Position numbers and translations under genes: made by a program | Shown: positions 1 through 64,000 of the stretch, one piece after another | Numbering within the stretch: position 1 is the first letter of the stretch | Layout: each line of letters starts with the position of its first letter | Origin: Pseudorhodoferax sp. Leaf267 | GTDB lineage: Bacteria > Pseudomonadota > Gammaproteobacteria > Burkholderiales > Burkholderiaceae_C | Direction of reading: 5' to 3' | Assembly: GCF_001422405.1 (NCBI RefSeq) | Contig: NZ_LMMV01000021.1 | Span: 372,858-436,857, forward strand | Length of the DNA stretch: 64,000 bases | The notes under the pieces: model-generated | What the model was told of the DNA's origin: nothing | Databases searched by the model: none | The model's input: only the letters and a program-made list of their open reading frames with translations

Positions 1-1
1 G

Positions 2-424
2 GCCGCGCGGCACACCGGCGCCCTGCCCTTGCGCGACGCCGAGGCCAGTTGCGGACAGCGCAACCAGCTCGACCTGCGAGCGCTGCTCGCCGAGCTGCTG
101 GCCTGGGCGCCGCCGCCCGACGAAGTGCCCCAAGCCGCCGCCTGGTTCCACGACCGGCTCGCCCAGGGCCTGGCCCGCTGGGCCCTGCATGCCGCACACG
201 CCACCGGCTGCCGCACCGTCTGCCTGGGCGGTGGCTGCTTCCTCAATGCCTTGCTGACCCAGGGCGTGACGCACCGGCTGCAGGCCGCCGGCCTGCGCGT
301 GCTGCGCCCCATCGCCAACGCCTGCGGCGACGCCGGCCTGGCCTGGGGCCAGGCCTGGGTGGCCGCGCGCCGCCTGACACCCCCCGCTTTCGTTCGCATC
401 GAAAGACTCCCCTCATGTGCCTAG
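2..424 (+). CDS. hypF: HypF, carbamoyltransferase, C-terminal fragment
   Basis: This is the last ~140 codons of HypF, cut by the window edge; the frame is open from base 2. HypF makes thiocarboxamide on the C-terminal Cys of HypE from carbamoyl phosphate and ATP, the source of the CN ligands of the NiFe-hydrogenase active site. The tail carries the GGGCFLN motif and a GDAGLAWGQAW ending that match the kinase-like C-terminal domain of the family (usual length about 750 aa). The stop overlaps the start of hypC by 10 bases, so translation is probably coupled. The identification also rests on the hypCDE genes that follow directly. Confidence 0.85.
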   Translation, partial: AARHTGALPLRDAEASCGQRNQLDLRALLAELLAWAPPPDEVPQAAAWFHDRLAQGLARWALHAAHATGCRTVCLGGGCFLNALLTQGVTHRLQAAGLRVLRPIANACGDAGLAWGQAWVAARRLTPPAFVRIERLPSCA

Positions 425-639
425 CCATCCCCGCGCGGGTCGCCGAGCTGCTACCGGACGACCAGGCCATCGTCGTCCTGGGCGGTATCCGCAAGACCAT
501 TTCCATCGCGCTGCTGGACGGCGTGCAGCTGGGCGACTATGTGATCGTGCATGTCGGCCATGCCATCGGCCAGATCGACCCGGCCGAGGCCGAACGCACG
601 CTCGCCCTGTTCGGCGAACTGGCGCATGCACAGCCATGA
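415..639 (+). CDS. hypC: HypC/HupF family hydrogenase maturation chaperone
   Basis: This 74-aa protein starts MCLAIPARV, the HypC signature in which Cys2 is essential. HypC partners with HypD to carry the Fe(CN)2CO unit and delivers it to the hydrogenase large-subunit precursor in the cytoplasm. The start is fixed by that motif. The stop shares bases with the start of hypD (ATGA), which indicates translational coupling. The ordinary partner here could be the H2-sensor subunit HoxC, or other hydrogenases of the cell encoded outside the window. Confidence 0.95.
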   Translation: MCLAIPARVAELLPDDQAIVVLGGIRKTISIALLDGVQLGDYVIVHVGHAIGQIDPAEAERTLALFGELAHAQP

Positions 640-1777
640 AGTACATCGACGAGTTCCGCGACGGCGCCATCGCCCGCAAGATCGCCGACCGGTTGGCACA
701 GGAGGCCCTGCCCGGCCGGCGCTACAGCTTCATGGAGTTCTGCGGCGGCCACACGCATGCCATCTCCCGCTACGGCGTGGTGGGCCTGCTGCCGGCCAAC
801 GTGACCATGGTGCACGGCCCGGGCTGCCCGGTCTGCGTGCTACCCATCGGCCGCATCGACATGGCGATCGCGCTCGCGCTGGAGCACGGTGCCATCGTCT
901 GCACCTATGGCGACACCATGCGCGTGCCCGCCTCGGGCGGCCTGTCGCTGGTGCGGGCCAAGGCGCGCGGCGGCGACATCCGCATGGTCTATTCGGCGGC
1001 CGACGCATTGGCGATTGCGCGCACCAACCCGCAGCGCGAGGTGGTGTTCTTCGCGATCGGCTTCGAGACCACCACGCCGCCGACCGCACTCGTCGTGCGC
1101 GACGCGGCGCGCGAGGGCCTCTCCAACTTCAGCGTGCTGTGCTGCCATGTGCTGACGCCGGCCGCCATCACCCACATCCTCCAATCGCCAGAGGTGCGGC
1201 AGTACGGCACCGTGCCCATCGACGGCTTCGTCGGCCCCGCGCACGTGAGCATCGTGATCGGCTCGGCACCCTACGAGGGTTTTGCCCAGGCCTATGCCAA
1301 GCCTGTCGTCATCGCCGGCTTCGAGCCGCTGGACGTGATGCAGGCCGTGCTGATGCTGGTGCGCCAGGTCAACGAAGGGCGGGCCGTGGTGGAGAACGAG
1401 TTCACGCGCGCCGTCACGCGCAGCGGCAACGCCAACGCGCAGGCGCTCATGGACGAGGTGTTCGAGCTGCGCGAGAGCTTCGAATGGCGCGGCCTGGGCG
1501 AGGTGCCGGCCAGCGCGCTGCGGCTGCAACCTCGCTACGCCGCCTTCGACGCCGAGCAACGCTTCGGCCTGGGCTACAAGTCGGTCGCCGACAACAAGGC
1601 CTGCGAATGCGGCGCCATCCTGCGCGGCGTGAAGAAGCCGCAGGACTGCAAGATCTTCGGCACCGTCTGCACGCCCGAGAACCCGGTGGGCTCGTGCATG
1701 GTCTCCAGCGAAGGGGCCTGCGCGGCGCATTACTCCTACGGGCGCTTCAAGGACATCCCGGTCGTGGCGGAAGTCGT

Positions 1778-1781
<4 letters not shown>
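636..1781 (+). CDS. hypD: HypD, hydrogenase maturation iron-sulfur protein
   Basis: This 381-aa protein is full length for HypD, the scaffold on which the Fe(CN)2CO centre of NiFe hydrogenases is built together with HypC. Visible signatures are FCGGHTH (Cys36, His39), GPGCPVC (Cys64, Cys67) and a Cys-rich C-terminal region (CECGAI, then further Cys up to SSEGAC) that holds the 4Fe-4S cluster. It overlaps hypC and hypE by four bases each (ATGA), so it is the middle of a coupled hypF-C-D-E series. Confidence 0.96.
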
Positions 1782-2842
<1,061 letters not shown>

Positions 2843-2874
2843 CGCGGCGCAGCGCTCCTGGAATCCTCGACCTC

Positions 2875-4326
2875 ATGCACGACGATCCCGAGCTCCCGAC
2901 CGTCCTCGTCGTCGACGACGAGGTGCGCTCGCAGGACGCATTGCGCCGCACGCTGGACGAAGACTTCATCGTGCTCACCGCGGGCGACGCCGACGCCGCC
3001 CGCGTGCACCTGGAGCGCCAGCCCGTCAGCGTGATCCTGTGCGACCAGCGCATGCCCGGGTTGACCGGCGTGCTGTTCCTCAAGGAAGTGCGCGAACGCT
3101 GGCCCGACACGGTGCGCATCGTGATCTCGGGCTACACCGATTCGCAGGACATCATCGCCGGCATCAACGACGCCGGCATCCACCAGTACCTGCTCAAGCC
3201 CTGGGTGCCCCATCATCTGCTGCAGACCGTGCGCGACGCGGCCGAGGCCCAGGCGCTACAGCGCGGCATGGGCCAGCTCGACCTGGAGCTGCGCACCGCC
3301 ACGCCGGTGCTGCGCCGGCGCCTGGCCAGCAAGCTCGCGCAGGCGCGCAGCGTGTTCGGCTTCGAGCGCATCGAACGCGGCACGGGCAGCCCGCTCAACG
3401 CCGTGTGCGCCATGGCCGAGCGCGTGGCGCGCTACGACCTGCCGGTGCTGGTGCTGGGCGAATCGGGCAGCGGCAAGGAACTCATCGCGCGCGCCATCCA
3501 CTACGCCAGCCCGCGCGCCGAAGGCCCGTTCGCGGTGGAGAACTGCGCGGCCATCCCCGATTCGCTGCTTGAATCCGAGCTGTTCGGCCACAAGCGCGGC
3601 TCGTTTACGGGCGCCTATGAAGACCGGCCCGGCCTGTTCCAGCGTGCCCATGGCGGCACGCTGTTCCTGGACGAAATCGGCGACACCTCGGCCGCGCTCC
3701 AGGTGCGGCTGCTGCGCGTGCTGCAGGAGGGCGAGGTGCGACCCGTGGGCGCGCCGCGCCCGGTGCCGGTGGACGTGCGCGTGATCGCCGCCACGCACCG
3801 CGACCTGGAGCAGCGCGTACGCGACGGCCTGTTCCGCGAAGACCTGTACTACCGGCTGGCCGGCGTGGTGCTGACCATGCCGCCCCTGCGCGAGCGCAGC
3901 GGCGATATCGCCCCCATCGCGCAGCGCATGGTGCGCGAGGTCGGCACCGAGCTGGGTTGCCCTGGCGCCAGCCTGTCGAGCGAGGCGCTGGCCTGCCTGT
4001 TGGCCTACCCCTGGCCTGGCAACATCCGCGAGCTGCGCAACGAAATCGCGCGCGCCGTGGCGCTCAGCGATGGCGGCGAGGTGCCGGCCACCGCCTTCTC
4101 GCCACGCGTGCTGCAGGGCCAGACGGTGCGCGCCGCGGCGCCCGGCGGCCTGGACGCGCTGCCGCACGCCGGCACGCTGGCCGAACGCCTGGCCGCGATC
4201 GAGGCCATGGTGCTGCGCGAAACGCTGCTGCGCCAGCGTTGGAACAAGACCCGTGCGGCCAAGGAGCTGGGCCTGTCGCGCGTGGGCCTGCGCGCGAAGA
4301 TGCAACGTTACGGTTTAGAGGGATAA
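2875..4326 (+). CDS. hoxA: HoxA, NtrC-family response regulator of hydrogenase genes
   Basis: This 483-aa sigma54 activator has a receiver domain (VVDDE near residue 12, likely phospho-acceptor Asp57 in CDQRMPG), a linker, an AAA+ domain (GESGSGKE at 195-202, GSFTGA sigma54 loop, DEIGD) and a C-terminal Fis-type helix-turn-helix. In Ralstonia, HoxA switches on hydrogenase operons when the H2 sensor HoxBC and kinase HoxJ report hydrogen. The position between hyp and hoxBC supports this name. The ATG at 2875 was chosen over a TTG at 2839 that overlaps the hypE stop, because the receiver begins shortly after the ATG. Confidence 0.9.
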
Positions 4327-4330
4327 CGCC

Positions 4331-5341
4331 ATGCCGACTCCGACATTCAAGGTGCTGTGGCTGCAGTCCGGCGGCTGCGGTGGTTGCAGCATGTCGCTGC
4401 TGTGCGCCGACACCAATGACTTTCACGGCCAGTTCCGCGACGCCGGCATCGAGCTGCTGTGGCACCCGGCGCTGTCGCTGGGCACCGGGCACGAACTGAC
4501 CGCACTTCTGCACGACATCCTTGCCGGTGAATGCGCGCTGGACGCCTTGTGCATCGAGGGCTCGCTGCTGCGCGGCCCGCATGGCACGGGCCGCTTCCAC
4601 ATGATGGCCGGCACCGGCCTGCCCATGGTCGACTGGGTGCGCCGGCTCGCCGCCGTGGCGCAGAACGTGGTGGCGGTGGGCAGCTGCGCGGCCTGGGGTG
4701 GCGTGACGGCCGGCGGCGACAACCCCACCGATGCCTGCGGCCTGCAGTACGAGGACGACCGGCCCGGCGGCCTGCTGGGCGCCGAGTTCCGCAGCCGCTC
4801 GGGCCTGCCCGTGGTCAACATCGCGGGCTGCCCCACGCACCCGAACTGGGTGGTCGACAGCTTGATGGCGCTGGCGGCCGGAAGCTTCGACGCCAGTGCG
4901 CTCGACAGCCTGCACCGCCCGCGCTTCTACGCCGACCAGCTCGTGCACCACGGCTGCACGCGCAACGAGTACTACGAGTTCAAGGCCAGCGCCGAGAAGC
5001 CGTCCGACCTGGGCTGCATGATGGAGCACATGGGCTGCAAGGGCACGCAGGTGCATGCGGACTGCAACACGCGGCTGTGGAACGGTGAAGGCTCGTGCAC
5101 GCGCGGCGGCTACGCCTGCATCGCCTGCACCGAGCCGGGCTTCCAGGAGCCGGGCCACGTGTTCCACCAGACGCCCAAGCTGGCCGGCATCCCCATCGGC
5201 CTGCCGACCGACATGCCCAAGGCCTGGTTCGTGGCACTGGCCTCGCTGTCCAAGTCGGCCACGCCCAAGCGGGTCAAGCTCAATGCGGTGGCAGACCATC
5301 TGGTGGTGGCGCCGGCGGCGCGGAAGACTCGGCTCAAATGA
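4331..5341 (+). CDS. hoxB: HoxB, regulatory NiFe hydrogenase small subunit (H2 sensor)
   Basis: This 336-aa small subunit starts directly with the cluster-binding core (LWLQSGGCGGCSMS, Cys16 and Cys19) and has no Tat signal peptide or C-terminal membrane anchor. That is typical of cytoplasmic H2 sensors (HoxB/HupU) rather than energy-conserving membrane hydrogenases. Further Cys/His ligands for the Fe-S clusters follow (GSCAAWGG, GCPTHP, HHGCTRNEYYEF, CMMEHMGCKG, CIACTEPGF). It starts 4 bases after hoxA and overlaps hoxC by four bases. Confidence 0.94.
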   Translation: MPTPTFKVLWLQSGGCGGCSMSLLCADTNDFHGQFRDAGIELLWHPALSLGTGHELTALLHDILAGECALDALCIEGSLLRGPHGTGRFHMMAGTGLPMVDWVRRLAAVAQNVVAVGSCAAWGGVTAGGDNPTDACGLQYEDDRPGGLLGAEFRSRSGLPVVNIAGCPTHPNWVVDSLMALAAGSFDASALDSLHRPRFYADQLVHHGCTRNEYYEFKASAEKPSDLGCMMEHMGCKGTQVHADCNTRLWNGEGSCTRGGYACIACTEPGFQEPGHVFHQTPKLAGIPIGLPTDMPKAWFVALASLSKSATPKRVKLNAVADHLVVAPAARKTRLK

Positions 5342-6795
5342 CGACGCGCCTTCTCGTCGGCCCCTTCAACCGCGTCGAGGGCGACCTGGAGGTTGCACTC
5401 GACATCGCCGACGGCCGCGTGCGCTCGGCCCGTGTCAACGCCACCATGTACCGCGGTTTCGAGCAGATCCTGAGCGGCAAGGCGCCGCACGACGCGCTGG
5501 TCTATGTGCCGCGCATCTGCGGCATCTGCTCGGTGTCGCAATCGGTGGCGGCGGCCCGTGCGCTGGCCGACTTGGCCGGCATCGCACCGCCGCCCAACGG
5601 CCAGCATGTGACCAACCTCATCCTGGCCACCGAGAACCTGGCTGACCACCTCACGCACTTCTATCTGTTTTTCATGCCGGACTTCATGCGGCCGGTCTAC
5701 GCCAGCCGCCCCTGGCATTCCGAGGCCCAGCGCCGCTTCGACCCACAGACCGGCGAGCACACGCGCCAGGCGATTGCCGCGCGCCAGCGCTGGTTCACGC
5801 TGCTCGGCACGCTGGCCGGCAAGTGGCCGCACACGCAAAGCATCGAGCCGGGCGGCAGCACGCGCGCGGTGGACGCGGCCGAACGCGTGCGCCTGCTGGC
5901 CCGCGTGCGCGCGTTCCGCCGCTTCCTGGAGCAGCAGATGTTTGGCGCGGCGCTCGAGGACGTGGCGGCGCTGGACAGCGAAGGCGCGCTGTGGGCCTGG
6001 CACACGCAGGACTCGCAGCGCGGCGACCTGCGCCTGTTCCTCACCATCGCGCGCGACCTGGAGCTGGAACGGCTGGGCACCGGCCCGGGCCGCTACCTGA
6101 GCTACGGCGCCTACGCCCAGCCCGGCGGCGGCCATGCGCTGGCGGCCGGCGTGTGGCGCGCGGGCGGGGCCCTGAGCGCACCAGACACGCGCTCGATCAC
6201 CGAAGACGCCACCCACGCCTGGCTGGACGACAGCGGCGCGCCGCGCCATCCGTGGCAAGGCCAGACCCGCCCGGACGTGGACAAGCCAGCGGCCTACACC
6301 TGGAACAAGGCGCCCCGGCTGGCCGGCGAGGTGGTGGAGACCGGCGCCATCGCACGGCAGCTGGCATCGCAGCACCCGCTGGTGCTGGACGTGGTGGCGC
6401 GCCATGGCGGCACAGTCTTCACGCGCGTGCTGGCGCGGGCGCTGGAACTGGCCCGCGTGCTGCCGATGATGGAATCGTGGCTGCAGCAACTGAAGGCCGG
6501 CGAGCCCTACTGCGACAGCGCCGTGCTGCCGGACGAAGGCCAGGGCATCGGCCTGTCGGAAGCCGCGCGCGGCGCGCTGGGCCACTGGATCGTGGTGCGC
6601 GGCGGCCGCATCGCCAACTACCAGATCGTCGCGCCCACGAGCTGGAACTTCTCGCCGCGCGACGCGGCCGGCACGCCCGGCGCGCTGGAGATGGCTTTGG
6701 AGAACGCGCCCGTGCAGGATGGGGAGCAGACCCCGGTCTCGGTGCAGCACATCGTGCGTTCGTTCGATCCGTGCATGGTCTGCACGGTGCATTGA
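5338..6795 (+). CDS. hoxC: HoxC, regulatory NiFe hydrogenase large subunit (H2 sensor)
   Basis: This 485-aa large subunit holds the NiFe site. Ligands are visible as RICGIC (Cys61, Cys64) and the C-terminal DPCMVC (Cys479, Cys482). The protein ends only three residues after the last ligand, in His485, so there is no extension for a maturation endopeptidase to cut; this is the hallmark of regulatory hydrogenases such as HoxC/HupV. RICGICSVSQS at motif L1 likewise matches sensors. It is the last gene of the operon; a terminator follows 21 bases later and no hoxJ kinase is present. Confidence 0.94.
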   Translation: MTTRLLVGPFNRVEGDLEVALDIADGRVRSARVNATMYRGFEQILSGKAPHDALVYVPRICGICSVSQSVAAARALADLAGIAPPPNGQHVTNLILATENLADHLTHFYLFFMPDFMRPVYASRPWHSEAQRRFDPQTGEHTRQAIAARQRWFTLLGTLAGKWPHTQSIEPGGSTRAVDAAERVRLLARVRAFRRFLEQQMFGAALEDVAALDSEGALWAWHTQDSQRGDLRLFLTIARDLELERLGTGPGRYLSYGAYAQPGGGHALAAGVWRAGGALSAPDTRSITEDATHAWLDDSGAPRHPWQGQTRPDVDKPAAYTWNKAPRLAGEVVETGAIARQLASQHPLVLDVVARHGGTVFTRVLARALELARVLPMMESWLQQLKAGEPYCDSAVLPDEGQGIGLSEAARGALGHWIVVRGGRIANYQIVAPTSWNFSPRDAAGTPGALEMALENAPVQDGEQTPVSVQHIVRSFDPCMVCTVH

Positions 6796-6816
6796 CAGAT
6801 AGCGCGCGGCAACGAA

Positions 6817-6849
6817 AAAGCCCCAAGTGAATGAACCACTTGGGGCTTT
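6817..6849. terminator. Bidirectional rho-independent terminator
   Basis: A perfect 13-bp stem (AAAGCCCCAAGTG pairing with CACTTGGGGCTTT) encloses a 7-base loop. It has A-rich sequence on the left and T-rich sequence on the right, so it can stop the hyp-hox operon from the left and the tRNA-Ser/lysC transcripts from the right. Confidence 0.9.
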
Positions 6850-6855
6850 GCGTCC

Positions 6856-6948
6856 TGGCGGAAACGGAGGGATTCGAACCCTCGATGAGGCTCTACACCC
6901 CATACTCCCTTAGCAGGGGAGCACCTTCGGCCACTCGGTCACGTTTCC
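6856..6948 (-). tRNA. tRNA-Ser (GCU anticodon)
   Basis: This 93-nt class II tRNA lies on the minus strand. The acceptor stem GGAAACG pairs with CGTTTCC, followed by an encoded CCA. The anticodon loop reads CTGCTAA (anticodon GCT, serine AGC/AGU codons). There is a long variable arm and a GGTTCGAATCC T-arm. A CATAAT hexamer on the minus strand (6962-6967) is well placed as its own -10 box, so it need not depend on read-through from lysC. Confidence 0.96.
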
Positions 6949-6987
6949 TGGAAAGCTGGCGATTATGCCACGAGATATCGGCCGTTT

Positions 6988-8259
6988 TCAGGCGGCGGCG
7001 GGCTGGTCCAGATCGAAGGCGCGGTGCAGTGCGCGTACGGCCAGTTCCATGTACTTCTCGTCGATCACGACCGAGGTCTTGATCTCGCTGGTGGAGATCA
7101 TCTGGATGTTGATGCCCTCTTCGCTCAGGCAGCGGAACATCTTGCTGGCGATCCCCACATGGCTGCGCATGCCGATGCCCACGATGCTGACCTTGCAGAT
7201 GCGCGCGTCGCCCACCACTTCCTGCGCACCGAGCTTGGGCAGGACCTTCTCCTTGAGCAGGTCCAGCGTCTTGGCGTAGTCGTTGCGGTGCACCGTGAAG
7301 CTGAAGTCGGTCTTGCCGTCCTTGCTCACGTTCTGGATGATGACGTCGACCTCGATGTTGGCGTCGGCGACCGCGCCCAGGATCTGGTACGCGATGCCCG
7401 GGGTGTCCGGCACGCCCAGGACGGAAATCTTGGCTTCGTCGCGGTTGAACGCGATGCCCGACACGATGGCTTGTTCCATTTGCTCGTCTTCCTCGAATGT
7501 GATCAGGGTGCCGGACTTGGACTCTTCGTCCAGGTCGATGTCCCAGGGCGTGAAGCTGGACAGCACGCGCAGCGGCACCTTGTATTTGCCGGCGAATTCC
7601 ACCGAGCGGATCTGCAGCACCTTGGAGCCCATGGAGGCCATCTCCAGCATCTCCTCGAAGCTCACGGTCTGCAGGCGGCGCGCCTCGGGCACCACGCGCG
7701 GGTCGGTGGTGTAGACGCCGTCCACGTCGGTGTAGATCAGGCATTCCTGCGCCTTGAGCGCGGCCGCCACGGCCACGGCCGAGGTGTCGCTGCCGCCACG
7801 GCCCAGCGTGGTGATGTGGCCTTGCTCGTCGATGCCCTGGAAGCCCGTCACGATCACGACGCGGCCGGTGTCCAGGTCGGCGCGCACGCGCTGGTCGTCG
7901 ATGGATTCGATGCGGGCCTTGGTGTAGGCGCTGTTGGTGCGGATCGGCACCTGCCAGCCCGCGTAGCTGACCGACTCCATGCCCTCGGCCTGCAGCGCAA
8001 TCGCCAGAAGTGCCGACGAGGCCTGCTCGCCGGTGGCGGCCAGCATGTCGAGCTCGCGGTGGTAGGCGTCGGCCGCACGCGAAGGCGCCAGCTCTTTGGC
8101 CAGGCCCAGCAGGCGGTTGGTCTCGCCGCTCATGGCGCTGGGCACCACGACCATCTGATGGCCGGCGCGGGCCCACTTGGCGACGCGCTTGGCGACGTTG
8201 CGGATGCGCTCGGTCGAGCCCATCGACGTGCCGCCGTATTTGTGAACGATCAATGCCAT
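6988..8259 (-). CDS. lysC: Aspartate kinase
   Basis: This 423-aa aspartokinase phosphorylates aspartate in the first step of the lysine, threonine and methionine pathway. The kinase domain starts with VHKYGGTSMG and contains TLGRGGSDTSA and IYTDVDGV. Two ACT domains for feedback control occupy about residues 260-410. Length and form fit the monofunctional LysC/Ask of betaproteobacteria. It follows tilS on the same strand after a 57-base gap; tRNA-Ser and a shared terminator lie downstream. Confidence 0.95.
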   Translation of the reverse strand: MALIVHKYGGTSMGSTERIRNVAKRVAKWARAGHQMVVVPSAMSGETNRLLGLAKELAPSRAADAYHRELDMLAATGEQASSALLAIALQAEGMESVSYAGWQVPIRTNSAYTKARIESIDDQRVRADLDTGRVVIVTGFQGIDEQGHITTLGRGGSDTSAVAVAAALKAQECLIYTDVDGVYTTDPRVVPEARRLQTVSFEEMLEMASMGSKVLQIRSVEFAGKYKVPLRVLSSFTPWDIDLDEESKSGTLITFEEDEQMEQAIVSGIAFNRDEAKISVLGVPDTPGIAYQILGAVADANIEVDVIIQNVSKDGKTDFSFTVHRNDYAKTLDLLKEKVLPKLGAQEVVGDARICKVSIVGIGMRSHVGIASKMFRCLSEEGINIQMISTSEIKTSVVIDEKYMELAVRALHRAFDLDQPAAA

Positions 8260-8316
8260 GGAATGGATGGCGCGGCCCCCTCTGACACTGGGTGAAAGCC
8301 CGGGTGACGCGTGCGC

Positions 8317-9282
8317 CTAGGTTGAATCGGAAAGCGCGGGATTGTAGCAATCGAGCACATCGCCACGGCGCCGCACGAAGCGCGCGCCGACCTTGAGCCG
8401 GATGTCGTGCCCGCGCGTGCGGCAGGCCTCCAGCTGGTCCAGCAACTCGTCCAGCTGCGCCGTGCTGGGCGCCGTGGCGTGCACGCTCACGAGCCAATGC
8501 CGCAGCACGTTGGCGCGGCGCGCGCGGGACAGTGCGCGCAGGCCGGCAATGGTCGGTGGCACGCCCAACGCGTGCAAGTCCGTCTCGGCCAGTTCGCGTA
8601 AAAGCGCCTGCCCTTGTGCGGCATGGCCGGCACTGCGCGCGAAGGTGGCGCGGAACGACGGGAAGGCCCGCGCCAGCGTGGGCAGCAGTTGCGCGCGGAT
8701 GCGGTTGCGCGTGAAGGCCGCGTCGGCATTGGTCGGGTCTTCGATCCAGGTGACGCCCTGCTCCGCCAGCCAGGCACGCAGGTCCGGCCCCGGCACGGCC
8801 AGCAGCGGCCGGTGGTAGCGCAGCCCGTCGCGCTCCCACTGCGCCGGCATGGCGGCCAGCCCCGGCAGGCCAGCGCCGCGGCTGAGCGCCAGCAGCATCG
8901 TCTCGACCTGATCATCGGCGTGCTGGGCCAGCGCCACGTCGCGCGGGCCGCCCTGCGCCCAATCGCGCGCGGCCACTTCGGCAATCGCGGCATAGCGCGC
9001 GCGGCGCGCAGCATCCTCGGGGCTCTGGCCACTGGCATGGCGCGCCTGCACATGGGCGACCACCAACGGCACACCCAGCGCAGCACACACGCTACGGCAA
9101 TGGGATTCGAAATCGTCGGCCGCCGCCTGCAGGCCGTGGTGCACATGGACCGCGTGCACCTGGCCGGGCCAGCGCGCCGCGCAGGCGCGCAGCAGAGCCG
9201 TGGAATCGGCGCCACCGCTGTAGGCCACGGCCAGTGGCAATCGGGGCGCGAAGGCCGCGATGGCGGCGGCGAAGCCGCTCAC
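8317..9282 (-). CDS. tilS: tRNA(Ile)-lysidine synthetase TilS
   Basis: TilS converts C34 of tRNA-Ile(CAU) to lysidine so that it reads AUA. The N-terminal PP-loop ATPase motif AYSGGADST lies at residues 20-28, and ALAQHADDQVETMLL is a second conserved motif. At 321 aa it is shorter than the E. coli enzyme (about 430 aa) and has only a short C-terminal region, which is common in this family. It lies 11 bases after scoB and upstream of lysC on the same strand. Confidence 0.93.
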   Translation of the reverse strand: MSGFAAAIAAFAPRLPLAVAYSGGADSTALLRACAARWPGQVHAVHVHHGLQAAADDFESHCRSVCAALGVPLVVAHVQARHASGQSPEDAARRARYAAIAEVAARDWAQGGPRDVALAQHADDQVETMLLALSRGAGLPGLAAMPAQWERDGLRYHRPLLAVPGPDLRAWLAEQGVTWIEDPTNADAAFTRNRIRAQLLPTLARAFPSFRATFARSAGHAAQGQALLRELAETDLHALGVPPTIAGLRALSRARRANVLRHWLVSVHATAPSTAQLDELLDQLEACRTRGHDIRLKVGARFVRRRGDVLDCYNPALSDST

Positions 9283-9293
9283 GGCTTACCCCC

Positions 9294-9929
9294 TCAGATG
9301 AGCTCGACGCCCGTCTTGGACTGCAGCACCTCGCGCGTCACGCCAGGCGCCATCTCCACGACCTTCAGGCCCTGGGGAGTCACGTCCAGCACGGCCAGGT
9401 CGGTGATGATGCGGTCGACCACGGCCACGCCCGTCAGCGGCAGCGTGCACTTGGGCAGGATCTTGAGGTCTTCCGTGCCGTCCTTCTTCTTGGCCACGTG
9501 TTCCATGAGCACGATCACGCGCTTGACGCCGGCCACGAGGTCCATCGCGCCGCCCATGCCCTTGACCATCTTGCCGGGGATCATCCAGTTGGCCAGGTCG
9601 CCTTCGGCGCTGACCTGCATGGCCCCGAGGATGGACAAATTGATCTTGCCGCCACGGATCATCGCGAAGCTGTCGTGGCTGCCGAAGATCGAGCTGCCGG
9701 GCAGCGTCGTCACGGTCTGCTTGCCGGCGTTGATGAGGTCGGCATCGACCTCTTCTTCGGTCGGGAACGGGCCGATGCCCAGCATGCCGTTCTCGCTCTG
9801 CAGCCAGACCTCCTTGTCGCCGGTGTGGTTGGCCACCAGGGTCGGGATGCCGATGCCCAGGTTCACGTAGAAGCCGTCTTCCAGCTCTTGCGCCGCACGT
9901 GCGGCCATCTGGTCTTGGGTCCAGGGCAT
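9294..9929 (-). CDS. scoB: 3-oxoacid CoA-transferase subunit B
   Basis: This 211-aa beta subunit moves CoA between succinyl-CoA and a 3-oxoacid such as acetoacetate. The catalytic Glu lies in [10 protein letters not shown] (Glu46), and [13 protein letters not shown] and [14 protein letters not shown] are family motifs. The ATG was chosen because it lies 2 bases after the scoA stop, the usual subunit order, and because the [13 protein letters not shown] start matches the family. Whether the acceptor is acetoacetate or 3-oxoadipate (PcaJ type) cannot be decided here; no pca genes are nearby. Confidence 0.92.
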
Positions 9930-9931
9930 GT

Positions 9932-10744
9932 TCAGACTCCTGCTTGTTTGTTGACCGGCACCTTGGGCACGGGGACTTCGTCGACGGCGGCGGCCTGCGC
10001 GATCACGGCCTGCGCCTCGACCTTGGCAGCGGCCACATCCACCGGCGCGGCGGCGCGCAGCGTGCGCTTCTCGATGCGCTTTTCGGGCGTGGCGTTCAGA
10101 ACGATGCGGTGCACGTAGATGCCCGGCAGGTGCACGTGGTCCGGGTCGATGTCGCCGGTCTCGACGATCTTCTCGACCTCGACCACGCAGATCTTGCCGG
10201 CCATGGCCGCAGCGGGGTTGAAGTTTCGCGCCGTGCGGCGGAACTGCAGGTTGCCCGACTTGTCGGCGATGTAGGCCTTGACCAGCGCGACCTCGGGCAC
10301 CAGCGAGCGCTCCATCACATAGGTCTCGCCGTCGAACTCGCGCAGCTCCTTGCCCTCGGCCACCTGGGTGCCCACACCGGTCTTGGTGAAGAAGGCCGGG
10401 ATGCCGGCGCCACCGGCGCGCAGTTTCTCGGCCAGCGTGCCCTGGGGCGTGAACTCCAGCTCCAGTTCGCCGGCCAGGTACTGGCGCTCGAATTCCTTGT
10501 TCTCGCCCACGTAGCTGGCGATCATCTTCTTGATCTGGCGCGTCTCCAGCAGCTTGCCCAGGCCGAAGCCGTCGACACCCGCGTTGTTGGAGATGACGGT
10601 CAGGTCCTTGACACCGGAATCCTTCAGCGCCTCGATCAGCGCCTCGGGGATGCCGCACAGGCCGAAGCCGCCCACGGCCATGAGCTGGCCGTCCTTGACG
10701 ATGCCCTTCAACGCCGCATCGGCGGAAGGATAGATTTTGTTCAC
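9932..10744 (-). CDS. scoA: 3-oxoacid CoA-transferase subunit A
   Basis: This 270-aa alpha subunit pairs with scoB. Visible family features are [12 protein letters not shown] near the N-terminus, [12 protein letters not shown] and [20 protein letters not shown] start at 10744 was chosen because GGAG lies six bases upstream and the protein then begins [11 protein letters not shown]; an upstream ATG would need a 10-residue extension through that ribosome site. An unusual Ala/Val-rich tail of about 40 residues extends past the core. A perfect palindrome lies just upstream, between it and the divergent regulator. Confidence 0.92.
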
Positions 10745-10778
10745 GAGGTACTCCTTTGCTGTCGGTGCCGGCAACGAT

Positions 10779-10800
10779 ACTACGTAGCCGAGTACGTAGT
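10779..10800. promoter_or_regulatory. Perfect palindrome in scoA / PAS-LuxR intergenic region
   Basis: ACTACGTA, a 6-base spacer and TACGTAGT form a perfect 8-bp inverted repeat. It lies 34 bases before the scoA start and 21 bases before the divergent regulator. The TACGTA half-sites suit a dimeric helix-turn-helix protein. The obvious candidate is the LuxR-type regulator next door, controlling both itself and scoAB. Confidence 0.55.
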
Positions 10801-10821
10801 TTTTCGTAAAGGGAAGTCCCG

Positions 10822-11376
10822 ATGGAAGTCGACTACCGCATGGCCTTCGACCTGGCGCCCATCGGTCTGGTGCTGTCGCGCCAGCGGGCGATTGTGGACT
10901 GCAACCAGCATCTGTGCGAGATGTTCGGCGCCACGCGCGACCAGCTGGTCGGCCAGTCCTTCCGCGTGCTCTACCCCAGCGCGGACGAATACGAGCGCAC
11001 CGGCCTGCGCATCACGCCCATCATGAACGCCAAGGGTTTCTATGCCGACGAACGCATCATGCAGCGCGTCGATGGGCGCTTCAAGGGCGAGACTTTCTGG
11101 TGCCATGTGACGGGGCGCGCCTTCGACCGCCAGGCGCCGCACGAGGCCGGCATCTGGAGCTTCGAGGACCTGAGCGCGCGCCGTGCCGTGAAGATGGAAC
11201 TGACGCCACGCGAACGCGAGGTGGCGGCCCACGTGATGCAGGGCCTCACGTCCAAGGAGATCGGCCGCGCGCTGGCCATCAGCCACCGCACGGTGGAGAT
11301 CTACCGCGCCCGGCTGATCCGCAAGTACGGCGCCAGCTCGAACGCCGATCTGGTGCACCGGCTGGTCACGCGCTGA
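10822..11376 (+). CDS. PAS-LuxR family transcriptional regulator
   Basis: This 184-aa protein has an N-terminal PAS domain (about residues 5-110, starting [19 protein letters not shown]) and a C-terminal LuxR/FixJ helix-turn-helix ([20 protein letters not shown], then [10 protein letters not shown]). There is no receiver domain, so it probably senses a small ligand or redox state through PAS directly. It is divergent from scoAB across a palindrome and is the likely regulator of that operon. The ligand is unknown. GGGAAG upstream can serve as its ribosome site. Its 3' end overlaps the convergent AraC gene by 11 bases. Confidence 0.85.
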
Positions 11377-12376
11377 ACGCCGCCAGCTGCGACTGGCGCA
11401 GCGTCTGCGACGGCAGTTCGTCGAACAGCGCCTTGTAGGCCTGCGAGAAGCGGCCCATGTGGAAGAAGCCCCATTGCGCCGCCACGTCCTGCACATGTAC
11501 CGGGCCGGGGCCGGCCTGGCGCAGCTCGCGCCGGCAGGCGTTGAGCCGCACCGTGCGCAAAAAGTCGGCTGGCGCCGTGCCCACGGTCGCCAAAAAATGG
11601 TTGTGCAGCGTGCGCGGCGTCAGGTGCAGCCGCTGGCACAGGTCATCGACCGACATGGCGTGGTTGAACGGGTCGATGGCCATGTCGCGCGCCGCCATCA
11701 CCAGGGCCAGCCGCCGCTGCGCCGCGGCCTTGGCGGCCTGCGGCTGGTTCTCGTCGTGGCAATCGGCCATCAGCTGCAGCAGCTGCGCGCCCAACATCTG
11801 CAGCGCGCGCCGGCCCCAGTGCTGGTGGGCCTCGTCGCCCGCGCCCAGCGACAGCATGGACTCGATGGTCTGGCACAGCGCCACGTGGCGGTGCGGCGGC
11901 AAGGCCGTGGCGCAGACCTCCACGCCCTGCGGCACCAGCGGGCCGCGGCCCAGCGCCTCGCACTGCGCGGCCAGCCAGGCCTCATCCAGCACCACGCCGT
12001 AGATGCCGAAGCGCTTCGGCGTGCGCAGCACGAAGCCGGCGTCGGCCCGCGCCACCATCATGGTGCGCGGCCGGTCGGCACCCTGCAGCCGGCCGGAGAA
12101 ATGCAAGGCCCCTTCGCTGATGCCATCGGGAATGCCGAACCAGATCGAACCCGGCCAGGGGCGGCAGCGCTGGGCGGTCTGCTGGCCCGTGAATTCGTGA
12201 AACACCTGCAGCCGCGGATGGCCCAGCCACAGCTCGCGCACCAAGCCGGTGAAATGGCCGCACGAAAGCTGGTCGTACTCCTGGCGCCAGGACGAGATGT
12301 GGGTGGCGTGTTCGTCCACATCGGTGCTGCGGCGCGCCTGGTAGACGGCAGCGTGGTCGGCGGTGATCGTCTGCAC
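11366..12376 (-). CDS. AraC family regulator of ethanolamine genes (EutR-like)
   Basis: This 336-aa protein has an N-terminal ligand-binding part and a C-terminal double helix-turn-helix of the AraC type (about residues 240-330; MSVDDLCQRLHLTPRTLHNHF and VAAQWGFFHMGRFSQAYKALF). It is divergent from the ethanolamine permease and eutBC, which points to an EutR-like activator responding to ethanolamine. The GTG start at 12376 was chosen because GGAGG lies seven bases upstream; the longer reading frame would run through the divergent promoter region. The assignment is inferred from context. Confidence 0.82.
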   Translation of the reverse strand: MQTITADHAAVYQARRSTDVDEHATHISSWRQEYDQLSCGHFTGLVRELWLGHPRLQVFHEFTGQQTAQRCRPWPGSIWFGIPDGISEGALHFSGRLQGADRPRTMMVARADAGFVLRTPKRFGIYGVVLDEAWLAAQCEALGRGPLVPQGVEVCATALPPHRHVALCQTIESMLSLGAGDEAHQHWGRRALQMLGAQLLQLMADCHDENQPQAAKAAAQRRLALVMAARDMAIDPFNHAMSVDDLCQRLHLTPRTLHNHFLATVGTAPADFLRTVRLNACRRELRQAGPGPVHVQDVAAQWGFFHMGRFSQAYKALFDELPSQTLRQSQLAAFSA

Positions 12377-12551
12377 TGGGGGCCCTCCGGAAGGCAGTGC
12401 GAAGGTATACGCAAAAGCAGTGCCACACCATCGGTACGCGCCCCGCACGAACGCCCGGGCGCCAGATTTTCCGAAACCGGATAGCGGCGCCGCGGCTGCG
12501 CTGCTGCAATTGACACATTCCTCCTCCACGCTCTGCCCGAGCCCTGCTGCC

Positions 12552-13961
12552 ATGAGTGCCATCCCCACCGCTGCTGCTGCATCCGTCCCGGCCACCGGCC
12601 ATCTCAAGAAAGTCCTGGGGCCGCTGCAGCTCTGGGGCATCGCCGTGGGGCTCGTGATCTCGGGCGAATACTTCGGCTGGAGCTACGGCTGGAACACCGC
12701 CGGCACGCTGGGCTTCCTGGTCGCCACCGTGCTGGTGGCGGCTATGTACACGACCTTCATCTTCAGCTTCACCGAGCTGTCCACCGCCATTCCGCATGCC
12801 GGCGGCCCCTTCGCCTATGCGCGCCGCGCCTTCGGGCCGACGGGCGGCTTCATCGCCGGTTTCGCCACACTGGTGGAGTTCGTGTTCGCGCCGCCGGCCA
12901 TCTCGCTGGCCATCGGCGCCTACCTCAACGTGCAGTTCCCGGGCATCGACCCGAAGATGCTGGCGCTGGGCGCCTACGTGATCTTCATCGCGCTGAACTG
13001 GGTGGGCGTCAGCATCGCCGCCACCTTCGAGCTGTTCGTCACGCTGCTGGCCATCTTCGAGCTGGTGGTGTTCATGGGCGTGGTCTCGCCGGGCTGGTCC
13101 ATGGCCAACTTCGTGGCCCACGGCTGGGCCGGTGGCGACGTGCTGGACGGCAAGGCGATCTCCGGCATCTTCGCGTCCATCCCGTTCGCGATCTGGTTCT
13201 TCCTGGCCATCGAGGGCGCGGCCATGGCGGCCGAGGAGGCACGCGAGCCGCACCGCACCATCCCGCTGGCTTACACCACGGGCATCGTCACACTGGTGGT
13301 GCTGGCCTTCGGCGTGATGGTCTTCGCCGGCGGCGTGGGCGACTGGCGGACTTTGGCCAACATCAACGACCCGCTGCCGCAGGCCATGAAGGTGGTGGTG
13401 GGCGCCAACAGCGGCTGGCTGCACATGATGGTGTGGATCGGTCTGTTCGGGCTGATCGCGTCCTTCCACGGCATCATCATGGGCTACTCGCGCCAGATCT
13501 TCGCGCTGGCGCGCGCCGGCTACCTGCCGGCCTACTTCGCGGCGCTGAGCCCGCGCTTCGACACGCCGCACCGTGCGCTGGTGGCCGGCGGCGTGATCGG
13601 CGTGGCCGCCATCTTCAGCGACGAGTGGATCACCTTCGGCGGCCAGACGCTGACAGCCAACATCGTGACCATGGCCGTGCTGGGCGCCATCGTGATGTAC
13701 CTGATCTCCATGGCCGCGCTGTTCAAGCTGCGCTGCAGCGAGCCCGGCCTGCACCGCCCGTACGTCGCGCCGTTCTACCCCGTGTTCCCGGCCATTGCGC
13801 TGGGGCTGGGCCTGGTCTGCCTGGGCGCCATGGTGTGGTTCAACACCATGCTGTCGCTGCTGTTCCTGGCGTTGATGGCTTTGGCCTACGGCTATTTCAG
13901 GCTCACGGCCAGCCAGCGTGCAGCCGCCGCGCACGATGCTATGTTGTCGGGAACCCACTGA
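12552..13961 (+). CDS. eat: Ethanolamine permease (APC family)
   Basis: This 469-aa polytopic membrane protein has about 12 hydrophobic segments and looks like an amino acid-polyamine-organocation carrier. Its ethanolamine-permease character is seen in ISGEYFGWSYGWNTAG near residue 37 and AIPHAGGPFAYARRAFGP. Together with eutBC 21 bases downstream this supports ethanolamine uptake. The start is the ATG giving MSAIPTAAAA; the frame is open further upstream but only across the divergent promoter region. It is the first gene of the eat-eutB-eutC operon. Confidence 0.9.
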   Translation: MSAIPTAAAASVPATGHLKKVLGPLQLWGIAVGLVISGEYFGWSYGWNTAGTLGFLVATVLVAAMYTTFIFSFTELSTAIPHAGGPFAYARRAFGPTGGFIAGFATLVEFVFAPPAISLAIGAYLNVQFPGIDPKMLALGAYVIFIALNWVGVSIAATFELFVTLLAIFELVVFMGVVSPGWSMANFVAHGWAGGDVLDGKAISGIFASIPFAIWFFLAIEGAAMAAEEAREPHRTIPLAYTTGIVTLVVLAFGVMVFAGGVGDWRTLANINDPLPQAMKVVVGANSGWLHMMVWIGLFGLIASFHGIIMGYSRQIFALARAGYLPAYFAALSPRFDTPHRALVAGGVIGVAAIFSDEWITFGGQTLTANIVTMAVLGAIVMYLISMAALFKLRCSEPGLHRPYVAPFYPVFPAIALGLGLVCLGAMVWFNTMLSLLFLALMALAYGYFRLTASQRAAAAHDAMLSGTH

Positions 13962-13982
13962 CCCTGCCCACAGGTCTTTGCC

Positions 13983-15383
13983 ATGCGCTACCGCACCACC
14001 ATCGCCACCCAGGTCTTCGCCTTCGACGACCTGCGCCAGGTCATGGCCTGCGCCAGCCCGGCGCGCTCGGGCGACTACCTGGCCGGCATCGGCGCCGCCA
14101 CGTCGCAGCAGCGCATGGCCGCGCGCCATGTGCTGGCCGACACGCCGCTCACGCAGTTCCTCATCGAAGCATTGGTGCCCTACGAAGACGACAACATCAC
14201 GCGGCTGATCGTCGACACGCACGATGCCGCCGCGTTTGCGCCCGTGGCGCACCTCACGGTGGGCGACCTGCGCAACTGGCTGCTGTCCGATGCTGCAAAC
14301 ACGGCCGCGCTCACGGCGCTGGCGCCCGGCCTCACGCCCGAAATGGTGGCCGCCGTCTCCAAGCTCATGCGCAACCAGGACCTGATCGCCGTGGCCCGCA
14401 AGTGCCAGGTCGTCACGCGCTTTCGCAACACCATCGGCCTGCCCGGCCACATGGCCGTGCGGCTGCAGCCCAACCACCCGACCGACGACCTGCGCGGCGT
14501 GGCCGCCTCCACGCTGGACGGGCTGCTGTACGGCGCAGGCGATGCGGTGATCGGGCTGAACCCGGCGTCCGACAGCCTGCCCGTGCTCGACCGGCTGCTG
14601 CGCCTCCTGGACGAGGTGATCCAGCGCTTCCAGATCCCCACGCAGGCCTGCGTGCTCACGCATGTGACCAACACGCTGCGGCTCATGGAGGCCGGCGCGC
14701 CGGTGGACCTGGTGTTCCAGTCCATCGCCGGCACCGAGAGGGCCAACCTGTCCTTCGGCGTCACGCCCGAGCTGCTGGACGAGGCCTGCGCCGCCGCGCG
14801 TGCGCTGGGCCGCGGCACGCTGGGCGACAACGTCATGTACTTCGAGACCGGCCAGGGCAGCGCGCTGTCGGCCAACGCGCACCACGGCGTGGACCAGCAG
14901 ACCTGCGAGGCGCGCGCCTATGCACTGGCGCGGCGCTACCGGCCGCTGCTGGTCAACACCGTGGTCGGCTTCATCGGGCCGGAGTATTTGTTCGACGGCA
15001 AGCAGATCATCCGCGCCGGCCTGGAAGACCATTTCTGCGGCAAGCTGATGGGCCTGCCGCTGGGCTGCGACATCTGCTACACCAACCACGCCGAGGCCGA
15101 CCAGGACGACATGGACACGCTGATGGTGCTGCTGGCCACGGCCGGCCTGAGCTTCCAGATCGGGGTGCCGGGCGCCGACGACGTGATGCTGAACTACCAG
15201 AGCACCTCGTTCCACGACGCGCTGTTCCTGCGCGAGACGCTGGGCCTGAAGCGCGCGCCCGAGTTCGAGGCCTGGCTGCAGCGCATGCAGATCACCGACA
15301 GCGCGGGCCGGCTGGCGCCGCCGGCCGCCAACGGCCTGCTGCAAGGAATGGGCGGGCTGCCCGCCTTGGGAGGCACGGCATGA
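13983..15383 (+). CDS. eutB: Ethanolamine ammonia-lyase large subunit EutB
   Basis: This 466-aa subunit holds the active site of the adenosylcobalamin-dependent lyase that splits ethanolamine into acetaldehyde and ammonia. Conserved stretches are VARKCQVVTRFRNTIGLPG, RLQPNHPTDD, GDNVMYFETGQGSALSANAH and GCDICYTNHAEADQDD. Length matches the family. The stop overlaps the eutC start (ATGA). No microcompartment shell genes, EutA reactivase or aldehyde dehydrogenase accompany it, as in other betaproteobacteria with a minimal eut operon. Confidence 0.96.
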   Translation: MRYRTTIATQVFAFDDLRQVMACASPARSGDYLAGIGAATSQQRMAARHVLADTPLTQFLIEALVPYEDDNITRLIVDTHDAAAFAPVAHLTVGDLRNWLLSDAANTAALTALAPGLTPEMVAAVSKLMRNQDLIAVARKCQVVTRFRNTIGLPGHMAVRLQPNHPTDDLRGVAASTLDGLLYGAGDAVIGLNPASDSLPVLDRLLRLLDEVIQRFQIPTQACVLTHVTNTLRLMEAGAPVDLVFQSIAGTERANLSFGVTPELLDEACAAARALGRGTLGDNVMYFETGQGSALSANAHHGVDQQTCEARAYALARRYRPLLVNTVVGFIGPEYLFDGKQIIRAGLEDHFCGKLMGLPLGCDICYTNHAEADQDDMDTLMVLLATAGLSFQIGVPGADDVMLNYQSTSFHDALFLRETLGLKRAPEFEAWLQRMQITDSAGRLAPPAANGLLQGMGGLPALGGTA

Positions 15384-16183
15384 CGGCCCCGCCCACCGGC
15401 ATCACAGCCGACGCATGGCAGGAATGGCGCGCCGCCACGCCCGCGCGCCTGGCCCTGGGCCGCGCCGGCCAGGGCATGCCGACCGACGAGACGCTGCGCT
15501 TCGGCTGGGCGCATGCGATGGCGCGCGACGCGATCCATGCCGCGCTGGACACCGACGCGCTGGCCGCAGAACTGCAGGCCGCCGGCTGGGCCACGCGCAC
15601 GGTGCGCAGCCAGGCGGCCGACCGCGGCACTTACCTGCGCCGGCCCGACCTGGGCCGCCAGCTCGACCCCGAGCACGCGCAGCAGCTGCGCGCCGAAGCC
15701 GCAGCCGGCTGCGACCTCTGCCTGGTGATCGGCGATGGCCTCTCTTCGCTGGCCGTGGCGCGCCACGCCGTGCCGCTGCTGGCCGCGCTGCGCACGCAGT
15801 TGCCGGCCAGCCTGCGCATCGCGCCCGTGGTGATCGCCGCGCAGGCGCGTGTGGCCCTGGCCGACGAGGTGGGCGAGGCGCTCGGCGCGCGCATGGCCGC
15901 CATGCTGATCGGCGAGCGGCCCGGCCTGTCGTCGCCCGACAGCCTGGGCATCTACCTCACGCACGGCCCCGCGCGCGGGCGCCACGACGCGCAGCGCAAC
16001 TGCATCTCCAACGTGCGGCCGCAGGGCCTGGCCTATGACGCCGCAGCCTTCAAGCTGGCCTGGCTGCTGCGCGAGGCGCTGCGCCGCGGACTGACCGGCG
16101 TCGAGCTCAAGGACGAAAGCGACCTGGCCGTGCTGGAGCAGGCCTCCTCCAGCCCGCCGCCGCCACTGCCACTGCCAGGCTGA
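15380..16183 (+). CDS. eutC: Ethanolamine ammonia-lyase small subunit EutC
   Basis: This 267-aa subunit binds adenosylcobalamin together with EutB. Family motifs include TPARLALGRAG, DRGTYLRRPDLGRQLD, VIGDGLSSLAV and RNCISNVRPQGL. The ATG overlaps the eutB stop by four bases. The C-terminus carries a Ser/Pro-rich tail (SSSPPPPLPLPG) that is probably disordered. The enzyme needs B12; no cobalamin synthesis genes occur in the window. Confidence 0.94.
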   Translation: MTAPPTGITADAWQEWRAATPARLALGRAGQGMPTDETLRFGWAHAMARDAIHAALDTDALAAELQAAGWATRTVRSQAADRGTYLRRPDLGRQLDPEHAQQLRAEAAAGCDLCLVIGDGLSSLAVARHAVPLLAALRTQLPASLRIAPVVIAAQARVALADEVGEALGARMAAMLIGERPGLSSPDSLGIYLTHGPARGRHDAQRNCISNVRPQGLAYDAAAFKLAWLLREALRRGLTGVELKDESDLAVLEQASSSPPPPLPLPG

Positions 16184-16252
16184 CGGCACGCCTCTCGTAG
16201 GCGCCGGTGGTACAAGAGCGCATCGCGACCCTGCCCGGAATGGAGACACCCA

Positions 16253-16840
16253 ATGACCGATCGCTACCCCCTGCCCGACCTCAACACGCTACCCGACGAC
16301 CTGCGCACCAAGATCCTCGAAGTGCAGGAGAAGGCCGGCTTCGTGCCCAATGTGTTCCTGGCGCTGGCCCGCCGACCAGCGGAGTGGCGCGCGTTCTTCG
16401 CCTACCACGATGCGCTGATGGACCCGGAGAGCGTGGGCCGCAGCAGCCCCTTGACCAAGGGCGACCGCGAGATGATCGTCACCACCACCAGCGCGGCCAA
16501 CCAGTGCCTGTACTGCGTGGTGGCACACGGTGCGCTCCTGCGCATCTACGAGAAAAAGCCGCTGGTGGCCGACCAGGTGGCGGTGAACTGGCGCAAGGCC
16601 GATATCACGCCGCGCCAGCGCGCCATGCTGGACTTTGCGATGAAGGTTTGCGAACGCTCGCACGAGATCGACGATGCGGATTTCGCCGCGCTGGCCGCGC
16701 ACGGTTTCACCGATGAGGACGCCTGGGACATCGGCGCCATCACGGCGTTCTTCGGGCTGTCCAACCGCATGGCCAGCTTCACCGGCATGCAGCCGAACGC
16801 CGAGTTCTATTTGATGGGGCGCGTGCCGAAGCAGAAGTAG
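16253..16840 (+). CDS. AhpD-like / carboxymuconolactone decarboxylase-family peroxidase-related protein
   Basis: This 195-aa protein has the CxxC-x3-H motif of the AhpD/CMD fold (Cys85, Cys88, His92 in NQCLYCVVAH), as in uncharacterised 'peroxidase-related enzyme' proteins that may reduce peroxides through the Cys pair. GGAATGGAGA upstream provides a ribosome site. It lies 69 bases after eutC on the same strand and might be co-transcribed, but no functional link to ethanolamine is known. Its stop is 3 bases from that of the convergent SDR gene. Confidence 0.85.
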   Translation: MTDRYPLPDLNTLPDDLRTKILEVQEKAGFVPNVFLALARRPAEWRAFFAYHDALMDPESVGRSSPLTKGDREMIVTTTSAANQCLYCVVAHGALLRIYEKKPLVADQVAVNWRKADITPRQRAMLDFAMKVCERSHEIDDADFAALAAHGFTDEDAWDIGAITAFFGLSNRMASFTGMQPNAEFYLMGRVPKQK

Positions 16841-16843
16841 CCG

Positions 16844-17626
16844 TCAGGCGGCAAAGCCGTCGTCCGCCGCGATCACCGCGCCGTTCACGAAATGGCTCTG
16901 GTCGCTGGCCAGCATGACGATCAGCGCGTCCAGGTCCTCGGGCTTGCCCACACGCTTGCGCGGCAGCATCTCGATGCGCTTGCGCCCCGCATCCGTGGAC
17001 CACTGATCGTGGTTCATCTCGGTGTCGATGTAGCCCGGGCACAGGGCGTTCACGTTGATGCCATGCTTGCCCCACTCCAGCGCCATCGCGCGCGTCATGT
17101 GCACCACGGTGGCCTTGCTCATCGCATAGACGCCGACACGCGGCATGACCTTCAGGCCCAGCATGGACGCCACGTTGATGATGCGCCCACCCGTGAAGCT
17201 GCCCGGCGCCACGCCGCTGGAGCGCGCGATCATGCGCTTGGCCACCTCCTGGGCCATGAAGAACGCGCCTCGCGCATTCGTGTTCATGATGTCGTCGTAG
17301 TCCTCGGGCGTCACGTCGACCAGCTTGTGGGATGCACCCACGCCCGAGTTGTTGACCAGGATGTCGATGGAGCCCACCTCGGTCTCCGCCCGTGCCACGG
17401 CGGCGCGGATCGAATGCGGGTCGGTCACGTCCAGCTCGACCACATGGGCGTCGCCACCCTCGCCGTCGATGTGCGCGCGCAACTCCTTGAGCCGCTCCAC
17501 GCGCCGGCTGGCCAGCACCACTGCAGCACCGGCCCGCGCCAGGACACGTGCGAACTGCGCGCCCAGCCCGCTGGACGCCCCCGTGACCAGCGCCACCCGG
17601 CCGGAAAGATCGATGCTGTAAGCCAT
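16844..17626 (-). CDS. Short-chain dehydrogenase/reductase (SDR)
   Basis: This 260-aa classical SDR has the NAD(P) motif TGASSGLG (15-22), NNSG near 92, Ser154 and the YxxxK pair Tyr167/Lys171, so the catalytic set is complete. The substrate is unknown. The start was placed at MAYSIDLSGR because GAGG precedes it at good spacing; upstream in-frame ATGs would add about 35 residues unrelated to the fold. It is divergent from the ETF-QO gene, which suggests a fatty-acid or lipid-related role, but this is only context. Confidence 0.85.
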   Translation of the reverse strand: MAYSIDLSGRVALVTGASSGLGAQFARVLARAGAAVVLASRRVERLKELRAHIDGEGGDAHVVELDVTDPHSIRAAVARAETEVGSIDILVNNSGVGASHKLVDVTPEDYDDIMNTNARGAFFMAQEVAKRMIARSSGVAPGSFTGGRIINVASMLGLKVMPRVGVYAMSKATVVHMTRAMALEWGKHGINVNALCPGYIDTEMNHDQWSTDAGRKRIEMLPRKRVGKPEDLDALIVMLASDQSHFVNGAVIAADDGFAA

Positions 17627-17753
17627 GGAAGAACCTCTTGTGGTGGACATCGACAAGCGAACCATTGTGTCGCCTAGGCGTCTCCTGTGAAGACGTGGGG
17701 CCGCGAATAAAATCCGGCGTTTTTGCGCCAACCAACAGATCGAGACACCCTAC

Positions 17754-19451
17754 ATGACGAACGAAGAAATCCTGGCCCAGTACGGTCCCCGCGAGGCCAT
17801 GGAGTACGACGTGGTCGTGGTCGGCGGCGGCCCTGCAGGCCTGGCCACCGCCATCCGGCTCAAGCAGCTGTCCGCCGAGAAGGGCACGGACGTTTCTGTC
17901 GTGGTCCTGGAAAAGGGCTCCGAGCCCGGGGCCCACATCCTGTCGGGCGCGATCATGGACCCGCGCGCGCTGACCGAGCTGCTGCCCAACTGGAAGGCCG
18001 ACGGCGCCCCGCTGAACCAGCCCGTGACCGACGACGCCATGGTGTTCCTGGGCGAAAAGGCCAGCGTGCGCACGCCGGCCTTCCTGCTGCCCCAGTGCTT
18101 CCAGAACCACGGCAACTACATCGTGAGCCTGGGCAATGTCACGCGGTGGCTGGCGCAGCAGGCCGAGAACCTGGGCGTGGAGATCTTCCCCGGCTTCGCG
18201 GCCGCCGAGGTGCTCTACAACGACGACGGCTCCGTCAAGGGCGTGGCCACGGGCAACCTGGGCGTGGGCAAGGACGGCGAGCCGACCGACGAGTTCCAGA
18301 TCGGCATGGAGCTGCACGGCAAGTACACGGTGTTCGCAGAAGGCGCGCGCGGCCACCTGGGCCGCCAGCTCATCTCCCGCTTCAAGCTCGATGCCGGGCG
18401 CGACCCGCAGACCTACGGTTTGGGCGTCAAGGAAGTCTGGGAGATCGACCCCAAGCGCCACGTGCCTGGCTTCGTTCTGCACACGGCTGGCTGGCCCATG
18501 GACGCCAACACCTATGGCGGCGCCTTCCTCTACCACATGGAGGACAACAAGGTCACCTTGGGCTTCATCACCGGGCTGGACTACAGCAACCCCTACCTCA
18601 GCCCGTTCGAAGAATTCCAGCGCTGGAAGACGCACCCCAACATCCGCTGGTACCTGGAGGGCGACGAAGCCAATGGCATCAAGCCCGGCAAGCGCCTGGG
18701 CTACGGCGCCCGCGCGATCACGGCCGGCGGCCTGCAGTCGCTGCCCAAGACCGTGTTCCCGGGCGGCGCGCTGGTGGGCTGCGAGGCCGGCTACCTGAAC
18801 GTGAGCCGCATCAAGGGCAGCCATGCCGCGATCAAGACCGGCATGCTGGCCGCCGAGGCCGCCTACGCCGCCGTGACCGCCGGCCGCCAACACGACGAAC
18901 TGGCCAGCTACCCCGAGGCCTTCGAGAAGAGCTGGCTCTACACCGAGCTGCGCAAGGCGCGCAACTTCAAGGCCTGGTTCAAGAAGGGCCTAACGGTCGC
19001 GACCATCATGAACGGCGTGGAGCAGTTCGTGCTCAAGGGCAACGTGCCCTGGACGCTCAAGCGCGACAAACCCGACCACGCCTACCTCAAGCCCGCTGCC
19101 GATTGCAAGCCCATCGTCTACCCCAAGCCCGATGGCAAGCTGACGTTCGACCGGCTGTCCAGCGTGTTCATCAGCAACACCAACCACAACGAGCACCAGC
19201 CGGCGCACCTGACGCTCAAGGACGCCAGCGTGCCGGTGAACATCAACCTGGCCAAATATGCCGGCCCCGAGTCGCGCTATTGCCCAGCCGGCGTGTACGA
19301 GTTCGTGAAGACCGAGAACAACCAGGACCGGCTGCAGATCAATGCGCAGAACTGCGTGCACTGCAAGACCTGCGACATCAAGGACCCGACGCAGAACATC
19401 GTCTGGGTCACGCCAGAGGGCGGCGGCGGGCCGAACTACTCGGGCATGTGA
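17754..19451 (+). CDS. Electron transfer flavoprotein-ubiquinone oxidoreductase
   Basis: This 565-aa inner-membrane-associated enzyme passes electrons from ETF (fatty acid and amino acid oxidation) to ubiquinone. The FAD-binding motif VVVGGGPAGLATA begins at residue 21. The ubiquinone-binding region and the C-terminal 4Fe-4S domain (CPAGVYEF, then CVHCKTCDIKDPTQN) are complete. Length equals that of bacterial ETF-QO. It is a single gene ended by a strong terminator, and it shares an intergenic region of about 130 bases with the divergent SDR. Confidence 0.96.
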   Translation: MTNEEILAQYGPREAMEYDVVVVGGGPAGLATAIRLKQLSAEKGTDVSVVVLEKGSEPGAHILSGAIMDPRALTELLPNWKADGAPLNQPVTDDAMVFLGEKASVRTPAFLLPQCFQNHGNYIVSLGNVTRWLAQQAENLGVEIFPGFAAAEVLYNDDGSVKGVATGNLGVGKDGEPTDEFQIGMELHGKYTVFAEGARGHLGRQLISRFKLDAGRDPQTYGLGVKEVWEIDPKRHVPGFVLHTAGWPMDANTYGGAFLYHMEDNKVTLGFITGLDYSNPYLSPFEEFQRWKTHPNIRWYLEGDEANGIKPGKRLGYGARAITAGGLQSLPKTVFPGGALVGCEAGYLNVSRIKGSHAAIKTGMLAAEAAYAAVTAGRQHDELASYPEAFEKSWLYTELRKARNFKAWFKKGLTVATIMNGVEQFVLKGNVPWTLKRDKPDHAYLKPAADCKPIVYPKPDGKLTFDRLSSVFISNTNHNEHQPAHLTLKDASVPVNINLAKYAGPESRYCPAGVYEFVKTENNQDRLQINAQNCVHCKTCDIKDPTQNIVWVTPEGGGGPNYSGM

Positions 19452-19460
19452 TGCCCACCA

Positions 19461-19482
19461 GGGCGCCGCAAGGCGCCCTTTT
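19461..19482 (+). terminator. Rho-independent terminator after ETF-QO
   Basis: GGGCGCC pairs with GGCGCCC around a GCAA tetraloop, followed by TTTTCTTTT. It separates the ETF-QO gene from the glycine riboswitch downstream. Confidence 0.92.
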
Positions 19483-19529
19483 CTTTTGCGGCACGCCTGG
19501 CGCGCAAGCAAGCTCAGTAGAATGCGCCC

Positions 19530-19716
19530 GGTCAGGAGAGAGCCCTTCTTGCAAGGGCCGCCGAAGGCGCAGGACCCAGCCGTCCAAACGCTCAGGCAAA
19601 AGGACTGACCCAGGTCGTTCGACCTTCCTCACTGGAGAGAGGTCCACCCCGTGTGGATCCACCGAAGGGGCAAACCGCGCAGGCGGCGAATCTCTCAGGT
19701 AAAGCGGACAGCGAGG
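19530..19716 (+). promoter_or_regulatory. Tandem glycine riboswitch upstream of gcvT
   Basis: There are two glycine aptamers in series. Aptamer 1 (about 19530-19610) is closed by GGTCA/TGACC and contains AGGAGAGAG, GCCGAAGGCGCA and CTCAGGCAAAAGGACTG. Aptamer 2 (about 19627-19716) is closed by CCTC/GAGG and contains TGGAGAGAGG, CCACCGAAGGGGCAA and CTCTCAGGTAAAGCGGACAG. These are the conserved core elements of the class. The leader ends about 50 bases before the gcvT start. Glycine binding is expected to turn the glycine cleavage operon on. No clear terminator hairpin lies between aptamer 2 and gcvT, so control may act on translation. Confidence 0.95.
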
Positions 19717-19768
19717 CAGCCCATGGTGCGCGTGCGCCATGCCGTGTATCTGCCTCGAGGAATCCGCC

Positions 19769-20893
19769 ATGTCCACGGACGCTTTGCTCCACACCCCGCT
19801 GCACGCGCTGCACATCGAACTGGGCGCCCGCATGGTGCCCTTCGCCGGCTACAGCATGCCCGTGCAGTACCCCGCCGGCCTCATGGCCGAGCACCTGCAC
19901 ACGCGCGCATCGGCCGGCTTGTTCGATGTCTCGCACATGGGCCAGCTGCAGCTGCGCGGCCCCGAAGCGGCGGCCGCCTTCGAAAGCCTGATCCCGGTCG
20001 ACGTGATAGGCCTGGGCCTGGACAAGCAGCGCTACGGCCTGCTGCTGGACGATGCCGGCGGCATCCTGGACGACCTGATGTTCGTCAACCGCGGCGACCA
20101 TCTGTTCGTGATCGTCAATGGGGCCTGCAAGGTGGCCGACATCGCCCACATCCAGGCCCGCATCGGCACGCGCTGCAACGTGGTGCCACTGCCCGATCAC
20201 GGCCTGCTGGCCCTGCAGGGCCCCAAGGCCGTCAACGCCCTGGCGCGCCTGGTGCCGGGCGTGCCCCGGCTGGTGTTCATGACCGGTGGCGCCTTCGATT
20301 GGGACGGCGCGCCGCTCTATATCACCCGCAGCGGCTACACCGGCGAAGACGGCTTTGAAATATCGGTCCCCGCCAACCGGGCCGAGGCCCTGGCCCGCGC
20401 GCTGCTGGCCCAGCCTGAGGTCCAGCCGATCGGCCTGGGCGCACGCAATTCGCTGCGGCTGGAAGCCGGCCTGTGCCTGTACGGCAACGACATCGACACC
20501 ACCACCAGCCCGGTCGAAGCCGGCCTGAACTGGGCCATGCAGAAGGTGCGGCGCGCCGGCGGCGAGCGCGCGGGCGGCTTCCCGGGCGCCGACAAGGTGC
20601 TGGGCCAGCTGGCCGGCACCACGCCCATCGAACGCAAGCGCGTGGGCTTCATCGCACTGGAGCGCGTGCCCGTGCGCGAGCACACGGCTGTGCAATCCAC
20701 CGACGGCCAGGCCATCGGCGAAGTGACGAGTGGCCTGCTCGGCCCCAGCGTGGACAAGCCCATCGCCATGGCCTATGTCCGCACGGCGTTTGCTTCACCC
20801 GGCACACGCGTGCACGCCATGGTGCGCGGCAAGGCCGTGCCCATGGAGGTGAGCCCCATGCCTTTCCTGCCGCCGCGTTACCACCGCGGCTGA
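19769..20893 (+). CDS. gcvT: Glycine cleavage system T protein (aminomethyltransferase)
   Basis: This 374-aa T protein releases ammonia from the aminomethyl group on lipoyl-GcvH and transfers the carbon to tetrahydrofolate. Motifs include [21 protein letters not shown] near residue 50 and [12 protein letters not shown], all standard for GcvT. The ATG giving [12 protein letters not shown] was chosen because GAGGA lies seven bases upstream and an earlier in-frame ATG sits close to the riboswitch. First gene of gcvT-gcvH-gcvP, under glycine riboswitch control. Confidence 0.95.
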
Positions 20894-20930
20894 ACCATCC
20901 ACGCCACCACGCTCAACCCGAGGACACACC

Positions 20931-21299
20931 ATGATCAAGTACACCGAAGACCACGAATGGCTCAAGGTCGAGGGCGACATCGCCACCGTCGGCATCACCG
21001 TGCACGCGCAAGACGCGCTGGGCGACGTGGTCTATGTCGATCTGCCCGAAGTCGGCAAGACGCTGGCGCAGAAGGACGTGGCCGGCGTCGTCGAATCCGT
21101 CAAGGCCGCGGCCGATGTCTACATGCCCGTGGCCGGCGAAGTGACCGAGGTCAACGAAGCGCTGCGCGCTGACCCGGCCCTGGCCAACACCGACCCCACG
21201 GGCGCGGGCTGGTTCTTCAAGGTCAAGCTGTCCGATGCCTCGCAACTCGACGCGCTGCTCGACGAGACCGCCTACAACACCTTCGCCGCGAACAACTGA
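20931..21299 (+). CDS. gcvH: Glycine cleavage system H protein (lipoyl carrier)
   Basis: This 122-aa lipoyl-domain protein shuttles the aminomethyl intermediate between GcvP, GcvT and the dihydrolipoyl dehydrogenase. Lys58 in [12 protein letters not shown] is the lipoylation site. The start [11 protein letters not shown] is typical. It lies 37 bases after gcvT and 6 before gcvP, so the three form one operon. The L protein (Lpd) is not encoded here and is presumably shared with other complexes. Confidence 0.96.
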
Positions 21300-21305
21300 C
21301 CCGCC

Positions 21306-24188
<2,883 letters not shown>

Positions 24189-24219
24189 CCCTGCGCGCCA
24201 GGCGGGGGATGCGCCCGTG

Positions 24220-26316
24220 ATGCCCGCACGCCGCCGCCCCAATGTGCCGCCGCCGCCACCGCCCGTGGCGGACACGGCCATCGAGGGCTACCAGCTACCC
24301 CAGCTGATCCGCGACCTGCGCAACTACCAGGCCGAGCTGGAGAGCCAGAACAAGGTCCTGCGCTACAGCCAGTCCATGGCCGAGGCGGCGTCCGAACGCT
24401 TCGAGACGCTGTTCTCCAGCGTGCCGCTGGCCCTGATGGTGATCGACGAGCACGACCTGGTCGTGCAGAGCAACTCCATGGCCCAGCGCTCGTTCCAGCC
24501 CACCGAGCGCGACCGGCCGCTGAACTTCCTGATGCCTTTCGTCAGCGCGGGCAGCGAGGCAACGGTGCGCGCGGCCTTCCGGCAGGCGCGCGAACAGGGC
24601 CACAGCGAGGCCAAGGAAGTGGTGTTCGCCATCGGCGAGCAGGGCTTCATCACGGGCGACCTGCACATCGCGCGGCTGGACAACGCGCAGGAAATCACGC
24701 ACTACATCTGCGCCGTGATCGACCAGGGGCCGCTGCTGACGGAGCGGCGCGCGCTGCTCCAAAGCGGCGCCGAGCTGCAGCAGCGCAACGAGCAGCTGCG
24801 CAACAGCGAAAGCCGGCTCGAGGCCATCATCAATTCATCGTTGGACGCCATCCTGTGCGTGGACCGCGAACAGCGCATCACCGTCTTCAACCCGACCGCC
24901 GCCGCGCTGCTGCAATGCCCGCCGGCCGAGGCGCTGGGCAGCCCGCTTGAGCGCTTCTTTCCCGATGCGGCCGAGGCCCTGGAGTCCATGCACCAGATCT
25001 CCACGCAGGCGCTGCTCGGCGAGATGACGGCCGTCTCTGCCGGCGGCAAGGTCGTGCCGGTGGAGATCAGCGTGGCCTTCGGCGACACCACCACGCTGTT
25101 CGCCCGCGACCTGACCAGCCGCAAGCGCGCCGACGCGCAGCGCAACGCGCTGGAGGCCCAGCTGCGCGAGTCGCAGAAGATGCAGGCCGTGGGCACGATG
25201 GCCGGCGGCATCGCGCACGACTTCAACAACATCCTGCATGCCATCCTGGGCAATGTGGAGCTGGCGCGCGAGGACGCCGGCCTGAACGCCGCGGCGCAAG
25301 AGAGCCTGCGCGAGATCGACAAGGCCGGCCGCCGCGCACGCGACCTCGTGCGCCAGATCCTCACCTTCAGCCGCAACGAGGCGCCCAAGCGCACTTCGCT
25401 GGACCTGGCCGAGGTGGTGGTCGAGACCGAGCGCCTGCTGCGCGTGACGCTGCCGCCGGCCGTGGACCTGCAGCTCAACGTGCACCCCGGCATCGCGCCC
25501 GTGCTGGCCAACCGCACGCAGGTCGAGCAGGCCGTGCTGAACCTGTGCACGAACGCCATCCAGTCCATCGGGGAGCTGCGCGGCTCGGTCTGCATCGAAC
25601 TGGAGAACGAGCAGCTGAGCGCGGCCCAGTGCGCGCGCCTGGGCCTGGCGGACAACCACTACGTGACGCTGGCCGTGCGCGACAGCGGCAAGGGCATGGA
25701 CCAGGCCACGCAGGAGCGCATCTTCGAACCCTTTTTCACGACCAAGGAAGTCGGCCAGGGCACGGGGCTGGGCCTGGCCGTGGTGCACGGCGTGATGCGC
25801 AGCCACGCCGGGGCCGTGGACGTGCACAGCGCGCCGGGCCAGGGCAGCGTGTTCAAGCTGTACTTTCCGCTGGCGCAGGCGGAAACCGCACCGCCGCCGA
25901 GCGAGCCGGCGCCACCCGCCGCCACCATCCAGGGCCAGGGGCAGCACGTCATGTACGTGGACGACGACCAGGCGCTGGTGTTTCTCGTGGACCGCCTGCT
26001 GACGCGGCGCGGCTTTCGCGTCAGCGGTTTCTCCGATCCCCATGCCGCCGCCGCCGCGCTGCAGGAGCACCCGCAGGCCTACGACCTGCTGGTCACCGAC
26101 TACAACATGCCCGGCTACTGCGGCGTCGACCTGGTGCGCGAGGCGCGCCGCATCCGGCCGGACCTGCCCGTGGCGCTGGCGTCGGGCTACGTCACGGCCG
26201 ACATCGAGGAAGAGGCCATGGCCGAAGGTGCGCGCGCGCTGATCCACAAGCCCAACGATGTCGAGGAACTGTGCGCGACCGTACAGCGCCTGATCCAGGA
26301 CAGCAGCCCCGGCTGA
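24220..26316 (+). CDS. Hybrid sensor histidine kinase (PAS-PAS-HisKA-HATPase-REC)
   Basis: This 698-aa soluble hybrid kinase has no membrane segments. After a Pro-rich start come two PAS-like domains (about 60-175 and 200-305), a HisKA domain with the H-box GGIAHDFNN (His333), an HATPase domain (N-box NLCTNAIQS, DSGKGMD, GTGLGLAVVHG) and a C-terminal receiver (phospho-acceptor Asp627 in VTDYNMPG). The receiver probably relays onward or tunes the kinase. It lies 31 bases after gcvP on the same strand, so it could share glycine-responsive transcription, although its signal is unknown. The rluA-type gene follows with a TGATG overlap. Confidence 0.88.
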   Translation: MPARRRPNVPPPPPPVADTAIEGYQLPQLIRDLRNYQAELESQNKVLRYSQSMAEAASERFETLFSSVPLALMVIDEHDLVVQSNSMAQRSFQPTERDRPLNFLMPFVSAGSEATVRAAFRQAREQGHSEAKEVVFAIGEQGFITGDLHIARLDNAQEITHYICAVIDQGPLLTERRALLQSGAELQQRNEQLRNSESRLEAIINSSLDAILCVDREQRITVFNPTAAALLQCPPAEALGSPLERFFPDAAEALESMHQISTQALLGEMTAVSAGGKVVPVEISVAFGDTTTLFARDLTSRKRADAQRNALEAQLRESQKMQAVGTMAGGIAHDFNNILHAILGNVELAREDAGLNAAAQESLREIDKAGRRARDLVRQILTFSRNEAPKRTSLDLAEVVVETERLLRVTLPPAVDLQLNVHPGIAPVLANRTQVEQAVLNLCTNAIQSIGELRGSVCIELENEQLSAAQCARLGLADNHYVTLAVRDSGKGMDQATQERIFEPFFTTKEVGQGTGLGLAVVHGVMRSHAGAVDVHSAPGQGSVFKLYFPLAQAETAPPPSEPAPPAATIQGQGQHVMYVDDDQALVFLVDRLLTRRGFRVSGFSDPHAAAAALQEHPQAYDLLVTDYNMPGYCGVDLVREARRIRPDLPVALASGYVTADIEEEAMAEGARALIHKPNDVEELCATVQRLIQDSSPG

Positions 26317-26957
26317 TGCAGGACCTGCGCGTGCTGCACGCCGACGCGGCGCTGCTGGTGCTGGACAAGCCGGCCGGCCTGCTGGCCGTGCCGGGGCGCG
26401 GGCCGGACAAGCAGGACGCCCTGTCCACGCGCGTGCAGCAGGTCTACCCCGACGCGCTGATCGTGCACCGCCTCGACATGGCCACCTCGGGCCTGATGCT
26501 GATGGCGCGCGGCCCGGCTGCCCAGCGCGCCCTGTCGATGGCCTTCGAATCGCGCCAGATCGCCAAGCGCTATGAAGCCGTGGTCCATGGCTGCTGGGCC
26601 TTGCCTGCATCCAGCGACGGCTGGGGCCTGATCGACTTGCCGATCCGCCTGGACTGGCCACGCCGGCCGCTGTCCATCGTCGATCCGGTCAAAGGCAAGC
26701 CCAGCCGCACGCGCTGGCGCCTGTTGCACGCCGATGCCGACTGCAGCCGGCTTGCGCTGGAGCCCATCACCGGCCGCTCGCACCAGTTGCGTCTGCATCT
26801 GGCGGCGCAGGGCCATGCCATCCTGGGCGATGCGCTGTATGCGGGCGAAGCCGTGCAGCAGCGCGCGCCGCGTCTGCTGCTGCATGCCTGTGCCCTGGCG
26901 CTGGCGCATCCGGTGCATGGGGCGCCGATGCGCTTCGAGCACGCCGCGCCGTTCTGA
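26316..26957 (+). CDS. RluA-family pseudouridine synthase
   Basis: This 213-aa RNA pseudouridine synthase has the catalytic motif HRLDMATSGLML (Asp54), LDKPAGLLAVPG at residues 16-27 and GRSHQLRLHLAAQGH in the C-terminal half. It has no S4 domain. The size resembles RluA (23S/tRNA) or TruC-like members, but the target cannot be set from sequence alone. The ATG overlaps the stop of the hybrid kinase (TGATG), so translation may be coupled. Confidence 0.88.
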   Translation: MQDLRVLHADAALLVLDKPAGLLAVPGRGPDKQDALSTRVQQVYPDALIVHRLDMATSGLMLMARGPAAQRALSMAFESRQIAKRYEAVVHGCWALPASSDGWGLIDLPIRLDWPRRPLSIVDPVKGKPSRTRWRLLHADADCSRLALEPITGRSHQLRLHLAAQGHAILGDALYAGEAVQQRAPRLLLHACALALAHPVHGAPMRFEHAAPF

Positions 26958-27031
26958 CGGGCCGCGCAGGCGACAGGCCTGCGCGCATTCGCAGGGCTAT
27001 GCTGGCTGCGCCCACTACCGAGTAACAAGCG

Positions 27032-28273
27032 ATGTCCCGTTGGACCGCCCTGCGCCCCGCCCTGCCGATCCTGATCGGCGCCTCGCTCATGCTGAGCATG
27101 GCCATGGGCCTGCGCCAGAGCCTCGGCCTGTTCATGCCGCCGCTCACGCGCGACATCGGCATCTCGGTGTCGGACTTCACGATCGCCATCTCGGTGCAAA
27201 ACCTGGCCTGGGGTCTGCTGCAACCGTTCGCCGGCGCACTGGCTGTGCGTGTGGGCTTCCGCCCGCTGCTGCTGGGCGGGTCGGTGCTCTACCTCTGCGG
27301 GCTGGTGCTGCTGGCCTGCGCCCAGGGCTTGCTGGGCGTGTTGCTGGGCGCGGGCATCGCCATCGGCGCGGCCATGGCCTGTACCGGCAGCGCACTGGCC
27401 ATGGCGGTGGCCGCGCGCGCCGTGCCCGCCACGCACCGCAGCATGGTCCTGGGCCTGGTGTCGGCCGCCGGCTCGCTGGGCGCGCTGGTCGCTGCACCGC
27501 TGGGCCAGGTGGTCAGCCAGGCACACGGTTGGCGCATGGGCGTGGCGGCCTTCGTGGTGCTGGCTCTGGCCATGCTGCCGGCCGCCTGGTTCGCCGGCCG
27601 GGCCGACCGCATTCCTGCTTCTGTGCCGCTGGCTGGCGCCGTGCAGCAGAACGCGCGCCAAGCCCTAGGTGTGGCGCTGCGGCACCACCCCTTCGTGGTC
27701 ATGGCGCTGGCGTATTTCGTCTGTGGCATGCAGCTGGTGTTCCTCACCACGCACCTGCCCTCCTACCTCGACCTGTGTGGCATGGATCCGATGCTGAGCG
27801 CGCAGGCGCTGGGCCTGATCGGCGGCTTCAACGTGCTGGGCAGCCTGTTCTTCGGCTGGGCCGGCGGGCGTTGGCCGAAGCAGGCGCTGCTGGGCATGAT
27901 CTACCTCGTGCGCTCGCTGGTGTTGGTCTGGTACTTCCGCACCCTGCCCACGGTGGAGAGCACGCTGGTGTTCGCTTCGGTCATGGGCTTTCTGTGGCTG
28001 GGCGTGGCACCGTTGGTGTCGGGCTGGATCGCAGATACGTTCGGCCTGCGCTGGCAGGCCATGTTGGCCGGTGTGGCCTTCTGCAGCCACCAGGTCGGCA
28101 GCTTCCTTGGTGCGTTCGGCGGTGGGCTGGTCTATGACCTGCTGGGCAACTACACCCTGGCGTGGCAGACCGGTGCGGCGCTTGGCCTGGCCGCAGGCGT
28201 CGTGCAACTCGGTTTCGCGCTGGGTCACAAAGGGCCGCCGCCCGGCATGACGCCGCAGGCCGCCACGCGCTGA
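27032..28273 (+). CDS. MFS transporter
   Basis: This 413-aa protein has about 12 hydrophobic segments in the major facilitator pattern. The loop after TM2 carries GALAVRVGFRPLLLGG, and the C-terminal half repeats the pattern with FFGWAGGRWPKQALLG. It resembles the oxalate/formate- or monocarboxylate-type MFS carriers (LGLFMPPLTRDIGIS near residue 30). Substrate is unknown. It lies 74 bases after the pseudouridine synthase, probably with its own promoter. Confidence 0.85.
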   Translation: MSRWTALRPALPILIGASLMLSMAMGLRQSLGLFMPPLTRDIGISVSDFTIAISVQNLAWGLLQPFAGALAVRVGFRPLLLGGSVLYLCGLVLLACAQGLLGVLLGAGIAIGAAMACTGSALAMAVAARAVPATHRSMVLGLVSAAGSLGALVAAPLGQVVSQAHGWRMGVAAFVVLALAMLPAAWFAGRADRIPASVPLAGAVQQNARQALGVALRHHPFVVMALAYFVCGMQLVFLTTHLPSYLDLCGMDPMLSAQALGLIGGFNVLGSLFFGWAGGRWPKQALLGMIYLVRSLVLVWYFRTLPTVESTLVFASVMGFLWLGVAPLVSGWIADTFGLRWQAMLAGVAFCSHQVGSFLGAFGGGLVYDLLGNYTLAWQTGAALGLAAGVVQLGFALGHKGPPPGMTPQAATR

Positions 28274-28327
28274 TCCATTTTTTTGCGCGGCGACAAGCGC
28301 GCCTCCCGAAAAGGCCAAAAAGCTGGC

Positions 28328-28333
28328 TATAAT
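28328..28333 (+). promoter_or_regulatory. -10 box of the tRNA-Asn promoter
   Basis: A consensus TATAAT hexamer ends 13 bases before the 5' end of tRNA-Asn. The -35 region at 17-bp spacing (CCCGAA) is not consensus. Confidence 0.7.
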
Positions 28334-28346
28334 CATGGGCTACCGT

Positions 28347-28422
28347 TCCTCAATAGCTCAGTTGGTAGAGCGCCGGACTGTTAATCCGTAGGTCCCTGGT
28401 TCGAGCCCAGGTTGAGGAGCCA
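28347..28422 (+). tRNA. tRNA-Asn (GUU anticodon)
   Basis: This 76-nt tRNA has acceptor stem TCCTCAA pairing with TTGAGGA, discriminator G and encoded CCA. The D-arm contains AGCTCAGTTGGTAGAGC, the anticodon loop is CTGTTAA (GTT) and the T-arm contains GGTTCGAGCC. It is followed by its own terminator. Confidence 0.97.
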
Positions 28423-28431
28423 AAGACAAGC

Positions 28432-28459
28432 AAAGGCCTCGCATCTGTGCGGGGCCTTT
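28432..28459 (+). terminator. Rho-independent terminator after tRNA-Asn
   Basis: AAAGGCCTCGCA pairs with TGCGGGGCCTTT (one T-G pair) around a 4-base loop, followed by a T-rich CTCTTT tract. Confidence 0.88.
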
Positions 28460-28517
28460 CTCTTTGCGGATGGGGCGGTGCTTGCAATTTGCAGCCTCCT
28501 CCCTCATCTCCAGAGAC

Positions 28518-28871
28518 ATGAACACTCTGCAATCCTCCTCACAGCACACGGACTTGGTGCCCTTGCGCGTTCTGGCAGCTTTGCTCGACCGCTTGGAAGG
28601 CAGCGCTGTCCGTGTCGATCCCGCCCAGTATGCGAACGTCGTATCGCACTTGTCGCAGGCGCTTTCGGCAGCGAAGCCGGGCGATGCGTTGGGGGCATTG
28701 CTGAGTGCGCATCCGGCGGCGGCCGAGTTGTACGAAAATACGCATTACGAGGTCGCTGGCCTGTGCCGTTCGCCATTGGATGCATCCATGGCGGCCGAGC
28801 AACAAGCCAGGGCCGTCATCCAGCGCGCAATGCAATCACCCAGGGAGAGTTCTGCCAATGGCCAAAGCTGA
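28518..28871 (+). CDS. Hypothetical protein, 117 aa
   Basis: Not recognised. This is a soluble, mostly helical-looking protein of 117 aa that starts at MNTLQSS. The middle is rich in Leu/Ala (VPLRVLAALLDRLEG, YANVVSHLSQALS), and there is no signal peptide, membrane segment or metal motif. The ATG at 28518 was chosen over an upstream in-frame ATG that overlaps the tRNA terminator region. Its last 14 bases overlap the next gene, so the two are probably translated together. Codon use is like the rest of the window. Confidence 0.7.
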   Translation: MNTLQSSSQHTDLVPLRVLAALLDRLEGSAVRVDPAQYANVVSHLSQALSAAKPGDALGALLSAHPAAAELYENTHYEVAGLCRSPLDASMAAEQQARAVIQRAMQSPRESSANGQS

Positions 28872-29091
28872 AGCAAAAACCGCAATATTGGCCGATGGGC
28901 TACGTTACAAGTCCAAGGTCTCCGGTTCGCCCTTCACTGCTGGTACTTCGATGGGCGGCTCCACGATGTCGTGCTTCCTGTGCGGCAAGCACCGCCTGCG
29001 ATCGCAGCTGGGCACCCGCAAGGTGGTGGGCAAGTCGCAGGCCGTCTGCGCACCCTCTTGCAAGGAACTCGACGCCCTCCTGGCGCGTTGA
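28858..29091 (+). CDS. Small putative zinc-ribbon protein, 77 aa
   Basis: Not recognised at family level. This 77-aa protein has two Cys pairs, CFLC (Cys39, Cys42) and CAPSC (Cys64, Cys68), spaced like a small zinc ribbon, with a basic stretch between them (GKHRLRSQLGTRKVVGK). This could bind nucleic acid. GGGAGAG lies 8 bases before the ATG. It overlaps the preceding 117-aa gene by 14 bases, and a hairpin follows at 29137. Confidence 0.72.
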   Translation: MAKAEAKTAILADGLRYKSKVSGSPFTAGTSMGGSTMSCFLCGKHRLRSQLGTRKVVGKSQAVCAPSCKELDALLAR

Positions 29092-29136
29092 GCTGGCGGC
29101 GCCCGGCGCGCCACCCTCCTTCACTTGATAGATTTG

Positions 29137-29165
29137 CACCGCCCTGACGCTTACGTCGGGCGGTG
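29137..29165 (+). terminator. Probable terminator hairpin
   Basis: CACCGCCCTGACG and CGTCGGGCGGTG form a 12-bp stem with one bulged base and a CTTA loop, followed by TTGGCGTTT. The T-tract is weak, but the position between the small genes and the aldo/keto reductase fits a terminator. Confidence 0.6.
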
Positions 29166-29264
29166 TTGGCGTTTGGTCGATCGCCGGCCCGATGGCGGCC
29201 GGCGGCAAACGGGCTACGATGGGCGGTTCTTCCACACGCAGGCGTTGCGAGCGCCGAGACCCCC

Positions 29265-30278
29265 ATGCAGTACCGCAACCTCGGCAAGAGCCCGCTGAAA
29301 GTTTCTTCGCTGTGCCTGGGCACCATGATGTTCGGCGACCAGACCGAGCAGCCAGAAGCAGCCGACATCGTGGCCCATTCCCATGCCCATGGCGTGAATT
29401 TCATCGACACGGCCGACGTCTACACCCAGGGCGCCTCCGAGGAGATGCTGGGCCGGATCCTGCCCGCCACACGGCATGACTGGGTGCTGGCGACCAAGGT
29501 GGGCAACAAGATGTCGGATCGCGTCAACCACAGCCACTACGCGCGCAGCTGGATGCTGGCGGAGGTGGAGAACAGCCTGAGGCGGCTGCAGACCGACTAC
29601 ATCGACATCTACTACCTGCACCGCGACTTCGACGGCCTCGACCTGGAAGAGCCGCTGCGCGCGCTGGACGCCATGCTGCGCGCCGGCAAGATCCGCTACT
29701 GGGGCATCTCCAACTTTCGAGGCTGGCGCATTGCCGAAACGGTGCACATGGCAGCGCGGCTCCACATGCCCGGCCCGGTCGTGTGCCAGCCTTACTACAA
29801 CCTGCTCAACCGCATGCCGGAGGTCGAGGTATTGCCGGCCTGCCACCACCATGGAATCGGCGTCGTGCCCTACAGCCCGATCGCGCGAGGCGTGCTGTCC
29901 GGCAAGTACGCTCCGGGCGTTGCACCGGCAGCGGACACCCGCGTCGGCCGTGGCGACCGCCGCGTGCTGGAAACCGAGTTCCGCGAAGAATCCCTGCGCA
30001 TCGCGCAGCAACTGCAGGCGCATGCGCTGGCGCGTGGCATCACGCTGGCGCAATTTGCCACCGCATGGGTGCTGGGCAGCGGCACCGTATCGTCGGTCAT
30101 CGCCGGCCCACGCACCCTGGCGCAGTGGAAGGACTACCTGCCCGCCATCGACGCGCAACTCACGAGGGAAGACGAGGCACTCATCGACAGCCTGGTGCCC
30201 ATCGGCCATCCGTCCACACCCGGTTATTCCGACCCGTCCTATCCCGTGGCGGGGCGACGCGCGCGGGCTTTGGGCTGA
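29265..30278 (+). CDS. Aldo/keto reductase
   Basis: This 337-aa (beta/alpha)8 NADPH-dependent oxidoreductase has the full catalytic tetrad: Asp48 and Tyr53 (FIDTADVYTQG), Lys78 (LATKVG) and His119 (YYLHRDF). It resembles the YajO/Kv-beta-like AKR group. Physiological substrate unknown. The ATG giving MQYRNLGKSPL is the family start; the open frame upstream of it is not family-like. It appears monocistronic. Confidence 0.9.
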   Translation: MQYRNLGKSPLKVSSLCLGTMMFGDQTEQPEAADIVAHSHAHGVNFIDTADVYTQGASEEMLGRILPATRHDWVLATKVGNKMSDRVNHSHYARSWMLAEVENSLRRLQTDYIDIYYLHRDFDGLDLEEPLRALDAMLRAGKIRYWGISNFRGWRIAETVHMAARLHMPGPVVCQPYYNLLNRMPEVEVLPACHHHGIGVVPYSPIARGVLSGKYAPGVAPAADTRVGRGDRRVLETEFREESLRIAQQLQAHALARGITLAQFATAWVLGSGTVSSVIAGPRTLAQWKDYLPAIDAQLTREDEALIDSLVPIGHPSTPGYSDPSYPVAGRRARALG

Positions 30279-30574
30279 GCGCTTGCGACGGATCAAATGA
30301 TCGTGAATAAGTCACGTGCTTCGGCCCTGAATGCAGGGCCATGTCGTCGCGCTGTCACCCTGCACACCTACAGTCGATTGCTGACGGCGGTGCGGCCCGT
30401 ACCCGCACCAAGCAGATCGACAGGTTGGAGTGTCGGCGCCGTCGCCAAACACCTCGCGCGCCCTGTACCTGGGCGCCTGCGCCGCGGAAATCACGCTTCT
30501 GTCCTACAGACGCGAAATGCACCCGCCGGTACAACTCAGCCGATAGCAACAACACTCTTCACGGAAAGAGCCAG
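30279..30574. other. Intergenic region, 296 bases, with a perfect hairpin
   Basis: No supported gene is seen. At 30323-30340 GGCCCTG pairs with CAGGGCC around AATG, but no T-tract follows, so it may be a processing or attenuation structure, or a weak terminator of the aldo/keto reductase. The rest presumably carries the promoter of the response regulator; no clear consensus boxes were recognised. Confidence 0.4.
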
Positions 30575-31207
30575 ATGATCAAAATCGGGATTGTGGATGA
30601 CCATGCCATCGTGCGGTCCGGGCTGCGGCAGTTCTTTTCGGATCATGTGGATCTGCGTGTCGTCGGTGAAGCGGCAAGTGGCCGCGAAGCCATCGACCTG
30701 GTGCGCAACACCGAGATGGATGTGTTGTTGATGGACCTGTCCATGCCTGGGCAGACCGGCATCGACGTGCTGGCCATGATTCGCGCGAAGGCACCCGACC
30801 TGGGCATCCTGATCCTTTCGGGCTACCCGGAAGAACATTACGCGATGAACTTGATCCGCCAGGGCGCCAGCGGCTACCTGAACAAGGAATGCGATCCGAT
30901 GGAGATCGTCAACGCGATCCGCACCGTGGCCATGGGCCGGCGCTACATCACACCAGCGGTCGCTGAATTGCTGGCGCAGCAGATCAATCGCAAGGGCGAT
31001 GAAGCCCCTCACGAGCAGTTGTCCGAGCGCGAGTTCCAGGTGTTCCTGAAGCTGGCCAAGGGCGAGACAGCGGGCGATATCGCCAAGACCTTGTCGTTGA
31101 GCGTGAAGACCGTCAGCACCTACCGCACACGGCTCATGGAGAAGCTCAACCTGAGCTCCAACAGCGATCTGACCTACTACGCGCTCAAGAACAAGCTCAT
31201 CGACTGA
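30575..31207 (+). CDS. LuxR/NarL-family response regulator
   Basis: This 210-aa two-domain regulator has an N-terminal receiver (VDDHAIVRSGL; phospho-acceptor Asp54 in LLMDLSMPG; Lys at about 106) and a C-terminal LuxR helix-turn-helix (LSEREFQVFLKLAKGETAGD, LSLSVKTVSTYRTRLMEK). GGAAAGAG precedes the ATG. A strong terminator follows and the next gene is a convergent kinase-like protein. No complete histidine kinase lies beside it, so its phosphodonor is not obvious. Confidence 0.92.
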   Translation: MIKIGIVDDHAIVRSGLRQFFSDHVDLRVVGEAASGREAIDLVRNTEMDVLLMDLSMPGQTGIDVLAMIRAKAPDLGILILSGYPEEHYAMNLIRQGASGYLNKECDPMEIVNAIRTVAMGRRYITPAVAELLAQQINRKGDEAPHEQLSEREFQVFLKLAKGETAGDIAKTLSLSVKTVSTYRTRLMEKLNLSSNSDLTYYALKNKLID

Positions 31208-31226
31208 TCGCGCCGGGAACCAAAAC

Positions 31227-31250
31227 AAAAGGGCTCGCAAGAGCCCTTTT
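31227..31250. terminator. Bidirectional rho-independent terminator
   Basis: AAAAGGGCTC pairs with GAGCCCTTTT around a GCAA tetraloop, with A-rich flank on one side and TTTTTT on the other. It serves the response regulator and the convergent gene. Confidence 0.92.
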
Positions 31251-31279
31251 TTGTTGACGCGCGACACACGCGTGCGGGC

Positions 31280-32026
31280 TCAGCTCCACCGCACCCCTGC
31301 CTCTTTTTCCGATGACGGCCGCTGCTGCAGCGCCAGCACCAGGTCCACGCCCTGGTCGCTGCGACGCAACACCACGCCCTCATCCTCGGCAAGCGCTTCC
31401 AAGTCCTGCCAGGTCAATCTCCGATACGCCTTGGCGCGGCCTGGCGGCTCGTCTCGCTCGATCGGGGTCAGCGTCAGCGACACCGTCACCGCATCGGGCG
31501 AGGTCTGCACGGCAACCTCCACCTGCGCAGCACCAGGAGCGTTGTCGGTCAGTGCCATGAGGGCGGCCGGCAGCAGCGTGCGCAACGTGAGGCGGCCGAC
31601 CAGTGCGTCCTGTCCTGCGGCGGCATTGACGACGGAGAAGCCACGGAACGACAACTCGGTGGCCAGCAAGTGCAAGCAGTCCTCGACACCCTCGCCCACC
31701 GCGACGAGTTCGCCATCGTGCGGGGCCACCCAGCTCATCAAGGCCACGCACTCGCTGCTGGCCGAGCGCGACAGGCCGCTCATCTCGGTGGCGTTCTTGC
31801 GCAAGGCCTCGACGTTGGGCGTTGGCGCCTGCATGCGGCGCTCCAGCAGCGAGGCCAGCATGCTGACCGGTTGCAGCGACCCCGCGATCTGGTGCCGGAT
31901 CGCCGAGCCCATGCGCCGCAGCACTGCGTAGCGCGCCGCCTCGTGCAGGGCTGGCGGTGGCGAATCAGTCATGGCGTCGGCCCCAATCAGCGGCGCCTTG
32001 GCGGCGGGCAGCGTCGCAATCGACAT
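31280..32026 (-). CDS. Degenerate histidine-kinase-like / phosphotransferase-like protein
   Basis: This 248-aa soluble protein has a possible dimerisation/phospho-transfer helix containing RHQIAGSLQPVSML (His45) and later an N-box-like LPAALMALTDNAPGA. The G-boxes needed to bind ATP are missing. This pattern recalls ChpT-type histidine phosphotransferases, which keep the kinase fold but not the kinase activity. It is convergent with the LuxR-type response regulator and shares its terminator, so the two may interact. GGGAG lies 9 bases before the ATG. The family assignment is inferred from short motifs only. Confidence 0.55.
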   Translation of the reverse strand: MSIATLPAAKAPLIGADAMTDSPPPALHEAARYAVLRRMGSAIRHQIAGSLQPVSMLASLLERRMQAPTPNVEALRKNATEMSGLSRSASSECVALMSWVAPHDGELVAVGEGVEDCLHLLATELSFRGFSVVNAAAGQDALVGRLTLRTLLPAALMALTDNAPGAAQVEVAVQTSPDAVTVSLTLTPIERDEPPGRAKAYRRLTWQDLEALAEDEGVVLRRSDQGVDLVLALQQRPSSEKEAGVRWS

Positions 32027-32146
32027 GGACGAGAACTCCCGAGTGTGTGCAATGCGCGACGGTACTCCGCCGACATCCGGTCACACGGTCAGGCTAGGGC
32101 ACGAACGCTTGTAGGCGGACGCCGACAGTTGTGTACCGCGCTGTGC

Positions 32147-32653
32147 TCAACGGTGTGCAAAGCGCCGCGCTACCAGTGCCAGCGCAACGGCAGCAATGCC
32201 CATGAAACACAGGAATGACCAGTTTGCGATTGAGCCACCGAGGAAGGTCCAATCGATGGCCGCGCAATCGCCGCCACCACGGAAGATCATGGGGATCGCG
32301 CGCTGCAGCGGAAAGGTCTCGATCATTCCGTAGAAATCGCGCCCGCACGACGCCACTTCAGGCGGATACCACTGCAGCCAGCTCTGGCGCGCCGCCACGA
32401 ACGCGCCGAAGCCTGCCAGGGCCAGTGTCAGCACTGCGCCACCCACCAACGCGCCCCGGCTGCGGAGCAGCGCCGTGACGCCGGCCACGATCGCGATCAG
32501 CACCATGGCATAACGCTGCACGATGCACATCGGACAAGGCTCCAGGCCCACCACGTGCTGCAGGTACAGCCCGAAACCCAACAACGCCACACAGGCCAGA
32601 CTGACTAAGGCCAGCACCTTGCGCGGTGACTGGTCCAACATTCGCAACAGCAT
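32147..32653 (-). CDS. dsbB: Disulfide bond formation protein DsbB
   Basis: This 168-aa inner-membrane quinone reductase reoxidises periplasmic DsbA. It has four hydrophobic segments and both Cys pairs: CPMC at residues 40-43, and Cys103 and Cys130 in the second periplasmic loop. The start at 32653 was chosen because AGGGTGGG lies just upstream; the longer frame would add 13 charged residues before TM1. No dsbA is nearby. Confidence 0.93.
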   Translation of the reverse strand: MLLRMLDQSPRKVLALVSLACVALLGFGLYLQHVVGLEPCPMCIVQRYAMVLIAIVAGVTALLRSRGALVGGAVLTLALAGFGAFVAARQSWLQWYPPEVASCGRDFYGMIETFPLQRAIPMIFRGGGDCAAIDWTFLGGSIANWSFLCFMGIAAVALALVARRFAHR

Positions 32654-32760
32654 TCCCACCCTTTCCAAGCGGCACTTCTTGTTTGGCGTCACCCGGATGG
32701 GCGGCGCCGCGTATTGTGCTGCGATGGAGGACGGCGGCCGGTTTTAGTTCCGCGGCGCGT

Positions 32761-32991
32761 TCAATCCTCGCGACGCCAGCCGCGGCCGCGGCCGTCTTCG
32801 TGGTCGCGACGCTCGTAGCGGTCATAGCCGCGCCCGTAGCCGGGCCGCACGACCACCACCGGCGGCGGCCCCACGACGGCCGGAGCCACCACCACCGGGC
32901 GGCGCCCGTAGTAGCCATGCCCCACGGGCGCCACGACACAGCCGCTCAATGCGACGCAAGCCAGAACGGCAGCACAGGACAGACGCTTCAT
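32761..32991 (-). CDS. Small Gly/Arg/Tyr-rich lipoprotein
   Basis: This 76-aa protein has a lipoprotein signal peptide (MKRLSCAAVLACVALSGC; lipobox Cys18). After it come a Val/Pro-rich stretch (VVVAPAVVGPPPVVVV) and a basic, Gly/Arg/Tyr-rich tail. This composition is common among small envelope proteins of Burkholderiales; function is unknown. GGAGG lies 7 bases before the ATG. It appears to stand alone, divergent from the TetR gene. Confidence 0.8.
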   Translation of the reverse strand: MKRLSCAAVLACVALSGCVVAPVGHGYYGRRPVVVAPAVVGPPPVVVVRPGYGRGYDRYERRDHEDGRGRGWRRED

Positions 32992-33142
32992 ACAGAACCT
33001 CCACAAGGGGATGACGAGACCTGCATTCAACGGCCGGCGATCGCTGTGGCCGACATCCGCGCGGTGAAGTTCTGTAAAGCCGCACTGAAGTGACTGCAGC
33101 ACTTCAAAGATGATGGACAACATTTATTTTGCAATCCCATCT

Positions 33143-33156
33143 ATGATGCTCATCAT
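33143..33156. promoter_or_regulatory. Candidate TetR operator
   Basis: ATGATG-CT-CATCAT is a perfect inverted repeat 25 bases before the TetR start, in an AT-rich stretch (33108-33170) that probably holds the tetR-MATE promoter. Autoregulation by the adjacent TetR protein is the simplest reading. Confidence 0.5.
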
Positions 33157-33181
33157 TTATCAGACGCAGGAGAGAGCCGCC

Positions 33182-33778
33182 ATGCCGCGCGTATCCCAGC
33201 AGCAGACCGACCAGAACCGCATCGCCATCGAGAAGGCTTCGGCCAGGCTGTTCCGCGAGAAGGGCCTGGCCGGCGTCAGCGTGGCCGAGGTCATGGCCGC
33301 GGCCGGCCTCACGCACGGCGGCTTCTACGGCCACTTCTCGTCCAAGGAAGGCCTGGCCGCCGTGGCCTGCAGCAAGGCCTTCGAAAGCTCGGGCGAGCGC
33401 TGGAACCGGCGTTTCGCCGAGCTGCCCGATGCCGCCGCGCGCCGCCGTGCCTATGTGGAGGGCTACCTGGCGCCCGCCACGCGCGACCGGCCCGGCAGCA
33501 GCTGCGCCGCTGCCGCCCTCGCCGGCGATGTGGCGCGTGCCGAGCCGCAGGCGCCGGTGCGGCCGGCCTACCTGGCGGGGGTGAAGGGCATGGCCGCGCG
33601 ACTGGCCGCCGTGCAACCCGACACCACGCCGAATCCCGAGCAGCAGGCCCTGGCCGACCTGGCGCTGCTGGTCGGCGCGCTGCTGCTGTCGCGCGCCACC
33701 AAGGGCGATGCGATTTCGGACGAGATCCTGTCCAGCGCCCGCGCTGCACTGCTGCGCAACACGGAGTCCACGACATGA
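33182..33778 (+). CDS. TetR family repressor
   Basis: This 198-aa protein has an N-terminal TetR helix-turn-helix (KASARLFREKGLAGVSVAEV, GLTHGGFYGHFSSKEGL) and a helical ligand-binding domain. The 'GGFYGHFSSKE' form is typical of TetR proteins that control efflux or electrophile-response genes. GGAGAGAG precedes the ATG at 33182; an earlier in-frame ATG would place the candidate operator inside the gene. The stop overlaps the MATE start (ATGA), so the two form an operon, most likely self-repressed. Confidence 0.9.
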   Translation: MPRVSQQQTDQNRIAIEKASARLFREKGLAGVSVAEVMAAAGLTHGGFYGHFSSKEGLAAVACSKAFESSGERWNRRFAELPDAAARRRAYVEGYLAPATRDRPGSSCAAAALAGDVARAEPQAPVRPAYLAGVKGMAARLAAVQPDTTPNPEQQALADLALLVGALLLSRATKGDAISDEILSSARAALLRNTESTT

Positions 33779-35172
33779 GCGCCCTGCCCTCCGCCACCGC
33801 TCCTGGCAGCAAGGCGGCAGCCGCAGCCCAGGCCCGCTCCGCCCGCCTGCTGCACGGCCCGGTGTTGCCCACGCTGTTGTTGCTCGCCGCACCCAACCTC
33901 ATCGTGATGCTCTCCCAGGCCGCCGCCAACTTCCTGGAAAGCTACTTCGTCGGCTTGCTCGGCGTGGACGCGCTGGCCGGCGCCGCGCTGGTGTTCCCGC
34001 TCGTCATGCTGATGCAGACCATGTCGGCCGGCGGCATGGGCGGCGGCATCTCGTCGGCGATTGCGCGCGCCATCGGCGCGGGCGACCGCGACAAGGCCGA
34101 GGCGCTGGCCCTGCATGCGCTGCTGATCGCGCTGGGCTTCGGCCTGCTGTGCATGCTCGGCGGCCTGGTGGGCGGGCCGTTGCTTTACCGCGCAATGACG
34201 GGCAGCTTTCCGGTGCAGCAGGCGGCCCTGGCCTATTCCAACGCGATCTTCATCGGTGCCGTGTTCCTGTGGCTGGCCAATGGCATGGCCAGTGTGCTGC
34301 GCGGCAGCGGCAACATGGCGCTGCCGGCCCTGGTGCTGTCGGGCGGCGTGCTGCTGCTGCTCGTGGCCTCGCCGCTGCTGATCTTCGGCTGGGGCCCGCT
34401 GCCCGCGCTGGGCATCATGGGTGCCGGGCTGGCGCTGGTTCTGTATTACGTCGCCGCCGCGGCGGTGATGTTGACGGCCGTGCTGCGCGGCTCGGGCGGC
34501 GTCAAGCTGCACTTCAAGCACACGCTGCGCTGGCCGCTGTTCCGCGACATCCTGGGCGTGGGCGGGCCGGCCATCGTCAACAACATCACCTTGAACCTCT
34601 CGGTGCTGACGGCCACGGCGCTCGTCAGCCCGCTGGGCAGCCCCGCGCTGGCCGGTTTCGGCCTGGGCATCCGGCTCGAATACCTGCAGATCCCCATCGT
34701 GTTCGGCTTCGGCGCGGCCATGGTCGCCATGGTGGGCATGAACACCGGCGCGGGGCAGCTGGTGCGTGCACGTCGCGTCGCGTGGACAGGCGCGCTGATG
34801 GCGGCTGGCGCAACGGCCATCGTGGGCCTGGCCGCCGCGCTGTTCCCGGCCGCCTGGCTGGGCCTGTTCACGCAAAACGCCGAGGCCATCCGCGTGGGCA
34901 CGCAGTACCTGCGCACGGTCGGGCCGGCGTATGGCCTGTTCGGGTTGGGCTTGTCGCTGTACTTCGCGTCTCAGGGCGCGCGGCGCATGGGCTGGAGCCT
35001 GGTCGCCGGTGCGGCGCGGCTGGCCATCGTCTACGTGGCCGGTCACCTGGCGCTGAAGATGGGTGCCGGGCTGCCCACGCTGCTCGTGATCATGGTCGTG
35101 GCGCTGGCAGCGTATGCGCTGCTGAACGCCTGGCCCTGGTTCGCGCGGCCACAGGACCGGCCGCGCGGCTGA
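33775..35172 (+). CDS. MATE family multidrug efflux transporter
   Basis: This 465-aa membrane protein has about 12 hydrophobic segments in two homologous halves (APNLIVMLSQAAANFLESYFVG near residue 40 and GGPAIVNNITLNLSVLTATAL in the second half), the MATE pattern. It should export cationic or lipophilic compounds using Na+ or H+. Control by the coupled TetR gene upstream is likely. Its stop (TGA) directly abuts the stop of the convergent FMN reductase gene, with no base between them. Confidence 0.9.
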   Translation: MSALPSATAPGSKAAAAAQARSARLLHGPVLPTLLLLAAPNLIVMLSQAAANFLESYFVGLLGVDALAGAALVFPLVMLMQTMSAGGMGGGISSAIARAIGAGDRDKAEALALHALLIALGFGLLCMLGGLVGGPLLYRAMTGSFPVQQAALAYSNAIFIGAVFLWLANGMASVLRGSGNMALPALVLSGGVLLLLVASPLLIFGWGPLPALGIMGAGLALVLYYVAAAAVMLTAVLRGSGGVKLHFKHTLRWPLFRDILGVGGPAIVNNITLNLSVLTATALVSPLGSPALAGFGLGIRLEYLQIPIVFGFGAAMVAMVGMNTGAGQLVRARRVAWTGALMAAGATAIVGLAAALFPAAWLGLFTQNAEAIRVGTQYLRTVGPAYGLFGLGLSLYFASQGARRMGWSLVAGAARLAIVYVAGHLALKMGAGLPTLLVIMVVALAAYALLNAWPWFARPQDRPRG

Positions 35173-35727
35173 TCAGGCGGCGGCGTTCAGCCGCACCCAG
35201 GCCACGTACTTGTCCACCCAGCCCTGCAGGAACTTGCGGCTGGCCTCGCCGATGCTGCCGTCGGCATCGAACAGACCATCCTTGGCCTGGATGAAGGCTT
35301 CTGGCTGGCCCAGCGTGGGCACATCCAGGTAGGCCAGCACATTGCGCAAATGCTGCTGCGCCAACGCAGTGCCGATGGCACCGACCGAGGCGCCGATCAC
35401 GCCGGCCGGCTTGCCCGCGAACGCGCTTTGGCCATAGGGCCGCGAGGCGTGGTCGATGGCGTTCTTCAGCACGCCCGGGATCGAGCGGTTGTACTCCGGC
35501 GTCACGAACAGCAAACCCGTCGCGCCCTTGATCTGCGCTTTGATGCGCTTGACGCTATCGGCCTGGTTGGCGTCGTCGTCCTGGTTGTAGAGCGGCAGGT
35601 CGCCGATCTCCACATGCTCGAACGCGAAGTCCGCCGGGGCCAGCTTGGCCAGGCCGTCGGCCAGCTTCTTGTTGAACGAGTCCTTGCGCAAGCTGCCGAC
35701 GATGACAGCGATCTTGATCTGGGCCAT
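35173..35727 (-). CDS. NAD(P)H-dependent FMN reductase
   Basis: This 184-aa flavodoxin-like protein has the FMN phosphate-binding start IVGSLRKDSFNKKLA and the family motif TPEYNRSIPGVLKNAIDH, as in ChrR/YieF-type quinone and chromate reductases. It probably reduces quinones or other electrophiles in the cytoplasm. It is convergent with the TetR-MATE pair, so a common role in xenobiotic defence is possible but not shown. It lies 47 bases downstream of nothing on its own strand except the metQ end at 35775, with which it could be co-transcribed. Confidence 0.9.
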   Translation of the reverse strand: MAQIKIAVIVGSLRKDSFNKKLADGLAKLAPADFAFEHVEIGDLPLYNQDDDANQADSVKRIKAQIKGATGLLFVTPEYNRSIPGVLKNAIDHASRPYGQSAFAGKPAGVIGASVGAIGTALAQQHLRNVLAYLDVPTLGQPEAFIQAKDGLFDADGSIGEASRKFLQGWVDKYVAWVRLNAAA

Positions 35728-35774
35728 GGAATCTGCCTTTCGAATGTTCAGGGAGCCAGCACCTTACGCGAACT

Positions 35775-36563
35775 TCAGAAGCCCGGCACCACCGTGCCCT
35801 TGAACTCCGTCTGGATGAAGCTGCGCACTTCTGCCGAGTGGTAAGCCTTGACCAGCTTGGCGACCCAGGGCTTGTCCTGGTCCTGCGCGCGCACGACCAG
35901 CACGTTCACGTAGGGCGACTTGGCGTTCTCCTGCGCGATCGCGTCCTTGGCGGGGTTCAGGCCGGCCGGCAGCGCGAAGTTGGTGTTGACGGCCGCCGCA
36001 TCCAGGTCGTCCAGCGACCGCGCGAGCTGCGCGGCCTCCAGCTCGACGAAGCGCAGCTTCTTGGGGTTCTCGATCACGTCCAGCGGCGTGGCCTTCAGGC
36101 CGGCCGAGGGCTTGAGCTTGATGAGGCCCTTGTCCTGCAGCACCAGCAGCACGCGGCCACCGTTGGTCGGGTCGTTCGGGATGCCGAAGCGTGCGCCCTC
36201 CTTCAGGTCCTTCAGGTCCTTGACCTTCTTGGAATACAGCCCGATCGGGAAGTTGACCGTGTTGCCTACCGCCACGAACTTGTAGCCGCGGTCTGCCACC
36301 TGCAGATCCAGGAAGGGCTTGTGCTGGTAGCTGTTCAGGTCCAGGTCGCCGGCGGCCAGCGCGGCGTTGGGCTGGATGTAGTCGCTGAACTCGACAACCT
36401 GCAGCTTCAAGCCGTCCTTCTCGGCGATGCGCTTGACCTGCTCGAAGATCTGCGCGTGCGGGCCGGCGGTGACGCCGACCTTGAGCGTCTTGTCCTGCGC
36501 GACCGCGGCGGTGGAGGCCAACAGCGCCAGTGCGAGGGTGGAGATGAACGTACGTTTTTGCAT
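35775..36563 (-). CDS. metQ: D-methionine-binding protein MetQ
   Basis: This 262-aa NlpA-family substrate-binding protein serves the methionine ABC importer. The signal peptide MQKRTFISTLALALLASTAAVA has no lipobox Cys, so it is probably secreted to the periplasm as a soluble protein, unlike the E. coli lipoprotein. Typical motifs are LKVGVTAGPHAQI and DLDLNSYQHKPFL. The start follows metI after 29 bases. It is last of metN-metI-metQ. Confidence 0.94.
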   Translation of the reverse strand: MQKRTFISTLALALLASTAAVAQDKTLKVGVTAGPHAQIFEQVKRIAEKDGLKLQVVEFSDYIQPNAALAAGDLDLNSYQHKPFLDLQVADRGYKFVAVGNTVNFPIGLYSKKVKDLKDLKEGARFGIPNDPTNGGRVLLVLQDKGLIKLKPSAGLKATPLDVIENPKKLRFVELEAAQLARSLDDLDAAAVNTNFALPAGLNPAKDAIAQENAKSPYVNVLVVRAQDQDKPWVAKLVKAYHSAEVRSFIQTEFKGTVVPGF

Positions 36564-36592
36564 TGTTGAAAAGTCCCTGAAGAAAAAGAGAG

Positions 36593-37264
36593 TCAGTGCC
36601 GGATGCGCCGCACCAGCCAGTCGCCCGCGCTCTGCAGCACCTGCACGAACACGATGAGCACCAGCACCACGGCCGCCATCACCTCGGGCAGGAAGCGCTG
36701 GTAGCCGTAGCGGATGCCCAGGTCGCCCAGCCCGCCGCCGCCGATGGCGCCGGCCATGGCCGAGTAGCCGGTCAGGCTCACGAGCGTGATGGTCAGCGCG
36801 GCCACGATGCCGGGCAATGCCTCGGGCAGCAGCACCTTCCAGACGATCTGCCAGGTGCTGGCGCCCATGGCCTGGGCCGCTTCCACGAGGCCGTGGTCCA
36901 CCTCGCGCAGTGCGGTTTCCACCAGCCGCGCGACGAAGGGCGCGGCCGCAATCGTGAGCGGCACCACGGCCGCGGCCGTGCCGATGGACGAGCCCGTGAT
37001 GAAGCGCGTGAACGGAATGATGGCCACCAGCAGGATGATGAACGGCGTGGAGCGCACCGCGTTCACGATGCCGCCCACGGTGCGGTTCACGGGCGCGTTC
37101 TGGCGCACGCCGCCATGGTCCGTGAGCCGCAGCCACACGCCCAGCGGCACGCCGATCAGCGCGCCGGCCAGGCCCGAGATGCCGACCATCACCACCGTCT
37201 CCCACAGCGAGGTGACGAACATCTCGCGCAAGGGCGCGTTGAAGGTCTCGAGGAAATCAAACAT
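36593..37264 (-). CDS. metI: Methionine ABC transporter permease MetI
   Basis: This 223-aa inner-membrane permease has five hydrophobic segments. The coupling loop that meets MetN is visible as [20 protein letters not shown]. Family motifs include [20 protein letters not shown] and [23 protein letters not shown]. The start overlaps the metN stop by 8 bases. Confidence 0.95.
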
Positions 37265-38309
37265 GGGCCACTCCTTGCGCCAGGGGCTGCACGCTCACAC
37301 CCGCCTGCCGCAGATGCGCGATGCCGGCCTGCAGCTGGTCGGCCGCGCCGCGCGCGAACACGGCCAGCGTGCCGAAGGGCTGGCCCTGCACCTCGTCGAT
37401 CTGTCCGTGCAGGATGGACAGGTCCAGCCCGAAGCGGCGCACCAACTCGGTCAACAGCGGCTGGTCTGCACCATCGCCTGCGAACGCGAGACGCAGGCCC
37501 TGGCCTTCGCCCGCGGGGCTCGCGCCCATCAGCGTGCGCAGCCGCGCCAGCACGGAGTCCGGCAGCTCCTGCGGCACGATCTCCTCGATGAGGCTGCGCG
37601 TGGTGGCGTGCTGGGGGTTCGAGAACACATCGATCACGCGGCCCTGCTCCACGATCTGGCCCGCGTCGATCACAGCCACGCGCTCGGCCACCTGCTTGAT
37701 GACCTGCATCTGGTGCGTGATGAGCACGATGGTCAGGCCGAAGTCCTTGTTGATCTGGCGCAAGAGGCCCAGGATGGAGCGCGTCGTCTCCGGGTCCAGG
37801 GCAGACGTGGCCTCGTCGGACAGCAGCACCTTGGGCCGGTTCGCCAGCGCCCGGGCGATGCCCACGCGCTGCTTCTGCCCGCCGCTCACCTCGGCCGGGT
37901 AGCGCCGGGCCAGGGCCAAGAGGCCCACCAGGTCCAGCAGCGGCGCCACGCGCTGCTTGATCGCGGCCTTGTCCAGGCCCGCGATCTCCAGCGGCAGCGC
38001 CACGTTGTCGTACACGGTGCGCGAACTCAGCAGGTTGAAATGCTGGAACACGATGCCGATGTCGCGGCGCGCCACGCGCAGCGCGGCCTCATCCAGCGTG
38101 GTCATGTCGCGGCCATCGACCAGCACCTGCCCGGCCGTGGGCCGGTTCAGCAGGTTGATCACGCGGACCAGCGAGCTCTTGCCCGCGCCGCTACGGCCGA
38201 TGATGCCGAACACCTGGCCCGCGGCCACGTTCAGGTCGATGCCGCGCAAGGCCTGTACCGGGCCTGTGGCACCCTGGTACGTTTGGGAGATTCCCCTTAA
38301 CTCGATCAT
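37257..38309 (-). CDS. metN: Methionine ABC transporter ATPase MetN
   Basis: This 350-aa ATPase has Walker [10 protein letters not shown], signature VSGGQKQR and Walker [13 protein letters not shown]. The C-terminal NIL domain (from about residue 265) is the regulatory domain through which methionine inhibits transport in this family. The ATG giving [13 protein letters not shown] was chosen as the family start. It is first in the metNIQ operon and divergent from a DMT carrier; the intergenic stretch has short inverted repeats but no recognised SAM riboswitch. Confidence 0.95.
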
Positions 38310-38398
38310 CTTCGCCAAGCCGGTCACCACCTCGTGGCGCCTAGCTCTCTTGTTGTCTGCAGGGGCGAGACTCTAAGGGTTTTTACCAGTTCGCCAAA

Positions 38399-38413
38399 CG
38401 AATACTAAATTCG
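38399..38413. promoter_or_regulatory. Short inverted repeat between metN and the DMT carrier
   Basis: CGAAT-ACTAA-ATTCG lies in an AT-rich stretch of an otherwise GC-rich intergenic region of 126 bases, 23 bases before the DMT start. It may be an operator or promoter element for one of the two divergent genes. It is short enough to be chance. Confidence 0.3.
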
Positions 38414-38435
38414 ATGGACATATCGAGATGAATAT

Positions 38436-39389
38436 ATGAACCGAAGCGGCATCGTGCTGCACGTGGCGGGCCTGTGGATGCTGTCGGGCCTGGATGCCAC
38501 CGGCAAATACCTGGCCCTGGCCGGCGTGCCCATCCTCATGGTGGCCTGGGTGCGCTATGCCGTGCACACCTTGCTCTCCAGCGCCGTGCTGCTGCCGCGG
38601 CGCGGGCGCGGCCTGCTGCGCACCACCTCGCTCGGCGGCCAGCTGCTGCGCGGCGTGCTGATGATCGCATCCACGCTGCTGTTCTTCTCGGTCTTGAAGC
38701 GCGTGCCGCTGGCCGAGGCCACCGCTATGAACTTCATGGCGCCCATCATGCTCATGGCGCTGGCGCCCTGGCTGCTGCGCGAGCCGCACCGGCTGCACCG
38801 CTGGTGCGGCGTGGTGCTGGGCTTCGGCGGCATGCTGTTGGTGGTGCGGCCCGGTGCGGGGCTGGACACCGTGGGCGTGCTGCTGGGCCTGCTCACGGCG
38901 CTGACCTTCGCCTGCTTCCAGATCGCTACGCGCCGGCTGGCCCAGGACGACCCGCTCACCACCAACTACTACGGCGGCCTGATCGGCACCGTGGCGCTGA
39001 GCTGCGCCCTGCCCTGGTTCTGGCAGACGCCGAACCTCACGCCGTGGCAATGGGCCCTGCTGCTGTCCACCGGCGTCACGGGTGCCATCGGCCACGGCCT
39101 GCAGTCAGCCGCCTATGCGCGCACGCCGGCCACGCTGCTGGCGCCGTACAGCTATCTGCAGATCCTGAGCGCCGCGGCCCTGGGCTGGGCCGTGTTCGGC
39201 CAGTTGCCGGACGCGATCACGGTGCTGGGCATCGTGTGCATCTGCGGCGCCGGCCTGGCCGTGGCGCTGTACGAGCGTGCCCTCAATCGCGCAATGCGCG
39301 CAGCGCCAGCGCACCCTGCAGCAGCGCACAGCCCACCACCGCCGCCAGCGCCACCGTCAGCGAACTGCCGTGCGCCACGAAGCCGATGA
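38436..39389 (+). CDS. EamA/DMT-family transporter
   Basis: This 317-aa protein has about ten hydrophobic segments in two EamA halves (DATGKYLALAGVPILMVAWVR near the start; YLQILSAAALGWAVFGQLPD in the second half). It is a drug/metabolite-type carrier of unknown substrate. Its tail of about 35 residues is Ala/Pro-rich (HPAAAHSPPPPPAPPS) and lies entirely on DNA that also encodes the end of the convergent MFS gene. The tail may be a by-product of that overlap rather than a functional domain. Confidence 0.85.
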   Translation: MNRSGIVLHVAGLWMLSGLDATGKYLALAGVPILMVAWVRYAVHTLLSSAVLLPRRGRGLLRTTSLGGQLLRGVLMIASTLLFFSVLKRVPLAEATAMNFMAPIMLMALAPWLLREPHRLHRWCGVVLGFGGMLLVVRPGAGLDTVGVLLGLLTALTFACFQIATRRLAQDDPLTTNYYGGLIGTVALSCALPWFWQTPNLTPWQWALLLSTGVTGAIGHGLQSAAYARTPATLLAPYSYLQILSAAALGWAVFGQLPDAITVLGIVCICGAGLAVALYERALNRAMRAAPAHPAAAHSPPPPPAPPSANCRAPRSR

Positions 39390-40434
39390 TGGACGGCCCG
39401 GCCATGAAGCCGCAGTAGCCCACGGCCGCCACGGCCGAGATGCCGTGCGCCGGCGACACGCCCGGCACCTGGGCCGCCGCGCTGAACAGCACCGGCACCA
39501 CGTTGGCCAGCCCCACGCCCACGAGCGCGAAGCCGATGAGCGCCAGCACCACGCTGTCCGACAGCAGCACCAGCGTCAGCGCCGCCGCCGCCAGGCCGGC
39601 GCTCGCGCGCAGCAGGCCCACGGACGACCAGCGCGCGCGCAGCCGGTCGCCCACGAAGCGCGTGGCCGCCATCGCGGCCGAAAAGCTGGCATAGGCCAGC
39701 GCCGCCTGCTCCTGCGGCGCGGCGCGCTCGGTCTGCAGGAACAGCACGCTCCAGTCGTACATCGCGCCCTCGACCACGAAGCCCAGCGCGCCCAACAGGC
39801 CCACCAGCGCCAGCCGGCCACGCGGCAGCATGAAGCGGCCATGCGCCACTGCCTCTGCCGCGGCCTGCGGCGCCAGCGGCAGCATCTGCCGCACGCTCCA
39901 GGCCAGCAGCGCGGTGCAGAACACGGCCGCGCCCATGAGCTGCAGGTTCGGCGTGACCTGCAGGGTGAACATGAGCCCGCCCACCCCGGCACCCACCATG
40001 CCGCCCAGGCTGAACATGCCGTGGAAGGCGCTCATCAGCGGCCGGCCCGCCTGGCGCTCCAGCTCCGAGGCATCGGCGTTCATCGCCACGTCCAGCAGCC
40101 CCATCGCGGCACCGAACACTGCCAGCAGCGCCCACAGCAACACGGGATGCGGCATGCGCAGCAGCAGCACCAGCGCAACGGCCGACAGCAGGCCGCCCCA
40201 CCAGGCCACACGGCGCGCGCCATGGTGTGCGATCAGCCAACCGGCCTGCGTGAGCCCCAGCACCGAGCCCAGGCCGGCCGCCAGCACCAGCCCGCCGATG
40301 GCGCCCACACCCAGGCCATAGGTCTCCTTGACGGTCGGGATGTGCACCCCCCAGGCAGCAAACAGGAATCCGGCGGCGAAGAAAAGCAGGCGCGCCGCCC
40401 AGTGCGTGCGCGCGTTCGAGATGGAAAAAGGCAT
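39283..40434 (-). CDS. MFS transporter (YbjJ-like)
   Basis: This 383-aa carrier has about 12 hydrophobic segments and the N-terminal pattern GFLFAAWGVHIPTVKETYGLG, recalling the E. coli YbjJ group. MNADASELERQAGRPLMSAFHGMFSLGG is another shared motif of that group. The ATG at 40434 was chosen because the frame upstream is unlike a membrane protein start. Its last 107 bases overlap the convergent DMT gene. Substrate unknown. Confidence 0.85.
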   Translation of the reverse strand: MPFSISNARTHWAARLLFFAAGFLFAAWGVHIPTVKETYGLGVGAIGGLVLAAGLGSVLGLTQAGWLIAHHGARRVAWWGGLLSAVALVLLLRMPHPVLLWALLAVFGAAMGLLDVAMNADASELERQAGRPLMSAFHGMFSLGGMVGAGVGGLMFTLQVTPNLQLMGAAVFCTALLAWSVRQMLPLAPQAAAEAVAHGRFMLPRGRLALVGLLGALGFVVEGAMYDWSVLFLQTERAAPQEQAALAYASFSAAMAATRFVGDRLRARWSSVGLLRASAGLAAAALTLVLLSDSVVLALIGFALVGVGLANVVPVLFSAAAQVPGVSPAHGISAVAAVGYCGFMAGPSIIGFVAHGSSLTVALAAVVGCALLQGALALRALRD

Positions 40435-40507
40435 GGCACCGACGATAGCCGACGCGCATGGCGCGGCCGCATGCTTCGGTGGCGGCCAGGTGCCGGCCGG
40501 CCAACGG

Positions 40508-41734
40508 TCACGCAGCAGTGAGCCCATCGAACACATCCAGCGTGGGAAATGCGGCACGGCCGCGAAGGCAGTCCCAGAGAAAGATGGCAAATCCAGGGTC
40601 GCCGGTCCACAGTGAGTAACGCATCTTGCCGTACTTCTGCGTCAGCGCTTCTGTCTGCGCGATTCCGTGCACAGCGAAGGCCCGCGCGCGCTGCAGCCAT
40701 ATCGCGTCGCGCGTTCTGGCATAGAGCTTCAGGAAAGCATAGCCATTGCCGCCTGTGCCGTGGCACAGGTTAGAGCCCTTCGTCAGCGGACCTGCCGCCC
40801 AGACCGCATCTCCAGCTGCGATGAGTACGTCATCCAGCGCATGGCCAGGCATGTCGGCCAGGCAGATCAAAAATCCCGGAGCGCCGTGGCAATACTGCAT
40901 GAGCAATGGTTTTCCGGGCAAGGAAGTGAGCCGTGCGCGCCAGTTGGCTTGCCCCCCCTCCCAGGTCGCGGTGCGCAACACGGTGTTCTCGATGCACCCT
41001 TGCCACGCGGCCCAGTCCGCTTCGGCTAGCAAGGCCCGGCCGCGAATCAGCGGCAATGCCGTGCCAACAAAGCCGTGGACGGCATCGATGTAGGTGGACT
41101 GGCTGCCATACAGATCCTGGGTCCAGTAGTGGCAGGAAAACTCCTCGGACCACAACAATTACGACCACAGCAAGGCCGCGGTGCCGCGAAAGAGTTCCGC
41201 CCAGCGTTCATCGCCGGTGCGTCGGTGCAGGAAGTGTGCGGCGAGCAGAGAGCCGGGCGAGCCCCCCATCAGTTCACGAGCCGGGTGCTCCATGTTGCCC
41301 GCGATCAACGCGGCCAGTCGATTGGCGGTCGCAGGCCGCTGCTGTGTAGCGAATTCGAGCAGGCGAATGGGGAGTTCGCCCATCATGAAAGATCCGGCGT
41401 ACGCGGCTGCTCGCTCGCCCAGCCATGTGTCGTTGCGCGCCATCAGCTCGGCCAACGAAGCGGCATCCCGGTAGTTGCGCTGTAGCCGTACCGCGCCAAC
41501 GTCTTGCAGATAGTGCAACGCCCATACCACGCCGCAGGCACCGAAATACAGTGGTGTGAGGGGCGTTCGTGGCCCGTCGCCGGGATCCACGTCATGCGGG
41601 TGCGGCGGCCACCAGCCCTGCGGCGTGAACCTGGATTCTGCGTCGGCAGTGATCCGCTCGATGCAGGCGCGCACCTTGGCTTCGTCCCATCGCAGGTGCT
41701 GAAGCGCTTCGTGACGCGCGGGTTCAAACAACAT
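40508..41734 (-). pseudogene. LanC-like protein gene interrupted by an in-frame TAA
   Basis: Two open segments in the same frame, 41734-41159 (191 codons) and 41158-40508 (216 codons), together give a LanC/LANCL-like protein of about 407 aa, the usual family length. The first ends ALLWS-stop and the second resumes LLWSEEF directly after the TAA (41159-41161). The repeated LLWS suggests that a short imperfect duplication brought in the stop. All metal-ligand motifs (QYCHGAPG; LCHGTGGN) are in the second part, and glycine-rich barrel repeats (YFGACG, GGSPGS) are in the first. Either the gene is dead, the stop is read through, or the base calls are wrong. No lantibiotic precursor or dehydratase is nearby. 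Confidence 0.75.
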
Positions 41735-42015
41735 GGCGCACTCCCGATTCGGCGGCAGCGCCGTGAGCGCACGACATTGGCCCAGAGCTCAGGCGCCTTG
41801 ACGTCCGCTGTCGGCCGCGGCCATCGAAGGGCTCGGCTGAGCTGGCGCTGGCCACTCGAAATGTATCTGCTGCAGGCGGTGGTCTGCCGATGCCGGGCCT
41901 GGTTCAGTGTCTATGTTCTCCTGCAGCAGCACCAAGGCCGGGGCGACCGTGCCCCCGCGCGGCAGTGCTATCGTGCTCTTGCGCGTCGGCGCGACACCCT
42001 AGAACGAGCTCCACC
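41735..42015. other. Intergenic region upstream of mntP, 281 bases
   Basis: No supported gene is seen. The yybP-ykoY manganese riboswitch that often precedes mntP was looked for and not recognised. The stretch must hold the mntP promoter and that of the LanC-like gene. Confidence 0.4.
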
Positions 42016-42585
42016 ATGAACCTCGCCTCCACCGCACTGCTGGCCCTGGCCATGTCCACCGACGCATTCGCCGCCGCCGTCGGCAAGGGCACGGCCTTGC
42101 AGAAACCCAAATGGTCCGAGGCACTGCGCACGGGCGCCATCTTCGGCGTGATCGAGACCATCACGCCCGTCATCGGATGGGCGCTGGGCTACGCCGCTGC
42201 AGGCTACGTCGAGAACTGGGACCACTGGATCGCGTTCACGCTGCTGACGGTGCTGGGCGCGCGCATGATCTTCGCGGCCCTGCAGGCGCCAGACGCCGAG
42301 GAAATCGAGAAGCCCACGCGGCACGGCTTCTGGCTGCTGGCCATCACGGGCTTTGCGACCAGCATCGATGCCATGGCCGTGGGCGTGGGCCTGGCGTTCC
42401 TGAACGTGAACATCGTGCCGGTTGCCGCCGCCATCGGTTTCGCCACCTTCGTCATGGTGACCATCGGCGTGATGGTCGGCCACCTGCTCGGCAAGGTTGC
42501 CGGCCGCTGGGCCGAGGCGATCGGGGGCGTGCTGTTGATCGGGATCGGGTTGGTGATCTTGTATGAGCACTTGACGGCGGTCTGA
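42016..42585 (+). CDS. mntP: Manganese efflux pump MntP
   Basis: This 189-aa membrane protein has six hydrophobic segments in two repeats, each with the family DA motif: [14 protein letters not shown] near residue 12 and [15 protein letters not shown] near residue 118. It exports Mn(II). The start [16 protein letters not shown] is typical. Its stop lies only 2 bases from that of the convergent TIR-receiver gene, leaving no room for a terminator between them. Confidence 0.93.
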
Positions 42586-42587
42586 CC

Positions 42588-43661
42588 TCAACCCGCCATT
42601 GCCTCGTGCACCAGCCGCATGAGCTCGGTCGGCACGACGGCCTCGCCCAACGCACCGGCCGCCGTGCAGCGCGCCGCCACGGCAGCGCGGCGCTCGGGGC
42701 GGAACTCGCCGTGGTAGACCACCACGGGCATGGTGTGGCGCTCGGCGCGCAGCGCCTGCAAGAGCGTGAGTGCCGCAGGTTCAGCGTCGTCGGCACGCGA
42801 CCAGTCGGTCAGCACCAGGTCGAAGCGCTCGCCGGCGGCCGCATCTGCATCGATGCGCGCCATCGCCTCGGCAGTCGAACGCACGGCCACGACCTCGATC
42901 TGCAGCTTGGCCAGCACCGCCATCTCGCCGCGGTTGTTGTCGGGCCGGTCGTCGACCCACAGCACGCGCTTGGCGTCGCGCACATCGATCAATGCGCGCG
43001 TCTCTTCGGCCAACTGCGGGCGCAGGGCCTGGTCGACGGCGTGGCCGCTGCGCGATCGCTCGGCCGTGTCGATCTGCTGCACGACGCCAGCCACGACCTC
43101 GTCGAGCAGACCATCGGCCTGCACTGCCCCTGCCTGGGCCGGCCCGCGGCGCCTCCGCGGGGCGGGCGCGGACACCGCGGCCGGCGGGCGCCGCCCACGG
43201 ATCCATTCGACCGTCACGCGCAGACCCTTGGCGACATTGGTCCAGGCTTCGTCCTGGCTGGCCCAGGAAGCGACCGGCTTCAGATCGGTCGGCAGGCCCT
43301 GCAGGTGCATGAACGGCGCGCCCTCCAGATCCACCGCCCGCACCACGATTGGCACGGCCACGCAGGACTGCTGCGCATGCCGCTCCAACGCGCGCTTGAG
43401 CTCCACGCCGAAGATGTAGTCGCTGTTCATGAAGTCGGCGCTGACGAGCAGCAGCACCAGCTCGGCGCTCTCCAGGCTTTCGTCGATGGCCTGCGCCCAT
43501 TCCTGTCCGGGCCTGATCTGGCGGTCATGCCAGGGGCGGATGAGGCCCTTGCGCTCCAGCAGCTTCAAATGCTTTTCGAGCTCCTTGCGCAGCACCTCGT
43601 CCTCATGCGCGTAGCTGTAGAACAGGGTCACCGGGCGGGTATCGGGTTCGGGCACGTTCAC
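42588..43661 (-). CDS. TIR domain - receiver-like domain fusion protein
   Basis: This 357-aa soluble protein starts with a bacterial TIR domain (residues ~10-150). It shows LFYSYAHED (13-21), WHDR at 44-47, a helix ending in SADF and the putative catalytic Glu87 in SDYIFGVELKRAL, the position needed for NAD-cleaving activity in TIR enzymes. After an Arg/Pro-rich linker (157-180) comes a receiver-like domain from ~230: RVLWVDDRP (Asp237, Asp238) and VLTDWS (Asp286, the phospho-acceptor position). The usual Thr/Ser and Lys of receivers are not evident (VVVYHGE, then GEAVVP), so it is a divergent or pseudo-receiver. Such a pairing would couple an immune-type effector to a signalling input. It lies downstream of a phytochrome/hybrid kinase block on the same strand. 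Confidence 0.85.
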   Translation of the reverse strand: MNVPEPDTRPVTLFYSYAHEDEVLRKELEKHLKLLERKGLIRPWHDRQIRPGQEWAQAIDESLESAELVLLLVSADFMNSDYIFGVELKRALERHAQQSCVAVPIVVRAVDLEGAPFMHLQGLPTDLKPVASWASQDEAWTNVAKGLRVTVEWIRGRRPPAAVSAPAPRRRRGPAQAGAVQADGLLDEVVAGVVQQIDTAERSRSGHAVDQALRPQLAEETRALIDVRDAKRVLWVDDRPDNNRGEMAVLAKLQIEVVAVRSTAEAMARIDADAAAGERFDLVLTDWSRADDAEPAALTLLQALRAERHTMPVVVYHGEFRPERRAAVAARCTAAGALGEAVVPTELMRLVHEAMAG

Positions 43662-43917
43662 TCCTTGATGGCGTGACGGTCACCTCCGCCGTCGCACGGC
43701 CCCGAGTGTGGCGCGATGCAGGGCCAGGCTGCAAGCAGGCCCCGATCCGAGAGGGCACCGCGCCGCCCCCCAGGCGCTCCGCCGTCTTGCGGGCCGAGCC
43801 TTTCCCTTGCCGGCGCAATGGGGTGCGCGGCAGGCACGCCCGTTGGCCTACCGCACGCGCGACTGGACTGCGGTGCGGGACTCCATTGTGCGAGCCGACG
43901 CAAGCCCGCGGATGCGC

Positions 43918-44211
43918 TCAGGCCGCGCTCGCGCAACCGCCGGCGCGCCGAGCGGCCGTCCGCCGTGCCAGGGCCTGCGGCACCACGGGTTCGACATAGG
44001 GGTCGTCGAAGTTCCAGCCGCAAGTGCCAGCCAGGCCGGCGGCCATCATGGCTTCGTACTGCTCGGCGTTGACGGCCACGATGCAGATCGCCGGCTCGCC
44101 GTCGCCATTCGTGGCGGGCAACCACATCAGGCAGCCCTTGCCCGTGCGGTAGCTGTGCGCCTCGTCCGGCACGGGCACGCCCACGCCACGCAATTTGTCC
44201 CGAATCTTCAT
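43918..44211 (-). CDS. Hypothetical protein, 97 aa
   Basis: Not recognised. This 97-aa soluble protein begins MKIRDKLRGVGVPVPDEAH. The middle (CLMWLPATNGDGEPAICIVAVNAEQYEAMMAAG) looks like two beta strands and a helix, and the C-terminus is Arg/Ala-rich. The ATG at 44211 is supported by GGAGG seven bases upstream. It lies 147 bases after the large hybrid kinase gene and 256 bases before the TIR-receiver gene, all on the minus strand. Confidence 0.65.
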   Translation of the reverse strand: MKIRDKLRGVGVPVPDEAHSYRTGKGCLMWLPATNGDGEPAICIVAVNAEQYEAMMAAGLAGTCGWNFDDPYVEPVVPQALARRTAARRAGGCASAA

Positions 44212-44358
44212 GACCGCCTCCACAAGTTGGATGGTGCTGTTGCGCCGCCTGCCGACCGCAAGGGCCTCACCAGTCTCTCGGGCATGCCGGCCTGCCCTTG
44301 TCGGACGAAGCCGGGTCGTGGAGTCGTGGCTTGGCGCGCGCCAGGCGCAAGCGTCCGG

Positions 44359-47310
<2,952 letters not shown>

Positions 47311-47390
47311 CGTCGCGCCTGTGATCCTGGCGCATCCATGCCCGGCGGATCGCCCCGATTCAGTATCGCATGCGGACGAATCGCTCTAGT

Positions 47391-47424
47391 TTGCCGGCCA
47401 TTTTTCGAGCGCTGCGGCCGGCAA
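47391..47424 (-). terminator. Hairpin just after the REC-PAS-kinase-REC gene
   Basis: TTGCCGGCC and GGCCGGCAA form a perfect 9-bp inverted repeat with a 16-base spacer, starting 2 bases after the gene's stop on the minus strand. No T-tract follows, so it is not a classical terminator; it could stabilise the 3' end of the phytochrome operon transcript. Confidence 0.4.
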
Positions 47425-47426
47425 GC

Positions 47427-49361
47427 TCAGCCGCCCGGCTTGCCGCCCGCGGCCAGCACCTGCTGCAACAGGGCATGGACCTGCGCCGGATCGACCGGCT
47501 TGACCAGATGGCCGGAGAAGCCGGCCTCGGCCGTGCTGCGCAGGTCGGTGTCGGCGCCGAAGCCGCTCAACGCAACCACGGGAAGCCGCTCGCTGAGCGC
47601 GCGGCCGATCTCCACGCCGCTGGCGTCGGGCAAGCCAAGATCGGTCAGCACGATGTCGAACGGCTGTGCCTGCGCGGCCTGCAGCGCGTCGGCCACGCTG
47701 CTGGCGTGCGCCACCTCGTAGCCGAAGTCTTCCAGGCACAGCTGCAATACGCGCGCCGCGCTGGGGTGGTCCTCGACCAGCAGCACGCGCGCGCCCTGGC
47801 TGGCCGCGGGTGCGTCGGCACGCCCGGCCGGCCCCGGCGCACTGCTCGGCTGGCCCTGCGCGAGCGGCAGGCGCAGCGTGAAGCACGCACCCTGCCCCGG
47901 CCCGTCGCTCTGCACCTCGAGCTCGCCGCCATGCGCCTGCGCCAGATGCCGCGCAATGGCCAGGCCCAGGCCCAGGCCGCCGCGCTCGCGCGCCACGTCG
48001 CGGTCGGCCTGCTCGAAGGCCGTGAAGATGCGCTCCAGGGCCTCTGCCCTGATGCCCACGCCCTGGTCGCTGCAAGCCAGAACCAGCTGGCCGTCCTGCA
48101 GCTGGCTGCGCAGCGCGATGCGGCCGCCAGGATCGCTGAACTTGATGGCATTGCGGATCAGGTTGGCGACGACCTGCTGCAGCCGCACGGCGTCGCCATG
48201 CACCAGTGCCGGGCCGGGCGCGAGCGCCACCTCGATCTGCATCTGGCGTTCGGCGACGGCACCGGCCAGCATGCGCACGGCCTCCTGCACCACGCCGTGC
48301 ATGTCGATCACGGCCGGCTGGATGCCCAGCTTGCCGCTGGAGATGGCCGAGATGTCGAGCAGGTCGTCGATCAGCCGGGCCTCGACGGCGACGTTGCGCT
48401 GGATCACGGGCACCAGGTCGCCGTAGCGCTCGGGCACGGTCGCGGTCTTGGCCAGCAGGTGGATGGCGGAGGCCACGGCGGCCAGCGGCGCGCGCAGCTC
48501 GTGCGACAGCACGGCGATGAAGCGGTCCTTGGCCTGGTTGGCGCGCTCGGCTTCTTCCTTGGCCTCGCGCAGGGCCTGGCTCGCAAGGTAGTCGGCCGTG
48601 GTGTCGCGCGTGATGCTGCAAAAGCCCTGCAGCTCGCCAGCCTCGCCATGCAGCGGGGTGAGCACGTCCTCGGCCAGCAGCGGCGAGCCGTCGCGTCGTC
48701 GCATCCACCGCTGCCTGACGGCGCGCTGTCGCTCGCTGGCCTCGTGCAGATCGCGGCGCCAGCCGTCGACGGCCTCGGCATCCTGGGGCAGCAGCAGCGT
48801 GGCGGGCTGGTGCACGACCTCGTCGCGCGTGAAGCCGAACATGGTCTGCGCGCCCTGGTTCCAGCTGGTGATGCAGCCCTGCGCGTCGAGCAGGATCACG
48901 GCGTAGTCGCGCAGCGACTCGACGATGCGGCCGAACAGCCGGTCGGCCTCGCGCAGCCGGCGTTCAGCCTGGTCGCGCGCCTGGCGTTCGCCGACCTCAC
49001 GCAGCGCGCGGTCCAGCACCAGCGGCAACCGCGCCAGGCGGCTCTTGCTGACGTAATCGGTGGCGCCGCCGCGCATCAGCTCGACGGCGTTGTCCTCGCC
49101 GATGACGCCGGACACGAAGATGAACGGCAGCTGCGGCGCCATGCGCCGCGTGATCTGCAGCGCCTGGCCACCGCCGAAGCCGGGCACCTCGTAGTCGGAC
49201 AGCACGGCGTCGAAATGCTGCTCGCGCAGCGCGCGCGTGAACTCGGCCTCGGTGCGCACGAGCGTGCACGTGGCCTGCGGGTAAGCGGCGAGCAGAGCCT
49301 CCTGCAGCAACTCGCCGTCGAACGCGGAGTCCTCCAGCAGCAAGACAGCCAGCCTATTCAT
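47427..49361 (-). CDS. REC-PAS-histidine kinase-REC hybrid
   Basis: This 644-aa soluble protein has an N-terminal receiver (VLSDYEVPG, Asp56), a PAS domain (~145-260), a HisKA domain (FIAVLSHELRAPL, His287), HATPase (NLIRNAIKF, GLGLGLAIARHLA) and a C-terminal receiver (VLTDLGLPD, Asp574). A kinase with a receiver at both ends is suited to take a phosphate-controlled input and relay it. Its start overlaps the stop of the single-receiver gene by four bases (ATGA), and that gene in turn follows the phytochrome by 9 bases. The three are almost certainly one operon. Confidence 0.9.
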   Translation of the reverse strand: MNRLAVLLLEDSAFDGELLQEALLAAYPQATCTLVRTEAEFTRALREQHFDAVLSDYEVPGFGGGQALQITRRMAPQLPFIFVSGVIGEDNAVELMRGGATDYVSKSRLARLPLVLDRALREVGERQARDQAERRLREADRLFGRIVESLRDYAVILLDAQGCITSWNQGAQTMFGFTRDEVVHQPATLLLPQDAEAVDGWRRDLHEASERQRAVRQRWMRRRDGSPLLAEDVLTPLHGEAGELQGFCSITRDTTADYLASQALREAKEEAERANQAKDRFIAVLSHELRAPLAAVASAIHLLAKTATVPERYGDLVPVIQRNVAVEARLIDDLLDISAISSGKLGIQPAVIDMHGVVQEAVRMLAGAVAERQMQIEVALAPGPALVHGDAVRLQQVVANLIRNAIKFSDPGGRIALRSQLQDGQLVLACSDQGVGIRAEALERIFTAFEQADRDVARERGGLGLGLAIARHLAQAHGGELEVQSDGPGQGACFTLRLPLAQGQPSSAPGPAGRADAPAASQGARVLLVEDHPSAARVLQLCLEDFGYEVAHASSVADALQAAQAQPFDIVLTDLGLPDASGVEIGRALSERLPVVALSGFGADTDLRSTAEAGFSGHLVKPVDPAQVHALLQQVLAAGGKPGG

Positions 49362-49834
49362 TCATACCGCCGGCTGGCGCGCAGCGAGCCCGGGGGCGGC
49401 TCGTTCAGCACGGCCCAGAAGATGCCCAGGTCGGCGATGGCCGAGACGAACTGGCTGAACTCCACGGGCTTGACCACGTACGCGTTGACACCCAGCTCGT
49501 AGCTCTTCACGACGTCGGCCTCCTGCTGCGAGGAGGTCAGCATCACGACCGGGATGCTGCGCAGCGCGGGGCTGGCGCGCACGGCCTCCAGCACTTCCAG
49601 GCCGTTGACCTTGGGCAGCTTCAGATCCAGCAGGATCACCGCCGGGTTGCCTTCTGCGCGGTCGGCGTGCTGGCCTTCGCGGCGCAGGTAGTCCAGCGCC
49701 TGGGCGCCGTCGCGCAGGACCACGACCTCGTTGGCCAGCTGGCTGCGTTCCAATGCGACCAGGGTCAGCTCCAGGTCGCGGGCGTCGTCTTCGACGAGCA
49801 GGATGGGTTTGAGCGCGTTGTGCGGTTGGCTCAT
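49358..49834 (-). CDS. Single-domain response regulator (Rcp1-like)
   Basis: This 158-aa stand-alone receiver has ILLVEDDARDLELT and the phospho-acceptor Asp70 in VILLDLKLPKVNG. It ends in a helical extension (FSQFVSAIADLGIFW), typical of Rcp1-type regulators that partner phytochrome kinases. No output domain is present, so it must act by protein contact or relay. It starts 9 bases after the bacteriophytochrome gene and overlaps the next kinase by four bases. Confidence 0.92.
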   Translation of the reverse strand: MSQPHNALKPILLVEDDARDLELTLVALERSQLANEVVVLRDGAQALDYLRREGQHADRAEGNPAVILLDLKLPKVNGLEVLEAVRASPALRSIPVVMLTSSQQEADVVKSYELGVNAYVVKPVEFSQFVSAIADLGIFWAVLNEPPPGSLRASRRYE

Positions 49835-49843
49835 GGTGTCACC

Positions 49844-52030
49844 TCAGGTGATGTTGTTGGGTTGCTCTTGTGGCAGGGTGAAGCCGAAGGCCGCACCCGC
49901 GCCGGGTGCGCCCCGGGCCCAGACGCTGCCGCCGTGGCGTTCCACGATGCGCTTGACGTTGGCCAGGCCGATGCCGGTGCCTTCGAATTCCTCGGCCGCG
50001 TGCAGGCGCTGGAACACGCCGAAGAGCTTGGCCACGTACTGCATTTCGAAGCCGACGCCGTTGTCCTGGACCTCCAGCCCCTCGCCTTCAGGCCGGCGCA
50101 CGCTGCGCACGGCGATGTGCGCATCCTCGCGCTTGCGCGTGTACTTGAGCGCATTGGCCAGCAGGTTGCGCGTGGCCACCTGCAGCAGGAACGGGTCGGC
50201 ATGCAGCCGGGGCAGGTCGGGCGCGATGTCCCAGGTGATGGTGCGGCCGGTCTCCAGGCGCGCCAGTTCGCGCACCAGGTCCCGCACCATGACGGCGGTG
50301 TCGACGCCGCGCGGCTTCAGCGCGGCGCGGCCCATGCGCGAGAAGTCGAGCAAGGCATCGACCAGCTGGCCGGCGAACGCCGCGGCTTCCTTCACATGGC
50401 CCAGGTAGCGCTGGCCGCGCGCGCCGATCTGCGTGCCCTCGAGCTGCAGCACCAGATCCACGTACCCGGCGATGTGGCGCATGGGGGCGCGCAGGTCGTG
50501 CGAGACGGTGTACGAGAAGGCCTCGAGCTCCTTGTTCACGCGGCCGAGCTCGGTGGCGACGGCGGCCATCTCTTCGGCGCGCTGCAGCACGATGCCGATC
50601 AGGGCCTCGCGCAACTCGCGCACGGCGCCGGTTTCCGCCGGGGTCCAGCGCGCGCAACGGCCGCGGATCTGTTCCGTCCAGCTCGCAAAGCTGCGCCGCG
50701 GCTGGATGCGTCCGTTCTCGTCCACCGACTTGCGCGGATCGCCCGCCCAGCGCACGGTGCGCACGATCTCGGGCCGGAACCACAGGATCACATGGCGGTG
50801 CACCTGCGAGATCGAGATCGCAAGCACGCCGGCCGCACGCTCGGCATAGGCGGCGGCCGGTGCGAAATGCCGCGCCAGTTCGTCGCTGTCGTAGGCCTCC
50901 ACACCCAGGCCGACGATCCAGCGCGCGAGCTCTTCGATCTGCGCAGCGGCTGGCACCTCGCCCGTGGACCAGACCGCGTCGTCCAGCACCACGGCCGCGC
51001 CCGTGGCACCGGCCATGCGCAGCAGCCCGGGATGCTGCGCCAGGCGCTGCAGCGAGGCATCGGTGTCGGCCAGGTAGGCCACGATGGCCAGCGTGAGCTT
51101 GCGCAGCTCCAGCCGCTGGGCCGCGTCGGCGTTGGACTCCTTGGCCTCCAGCTGCAGGGCCAGCAGCTGGCCCAGGTGTTCGCAGGCCACGCGCGTCTGC
51201 GCCGGCAGATGGCGCGGGTCGTGGTCATGGCAGGAGATCAGGCCCCACAGCCGGCCCTCGACCAGGATGGAAACCGACATCGAGGCCAGCGTGCCCATGT
51301 TGCGCATGTACTCCAGATGCACCGGCGAGACGCTGCGCAGGAAGGCCTGCGACAGGTCGATTTCACGTGCGGCGCTGCCGTCCACGGTCTCCAACGCGAC
51401 CGGGTCGTAGCGCGCATCGGGAATCAGGCGGAAGCGGTTCAGCTGGTACAGCGCGCGCGCCTGCTGCGGGATGTCGGTCGCCGGAAAGTGGTGGCCCAGG
51501 TAGCTGTCGTAACCGCCCTGCAGGCTCTCGGCCAGCACCTGGCCATGGCCGTCTTCGTCGAAGCAATACACGAGGGCGCGGCCGAAACCCGTGAGCCGGC
51601 GGATCTCCCCGGCCGCCAGCTCACACAGTTCCTGTCGCGTCTGCGCGCGCTGCAGCCGGGGCAGGAAGTCGCGCACCAGGGCATGCAGGGGGTCCTGCCG
51701 GCTACTGCCCGCCGTGGCGGGCTCGCATTCCACGACCACGTGGGCGGGCGTGCGGTGTGCGGCCACATCGATCAGCGGCATGCCGCTGGGCTGCAGCCGC
51801 CCCAGCCCGACCGGCGAGCCGCCCGGCGGCAACGCGGCGAGGGTTTCGACGTCCAGCGCTGCCAGCACGGCGTCGCGCTGCGCATCGGGCCATTGCGCGC
51901 TGCAGGCCACGGGCGCCAGCGTCTGCCCGTGTAGCACCAGCATGCGCCCATGCGGCTGGATGGCGCCGGGCCATCGGATCGGCTCCAGATCGCACTGGGT
52001 CAGGTCGGAAACGGAAGCCACGGCGGCCAT
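49844..52030 (-). CDS. Bacteriophytochrome histidine kinase
   Basis: This 728-aa red/far-red photoreceptor has the PAS-GAF-PHY-kinase layout. The biliverdin-binding Cys13 precedes EPIRWPGAIQPHG. The GAF pocket shows PATDIPQQARALYQL (Asp186) and SPVHLEYMRNMG (His238), with a further His at 268 (ISCHDHD). The PHY tongue contains the PRxSF motif (444-448). The HisKA H-box is YTVSHDLRAPM (His511), and HATPase has GTGIGLANVKRIV. The usual His of EPIHxPG is Arg here. The start at MAAVASVSDLTQC was chosen because it leaves the normal short arm before the Cys. No heme oxygenase gene is next to it, so biliverdin must come from elsewhere. Confidence 0.94.
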   Translation of the reverse strand: MAAVASVSDLTQCDLEPIRWPGAIQPHGRMLVLHGQTLAPVACSAQWPDAQRDAVLAALDVETLAALPPGGSPVGLGRLQPSGMPLIDVAAHRTPAHVVVECEPATAGSSRQDPLHALVRDFLPRLQRAQTRQELCELAAGEIRRLTGFGRALVYCFDEDGHGQVLAESLQGGYDSYLGHHFPATDIPQQARALYQLNRFRLIPDARYDPVALETVDGSAAREIDLSQAFLRSVSPVHLEYMRNMGTLASMSVSILVEGRLWGLISCHDHDPRHLPAQTRVACEHLGQLLALQLEAKESNADAAQRLELRKLTLAIVAYLADTDASLQRLAQHPGLLRMAGATGAAVVLDDAVWSTGEVPAAAQIEELARWIVGLGVEAYDSDELARHFAPAAAYAERAAGVLAISISQVHRHVILWFRPEIVRTVRWAGDPRKSVDENGRIQPRRSFASWTEQIRGRCARWTPAETGAVRELREALIGIVLQRAEEMAAVATELGRVNKELEAFSYTVSHDLRAPMRHIAGYVDLVLQLEGTQIGARGQRYLGHVKEAAAFAGQLVDALLDFSRMGRAALKPRGVDTAVMVRDLVRELARLETGRTITWDIAPDLPRLHADPFLLQVATRNLLANALKYTRKREDAHIAVRSVRRPEGEGLEVQDNGVGFEMQYVAKLFGVFQRLHAAEEFEGTGIGLANVKRIVERHGGSVWARGAPGAGAAFGFTLPQEQPNNIT

Positions 52031-52098
52031 GGGAAGCGATCGCAAGCGAAAATAAGGCGCGAGTGTGCCAGCCCGCGCGGGCCGTCTGTGTAGGAGGG

Positions 52099-52114
52099 CA
52101 CCGATGCATCGGTG
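52099..52114. promoter_or_regulatory. Perfect 16-bp palindrome between bphP and the EVE gene
   Basis: CACCGATGCATCGGTG is self-complementary over all 16 bases and sits in the 128-base region between the divergent phytochrome and EVE-domain genes. It may be an operator for either. Confidence 0.45.
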
Positions 52115-52158
52115 CAAGGGCTGTGGCATCCTGCGGCCCCACCCCTGGCGACACCCCC

Positions 52159-52626
<468 letters not shown>

Positions 52627-52683
52627 TAATCGACGGCTCATCTTTTCCGGGCTGCACCAGGCCCGCACGCAAGGAACAACGAC

Positions 52684-52956
52684 ATGGCACGCATGGTCAA
52701 CTGCATCAAACTCGGCCACGAGGCCGAGGGCCTGGACTTCCCGCCCTACCCCGGCGAGCTCGGCAAGCGCCTGTGGGAGAACGTCAGCAAGGAGGCCTGG
52801 GCCGCCTGGTTGCGCCAGCAGACCATGCTGATCAACGAGAACAAGCTGAACATGGCCGACCAGCGCGCGCGCCAGTACCTGGCCCGCCAGATGGAGGCGC
52901 ATTTCTTCGGCGCCGGCGCCGACATGGTCCAGGGCTACGTGCCACCGGCCAACTGA
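52684..52956 (+). CDS. yggX: Fe(2+)-trafficking protein YggX
   Basis: This 90-aa protein is linked to iron-sulfur cluster protection under oxidative stress. It starts with [11 protein letters not shown] (Cys7, the conserved Cys) and has [21 protein letters not shown] and LINENKLNM, the family core. Length is normal. A weak purine-rich ribosome site (AAGGAA) precedes the ATG. mnmC follows after 22 bases. Confidence 0.96.
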
Positions 52957-52978
52957 GAAGCTGAGCCCGACCCTGCCC

Positions 52979-54814
52979 ATGGCCGAGCCCGTCGAATGGC
53001 TGGCCGACGGCACGCCCTACAGCCCGCGCTTCGCCGACCGCTACCGCTCCGAAGCGGGAGCCGGCCTGCACCAGGCGCGCGGCGTGTTCCTGCAAGGCTG
53101 CGGCCTGCCCGGCGCCTGGGCCCACCAGCCGGTTTGGACGGTGCTGGAGACCGGCTTCGGCCTGGGGCTGAACTTCCTTGTCACCTGGGCCGCCTGGCGC
53201 GCCGACCCGGCCCGCCCGCAGCAACTGCATTTCGTCTCCGTCGAAGCCTTTCCCGCATCGGCCGACGACCTGCTGCGCAACGTGGCCGGGCAGGCTGAGC
53301 TGCTGCCGCTGGCGCAGGAACTGGCTGAGCAGTATTGGGGCCTGCGCCCCGGGGTACACCGGCTGCGTCTGGACGCAGGACGCGTGCAACTGACGCTGGC
53401 CATCGGCGATGCGCGCGCCATGTTGCGCGCGCTGGTATGCACGGCCGACGCCGTGTATCTGGACGGCTTCAGCCCGGCGCGCAACCCGGACATCTGGGAC
53501 CTGCCCACACTGAAGGCCCTGGTGCGCTGCTGCCGGCGCGGCACGCAGCTGGCCACCTGGACCATTGCGCGATCGGTGCGCGACGCGCTGACGCAATGCG
53601 GCTTTCGCCATGAACGCGTGGCGGGCGTTCCGCCCAAGCGCGACCGGCTGCAGGCCGTCTACAACCCGCCGTGGACGCCCAAGCGCCGCGACCCGGCGCT
53701 GCAGGACACCGGCCCCGCGCCCACGCCCAGCCGGGCGGTGGTGCTCGGCGGCGGCCTGGCCGGCGCGACCGTTGCCTTGCAGCTGGCACGGCGCGGCTGG
53801 CAAGTCCAGGTGCTGGATGCAGCGCCGCATCCAGCTGCCGGTGCCTCCGGACTGCCGGCCGGCCTGTTCACGCCCAACGATTCGGTCGACGACACGGTGC
53901 TGTCGCAGCTGTCGCGCAGCGGCGCACGCTGCACGCTGGCGCTGCTGCGCCAGCTGCTCGTCGAGGGCGAAGACTATGCGGCCTGCGGCGTGCTCGCGCG
54001 CCAGCTCGGTGAAGAACGCGCTGCGGGCTCTGCGCCGGCCGATGGCTGGAGCCGCCCCGCCGATGCGCAGCAGCTGCAGGCTGCGGCCTTGCCACTGGAC
54101 AGCGCGGCGCGCTGGCATGGCATGGGCGGCTGGGTGCGGCCGGCACGGCTGGTGGCAGCGCTGCTGCGGCATCCGGGCATCACCTGGCGCGGCAACGCCG
54201 CAGTCGCTACGCTGGCCGCCATCGACAACGACTGGGCCTTGCGCGATGCGCAGGGCGCAACGCTGGCCAGTGCGCCACTGGTCGTGGTGGCGGCCGGCAT
54301 CGCCTGCCAGAAGCTGCTGGGCCTGGGCATGCCGCTGCAGGCCATCCGCGGCCAGCTGAGCTTCGGGCCGCGCCCGCCGCAGGCGTTGCTGCCGCCCTGG
54401 CCCGTCAACGGCCACGGCCATTTCATTCCGCATGCGCAGCATGACGGCGGGCCGATCTGGGTGACCGGCGCGAGCTTCGTGCGCGACGACGCAGCCGACG
54501 ACATCCGCCCCGCAGAGCAGGGCTTCAACCTGCAGCGCCTGGGCCAGCTGCTGCCCGACGCAGCCCGGCAACTGAAGGGCGGCCCGGCGCCACAGGCGTG
54601 GGCCGGCGTGCGCTGCGCGTCGCGCGACCGCTTGCCGCTGGCCGGGCCCGTCGATCCCATCGAGCGCCCCGGGCTCTGGGTTCACACCGCCATGGGCGCG
54701 CGCGGTCTGACGTTCGCGCTGCTGACGGCCGAGCTGCTGGTGGCACGGCTGCACCATGAACCGCTGTCCCTGCCCTGGCGCCTGGCGGCGGCGCTCGATC
54801 CACGGCGGGGATGA
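52979..54814 (+). CDS. mnmC: Bifunctional tRNA mnm5s2U34 enzyme MnmC
   Basis: This 611-aa enzyme finishes the mnm5s2U modification at the wobble base. The N-terminal methyltransferase (MnmD) shows ETGFGLGLNFL and YLDGFSPARNPDIW. The C-terminal FAD oxidase (MnmC1), beginning near residue 245, shows VVLGGGLAGATVALQLARRG and HTAMGARGLTFAL. Both halves are complete. It ends at a shared terminator with the convergent binding-protein gene. Confidence 0.94.
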   Translation: MAEPVEWLADGTPYSPRFADRYRSEAGAGLHQARGVFLQGCGLPGAWAHQPVWTVLETGFGLGLNFLVTWAAWRADPARPQQLHFVSVEAFPASADDLLRNVAGQAELLPLAQELAEQYWGLRPGVHRLRLDAGRVQLTLAIGDARAMLRALVCTADAVYLDGFSPARNPDIWDLPTLKALVRCCRRGTQLATWTIARSVRDALTQCGFRHERVAGVPPKRDRLQAVYNPPWTPKRRDPALQDTGPAPTPSRAVVLGGGLAGATVALQLARRGWQVQVLDAAPHPAAGASGLPAGLFTPNDSVDDTVLSQLSRSGARCTLALLRQLLVEGEDYAACGVLARQLGEERAAGSAPADGWSRPADAQQLQAAALPLDSAARWHGMGGWVRPARLVAALLRHPGITWRGNAAVATLAAIDNDWALRDAQGATLASAPLVVVAAGIACQKLLGLGMPLQAIRGQLSFGPRPPQALLPPWPVNGHGHFIPHAQHDGGPIWVTGASFVRDDAADDIRPAEQGFNLQRLGQLLPDAARQLKGGPAPQAWAGVRCASRDRLPLAGPVDPIERPGLWVHTAMGARGLTFALLTAELLVARLHHEPLSLPWRLAAALDPRRG

Positions 54815-54828
54815 CGCGCGGAAAAAGA

Positions 54829-54850
54829 AAAAGGCCCCGAAGGGCCTTTT
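54829..54850. terminator. Bidirectional rho-independent terminator
   Basis: AAAAGGCCC pairs with GGGCCTTTT around CGAA. It serves mnmC from the left and the ABC binding-protein gene from the right. Confidence 0.9.
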
Positions 54851-54873
54851 CGATCAGCTCGCAAACCGGGTGC

Positions 54874-56076
54874 TCAGCGCACGACGGCCAGTTGCTCGCG
54901 CGTGCCGCCCTTGTACGTGTACAGGGTCAGCGCGCCGTTCTTGATGTCGCCCTTTTCGTCGAAGGCGATGTTGCCCGTGATGCCCTTGTATTCGATCTTG
55001 GCCAGCTCGGGCAGGTACTTGGCGGGGTCTTCCGAACCAGCCTTCTGCATCGCGGTGGCGATGACCTTCACGGCGTCGTAGACGTAGGGCGCATACAGCT
55101 TCACGTCGACGTTGTTCTTGGCCTGGAAGTCGGCCTTGAACTTGTCCAGGCCCGGCTTCAGGTCGCCGTCCACACCACCGGCTTCGGCACAGACGACCTG
55201 GTTGTCGCCGAGCGCGTCGCCGGCCAGCTTGGCCAGCTCGTTCGTGCAGATGCCGTCGCCGCCCATGAACTTGACGGTGATGCCGAGCTGCTTGGCCTGG
55301 CGCAGCATCGGGCCGGCCACCGCGTCCATGCCGCCGTAGAACAGCACGTCGGGCTTGTTGGACTTCAGCTTGGTCAGGATGGCGTTGAAGTCGGTGGACT
55401 TGTCGGTCGTGAACTCGTGGCCGCCGATGGTGCCGCCCGCCGCCTTCACGGCCTTCTCGAATTCCTCGGCAACGCCCTGGCCGTAGGCGGTGCGGTCGTC
55501 GATCACCACCACGGACTTGCCCTTGAGCTCGCCCACGGCGTACTTGCCCAGCGTGCTGCCCAGATGCACGTCGTCAGCCACCACGCGGAACGCGGTCTTG
55601 AAGCCCTGGCGGGTGTACTTGGGGTTGGTCGCCGAAGGCGAGATCTGGGGGATGCCGGCGTCGCTGTAGATCTTGGAGGCCGGGATCGTGGTGCCCGAGT
55701 TCAGGTGGCCGACCACACCGTGGATCTTGCTGTCCACGAGCTTTTGCGCGACCGAGGTGCCTTGCTTGGGATCGGCGGCATCGTCTTCGGCGAGCAGCTC
55801 GAACTTGGCGGTCTTGTCGCCAATCTTGAAGCCGGCGGCATTGAGCTCGTCGATCGCCATGCGCGCGCCGAGTTCGTTGTCCTTGCCCAGGTGGGCGATC
55901 GGGCCGCTGGTCGGGCCGACATGGCCGATGCGCACGGTCACGGTCCCGCCTGCGGGTGCGGCCGCGGGTGCCGTGGCGGCCGGCGTCGCGGCCGGGGTGG
56001 CAGCGGGCTCTTCCTTCTTGCCGCAAGCGGCAACCATCATGGCGGCCAGGGCGATCGCGGTCCATTTCAACTGCAT
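54874..56076 (-). CDS. LivJ/BraC-type substrate-binding lipoprotein
   Basis: This 400-aa periplasmic binding protein is of the branched-chain amino-acid type (type I fold: VRIGHVGPTSGPIAHLGKD, then GVVGHLNSGTTIPAS and PSATNPKYTRQGFKTAFRV). The signal peptide ends in a lipobox with Cys18 (MMVAAC), followed by an Ala/Pro/Thr-rich linker of about 35 residues, so it is probably tethered to a membrane. GGAGG lies 5 bases before the ATG. No livFGHM genes are adjacent, so the transporter partner is elsewhere and the ligand (Leu/Ile/Val or other) is unproven. Confidence 0.9.
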   Translation of the reverse strand: MQLKWTAIALAAMMVAACGKKEEPAATPAATPAATAPAAAPAGGTVTVRIGHVGPTSGPIAHLGKDNELGARMAIDELNAAGFKIGDKTAKFELLAEDDAADPKQGTSVAQKLVDSKIHGVVGHLNSGTTIPASKIYSDAGIPQISPSATNPKYTRQGFKTAFRVVADDVHLGSTLGKYAVGELKGKSVVVIDDRTAYGQGVAEEFEKAVKAAGGTIGGHEFTTDKSTDFNAILTKLKSNKPDVLFYGGMDAVAGPMLRQAKQLGITVKFMGGDGICTNELAKLAGDALGDNQVVCAEAGGVDGDLKPGLDKFKADFQAKNNVDVKLYAPYVYDAVKVIATAMQKAGSEDPAKYLPELAKIEYKGITGNIAFDEKGDIKNGALTLYTYKGGTREQLAVVR

Positions 56077-56193
56077 AAGTTCCTCCGAACGGTAAAAAAC
56101 AAAAGGTGACGGTTTATACCCTGGCACACATGCAAGTTACGGGCCGCACAAACCCTGCCCGCACAAATCTGCGGCAGGGTGTGCGGACCGTTT

Positions 56194-56532
56194 TCACGGC
56201 CCTGGGGCTGGACGTTGGGCCAGTTCTGCGGCAACGGCCTCGGCCACCGCCTGGCGCACGATGAACTCGATCTCCTCGCGCAGGCGCGGCACGAGCGCAT
56301 GCGTGTGCTGCAGCACCACGGCCGCCACGGCGTCGTCCAGATGCCGCTCCAGCGAGACGTCCACGCGCTGCATCACGCGGTGGACCAGTTGTTCCTCGAG
56401 CACGTCCACGAGCGGTGCGGTCCGTGCCGGCCCCGCAGGCGGCGGGGACGGCGCGGGCGCGTCGCTGTGCACGACCTCGGTCAGCACCGGCACGAAGCGC
56501 GGCGGCGTACGGGGCGGCTGGGCTTCGTTCAC
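56194..56532 (-). CDS. Hypothetical protein, 112 aa (DUF2486-like)
   Basis: This 112-aa acidic protein has a Pro-rich N-terminal third and a helical C-terminal part (LVDVLEEQLVHRVMQRVDVSLE, LREEIEFIVRQAVAEAVAAEL). It resembles small proteins found next to holC and pepA in Burkholderiales (DUF2486 as I recall). The GTG start overlaps the holC stop by three bases, so the two are coupled. Function unknown; a binding partner of the chi subunit is only a guess from position. Confidence 0.75.
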   Translation of the reverse strand: MNEAQPPRTPPRFVPVLTEVVHSDAPAPSPPPAGPARTAPLVDVLEEQLVHRVMQRVDVSLERHLDDAVAAVVLQHTHALVPRLREEIEFIVRQAVAEAVAAELAQRPAPGP

Positions 56533-56963
56533 GGCGAATCCTTCAGTTCCAGGTCGTGGCGCACGATGGCATAGCCGCGCGCTGCGTAGTGGCGCCAGCG
56601 CTCGCGCGCGCCGGCACGGTCCTCGTCGTGGCCACTGACGACCTCGATGAGCCGCGCGAAACGCTCGAAGCCCTCGGGCACCCGGTCTCCCAGGTTCACA
56701 AGCACCTGGTGGTGCGGTGCGCGCTGCAGGTCCGCGGCCAGCACGACGGGCGTGGCCTGCAGCACGGCAGCCGGGCTATCGGCCAGGCAATGCGGCACGA
56801 AGTCCAGCGGAGAGAAGGTCCACAGCTGCTGGTCGAGCCTGCGCAGTGCGTCGTCCTCGCCGGTCACCACCACCTGCGCGCCGCCGATCACGGCCTTGCG
56901 CAGCAGCCGGCATGCGTAGGCCAGCTTGTCGGGTGCATTGAAGTGAAAGGCGATCTCGGTCAT
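56529..56963 (-). CDS. holC: DNA polymerase III subunit chi
   Basis: This 144-aa chi subunit links the clamp loader to single-strand binding protein. Family features are the start MTEIAFHFNAPDKLAYACRL, the central VVTGEDDALRRLDQQLWTF and the C-terminal RWRHYAARGYAIVRHDL. It lies 17 bases after pepA, the conserved pepA-holC order, and is followed by the coupled 112-aa gene. Confidence 0.93.
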   Translation of the reverse strand: MTEIAFHFNAPDKLAYACRLLRKAVIGGAQVVVTGEDDALRRLDQQLWTFSPLDFVPHCLADSPAAVLQATPVVLAADLQRAPHHQVLVNLGDRVPEGFERFARLIEVVSGHDEDRAGARERWRHYAARGYAIVRHDLELKDSP

Positions 56964-56980
56964 GGCCGCGCCGGCGGCGC

Positions 56981-58513
56981 TCAGGCCGCGGCGCGGCGCT
57001 TGCGGGCCGGCGCGCTCTTGGCCGGCACCGGCTTGGCCGCCGCCTTGCGCTTGGGCGTGGGCTGCACGGGTGGCGCACCGGTGGCGGTGTCGCCCAGCAG
57101 GTAGCCCAGCAGCAGGCCAACGGGGCGGCCCGTCGAACCCTTGGCCGTGCCGCCCTTCCAGGCCGTCCCGGCGATGTCCAGGTGGGCCCAGGGCCGCGTG
57201 CCCGCGAAGCGCTGCAGGAACTTGGCAGCGGTGACCGCGCCACCGGCCCGGCCGGCCACGTTCGCCACGTCGGCGAAATTGGTCTTCAGGCCGTCGGCAT
57301 AGTCGTCGTCCAGCGGCAAGCGCCAGCACGGGTCGAGCGCGCCTTCGCCCGCCGCCAGCAAGGCGTTGGCCAGCGTCTCGTCGTTGGAGAACAGGCCGCT
57401 GCGCACACCGCCCAGCGCCACCACGCAGGCACCGGTGAGCGTGGCGATGTCGATCACGGCGCGAGGCTTGAAGCGCTCGGCATAGCTCAGCGCATCGCAC
57501 AGCACCAGCCGGCCTTCGGCATCGGTGTTCAGAATCTCGATGGTCTGCCCGCTCATGCTCGTGACCACGTCGCCCGGCTTGACGGCGCGGCCATCGGGCA
57601 TGTTCTCGGCGGCCGGGATCAGGCCGACCACGTTGATGGCCGGCTTGATCTCGGCCAGCGCGCGGAACACGCCCAGCACGCTGGCCGCCCCGCACATGTC
57701 GAACTTCATCTCGTCCATTTCGCCGGCCGGCTTGATGGAGATGCCGCCGGTGTCGAACGTGATGCCCTTGCCGACCAGCACCGTAGGCGCCACGGTGCGC
57801 GCTGCGCCGTCATAGCGCAGCACGATGAAGCGTAGCGGCTCTTCGGACCCTTGCGCCACCGACATGAACGAGCCCATCCCCAGCTTGGCGACCTCGCGCG
57901 GGCCCAGCACTTCGCACTTGATCCTGGGGTAGCGCGCCAGCGTCTTGGCGGCGTTGGCAAGCAGGGTCGGCGTGGCATGGTTGCCCGGCCGGTTGCCCCA
58001 TTCCTTGGCCAGCTCGATGCCGGCGACCGTGCCCACGGCCTGGTCGAACGCGGCGCGCGCTTCGCGCACATCGGCCACGGCGACGACGACGGTAGCCAGC
58101 ACGCGCGCTTCGGGCTTGGACTTCGTGGCCGTGTAGACATAGCTCGCATCGGCCACAGCGGCGATGGCCGCGCGCAGCGTGGCCTCGGTCCAGGGGCCGG
58201 CGCAGCACAGCACCAGTCGCTTGGCCGTGCGCAGCGCGCCGACGCCGCCGACCACCGCCTGGCGCACCTGGCGCGCCGAGCCCTCGCCCACGCTGCAGAG
58301 CATCACACGCGTGGCCGCCAGGCCCTGCGGCTTGTACAGGGCCAGCGACTTGCCGGCCTTGCTGTCCAGGTCCCCGGCCTTGCGCGCCTGGGCGATCCAG
58401 CCCGACAGCGCGTCGCTGCCCGCCTGGAAGCCCTCCGGCACCACCACCAGCAGCGCATCGCACTTTTCAGCGGCGCAACCTGATGCGTCCAGGGACTTGA
58501 GTTCGAAGTTCAT
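56981..58513 (-). CDS. pepA: Leucyl aminopeptidase PepA
   Basis: This 510-aa M17 metallopeptidase removes N-terminal residues. The metal and catalytic motifs are [28 protein letters not shown] and [14 protein letters not shown], all intact. The C-terminus has a Lys/Ala/Pro-rich extension of about 40 residues beyond the usual core ([20 protein letters not shown]), strongly basic and possibly nucleic-acid-binding, as E. coli PepA also binds DNA. Its start is only 23 bases from that of the divergent lptF. Confidence 0.95.
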
Positions 58514-58536
58514 AATTCAGCCTTTTTTCGGCGGCG

Positions 58537-59637
58537 ATGTTATTCCATTCCTCCATTCGCAAGGAGCTCGCACGGGGTTTCGGCGCCACCTTCGTCGCCC
58601 TCATCACCATCGTGATGACGATGCTGCTGATCCGCACGCTGGGCCTCGCATCGCGTGGCCGCGTGAACCCTTCGGACGTGATGCTGGTGCTGGGCTACAC
58701 CATCCTCGGCCACCTGCCGACCATCCTCACGCTGAGCCTGTTCATCGCCGCCGTGGCCACGCTGTCGCGCATGTACCGCGACAGCGAGATGGTGATCTGG
58801 TTCTCCGCCGGCCAGGGCCTGATGGGCCTGATCCAGCCACTGCTGCGCTTCTCGTGGCCGGTGCTGCTCGTGGTCGCCAGCATGGCGCTGCTGGTGTGGC
58901 CCTGGTCGAACCAGCAGATCCTGGAACTGCGAAGCCGTTTCGAGCAGCGCAGCGACATCGAGCGCGTGACACCGGGCCAGTTCCAGGAGTCGGCCAACGG
59001 CAGCCGGGTCTTCTTCGTCGACAAGGATTCGCCGGAAGACCAGATCGGCAACAACGTGTTCCTCTCGGCCACCGACCCGGGCAAGGAGTCGGTGACCTCG
59101 GCCCGCACGGCGCGCGTCGAATTGCGCAACGGTGACCGCTTCGTGATCCTCAACAAGGGTCAGCGGCTGGAGACCACCAGCGGCAAGGAAGGCGTGCGCG
59201 TCAGCGACTTCGAGGAGTACGGCACGCGCATTGGCGAAGGACCGCAGAACAGCCCCACGCTGAGCCCGCGTGCATTGACCACCCTGGCGCTGCTGGCTGC
59301 GCCCACGCCCGCGAACCTGGGCGAGCTCTCCTGGCGCATCGGCTTCGCGATCGCGGCCTTCAACTTCCTGCTGATCGCGCTCGCGCTGGCCACCGGCAAT
59401 GCGCGCTCGGCGCGCACCGGCAACCTGGTGCTAGCGCTGTTCGCGTTCGTCATCTACTACAACCTGATCAACCTGGGCCAGAGCTGGATCGCCAGCAGCC
59501 GCATGCCGTTCGCCGCGTATGTGCTGCTGCTGCACGGTTGCGTGTTCGCGCTGACCATGGCTGCGCTGTGGATGCGCCACAGCCGCTTCAGCCTGTGGGC
59601 CTGGATGCGACACGGCCGCGCGGGAGTGCCGGCATGA
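58537..59637 (+). CDS. lptF: LPS export permease LptF
   Basis: This 366-aa inner-membrane subunit of the LptB2FG transporter extracts lipopolysaccharide. It has hydrophobic segments near residues 15-40, 55-80 and 100-120, a periplasmic beta-jellyroll region and three more segments near the C-terminus, the YjgP/YjgQ pattern. The start MLFHSSIRKELARGF is typical. The gene overlaps lptG by four bases (ATGA) and is divergent from pepA with just 23 bases between the two starts. Confidence 0.94.
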   Translation: MLFHSSIRKELARGFGATFVALITIVMTMLLIRTLGLASRGRVNPSDVMLVLGYTILGHLPTILTLSLFIAAVATLSRMYRDSEMVIWFSAGQGLMGLIQPLLRFSWPVLLVVASMALLVWPWSNQQILELRSRFEQRSDIERVTPGQFQESANGSRVFFVDKDSPEDQIGNNVFLSATDPGKESVTSARTARVELRNGDRFVILNKGQRLETTSGKEGVRVSDFEEYGTRIGEGPQNSPTLSPRALTTLALLAAPTPANLGELSWRIGFAIAAFNFLLIALALATGNARSARTGNLVLALFAFVIYYNLINLGQSWIASSRMPFAAYVLLLHGCVFALTMAALWMRHSRFSLWAWMRHGRAGVPA

Positions 59638-60734
59638 GAACCATCCGCCGCCTGATCTACCGCGAGCAGCTCACCGCCGTGGGTTTCGTCACCCTGGGCT
59701 TCCTGGCGCTGTTCTTCTTCTTCGACTTCGTCGACGAACTGTCCGACGTGGGCAAGTACGGCGCCATGGGCTACCAGCTCACGCATGCGCTGCTGTACGT
59801 GGTGCTGCTGGTGCCCAGCCATCTGTACGAGCTGCTGCCGATCACGCTGTTGATCGGCACGATCTTCGTGATGGCGCGCTTCGCGCAGAGTTCCGAATAC
59901 ACCATCTTGCGCACGAGCGGCCTGGGGCCATGGCGAGCGCTGCGCACGCTGCTGTCCCTCGGCGCCGCCTTCGTGGTGCTGACCTTCGCGGTCGGCGACT
60001 ACATCGCACCGCTGACCGACCGCACGGCGCAGTTGCTCAAGGCACGCTACCAGGGCCGCATCACCATCGGCCAGACCGGCGCCTGGCTCAAGGAGCGGCA
60101 GCAGGACCATTCCTATGCAGTCAACGTGGCCTCGCTCACATCGAGCGGCGACATGCAGAACCTGCGCATCTTCGAGTTCGACGCCGCCAACACGCTGCTG
60201 TCCGTGACGCAGGCCGGCAGCGCCCGCTTCGCGGCCGGCGCCTGGGAGCTGGCCACCGTGCAACGCACCCGCTACCGCACGCAGGACCAGCAGGCCAGCA
60301 TCGAGCGCCAGCACCTGGCCAATGAGCGCTGGCCCACCGGCATCACCTACGAGATGGTCACGACCGCGCTGCTCAAGCCCGACCGCATGCGGACCATCGA
60401 CCTGTTCCAGTACATCCAGCACCTGAACGCCAACCAGCAATCGGCCCAGCGCTTCGAGATCGAGTTCTGGCGCAAGGTGTTCTACCCGCTCAGCTGCCTG
60501 GTGATGGTGGTGCTGGCCCTGCCCTTCGCCTACCTGCACTTCCGCCAGGGCGGCATCGCCGGCTACGTGTTCGGCGGCGTGATGGCCGGCATCAGCTTCT
60601 TCCTCTTGAACAACGTGTTCGGCTACGTCGGCAACCTGCAGAACTGGCAGCCCTGGCTGACGGCGGCGGCACCGGGGCTGATCTATTCCATGGTGTCGCT
60701 GGCCGCGTTCGGCTGGCTGGTGCTGAGGCGCTAG
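59634..60734 (+). CDS. lptG: LPS export permease LptG
   Basis: This 366-aa partner of LptF starts MRTIRRLIYREQLTAVGFV and has the same six-segment plus jellyroll layout (LPITLLIGTIFVMARFAQSSE, RKVFYPLSCLVMVVLALPFAY). The ATG overlaps the lptF stop. The ATPase LptB is not in the window. The next gene, a CbiX-type chelatase, starts at the base right after the stop. Confidence 0.94.
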   Translation: MRTIRRLIYREQLTAVGFVTLGFLALFFFFDFVDELSDVGKYGAMGYQLTHALLYVVLLVPSHLYELLPITLLIGTIFVMARFAQSSEYTILRTSGLGPWRALRTLLSLGAAFVVLTFAVGDYIAPLTDRTAQLLKARYQGRITIGQTGAWLKERQQDHSYAVNVASLTSSGDMQNLRIFEFDAANTLLSVTQAGSARFAAGAWELATVQRTRYRTQDQQASIERQHLANERWPTGITYEMVTTALLKPDRMRTIDLFQYIQHLNANQQSAQRFEIEFWRKVFYPLSCLVMVVLALPFAYLHFRQGGIAGYVFGGVMAGISFFLLNNVFGYVGNLQNWQPWLTAAAPGLIYSMVSLAAFGWLVLRR

Positions 60735-61097
60735 ATGCACGCCATCGTCCTCTTCGGCCACGGCTCGCGCGACCCGCTCTGGCGCCTGCCCATCGAAGCG
60801 GTGGCCGCACGCATCGCCGCCACCGCGCCGCACATCCCCGTGCGCTGCGCCTACCTGGAGCTGTGCACGCCCGATCTGGCAGCCGCCGTCGCCGAACTCG
60901 CCCGGGCGGGCGCGACCAGCATCCAGGTGTTGCCGATGTTTCTGGGCGTCGGCCGTCACGCGCGCGAAGACTTGCCCGAACTCGTGCGGGATCTGCGCGA
61001 ACGCCACCCGGACCTGCGCCTGGATGTGATGCCTGCCGTCGGCGAAAACCCCCGGCTGGTGGCGCTCATGGCCGAGATCGCACTGCAGCCTCTATAG
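60735..61097 (+). CDS. cbiX: CbiX/SirB-like sirohydrochlorin chelatase (single domain)
   Basis: This 120-aa chelatase domain has the two metal-site histidines expected of the family: LFGHGSRDP (His9) and GVGRHAREDLP (His ~75). A protein of this short form (CbiX-S/SirB) inserts Co or Fe into sirohydrochlorin. The next gene is CysB-like, which suggests siroheme for sulfite reductase, but this is inferred from context. It starts directly after the lptG stop and is probably co-transcribed. Confidence 0.88.
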   Translation: MHAIVLFGHGSRDPLWRLPIEAVAARIAATAPHIPVRCAYLELCTPDLAAAVAELARAGATSIQVLPMFLGVGRHAREDLPELVRDLRERHPDLRLDVMPAVGENPRLVALMAEIALQPL

Positions 61098-61112
61098 ACG
61101 CCTAGGGCATAA

Positions 61113-61138
61113 TGAATTTCGTTGTTAGTCGAAATTCA
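61113..61138. promoter_or_regulatory. Inverted repeat overlapping the start region of the CysB-like gene
   Basis: TGAATTTCG, an 8-base spacer and CGAAATTCA form a perfect 9-bp inverted repeat ending 2 bases before the ATG, in an AT-rich patch. A CATAAT hexamer (61109-61114) could be the -10 box, so RNA would start inside the repeat. It is a likely autoregulatory site of the LysR-type protein. Confidence 0.6.
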
Positions 61139-61140
61139 CT

Positions 61141-62082
61141 ATGAATTTGCACCAGTTTCGTTTCGTACAAGAGGCTGCGCGGCGCAACCTGAACCTCACC
61201 GAGGCCGCCAAGGCGCTGCACACCTCGCAGCCCGGCGTCTCCAAGGCCATCATCGAGCTGGAAGAGGAACTCGGCATCGAGATCTTCGCCCGCCATGGCA
61301 AGCGCCTCAAACGCATCACTGAACCCGGCCAGCACGTGCTGCGCAGCATCGAGCTGATCATGCGCGAGGTCGGCAACCTCAAGCGCATCGGTGAGCAGTT
61401 CAGCGCCGAGGACAGCGGCACGCTCTCGATCGCCACCACGCACACGCAGGCGCGCTACGTGCTGCCCGTGCCCGTGGCCAGGCTGCGCGAGGCCTATCCC
61501 AAGGTCAACGTGAGCCTGCACCAGGGCGCGCCCGACCAGGTGGCGCGCATGCTGATCGACGAGGTGGCCGAGATCGGCATCGCTACCGAGTCGCTGTCCA
61601 ACTACACCGAGCTGCTGACCCTGCCCTGCTACGAGTGGCAGCACGTCGTGGTCCTGCCCAAGGACCACCCGCTGGCGCTGAAGGAACGCCTGACGCTCGA
61701 AGACATCGCGCTAGAGCCCATCATCACCTACCACCCCTCGTTCACGGGCCGCACGCGCATCGACCAGGCCTTCGCGCAGCGCCACCTGGAGCCGCGCATC
61801 GCGCTGGAGGCGATCGACTCGGACGTCATCAAGACCTATGTGCGCCTGGGCCTGGGCATCGGCATCGTGGCCGAGATGGCCGTGCGCGACGACGTCAACA
61901 GCGACCTGGTGTCACGCCCGGCGGGCCAGCTGTTCGGCGTGAACATCGCGCGCGTGGCGTTCAAGCGCGGCGCCTACCTGCGCAACTTCGTGTTCCGCTT
62001 CGCCGAACTGCTGAGCGACCGGCTGGACCGCAACCTCGTGGTCAAGGCCATGGCCGGCCACGCCAACGATTATGAACTTTAG
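61141..62082 (+). CDS. cysB: CysB-like LysR family regulator
   Basis: This 313-aa LysR protein starts MNLHQFRFVQEAARRNLNLTEAAKALHTSQPGVS, the CysB/Cbl type of winged helix-turn-helix, followed by a sulfate/acetylserine-type effector domain (TTHTQARYVLPVPV near residue 100, YHPSFTGRTRID near 197). It probably activates sulfate assimilation genes. It has no ribosome site in the usual place because an inverted repeat runs up to the ATG. A siroheme chelatase gene precedes it. Cbl and CysB cannot be separated by eye. Confidence 0.85.
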   Translation: MNLHQFRFVQEAARRNLNLTEAAKALHTSQPGVSKAIIELEEELGIEIFARHGKRLKRITEPGQHVLRSIELIMREVGNLKRIGEQFSAEDSGTLSIATTHTQARYVLPVPVARLREAYPKVNVSLHQGAPDQVARMLIDEVAEIGIATESLSNYTELLTLPCYEWQHVVVLPKDHPLALKERLTLEDIALEPIITYHPSFTGRTRIDQAFAQRHLEPRIALEAIDSDVIKTYVRLGLGIGIVAEMAVRDDVNSDLVSRPAGQLFGVNIARVAFKRGAYLRNFVFRFAELLSDRLDRNLVVKAMAGHANDYEL

Positions 62083-62084
62083 CC

Positions 62085-62200
62085 CACCCCCAGTCGCCGC
62101 GCTGCGCGCTCCGCCAACCCCCTGCGAGGGGGCGCTGCCAGCGGCCTGGCAAGCCAGTTCCGCGGCAGCCCTGGCATTGCGCCTTGCCGCAACCGACGCC
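62085..62200. repeat. GC-rich intergenic hairpin repeat (Comamonadaceae-type)
   Basis: This stretch after cysB contains CCCCC-TGCGA-GGGGG (62117-62131) and CTGGC-AA-GCCAG (62145-62156), framed by CCACCCCCAGTCGCCGCGC at the left and a CAGCCCTGGCATTGCGCC segment at the right. From memory it matches an interspersed intergenic repeat common in this bacterial family. It may act as a terminator or RNA stabiliser. The match to the family is recall, not a search. Confidence 0.55.
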
Positions 62201-62228
62201 CCTTGACTTTGATCGACGCGGTCATCCC

Positions 62229-63392
62229 ATGACAACAGCACCCCGCACCCCCGCCATCGACAGCAAGCTGCCCAAGGTGGGCACCACCATCTTCACCGTG
62301 ATGTCCGCGCTGGCCGCCGAAAAGGGCGCGGTCAATCTGGGCCAGGGCTTCCCGGATTTTCCGTGCGATCCGCAACTGGTGGAGTCCGTGCACGCAGCCA
62401 TGCAGCAGGGGCTGAACCAGTACCCGCCCATGGCCGGCGTGCCTGCGCTGCGCGAGGCCGTGGCGGCCAAGATCGAAGCGCAACACGGCAGGCGCTACAG
62501 CGCGGCGGATGAGATCACCATCACCGCCGGCGCAACCCAGGCCATCCTCACCGCCATCCTGGCCATCGTGCGGCCCGGCGACGAGGTGATCGTGCTGGAG
62601 CCTTGCTACGACAGCTACATCCCCAACATCGAGCTGGCCGGCGGCACGGTTGTGCGCGTGCCGCTCGTGCCCGGCACGTTCCGCCCCGACTTCGACAAGA
62701 TCGCCGCCGCGCTGTCCCCGCGCACGCGCGCCATCCTCGTCAACTCGCCGCACAACCCGAGTGCCACCATCTGGTCGCGCGAGGACATGCTCCAGCTGCA
62801 GGATCTGCTGGCACCCACCGACGTCTTCCTGATCAGCGACGAGGTCTACGAGCACATGGTCTACGACGGCCGTGCGCACGAAAGCGCGGCGCGCTTCCCG
62901 GGGCTGGCGGCTCGCGCCTTCGTGGTCTCCAGCTTCGGCAAGACCTACCACGTAACGGGCTGGAAAGTCGGCGTCGTGGCCGCGCCCGCCGCGCTCACGG
63001 CCGAGTTCCGCAAGGTGCACCAGTTCAACGTGTTCGCCGTGAACACGCCGGTGCAGCACGGCCTGGCGCACTACATGGCCGACGCCAGCCGCTACCTGCA
63101 ATTGCCGGCGTTCTACCAGGCCAAGCGCGACCTGTTCCGCGCAGGCCTGGCGCGCACGCGTTTCAGGCTCATGCCCAGCGAAGGCAGCTTCTTCCAGTGC
63201 GTGGACATCTCCGACGTCAGCACGCTCAGCGAAGCCGAATTTTGCGTGTGGCTCACCAACGAGATCGGCGTGGCGGCGATCCCGCTGTCGGCCTTTTATG
63301 CCGACGACTTCGACCAGCGCGTGGTGCGGTTCTGCTACGCCAAGCAGGACGCGACGCTGCGCGAGGCGCTGGAGCGGCTGGCGAAGCTGTAG
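62229..63392 (+). CDS. Class I aminotransferase (methionine/kynurenine-type)
   Basis: This 387-aa PLP enzyme has the lysine in SSFGKTYHVTGWKVG (Lys238), PLP-phosphate and aspartate motifs (SDEVYEHMVYDG) and the substrate-arginine region near the C-terminus (VVRFCYAK). N-terminal GTTIFTVMSALAAEKGAVNLGQ matches the YbdL/KAT group, which acts on methionine or kynurenine. It follows a CysB-like gene, which hints at sulfur amino acid metabolism, but the substrate is unproven. Confidence 0.9.
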   Translation: MTTAPRTPAIDSKLPKVGTTIFTVMSALAAEKGAVNLGQGFPDFPCDPQLVESVHAAMQQGLNQYPPMAGVPALREAVAAKIEAQHGRRYSAADEITITAGATQAILTAILAIVRPGDEVIVLEPCYDSYIPNIELAGGTVVRVPLVPGTFRPDFDKIAAALSPRTRAILVNSPHNPSATIWSREDMLQLQDLLAPTDVFLISDEVYEHMVYDGRAHESAARFPGLAARAFVVSSFGKTYHVTGWKVGVVAAPAALTAEFRKVHQFNVFAVNTPVQHGLAHYMADASRYLQLPAFYQAKRDLFRAGLARTRFRLMPSEGSFFQCVDISDVSTLSEAEFCVWLTNEIGVAAIPLSAFYADDFDQRVVRFCYAKQDATLREALERLAKL

Positions 63393-63406
63393 CGTGAAGA
63401 GGCTGG

Positions 63407-63664
63407 CTATCCCCAGGATCGCGTCAGCAGTTCGTCCATCGCATCGGTGACCTGCTGGCCCTGCTCGGCCAGGGACGCGACGAGGTCGCCCAGGGCATCC
63501 AGGTGCACCGACACGGTGTCCAACGGATGCAGCACCACATCCATGCCGAGGATCCGGAACACTGGATTCAGCCGCGAGCCGGGCACTGGCGACGGCCGCG
63601 GCAAGGTATTACGTCGCACCAGCGGCACGACCACGCGCCGACGGTAGCCGTCGAACTGAGGCAT
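63407..63664 (-). CDS. ccdB: CcdB-family toxin, shortened N-terminal region
   Basis: This 85-aa protein starts MPQFDGYRRRVVVPLVR and continues with LNPVFRILGMDVVLHPLDTVSV and a C-terminal helix ending TRSWG, as in CcdB gyrase poisons. Family members are about 100-105 aa; between Tyr7 and RRVVVPL the usual stretch of about 20 residues (second strand, 'LVDVQSDLL'-like) is missing without loss of frame. The Trp-Gly end retains residues used against gyrase in the F-plasmid toxin, but loss of a core strand probably abolishes folding or activity. It lies 9 bases after ccdA. Confidence 0.82.
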   Translation of the reverse strand: MPQFDGYRRRVVVPLVRRNTLPRPSPVPGSRLNPVFRILGMDVVLHPLDTVSVHLDALGDLVASLAEQGQQVTDAMDELLTRSWG

Positions 63665-63673
63665 GGCAAGCGC

Positions 63674-63919
63674 CTACAGCGTCGAATGTTTATCTGCGAA
63701 GGAGCCGACCTTGTCGTGCACCGCATTCCAGCCCGCCGTACAAGTGTCGGCCCACTGTTGGTGGTTAGCGCGCGTATGGTGCTGTTGCGCGATGTAGTCC
63801 GCCAGCAGCGCGTCCACGGTTGCAGACAGATTGCTGCTGTACGCCCGGGCCTCTTCGACGAGGTGCTCGCTCAGGCTCAGGTTGACGGCACGCTTGCGGC
63901 GTTCGGCGAGTTCAGACAC
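63674..63919 (-). CDS. ccdA: CcdA-family antitoxin
   Basis: This 81-aa antitoxin has an N-terminal ribbon-helix-helix DNA-binding part (RKRAVNLSLSEHLVEEARAY) and a C-terminal toxin-binding tail (NHQQWADTCTAGWNAVHDKVG). The GTG at 63919 was chosen because AAGGAG lies six bases upstream. CcdA and CcdB together should repress their own promoter, whose region is the last 80 bases of the window. Chromosomal ccdAB pairs often mark mobile or formerly mobile DNA. Confidence 0.88.
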   Translation of the reverse strand: MSELAERRKRAVNLSLSEHLVEEARAYSSNLSATVDALLADYIAQQHHTRANHQQWADTCTAGWNAVHDKVGSFADKHSTL

Positions 63920-64000
63920 GGGACACTCCTTGCATGCGCATGACGTGCGCACGAGGACAGCATATCTGCAAGAACGCGGCCTGTCATGCCCGATCGGGCC

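Follow-up and report, generated by a model that had tools for sequence, protein, structure and literature searches.

What does a bacterial TIR domain do when it is fused to a receiver-like domain, and what controls it? TIR enzymes of bacteria either produce immune messengers or consume NAD+, and to our knowledge it is understood in only a few cases how they are held off. The question is raised here by a gene at 42588..43661 on the minus strand of the window (the whole 64-kb stretch of DNA analysed), which starts with GTG and encodes a TIR-pseudoreceiver protein of 357 residues. A preliminary description, in which the strand was unstated, had placed an immune-type NADase or signalling domain under phosphorelay-like control. 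The open reading frame proved to be a real gene: its GC content by codon position is 0.76/0.46/0.88, a pattern also seen in the neighbouring kinase genes, and the overlapping plus-strand open reading frame is only its mirror image.

Domain architecture and key residues

The N-terminal part of the protein (residues 10-157; 43191..43634, minus strand) comprises a TIR domain with a C-terminal helical extension. Pfam TIR_2 matches residues 14-112 above its cut-off (E 5.3e-14) and the PADLOC ThsB-type model PDLC00420 matches residues 12-175 (E 4.6e-52); despite the latter, Pfam ThsB_TIR (PF08937) was absent from the protein's matches at E 0.1. A model of the TIR domain alone (pLDDT 92.0) found 27 solved structures at E ≤0.001, with plant and animal TIRs, AbTir, SPARTA and Cat1 among them, and matched AbTir 7uwg (E 1.8e-4) as well as 7uxu (E 1.1e-3, TM 0.76 over the target). 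Cat1 and AbTir also came first when a TIR profile was searched against solved structures. This profile aligned Glu87 (codon 43401..43403, minus strand), invariant in all 19 aligned full-length proteins including the window's, with the glutamate of the 'EL' motif in both proteins; the alignment crosses a one-residue gap, the spacing of the aromatic and the glutamate being one residue longer in the window's TIR. We take the glutamate of the AbTir and Cat1 motif to be catalytic. A predicted TIR fold with a glutamate at this putative catalytic position makes the domain a candidate NADase, and the earlier placing of Glu87 at the position used by NAD-cleaving TIR enzymes agrees with both its alignment and its invariance.

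A variable linker follows (42978..43190, minus strand), in which AlphaFold2 predicts two helices (residues 184-205 and 211-225) ahead of the receiver fold. The receiver-like domain itself occupies residues 231-356 (42594..42971, minus strand). Its Pfam Response_reg match (residues 233-321, E 1.8e-4, 22.1 bits) is below the cut-off of 30.2, and the domain alone scores 25 bits against Response_reg (PF00072), again short of the gathering cut-off of 30.2. Structure prediction, which the preliminary description had proposed for residues 225-357, returned a receiver fold: the AlphaFold2 model, built on a 19-sequence alignment (mean pLDDT 89.2, pTM 0.80), predicts the five beta-alpha units of a (beta/alpha)5 domain from residue 232 to 356, and its best Foldseek match is the receiver 3hdv (TM 0.81 over the target). 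The whole model matched 98 chains at E ≤0.001, receivers making up most of the 50 shown. A profile search of solved structures with the receiver family placed artificial PPR proteins at the top, which were set aside, and receivers next. The joining of a TIR domain to a receiver fold is thereby confirmed.

Conservation was counted over 85 receiver-like domains: the window's, the best 80 of the 109 relatives that a genome-wide search with the receiver portion returned, L101 as one of four viral loci, and, from further genome loci, L107, L108 and L110; L106, L109, L111 and L133 were left out of the count although they score well. The acidic residues expected of a receiver lie where they had been described. 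The pair Asp237-Asp238 (42948..42953, minus strand) is kept in 85/85 and 84/85 domains respectively, Asp286 (42804..42806, minus strand), at the phospho-acceptor position, in 83/85, all three together in 82/85, Arg289 in 84/85 and Tyr316 in 83/85; WVDD and the proline after it were part of one search pattern, so that their conservation is partly built in, and Asp286, Arg289 and Tyr316 stood outside the patterns. Among the 19 full-length TIR-receivers, Asp237 and Asp286 are invariant and Asp238 is replaced by Asn in one.

The usual Thr/Ser and Lys had been reported missing, and both are indeed lost in all 20 receivers of the window's clade. The Thr/Ser switch position is occupied by His317 (42711..42713, minus strand), with His in 19 of the 20 TIR-receivers of the window's type and Cys in one (18 and one of the 19 full-length proteins). 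Val343 (42633..42635, minus strand) lies near the position of the switch Lys, and all 20 of these receivers are free of Lys over the columns corresponding to residues 336-348. As controls, six further receivers encoded in the window were chosen; each has Thr or Ser in that column and a Lys in the loop. Across the 85 domains, Thr or Ser is found at the Thr site in 29, Lys at the Lys site in 3 and the full set of five canonical residues in 2. The protein thus fits the definition of a pseudo-receiver given in passages of PMC12632262, namely a receiver fold lacking key residues needed for phosphotransfer; it differs in that about 80% of the pseudo-receivers described there are non-acidic at the second acidic position, whereas the family of the TIR-receiver keeps an acidic residue in 84/85.

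Relatives, recurrence and selection

A search for the same domain pair, as the preliminary description had suggested, returned 18 further full-length proteins of the same layout (19 with the window's), which align end to end; L025 and L037 end at contig ends and were left out of this alignment. Four same-layout relatives belong to the window's family and order. The 85 receiver-like domains comprise 20 with the window's TIR type (L025 being cut), nine with other TIR types (TIR_2 by Pfam in all nine), 19 with a DNA-binding, Trans_reg_C-like start assigned by motif (four were tested with Pfam, all positive), 36 others, of which many seem by eye to begin with a membrane segment, and one cut. L110, placed among the others, is Trans_reg_C-positive by Pfam. 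Of the 84 relatives examined, 28 pair a TIR domain with the receiver-like domain: 19 have the window's TIR type (one being cut) and nine have other types. By eye, five TIR types are joined to this family.

In the tree, built without L037, L050 and L063, the 20 receivers of the window's TIR type form one group (98/87) and the other TIR-fused receivers lie elsewhere. A single clade for all TIR-fused receivers was rejected (AU p 0.011) and one for the nine fusions of other TIR types was not (AU p 0.085), in a clade test run without nine rows; the AU test presumes groups named before the tree was seen, and here TIR type and layout defined the groups, but the test followed the tree. Rejection of one origin indicates, as far as the sequences allow, that the pairing arose at least twice. 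The earlier view of the pairing as unusual therefore needs correcting.

Selection was gauged from 21 Thauera pairs. The receiver gave dN/dS values of 0.18-0.40, the linker 0.37-1.05 and the TIR domain 0.06-0.26, this last without L026/L028, a near-identical pair whose TIR domains show 0 residue changes; many Nitrospira pairs were saturated. These low Thauera values show that purifying selection keeps both the TIR and the receiver domain. The TIR-receiver is a real, recurrent and selected architecture.

The receiver-like domain also occurs in other company. CadC-like proteins (L064, L070, L080, L094, L110 and others; five tested with Pfam) combine Trans_reg_C with the same domain, and in this class, as assigned by motif and found mainly in Shewanella, Ferrimonas and Rheinheimera, Thr stands at the switch position in 19/19. 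In 4 of 56 family members (for example L098, residues 146-212) the receiver-like domain is hit by the PADLOC model of SduA (Shedu), at best with E 3.7e-5, and some SduA proteins may carry such a domain at the N-terminus. Four contigs of a viral collection (L101-L104) encode a receiver-like relative, that of L101 being membrane-anchored as judged by eye. L053 encodes, at 7154-10705, a protein of 1,183 residues in which Pfam at E 0.01 recognises nothing but a receiver-like domain, close to the C-terminus.

Genomic neighbourhoods and partner genes

The window's copy is solitary: the queries also used on the loci of its relatives found no conflict gene in the 64-kb window. mntP faces the gene in convergent orientation, and upstream of the gene on the same strand lie three kinases and a receiver protein, in keeping with the kinases of the preliminary description; the nearest, a hybrid kinase gene, is about 700 bp away, with a 101-residue open reading frame in between. 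A scan for promoters and terminators was uninformative, giving one promoter-like site and no terminators. The genome has nine TIR_2 matches, the TIR-receiver included. An origin from phage or plasmid was considered and rejected, the gene having no match in the phage collection and its 35 matching plasmid records all being confined to residues 2-154, the TIR part only; its GC content, similar to that of the surroundings, argues against both.

Elsewhere in the window, a LanC-like gene at 40508-41734 (minus strand) is interrupted by a TAA stop in frame and so falls into two open reading frames, 41159-41734 and 40508-41158, the LANC_like match lying only in the second. A tandem glycine riboswitch at 19523-19721 (plus strand) precedes a gene at 19769, which we take to resemble gcvT.

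Twenty loci (L021-L039 and L044) from relatives sharing the window's TIR type were read with flanks of up to 10 kb, shorter at contig ends; L037, whose contig ends before the TIR domain, is counted among these loci and among the 21 genomes discussed below. Conflict-type genes stand beside the TIR gene in five of the 20. In three, these are a caspase and/or a large CHAT/TPR-S protein. In the Rhizobacter locus (L021) a caspase gene, the TIR-receiver and a 1,853-residue DUF7379, CHAT and TPR-S protein follow one another, with gaps of 13 bp upstream and 57 bp downstream of the TIR-receiver by gene calls made here; the order is caspase, CHAT/TPR-S, TIR-receiver in a Nitrospira (L030) and TIR-receiver, CHAT/TPR-S in Caenimonas (L036). 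The other two, both Nitrospirota (L029 and L031), have the order TPR-S protein, patatin, TIR-receiver, DUF4062, and L029 additionally has SIR2-TIR and WD40 genes. DUF4062 is described as a TIR-like antiphage NADase in passages of a preprint (PMC13174449). At L039 there is only a weak caspase match (E 1e-8), 4.6 kb from the TIR gene, and the remaining 14 of the 20 loci hold none of the searched conflict genes within the fetched flanks by the queries used. Six Thauera copies share a common neighbourhood of housekeeping appearance, whose genes are presumably htpX, fmt and def, by sequence likeness.

Kinases were sought in the flanks of loci L021-L104 (L108 lying outside) by tblastn at E 1e-6 with three kinase domains of the window. 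Among the 20 loci of the window's type, L044 alone gave a histidine kinase, at a distance of about 4-5 kb; for the other TIR types, L046 and L057 did so among the eight loci examined out of nine. A conserved partner histidine kinase, such as a response regulator would have, was thus not seen by a search that detects likeness to the three window kinases only. The preliminary description had pointed to the neighbours of homologues for kinases or defence systems; defence-type genes stand beside the TIR gene at 5/20 loci, and a kinase was detected at 1/20.

Partner genes occur more widely at the level of the genome. TPR-S was found in 20 of the 21 genomes with the window's receiver type, 19 of them over the cut-off (19/20 without the genome of L037). 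The CHAT/TPR-S protein was present at E 1e-15 in 18/21 (17/20 without that genome), being missing in G1009, G1014 and G1020. Among 200 control genomes of the window's family, 31 have the protein, the window's own genome and one other TIR-receiver genome among them; without the control's three TIR-receiver genomes the count is 29/197. Fisher's test by genome gives 4e-11 for the co-occurrence and a rough count by lineage, 10/12 (that of L037 included) against 23/139 genera, gives 4e-6, both values being optimistic given related genomes, a control family without Thauera and Nitrospira, and a shorter control query. Conversely, 29 of the 31 control genomes with a CHAT/TPR-S protein have no full TIR-receiver at E 1e-20.

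The effector genes adjoin the TIR gene in L021, L030 and L036; in the window's genome they lie apart from it, on contigs C1 and C21. On C1, a caspase and a 2,030-residue CHAT protein form a pair, TPR-S being undetected in the latter at E 0.001. On C21, the window's own contig, convergent patatin and TPR-S genes lie just past the window's end, at about 439101-443195 (5102-9196 of L191; genome G000), some 22-27 kb from the TIR-receiver gene; for a single gene such closeness has a coincidence of about 0.8%, and it was noticed after the fact. The N-terminus of TPR-S proteins, which we take to be deoxyribosyltransferase-like, gave a weak PADLOC match to a TIR effector model.

In 21 hand-chosen CHAT/TPR-S loci, some of which end early at contig ends, a TIR-receiver was found in 3, a caspase in 8 and a TIR or TPR-S-type neighbour protein in 10; none of TIR, separate TPR-S protein and caspase was found in 8. 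In two of them (L196, L197) the CHAT/TPR-S gene is followed by a different TIR protein; in L198 its neighbour is a TPR-S protein, and in L195 such a protein lies beyond the caspase gene. With different TIR or TPR-S proteins near this gene elsewhere, the TIR-receiver appears to be one of a number of NAD-acting parts that can replace one another. A separate observation concerns L205, from a Nitrospira that also carries a TIR-receiver (L029): a pYEATS-TIR fusion at 5879-6670 is flanked by TPR-S/patatin genes and a CHAT/TPR-S gene.

Known systems, function and control

The protein resembles Thoeris in a possibly ThsB-type TIR, so assigned by PADLOC, and in the caspase near two of its relatives (L021 and L030). 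It differs in its fused pseudo-receiver, in having no effector gene adjoining and no Pfam ThsB_TIR match, and in the CHAT and TPR-S domains of the large neighbour protein in relatives. By neighbourhood we therefore rejected Thoeris, the neighbours being mntP, the 101-residue open reading frame and kinases, with no adjacent ThsA or other effector. A STALD search of the window's genome gave no match; a control query likewise gave none, which makes the search uninformative on absence.

TPR-S/CHAT/caspase conflict systems are a further likeness in that neighbour or partner genes carry these domains; unlike them, the window's copy is solitary, and only 5/20 relatives adjoin such genes or TPR-S/patatin genes. 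Systems of this type are said to have been surveyed by Burroughs and Aravind in 2020, in a paper whose abstract reportedly mentions a receiver-related nucleotide sensor and, for NAD+-derived signals, a TPR scaffold. The idea behind the present finding is thus probably partly in print already. Passages of PMC8195603, which cites that survey, place receivers lacking kinases in conflict systems and propose that they act as switches responsive to nucleotides, and passages of PMC7159879 describe receivers as sporadic among effectors, with histidine kinases absent. The TIR-receiver shares with these a receiver without a kinase in an immune-type context, and differs in its cis fusion to TIR and in keeping the acidic triad while losing Thr and Lys. 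The cREC cyclic-phosphate-processing receiver, as presented in parts of PMC7824862 and PMC9503650, is likewise divergent and tied to NAD+/ADP-ribose enzymes, not kinases. Membership of cREC (PF20274) was rejected, the window protein having no cREC_REC match at E 0.1; 4 of 56 family members have weak matches at E ≤0.01, the best 0.001.

Taken together, our findings lead us to favour a TIR NADase or messenger-maker that acts in an abortive-infection network of TPR-S/CHAT/caspase type and is gated by its fused pseudo-receiver, a reading to which we give an even chance. Phage or another stress would release the TIR domain or cause it to oligomerise; the TIR would then cleave NAD+, yielding an ADP-ribose-derived signal and/or depleting NAD+. 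Such a signal would be read by TPR-S proteins elsewhere in the cell, which would switch on CHAT/caspase-type proteases or a lipase and so bring about abortive infection. The pseudo-receiver would serve as the gate through ligand or metal binding or protein contact, with no histidine-kinase phosphorelay. There is precedent in type IV Thoeris, where, according to passages of PMC12847820, TIR-made N7-cADPR activates a caspase-like protease. Against this reading count the solitary state of the window's copy, the 14 of 20 relatives' loci with none of the searched conflict genes, the housekeeping look of the surroundings shared by six Thauera copies, and the 29 control genomes that carry the CHAT/TPR-S protein but gave no full TIR-receiver. 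The immune-type NADase or signalling role proposed earlier is plausible from the sequence, and a defence role is likely, with NAD cleavage, messenger production and antiphage action as its presumed elements.

A simpler protein that needs no partner seems rather unlikely to us. Here the phage-triggered TIR would deplete NAD+ alone, the receiver being its sensor or autoinhibitor, as would suit the window's copy and the 14 of 20 relatives that lack the searched conflict genes nearby; a single-protein TIR NADase defence, SpbK, is known from passages of PMC12847820. Against it stand the caspase/CHAT/TPR-S or patatin genes co-located in five loci and the partner present in 18/21 genomes.

It is tempting to speculate that the pseudo-receiver binds ADP-ribose or a nucleotide, or cleaves a cyclic phosphate in the manner of cREC, so that the enzyme would sense or remove its own product; the protein would then be a self-limiting immune messenger synthase whose gate was recruited from a receiver family at least twice. 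We consider this improbable.

Control by phosphorelay, in which the nearby phytochrome or hybrid kinases would phosphorylate Asp286 and so govern the TIR, is very unlikely. The receiver fold, the acidic triad in 82/85 family members, the three kinases and receiver protein upstream on the same strand and the kinases flanking two of eight loci of other TIR types all speak for it. Yet Thr and Lys are each lost in 20/20, whereas the six control receivers of the window keep both, a kinase was detected in the fetched flanks of just one of 20 relatives of the window's type, and the nearest kinase gene here is about 700 bp away. The phosphorelay-like control of the preliminary description is thus unsupported, and with the switch residues lost and kinases at 1/20 loci the phytochrome and kinase neighbours are probably incidental. 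Weak phosphorylation is possible, Asp286 being retained. The protein is more likely to be a gated part of a suicide-type defence than to stand at the end of a phosphorelay that senses light.

Scaffolding is the role of many TIR domains, and the extra residue between the aromatic and the glutamate relative to AbTir and Cat1 would suit a catalytically dead, oligomerising adaptor with the pseudo-receiver as interaction surface, but the invariance of Glu87 (19/19) and purifying selection on the TIR make this highly doubtful.

In the literature searched, a TIR-receiver fusion is named in no title or abstract opening; most subscription journals fall outside that literature, and novelty is unproven. 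The working of pseudo-receivers is called a mystery in passages of a 2025 review (PMC12632262). A receiver-derived gate acting in cis across several TIR types would offer a compact test case for pseudo-receiver function. Furthermore, its near-invariant residues, namely the Asp triad, Arg289 and Tyr316, with His317 in the window's clade, allow direct mutational tests.
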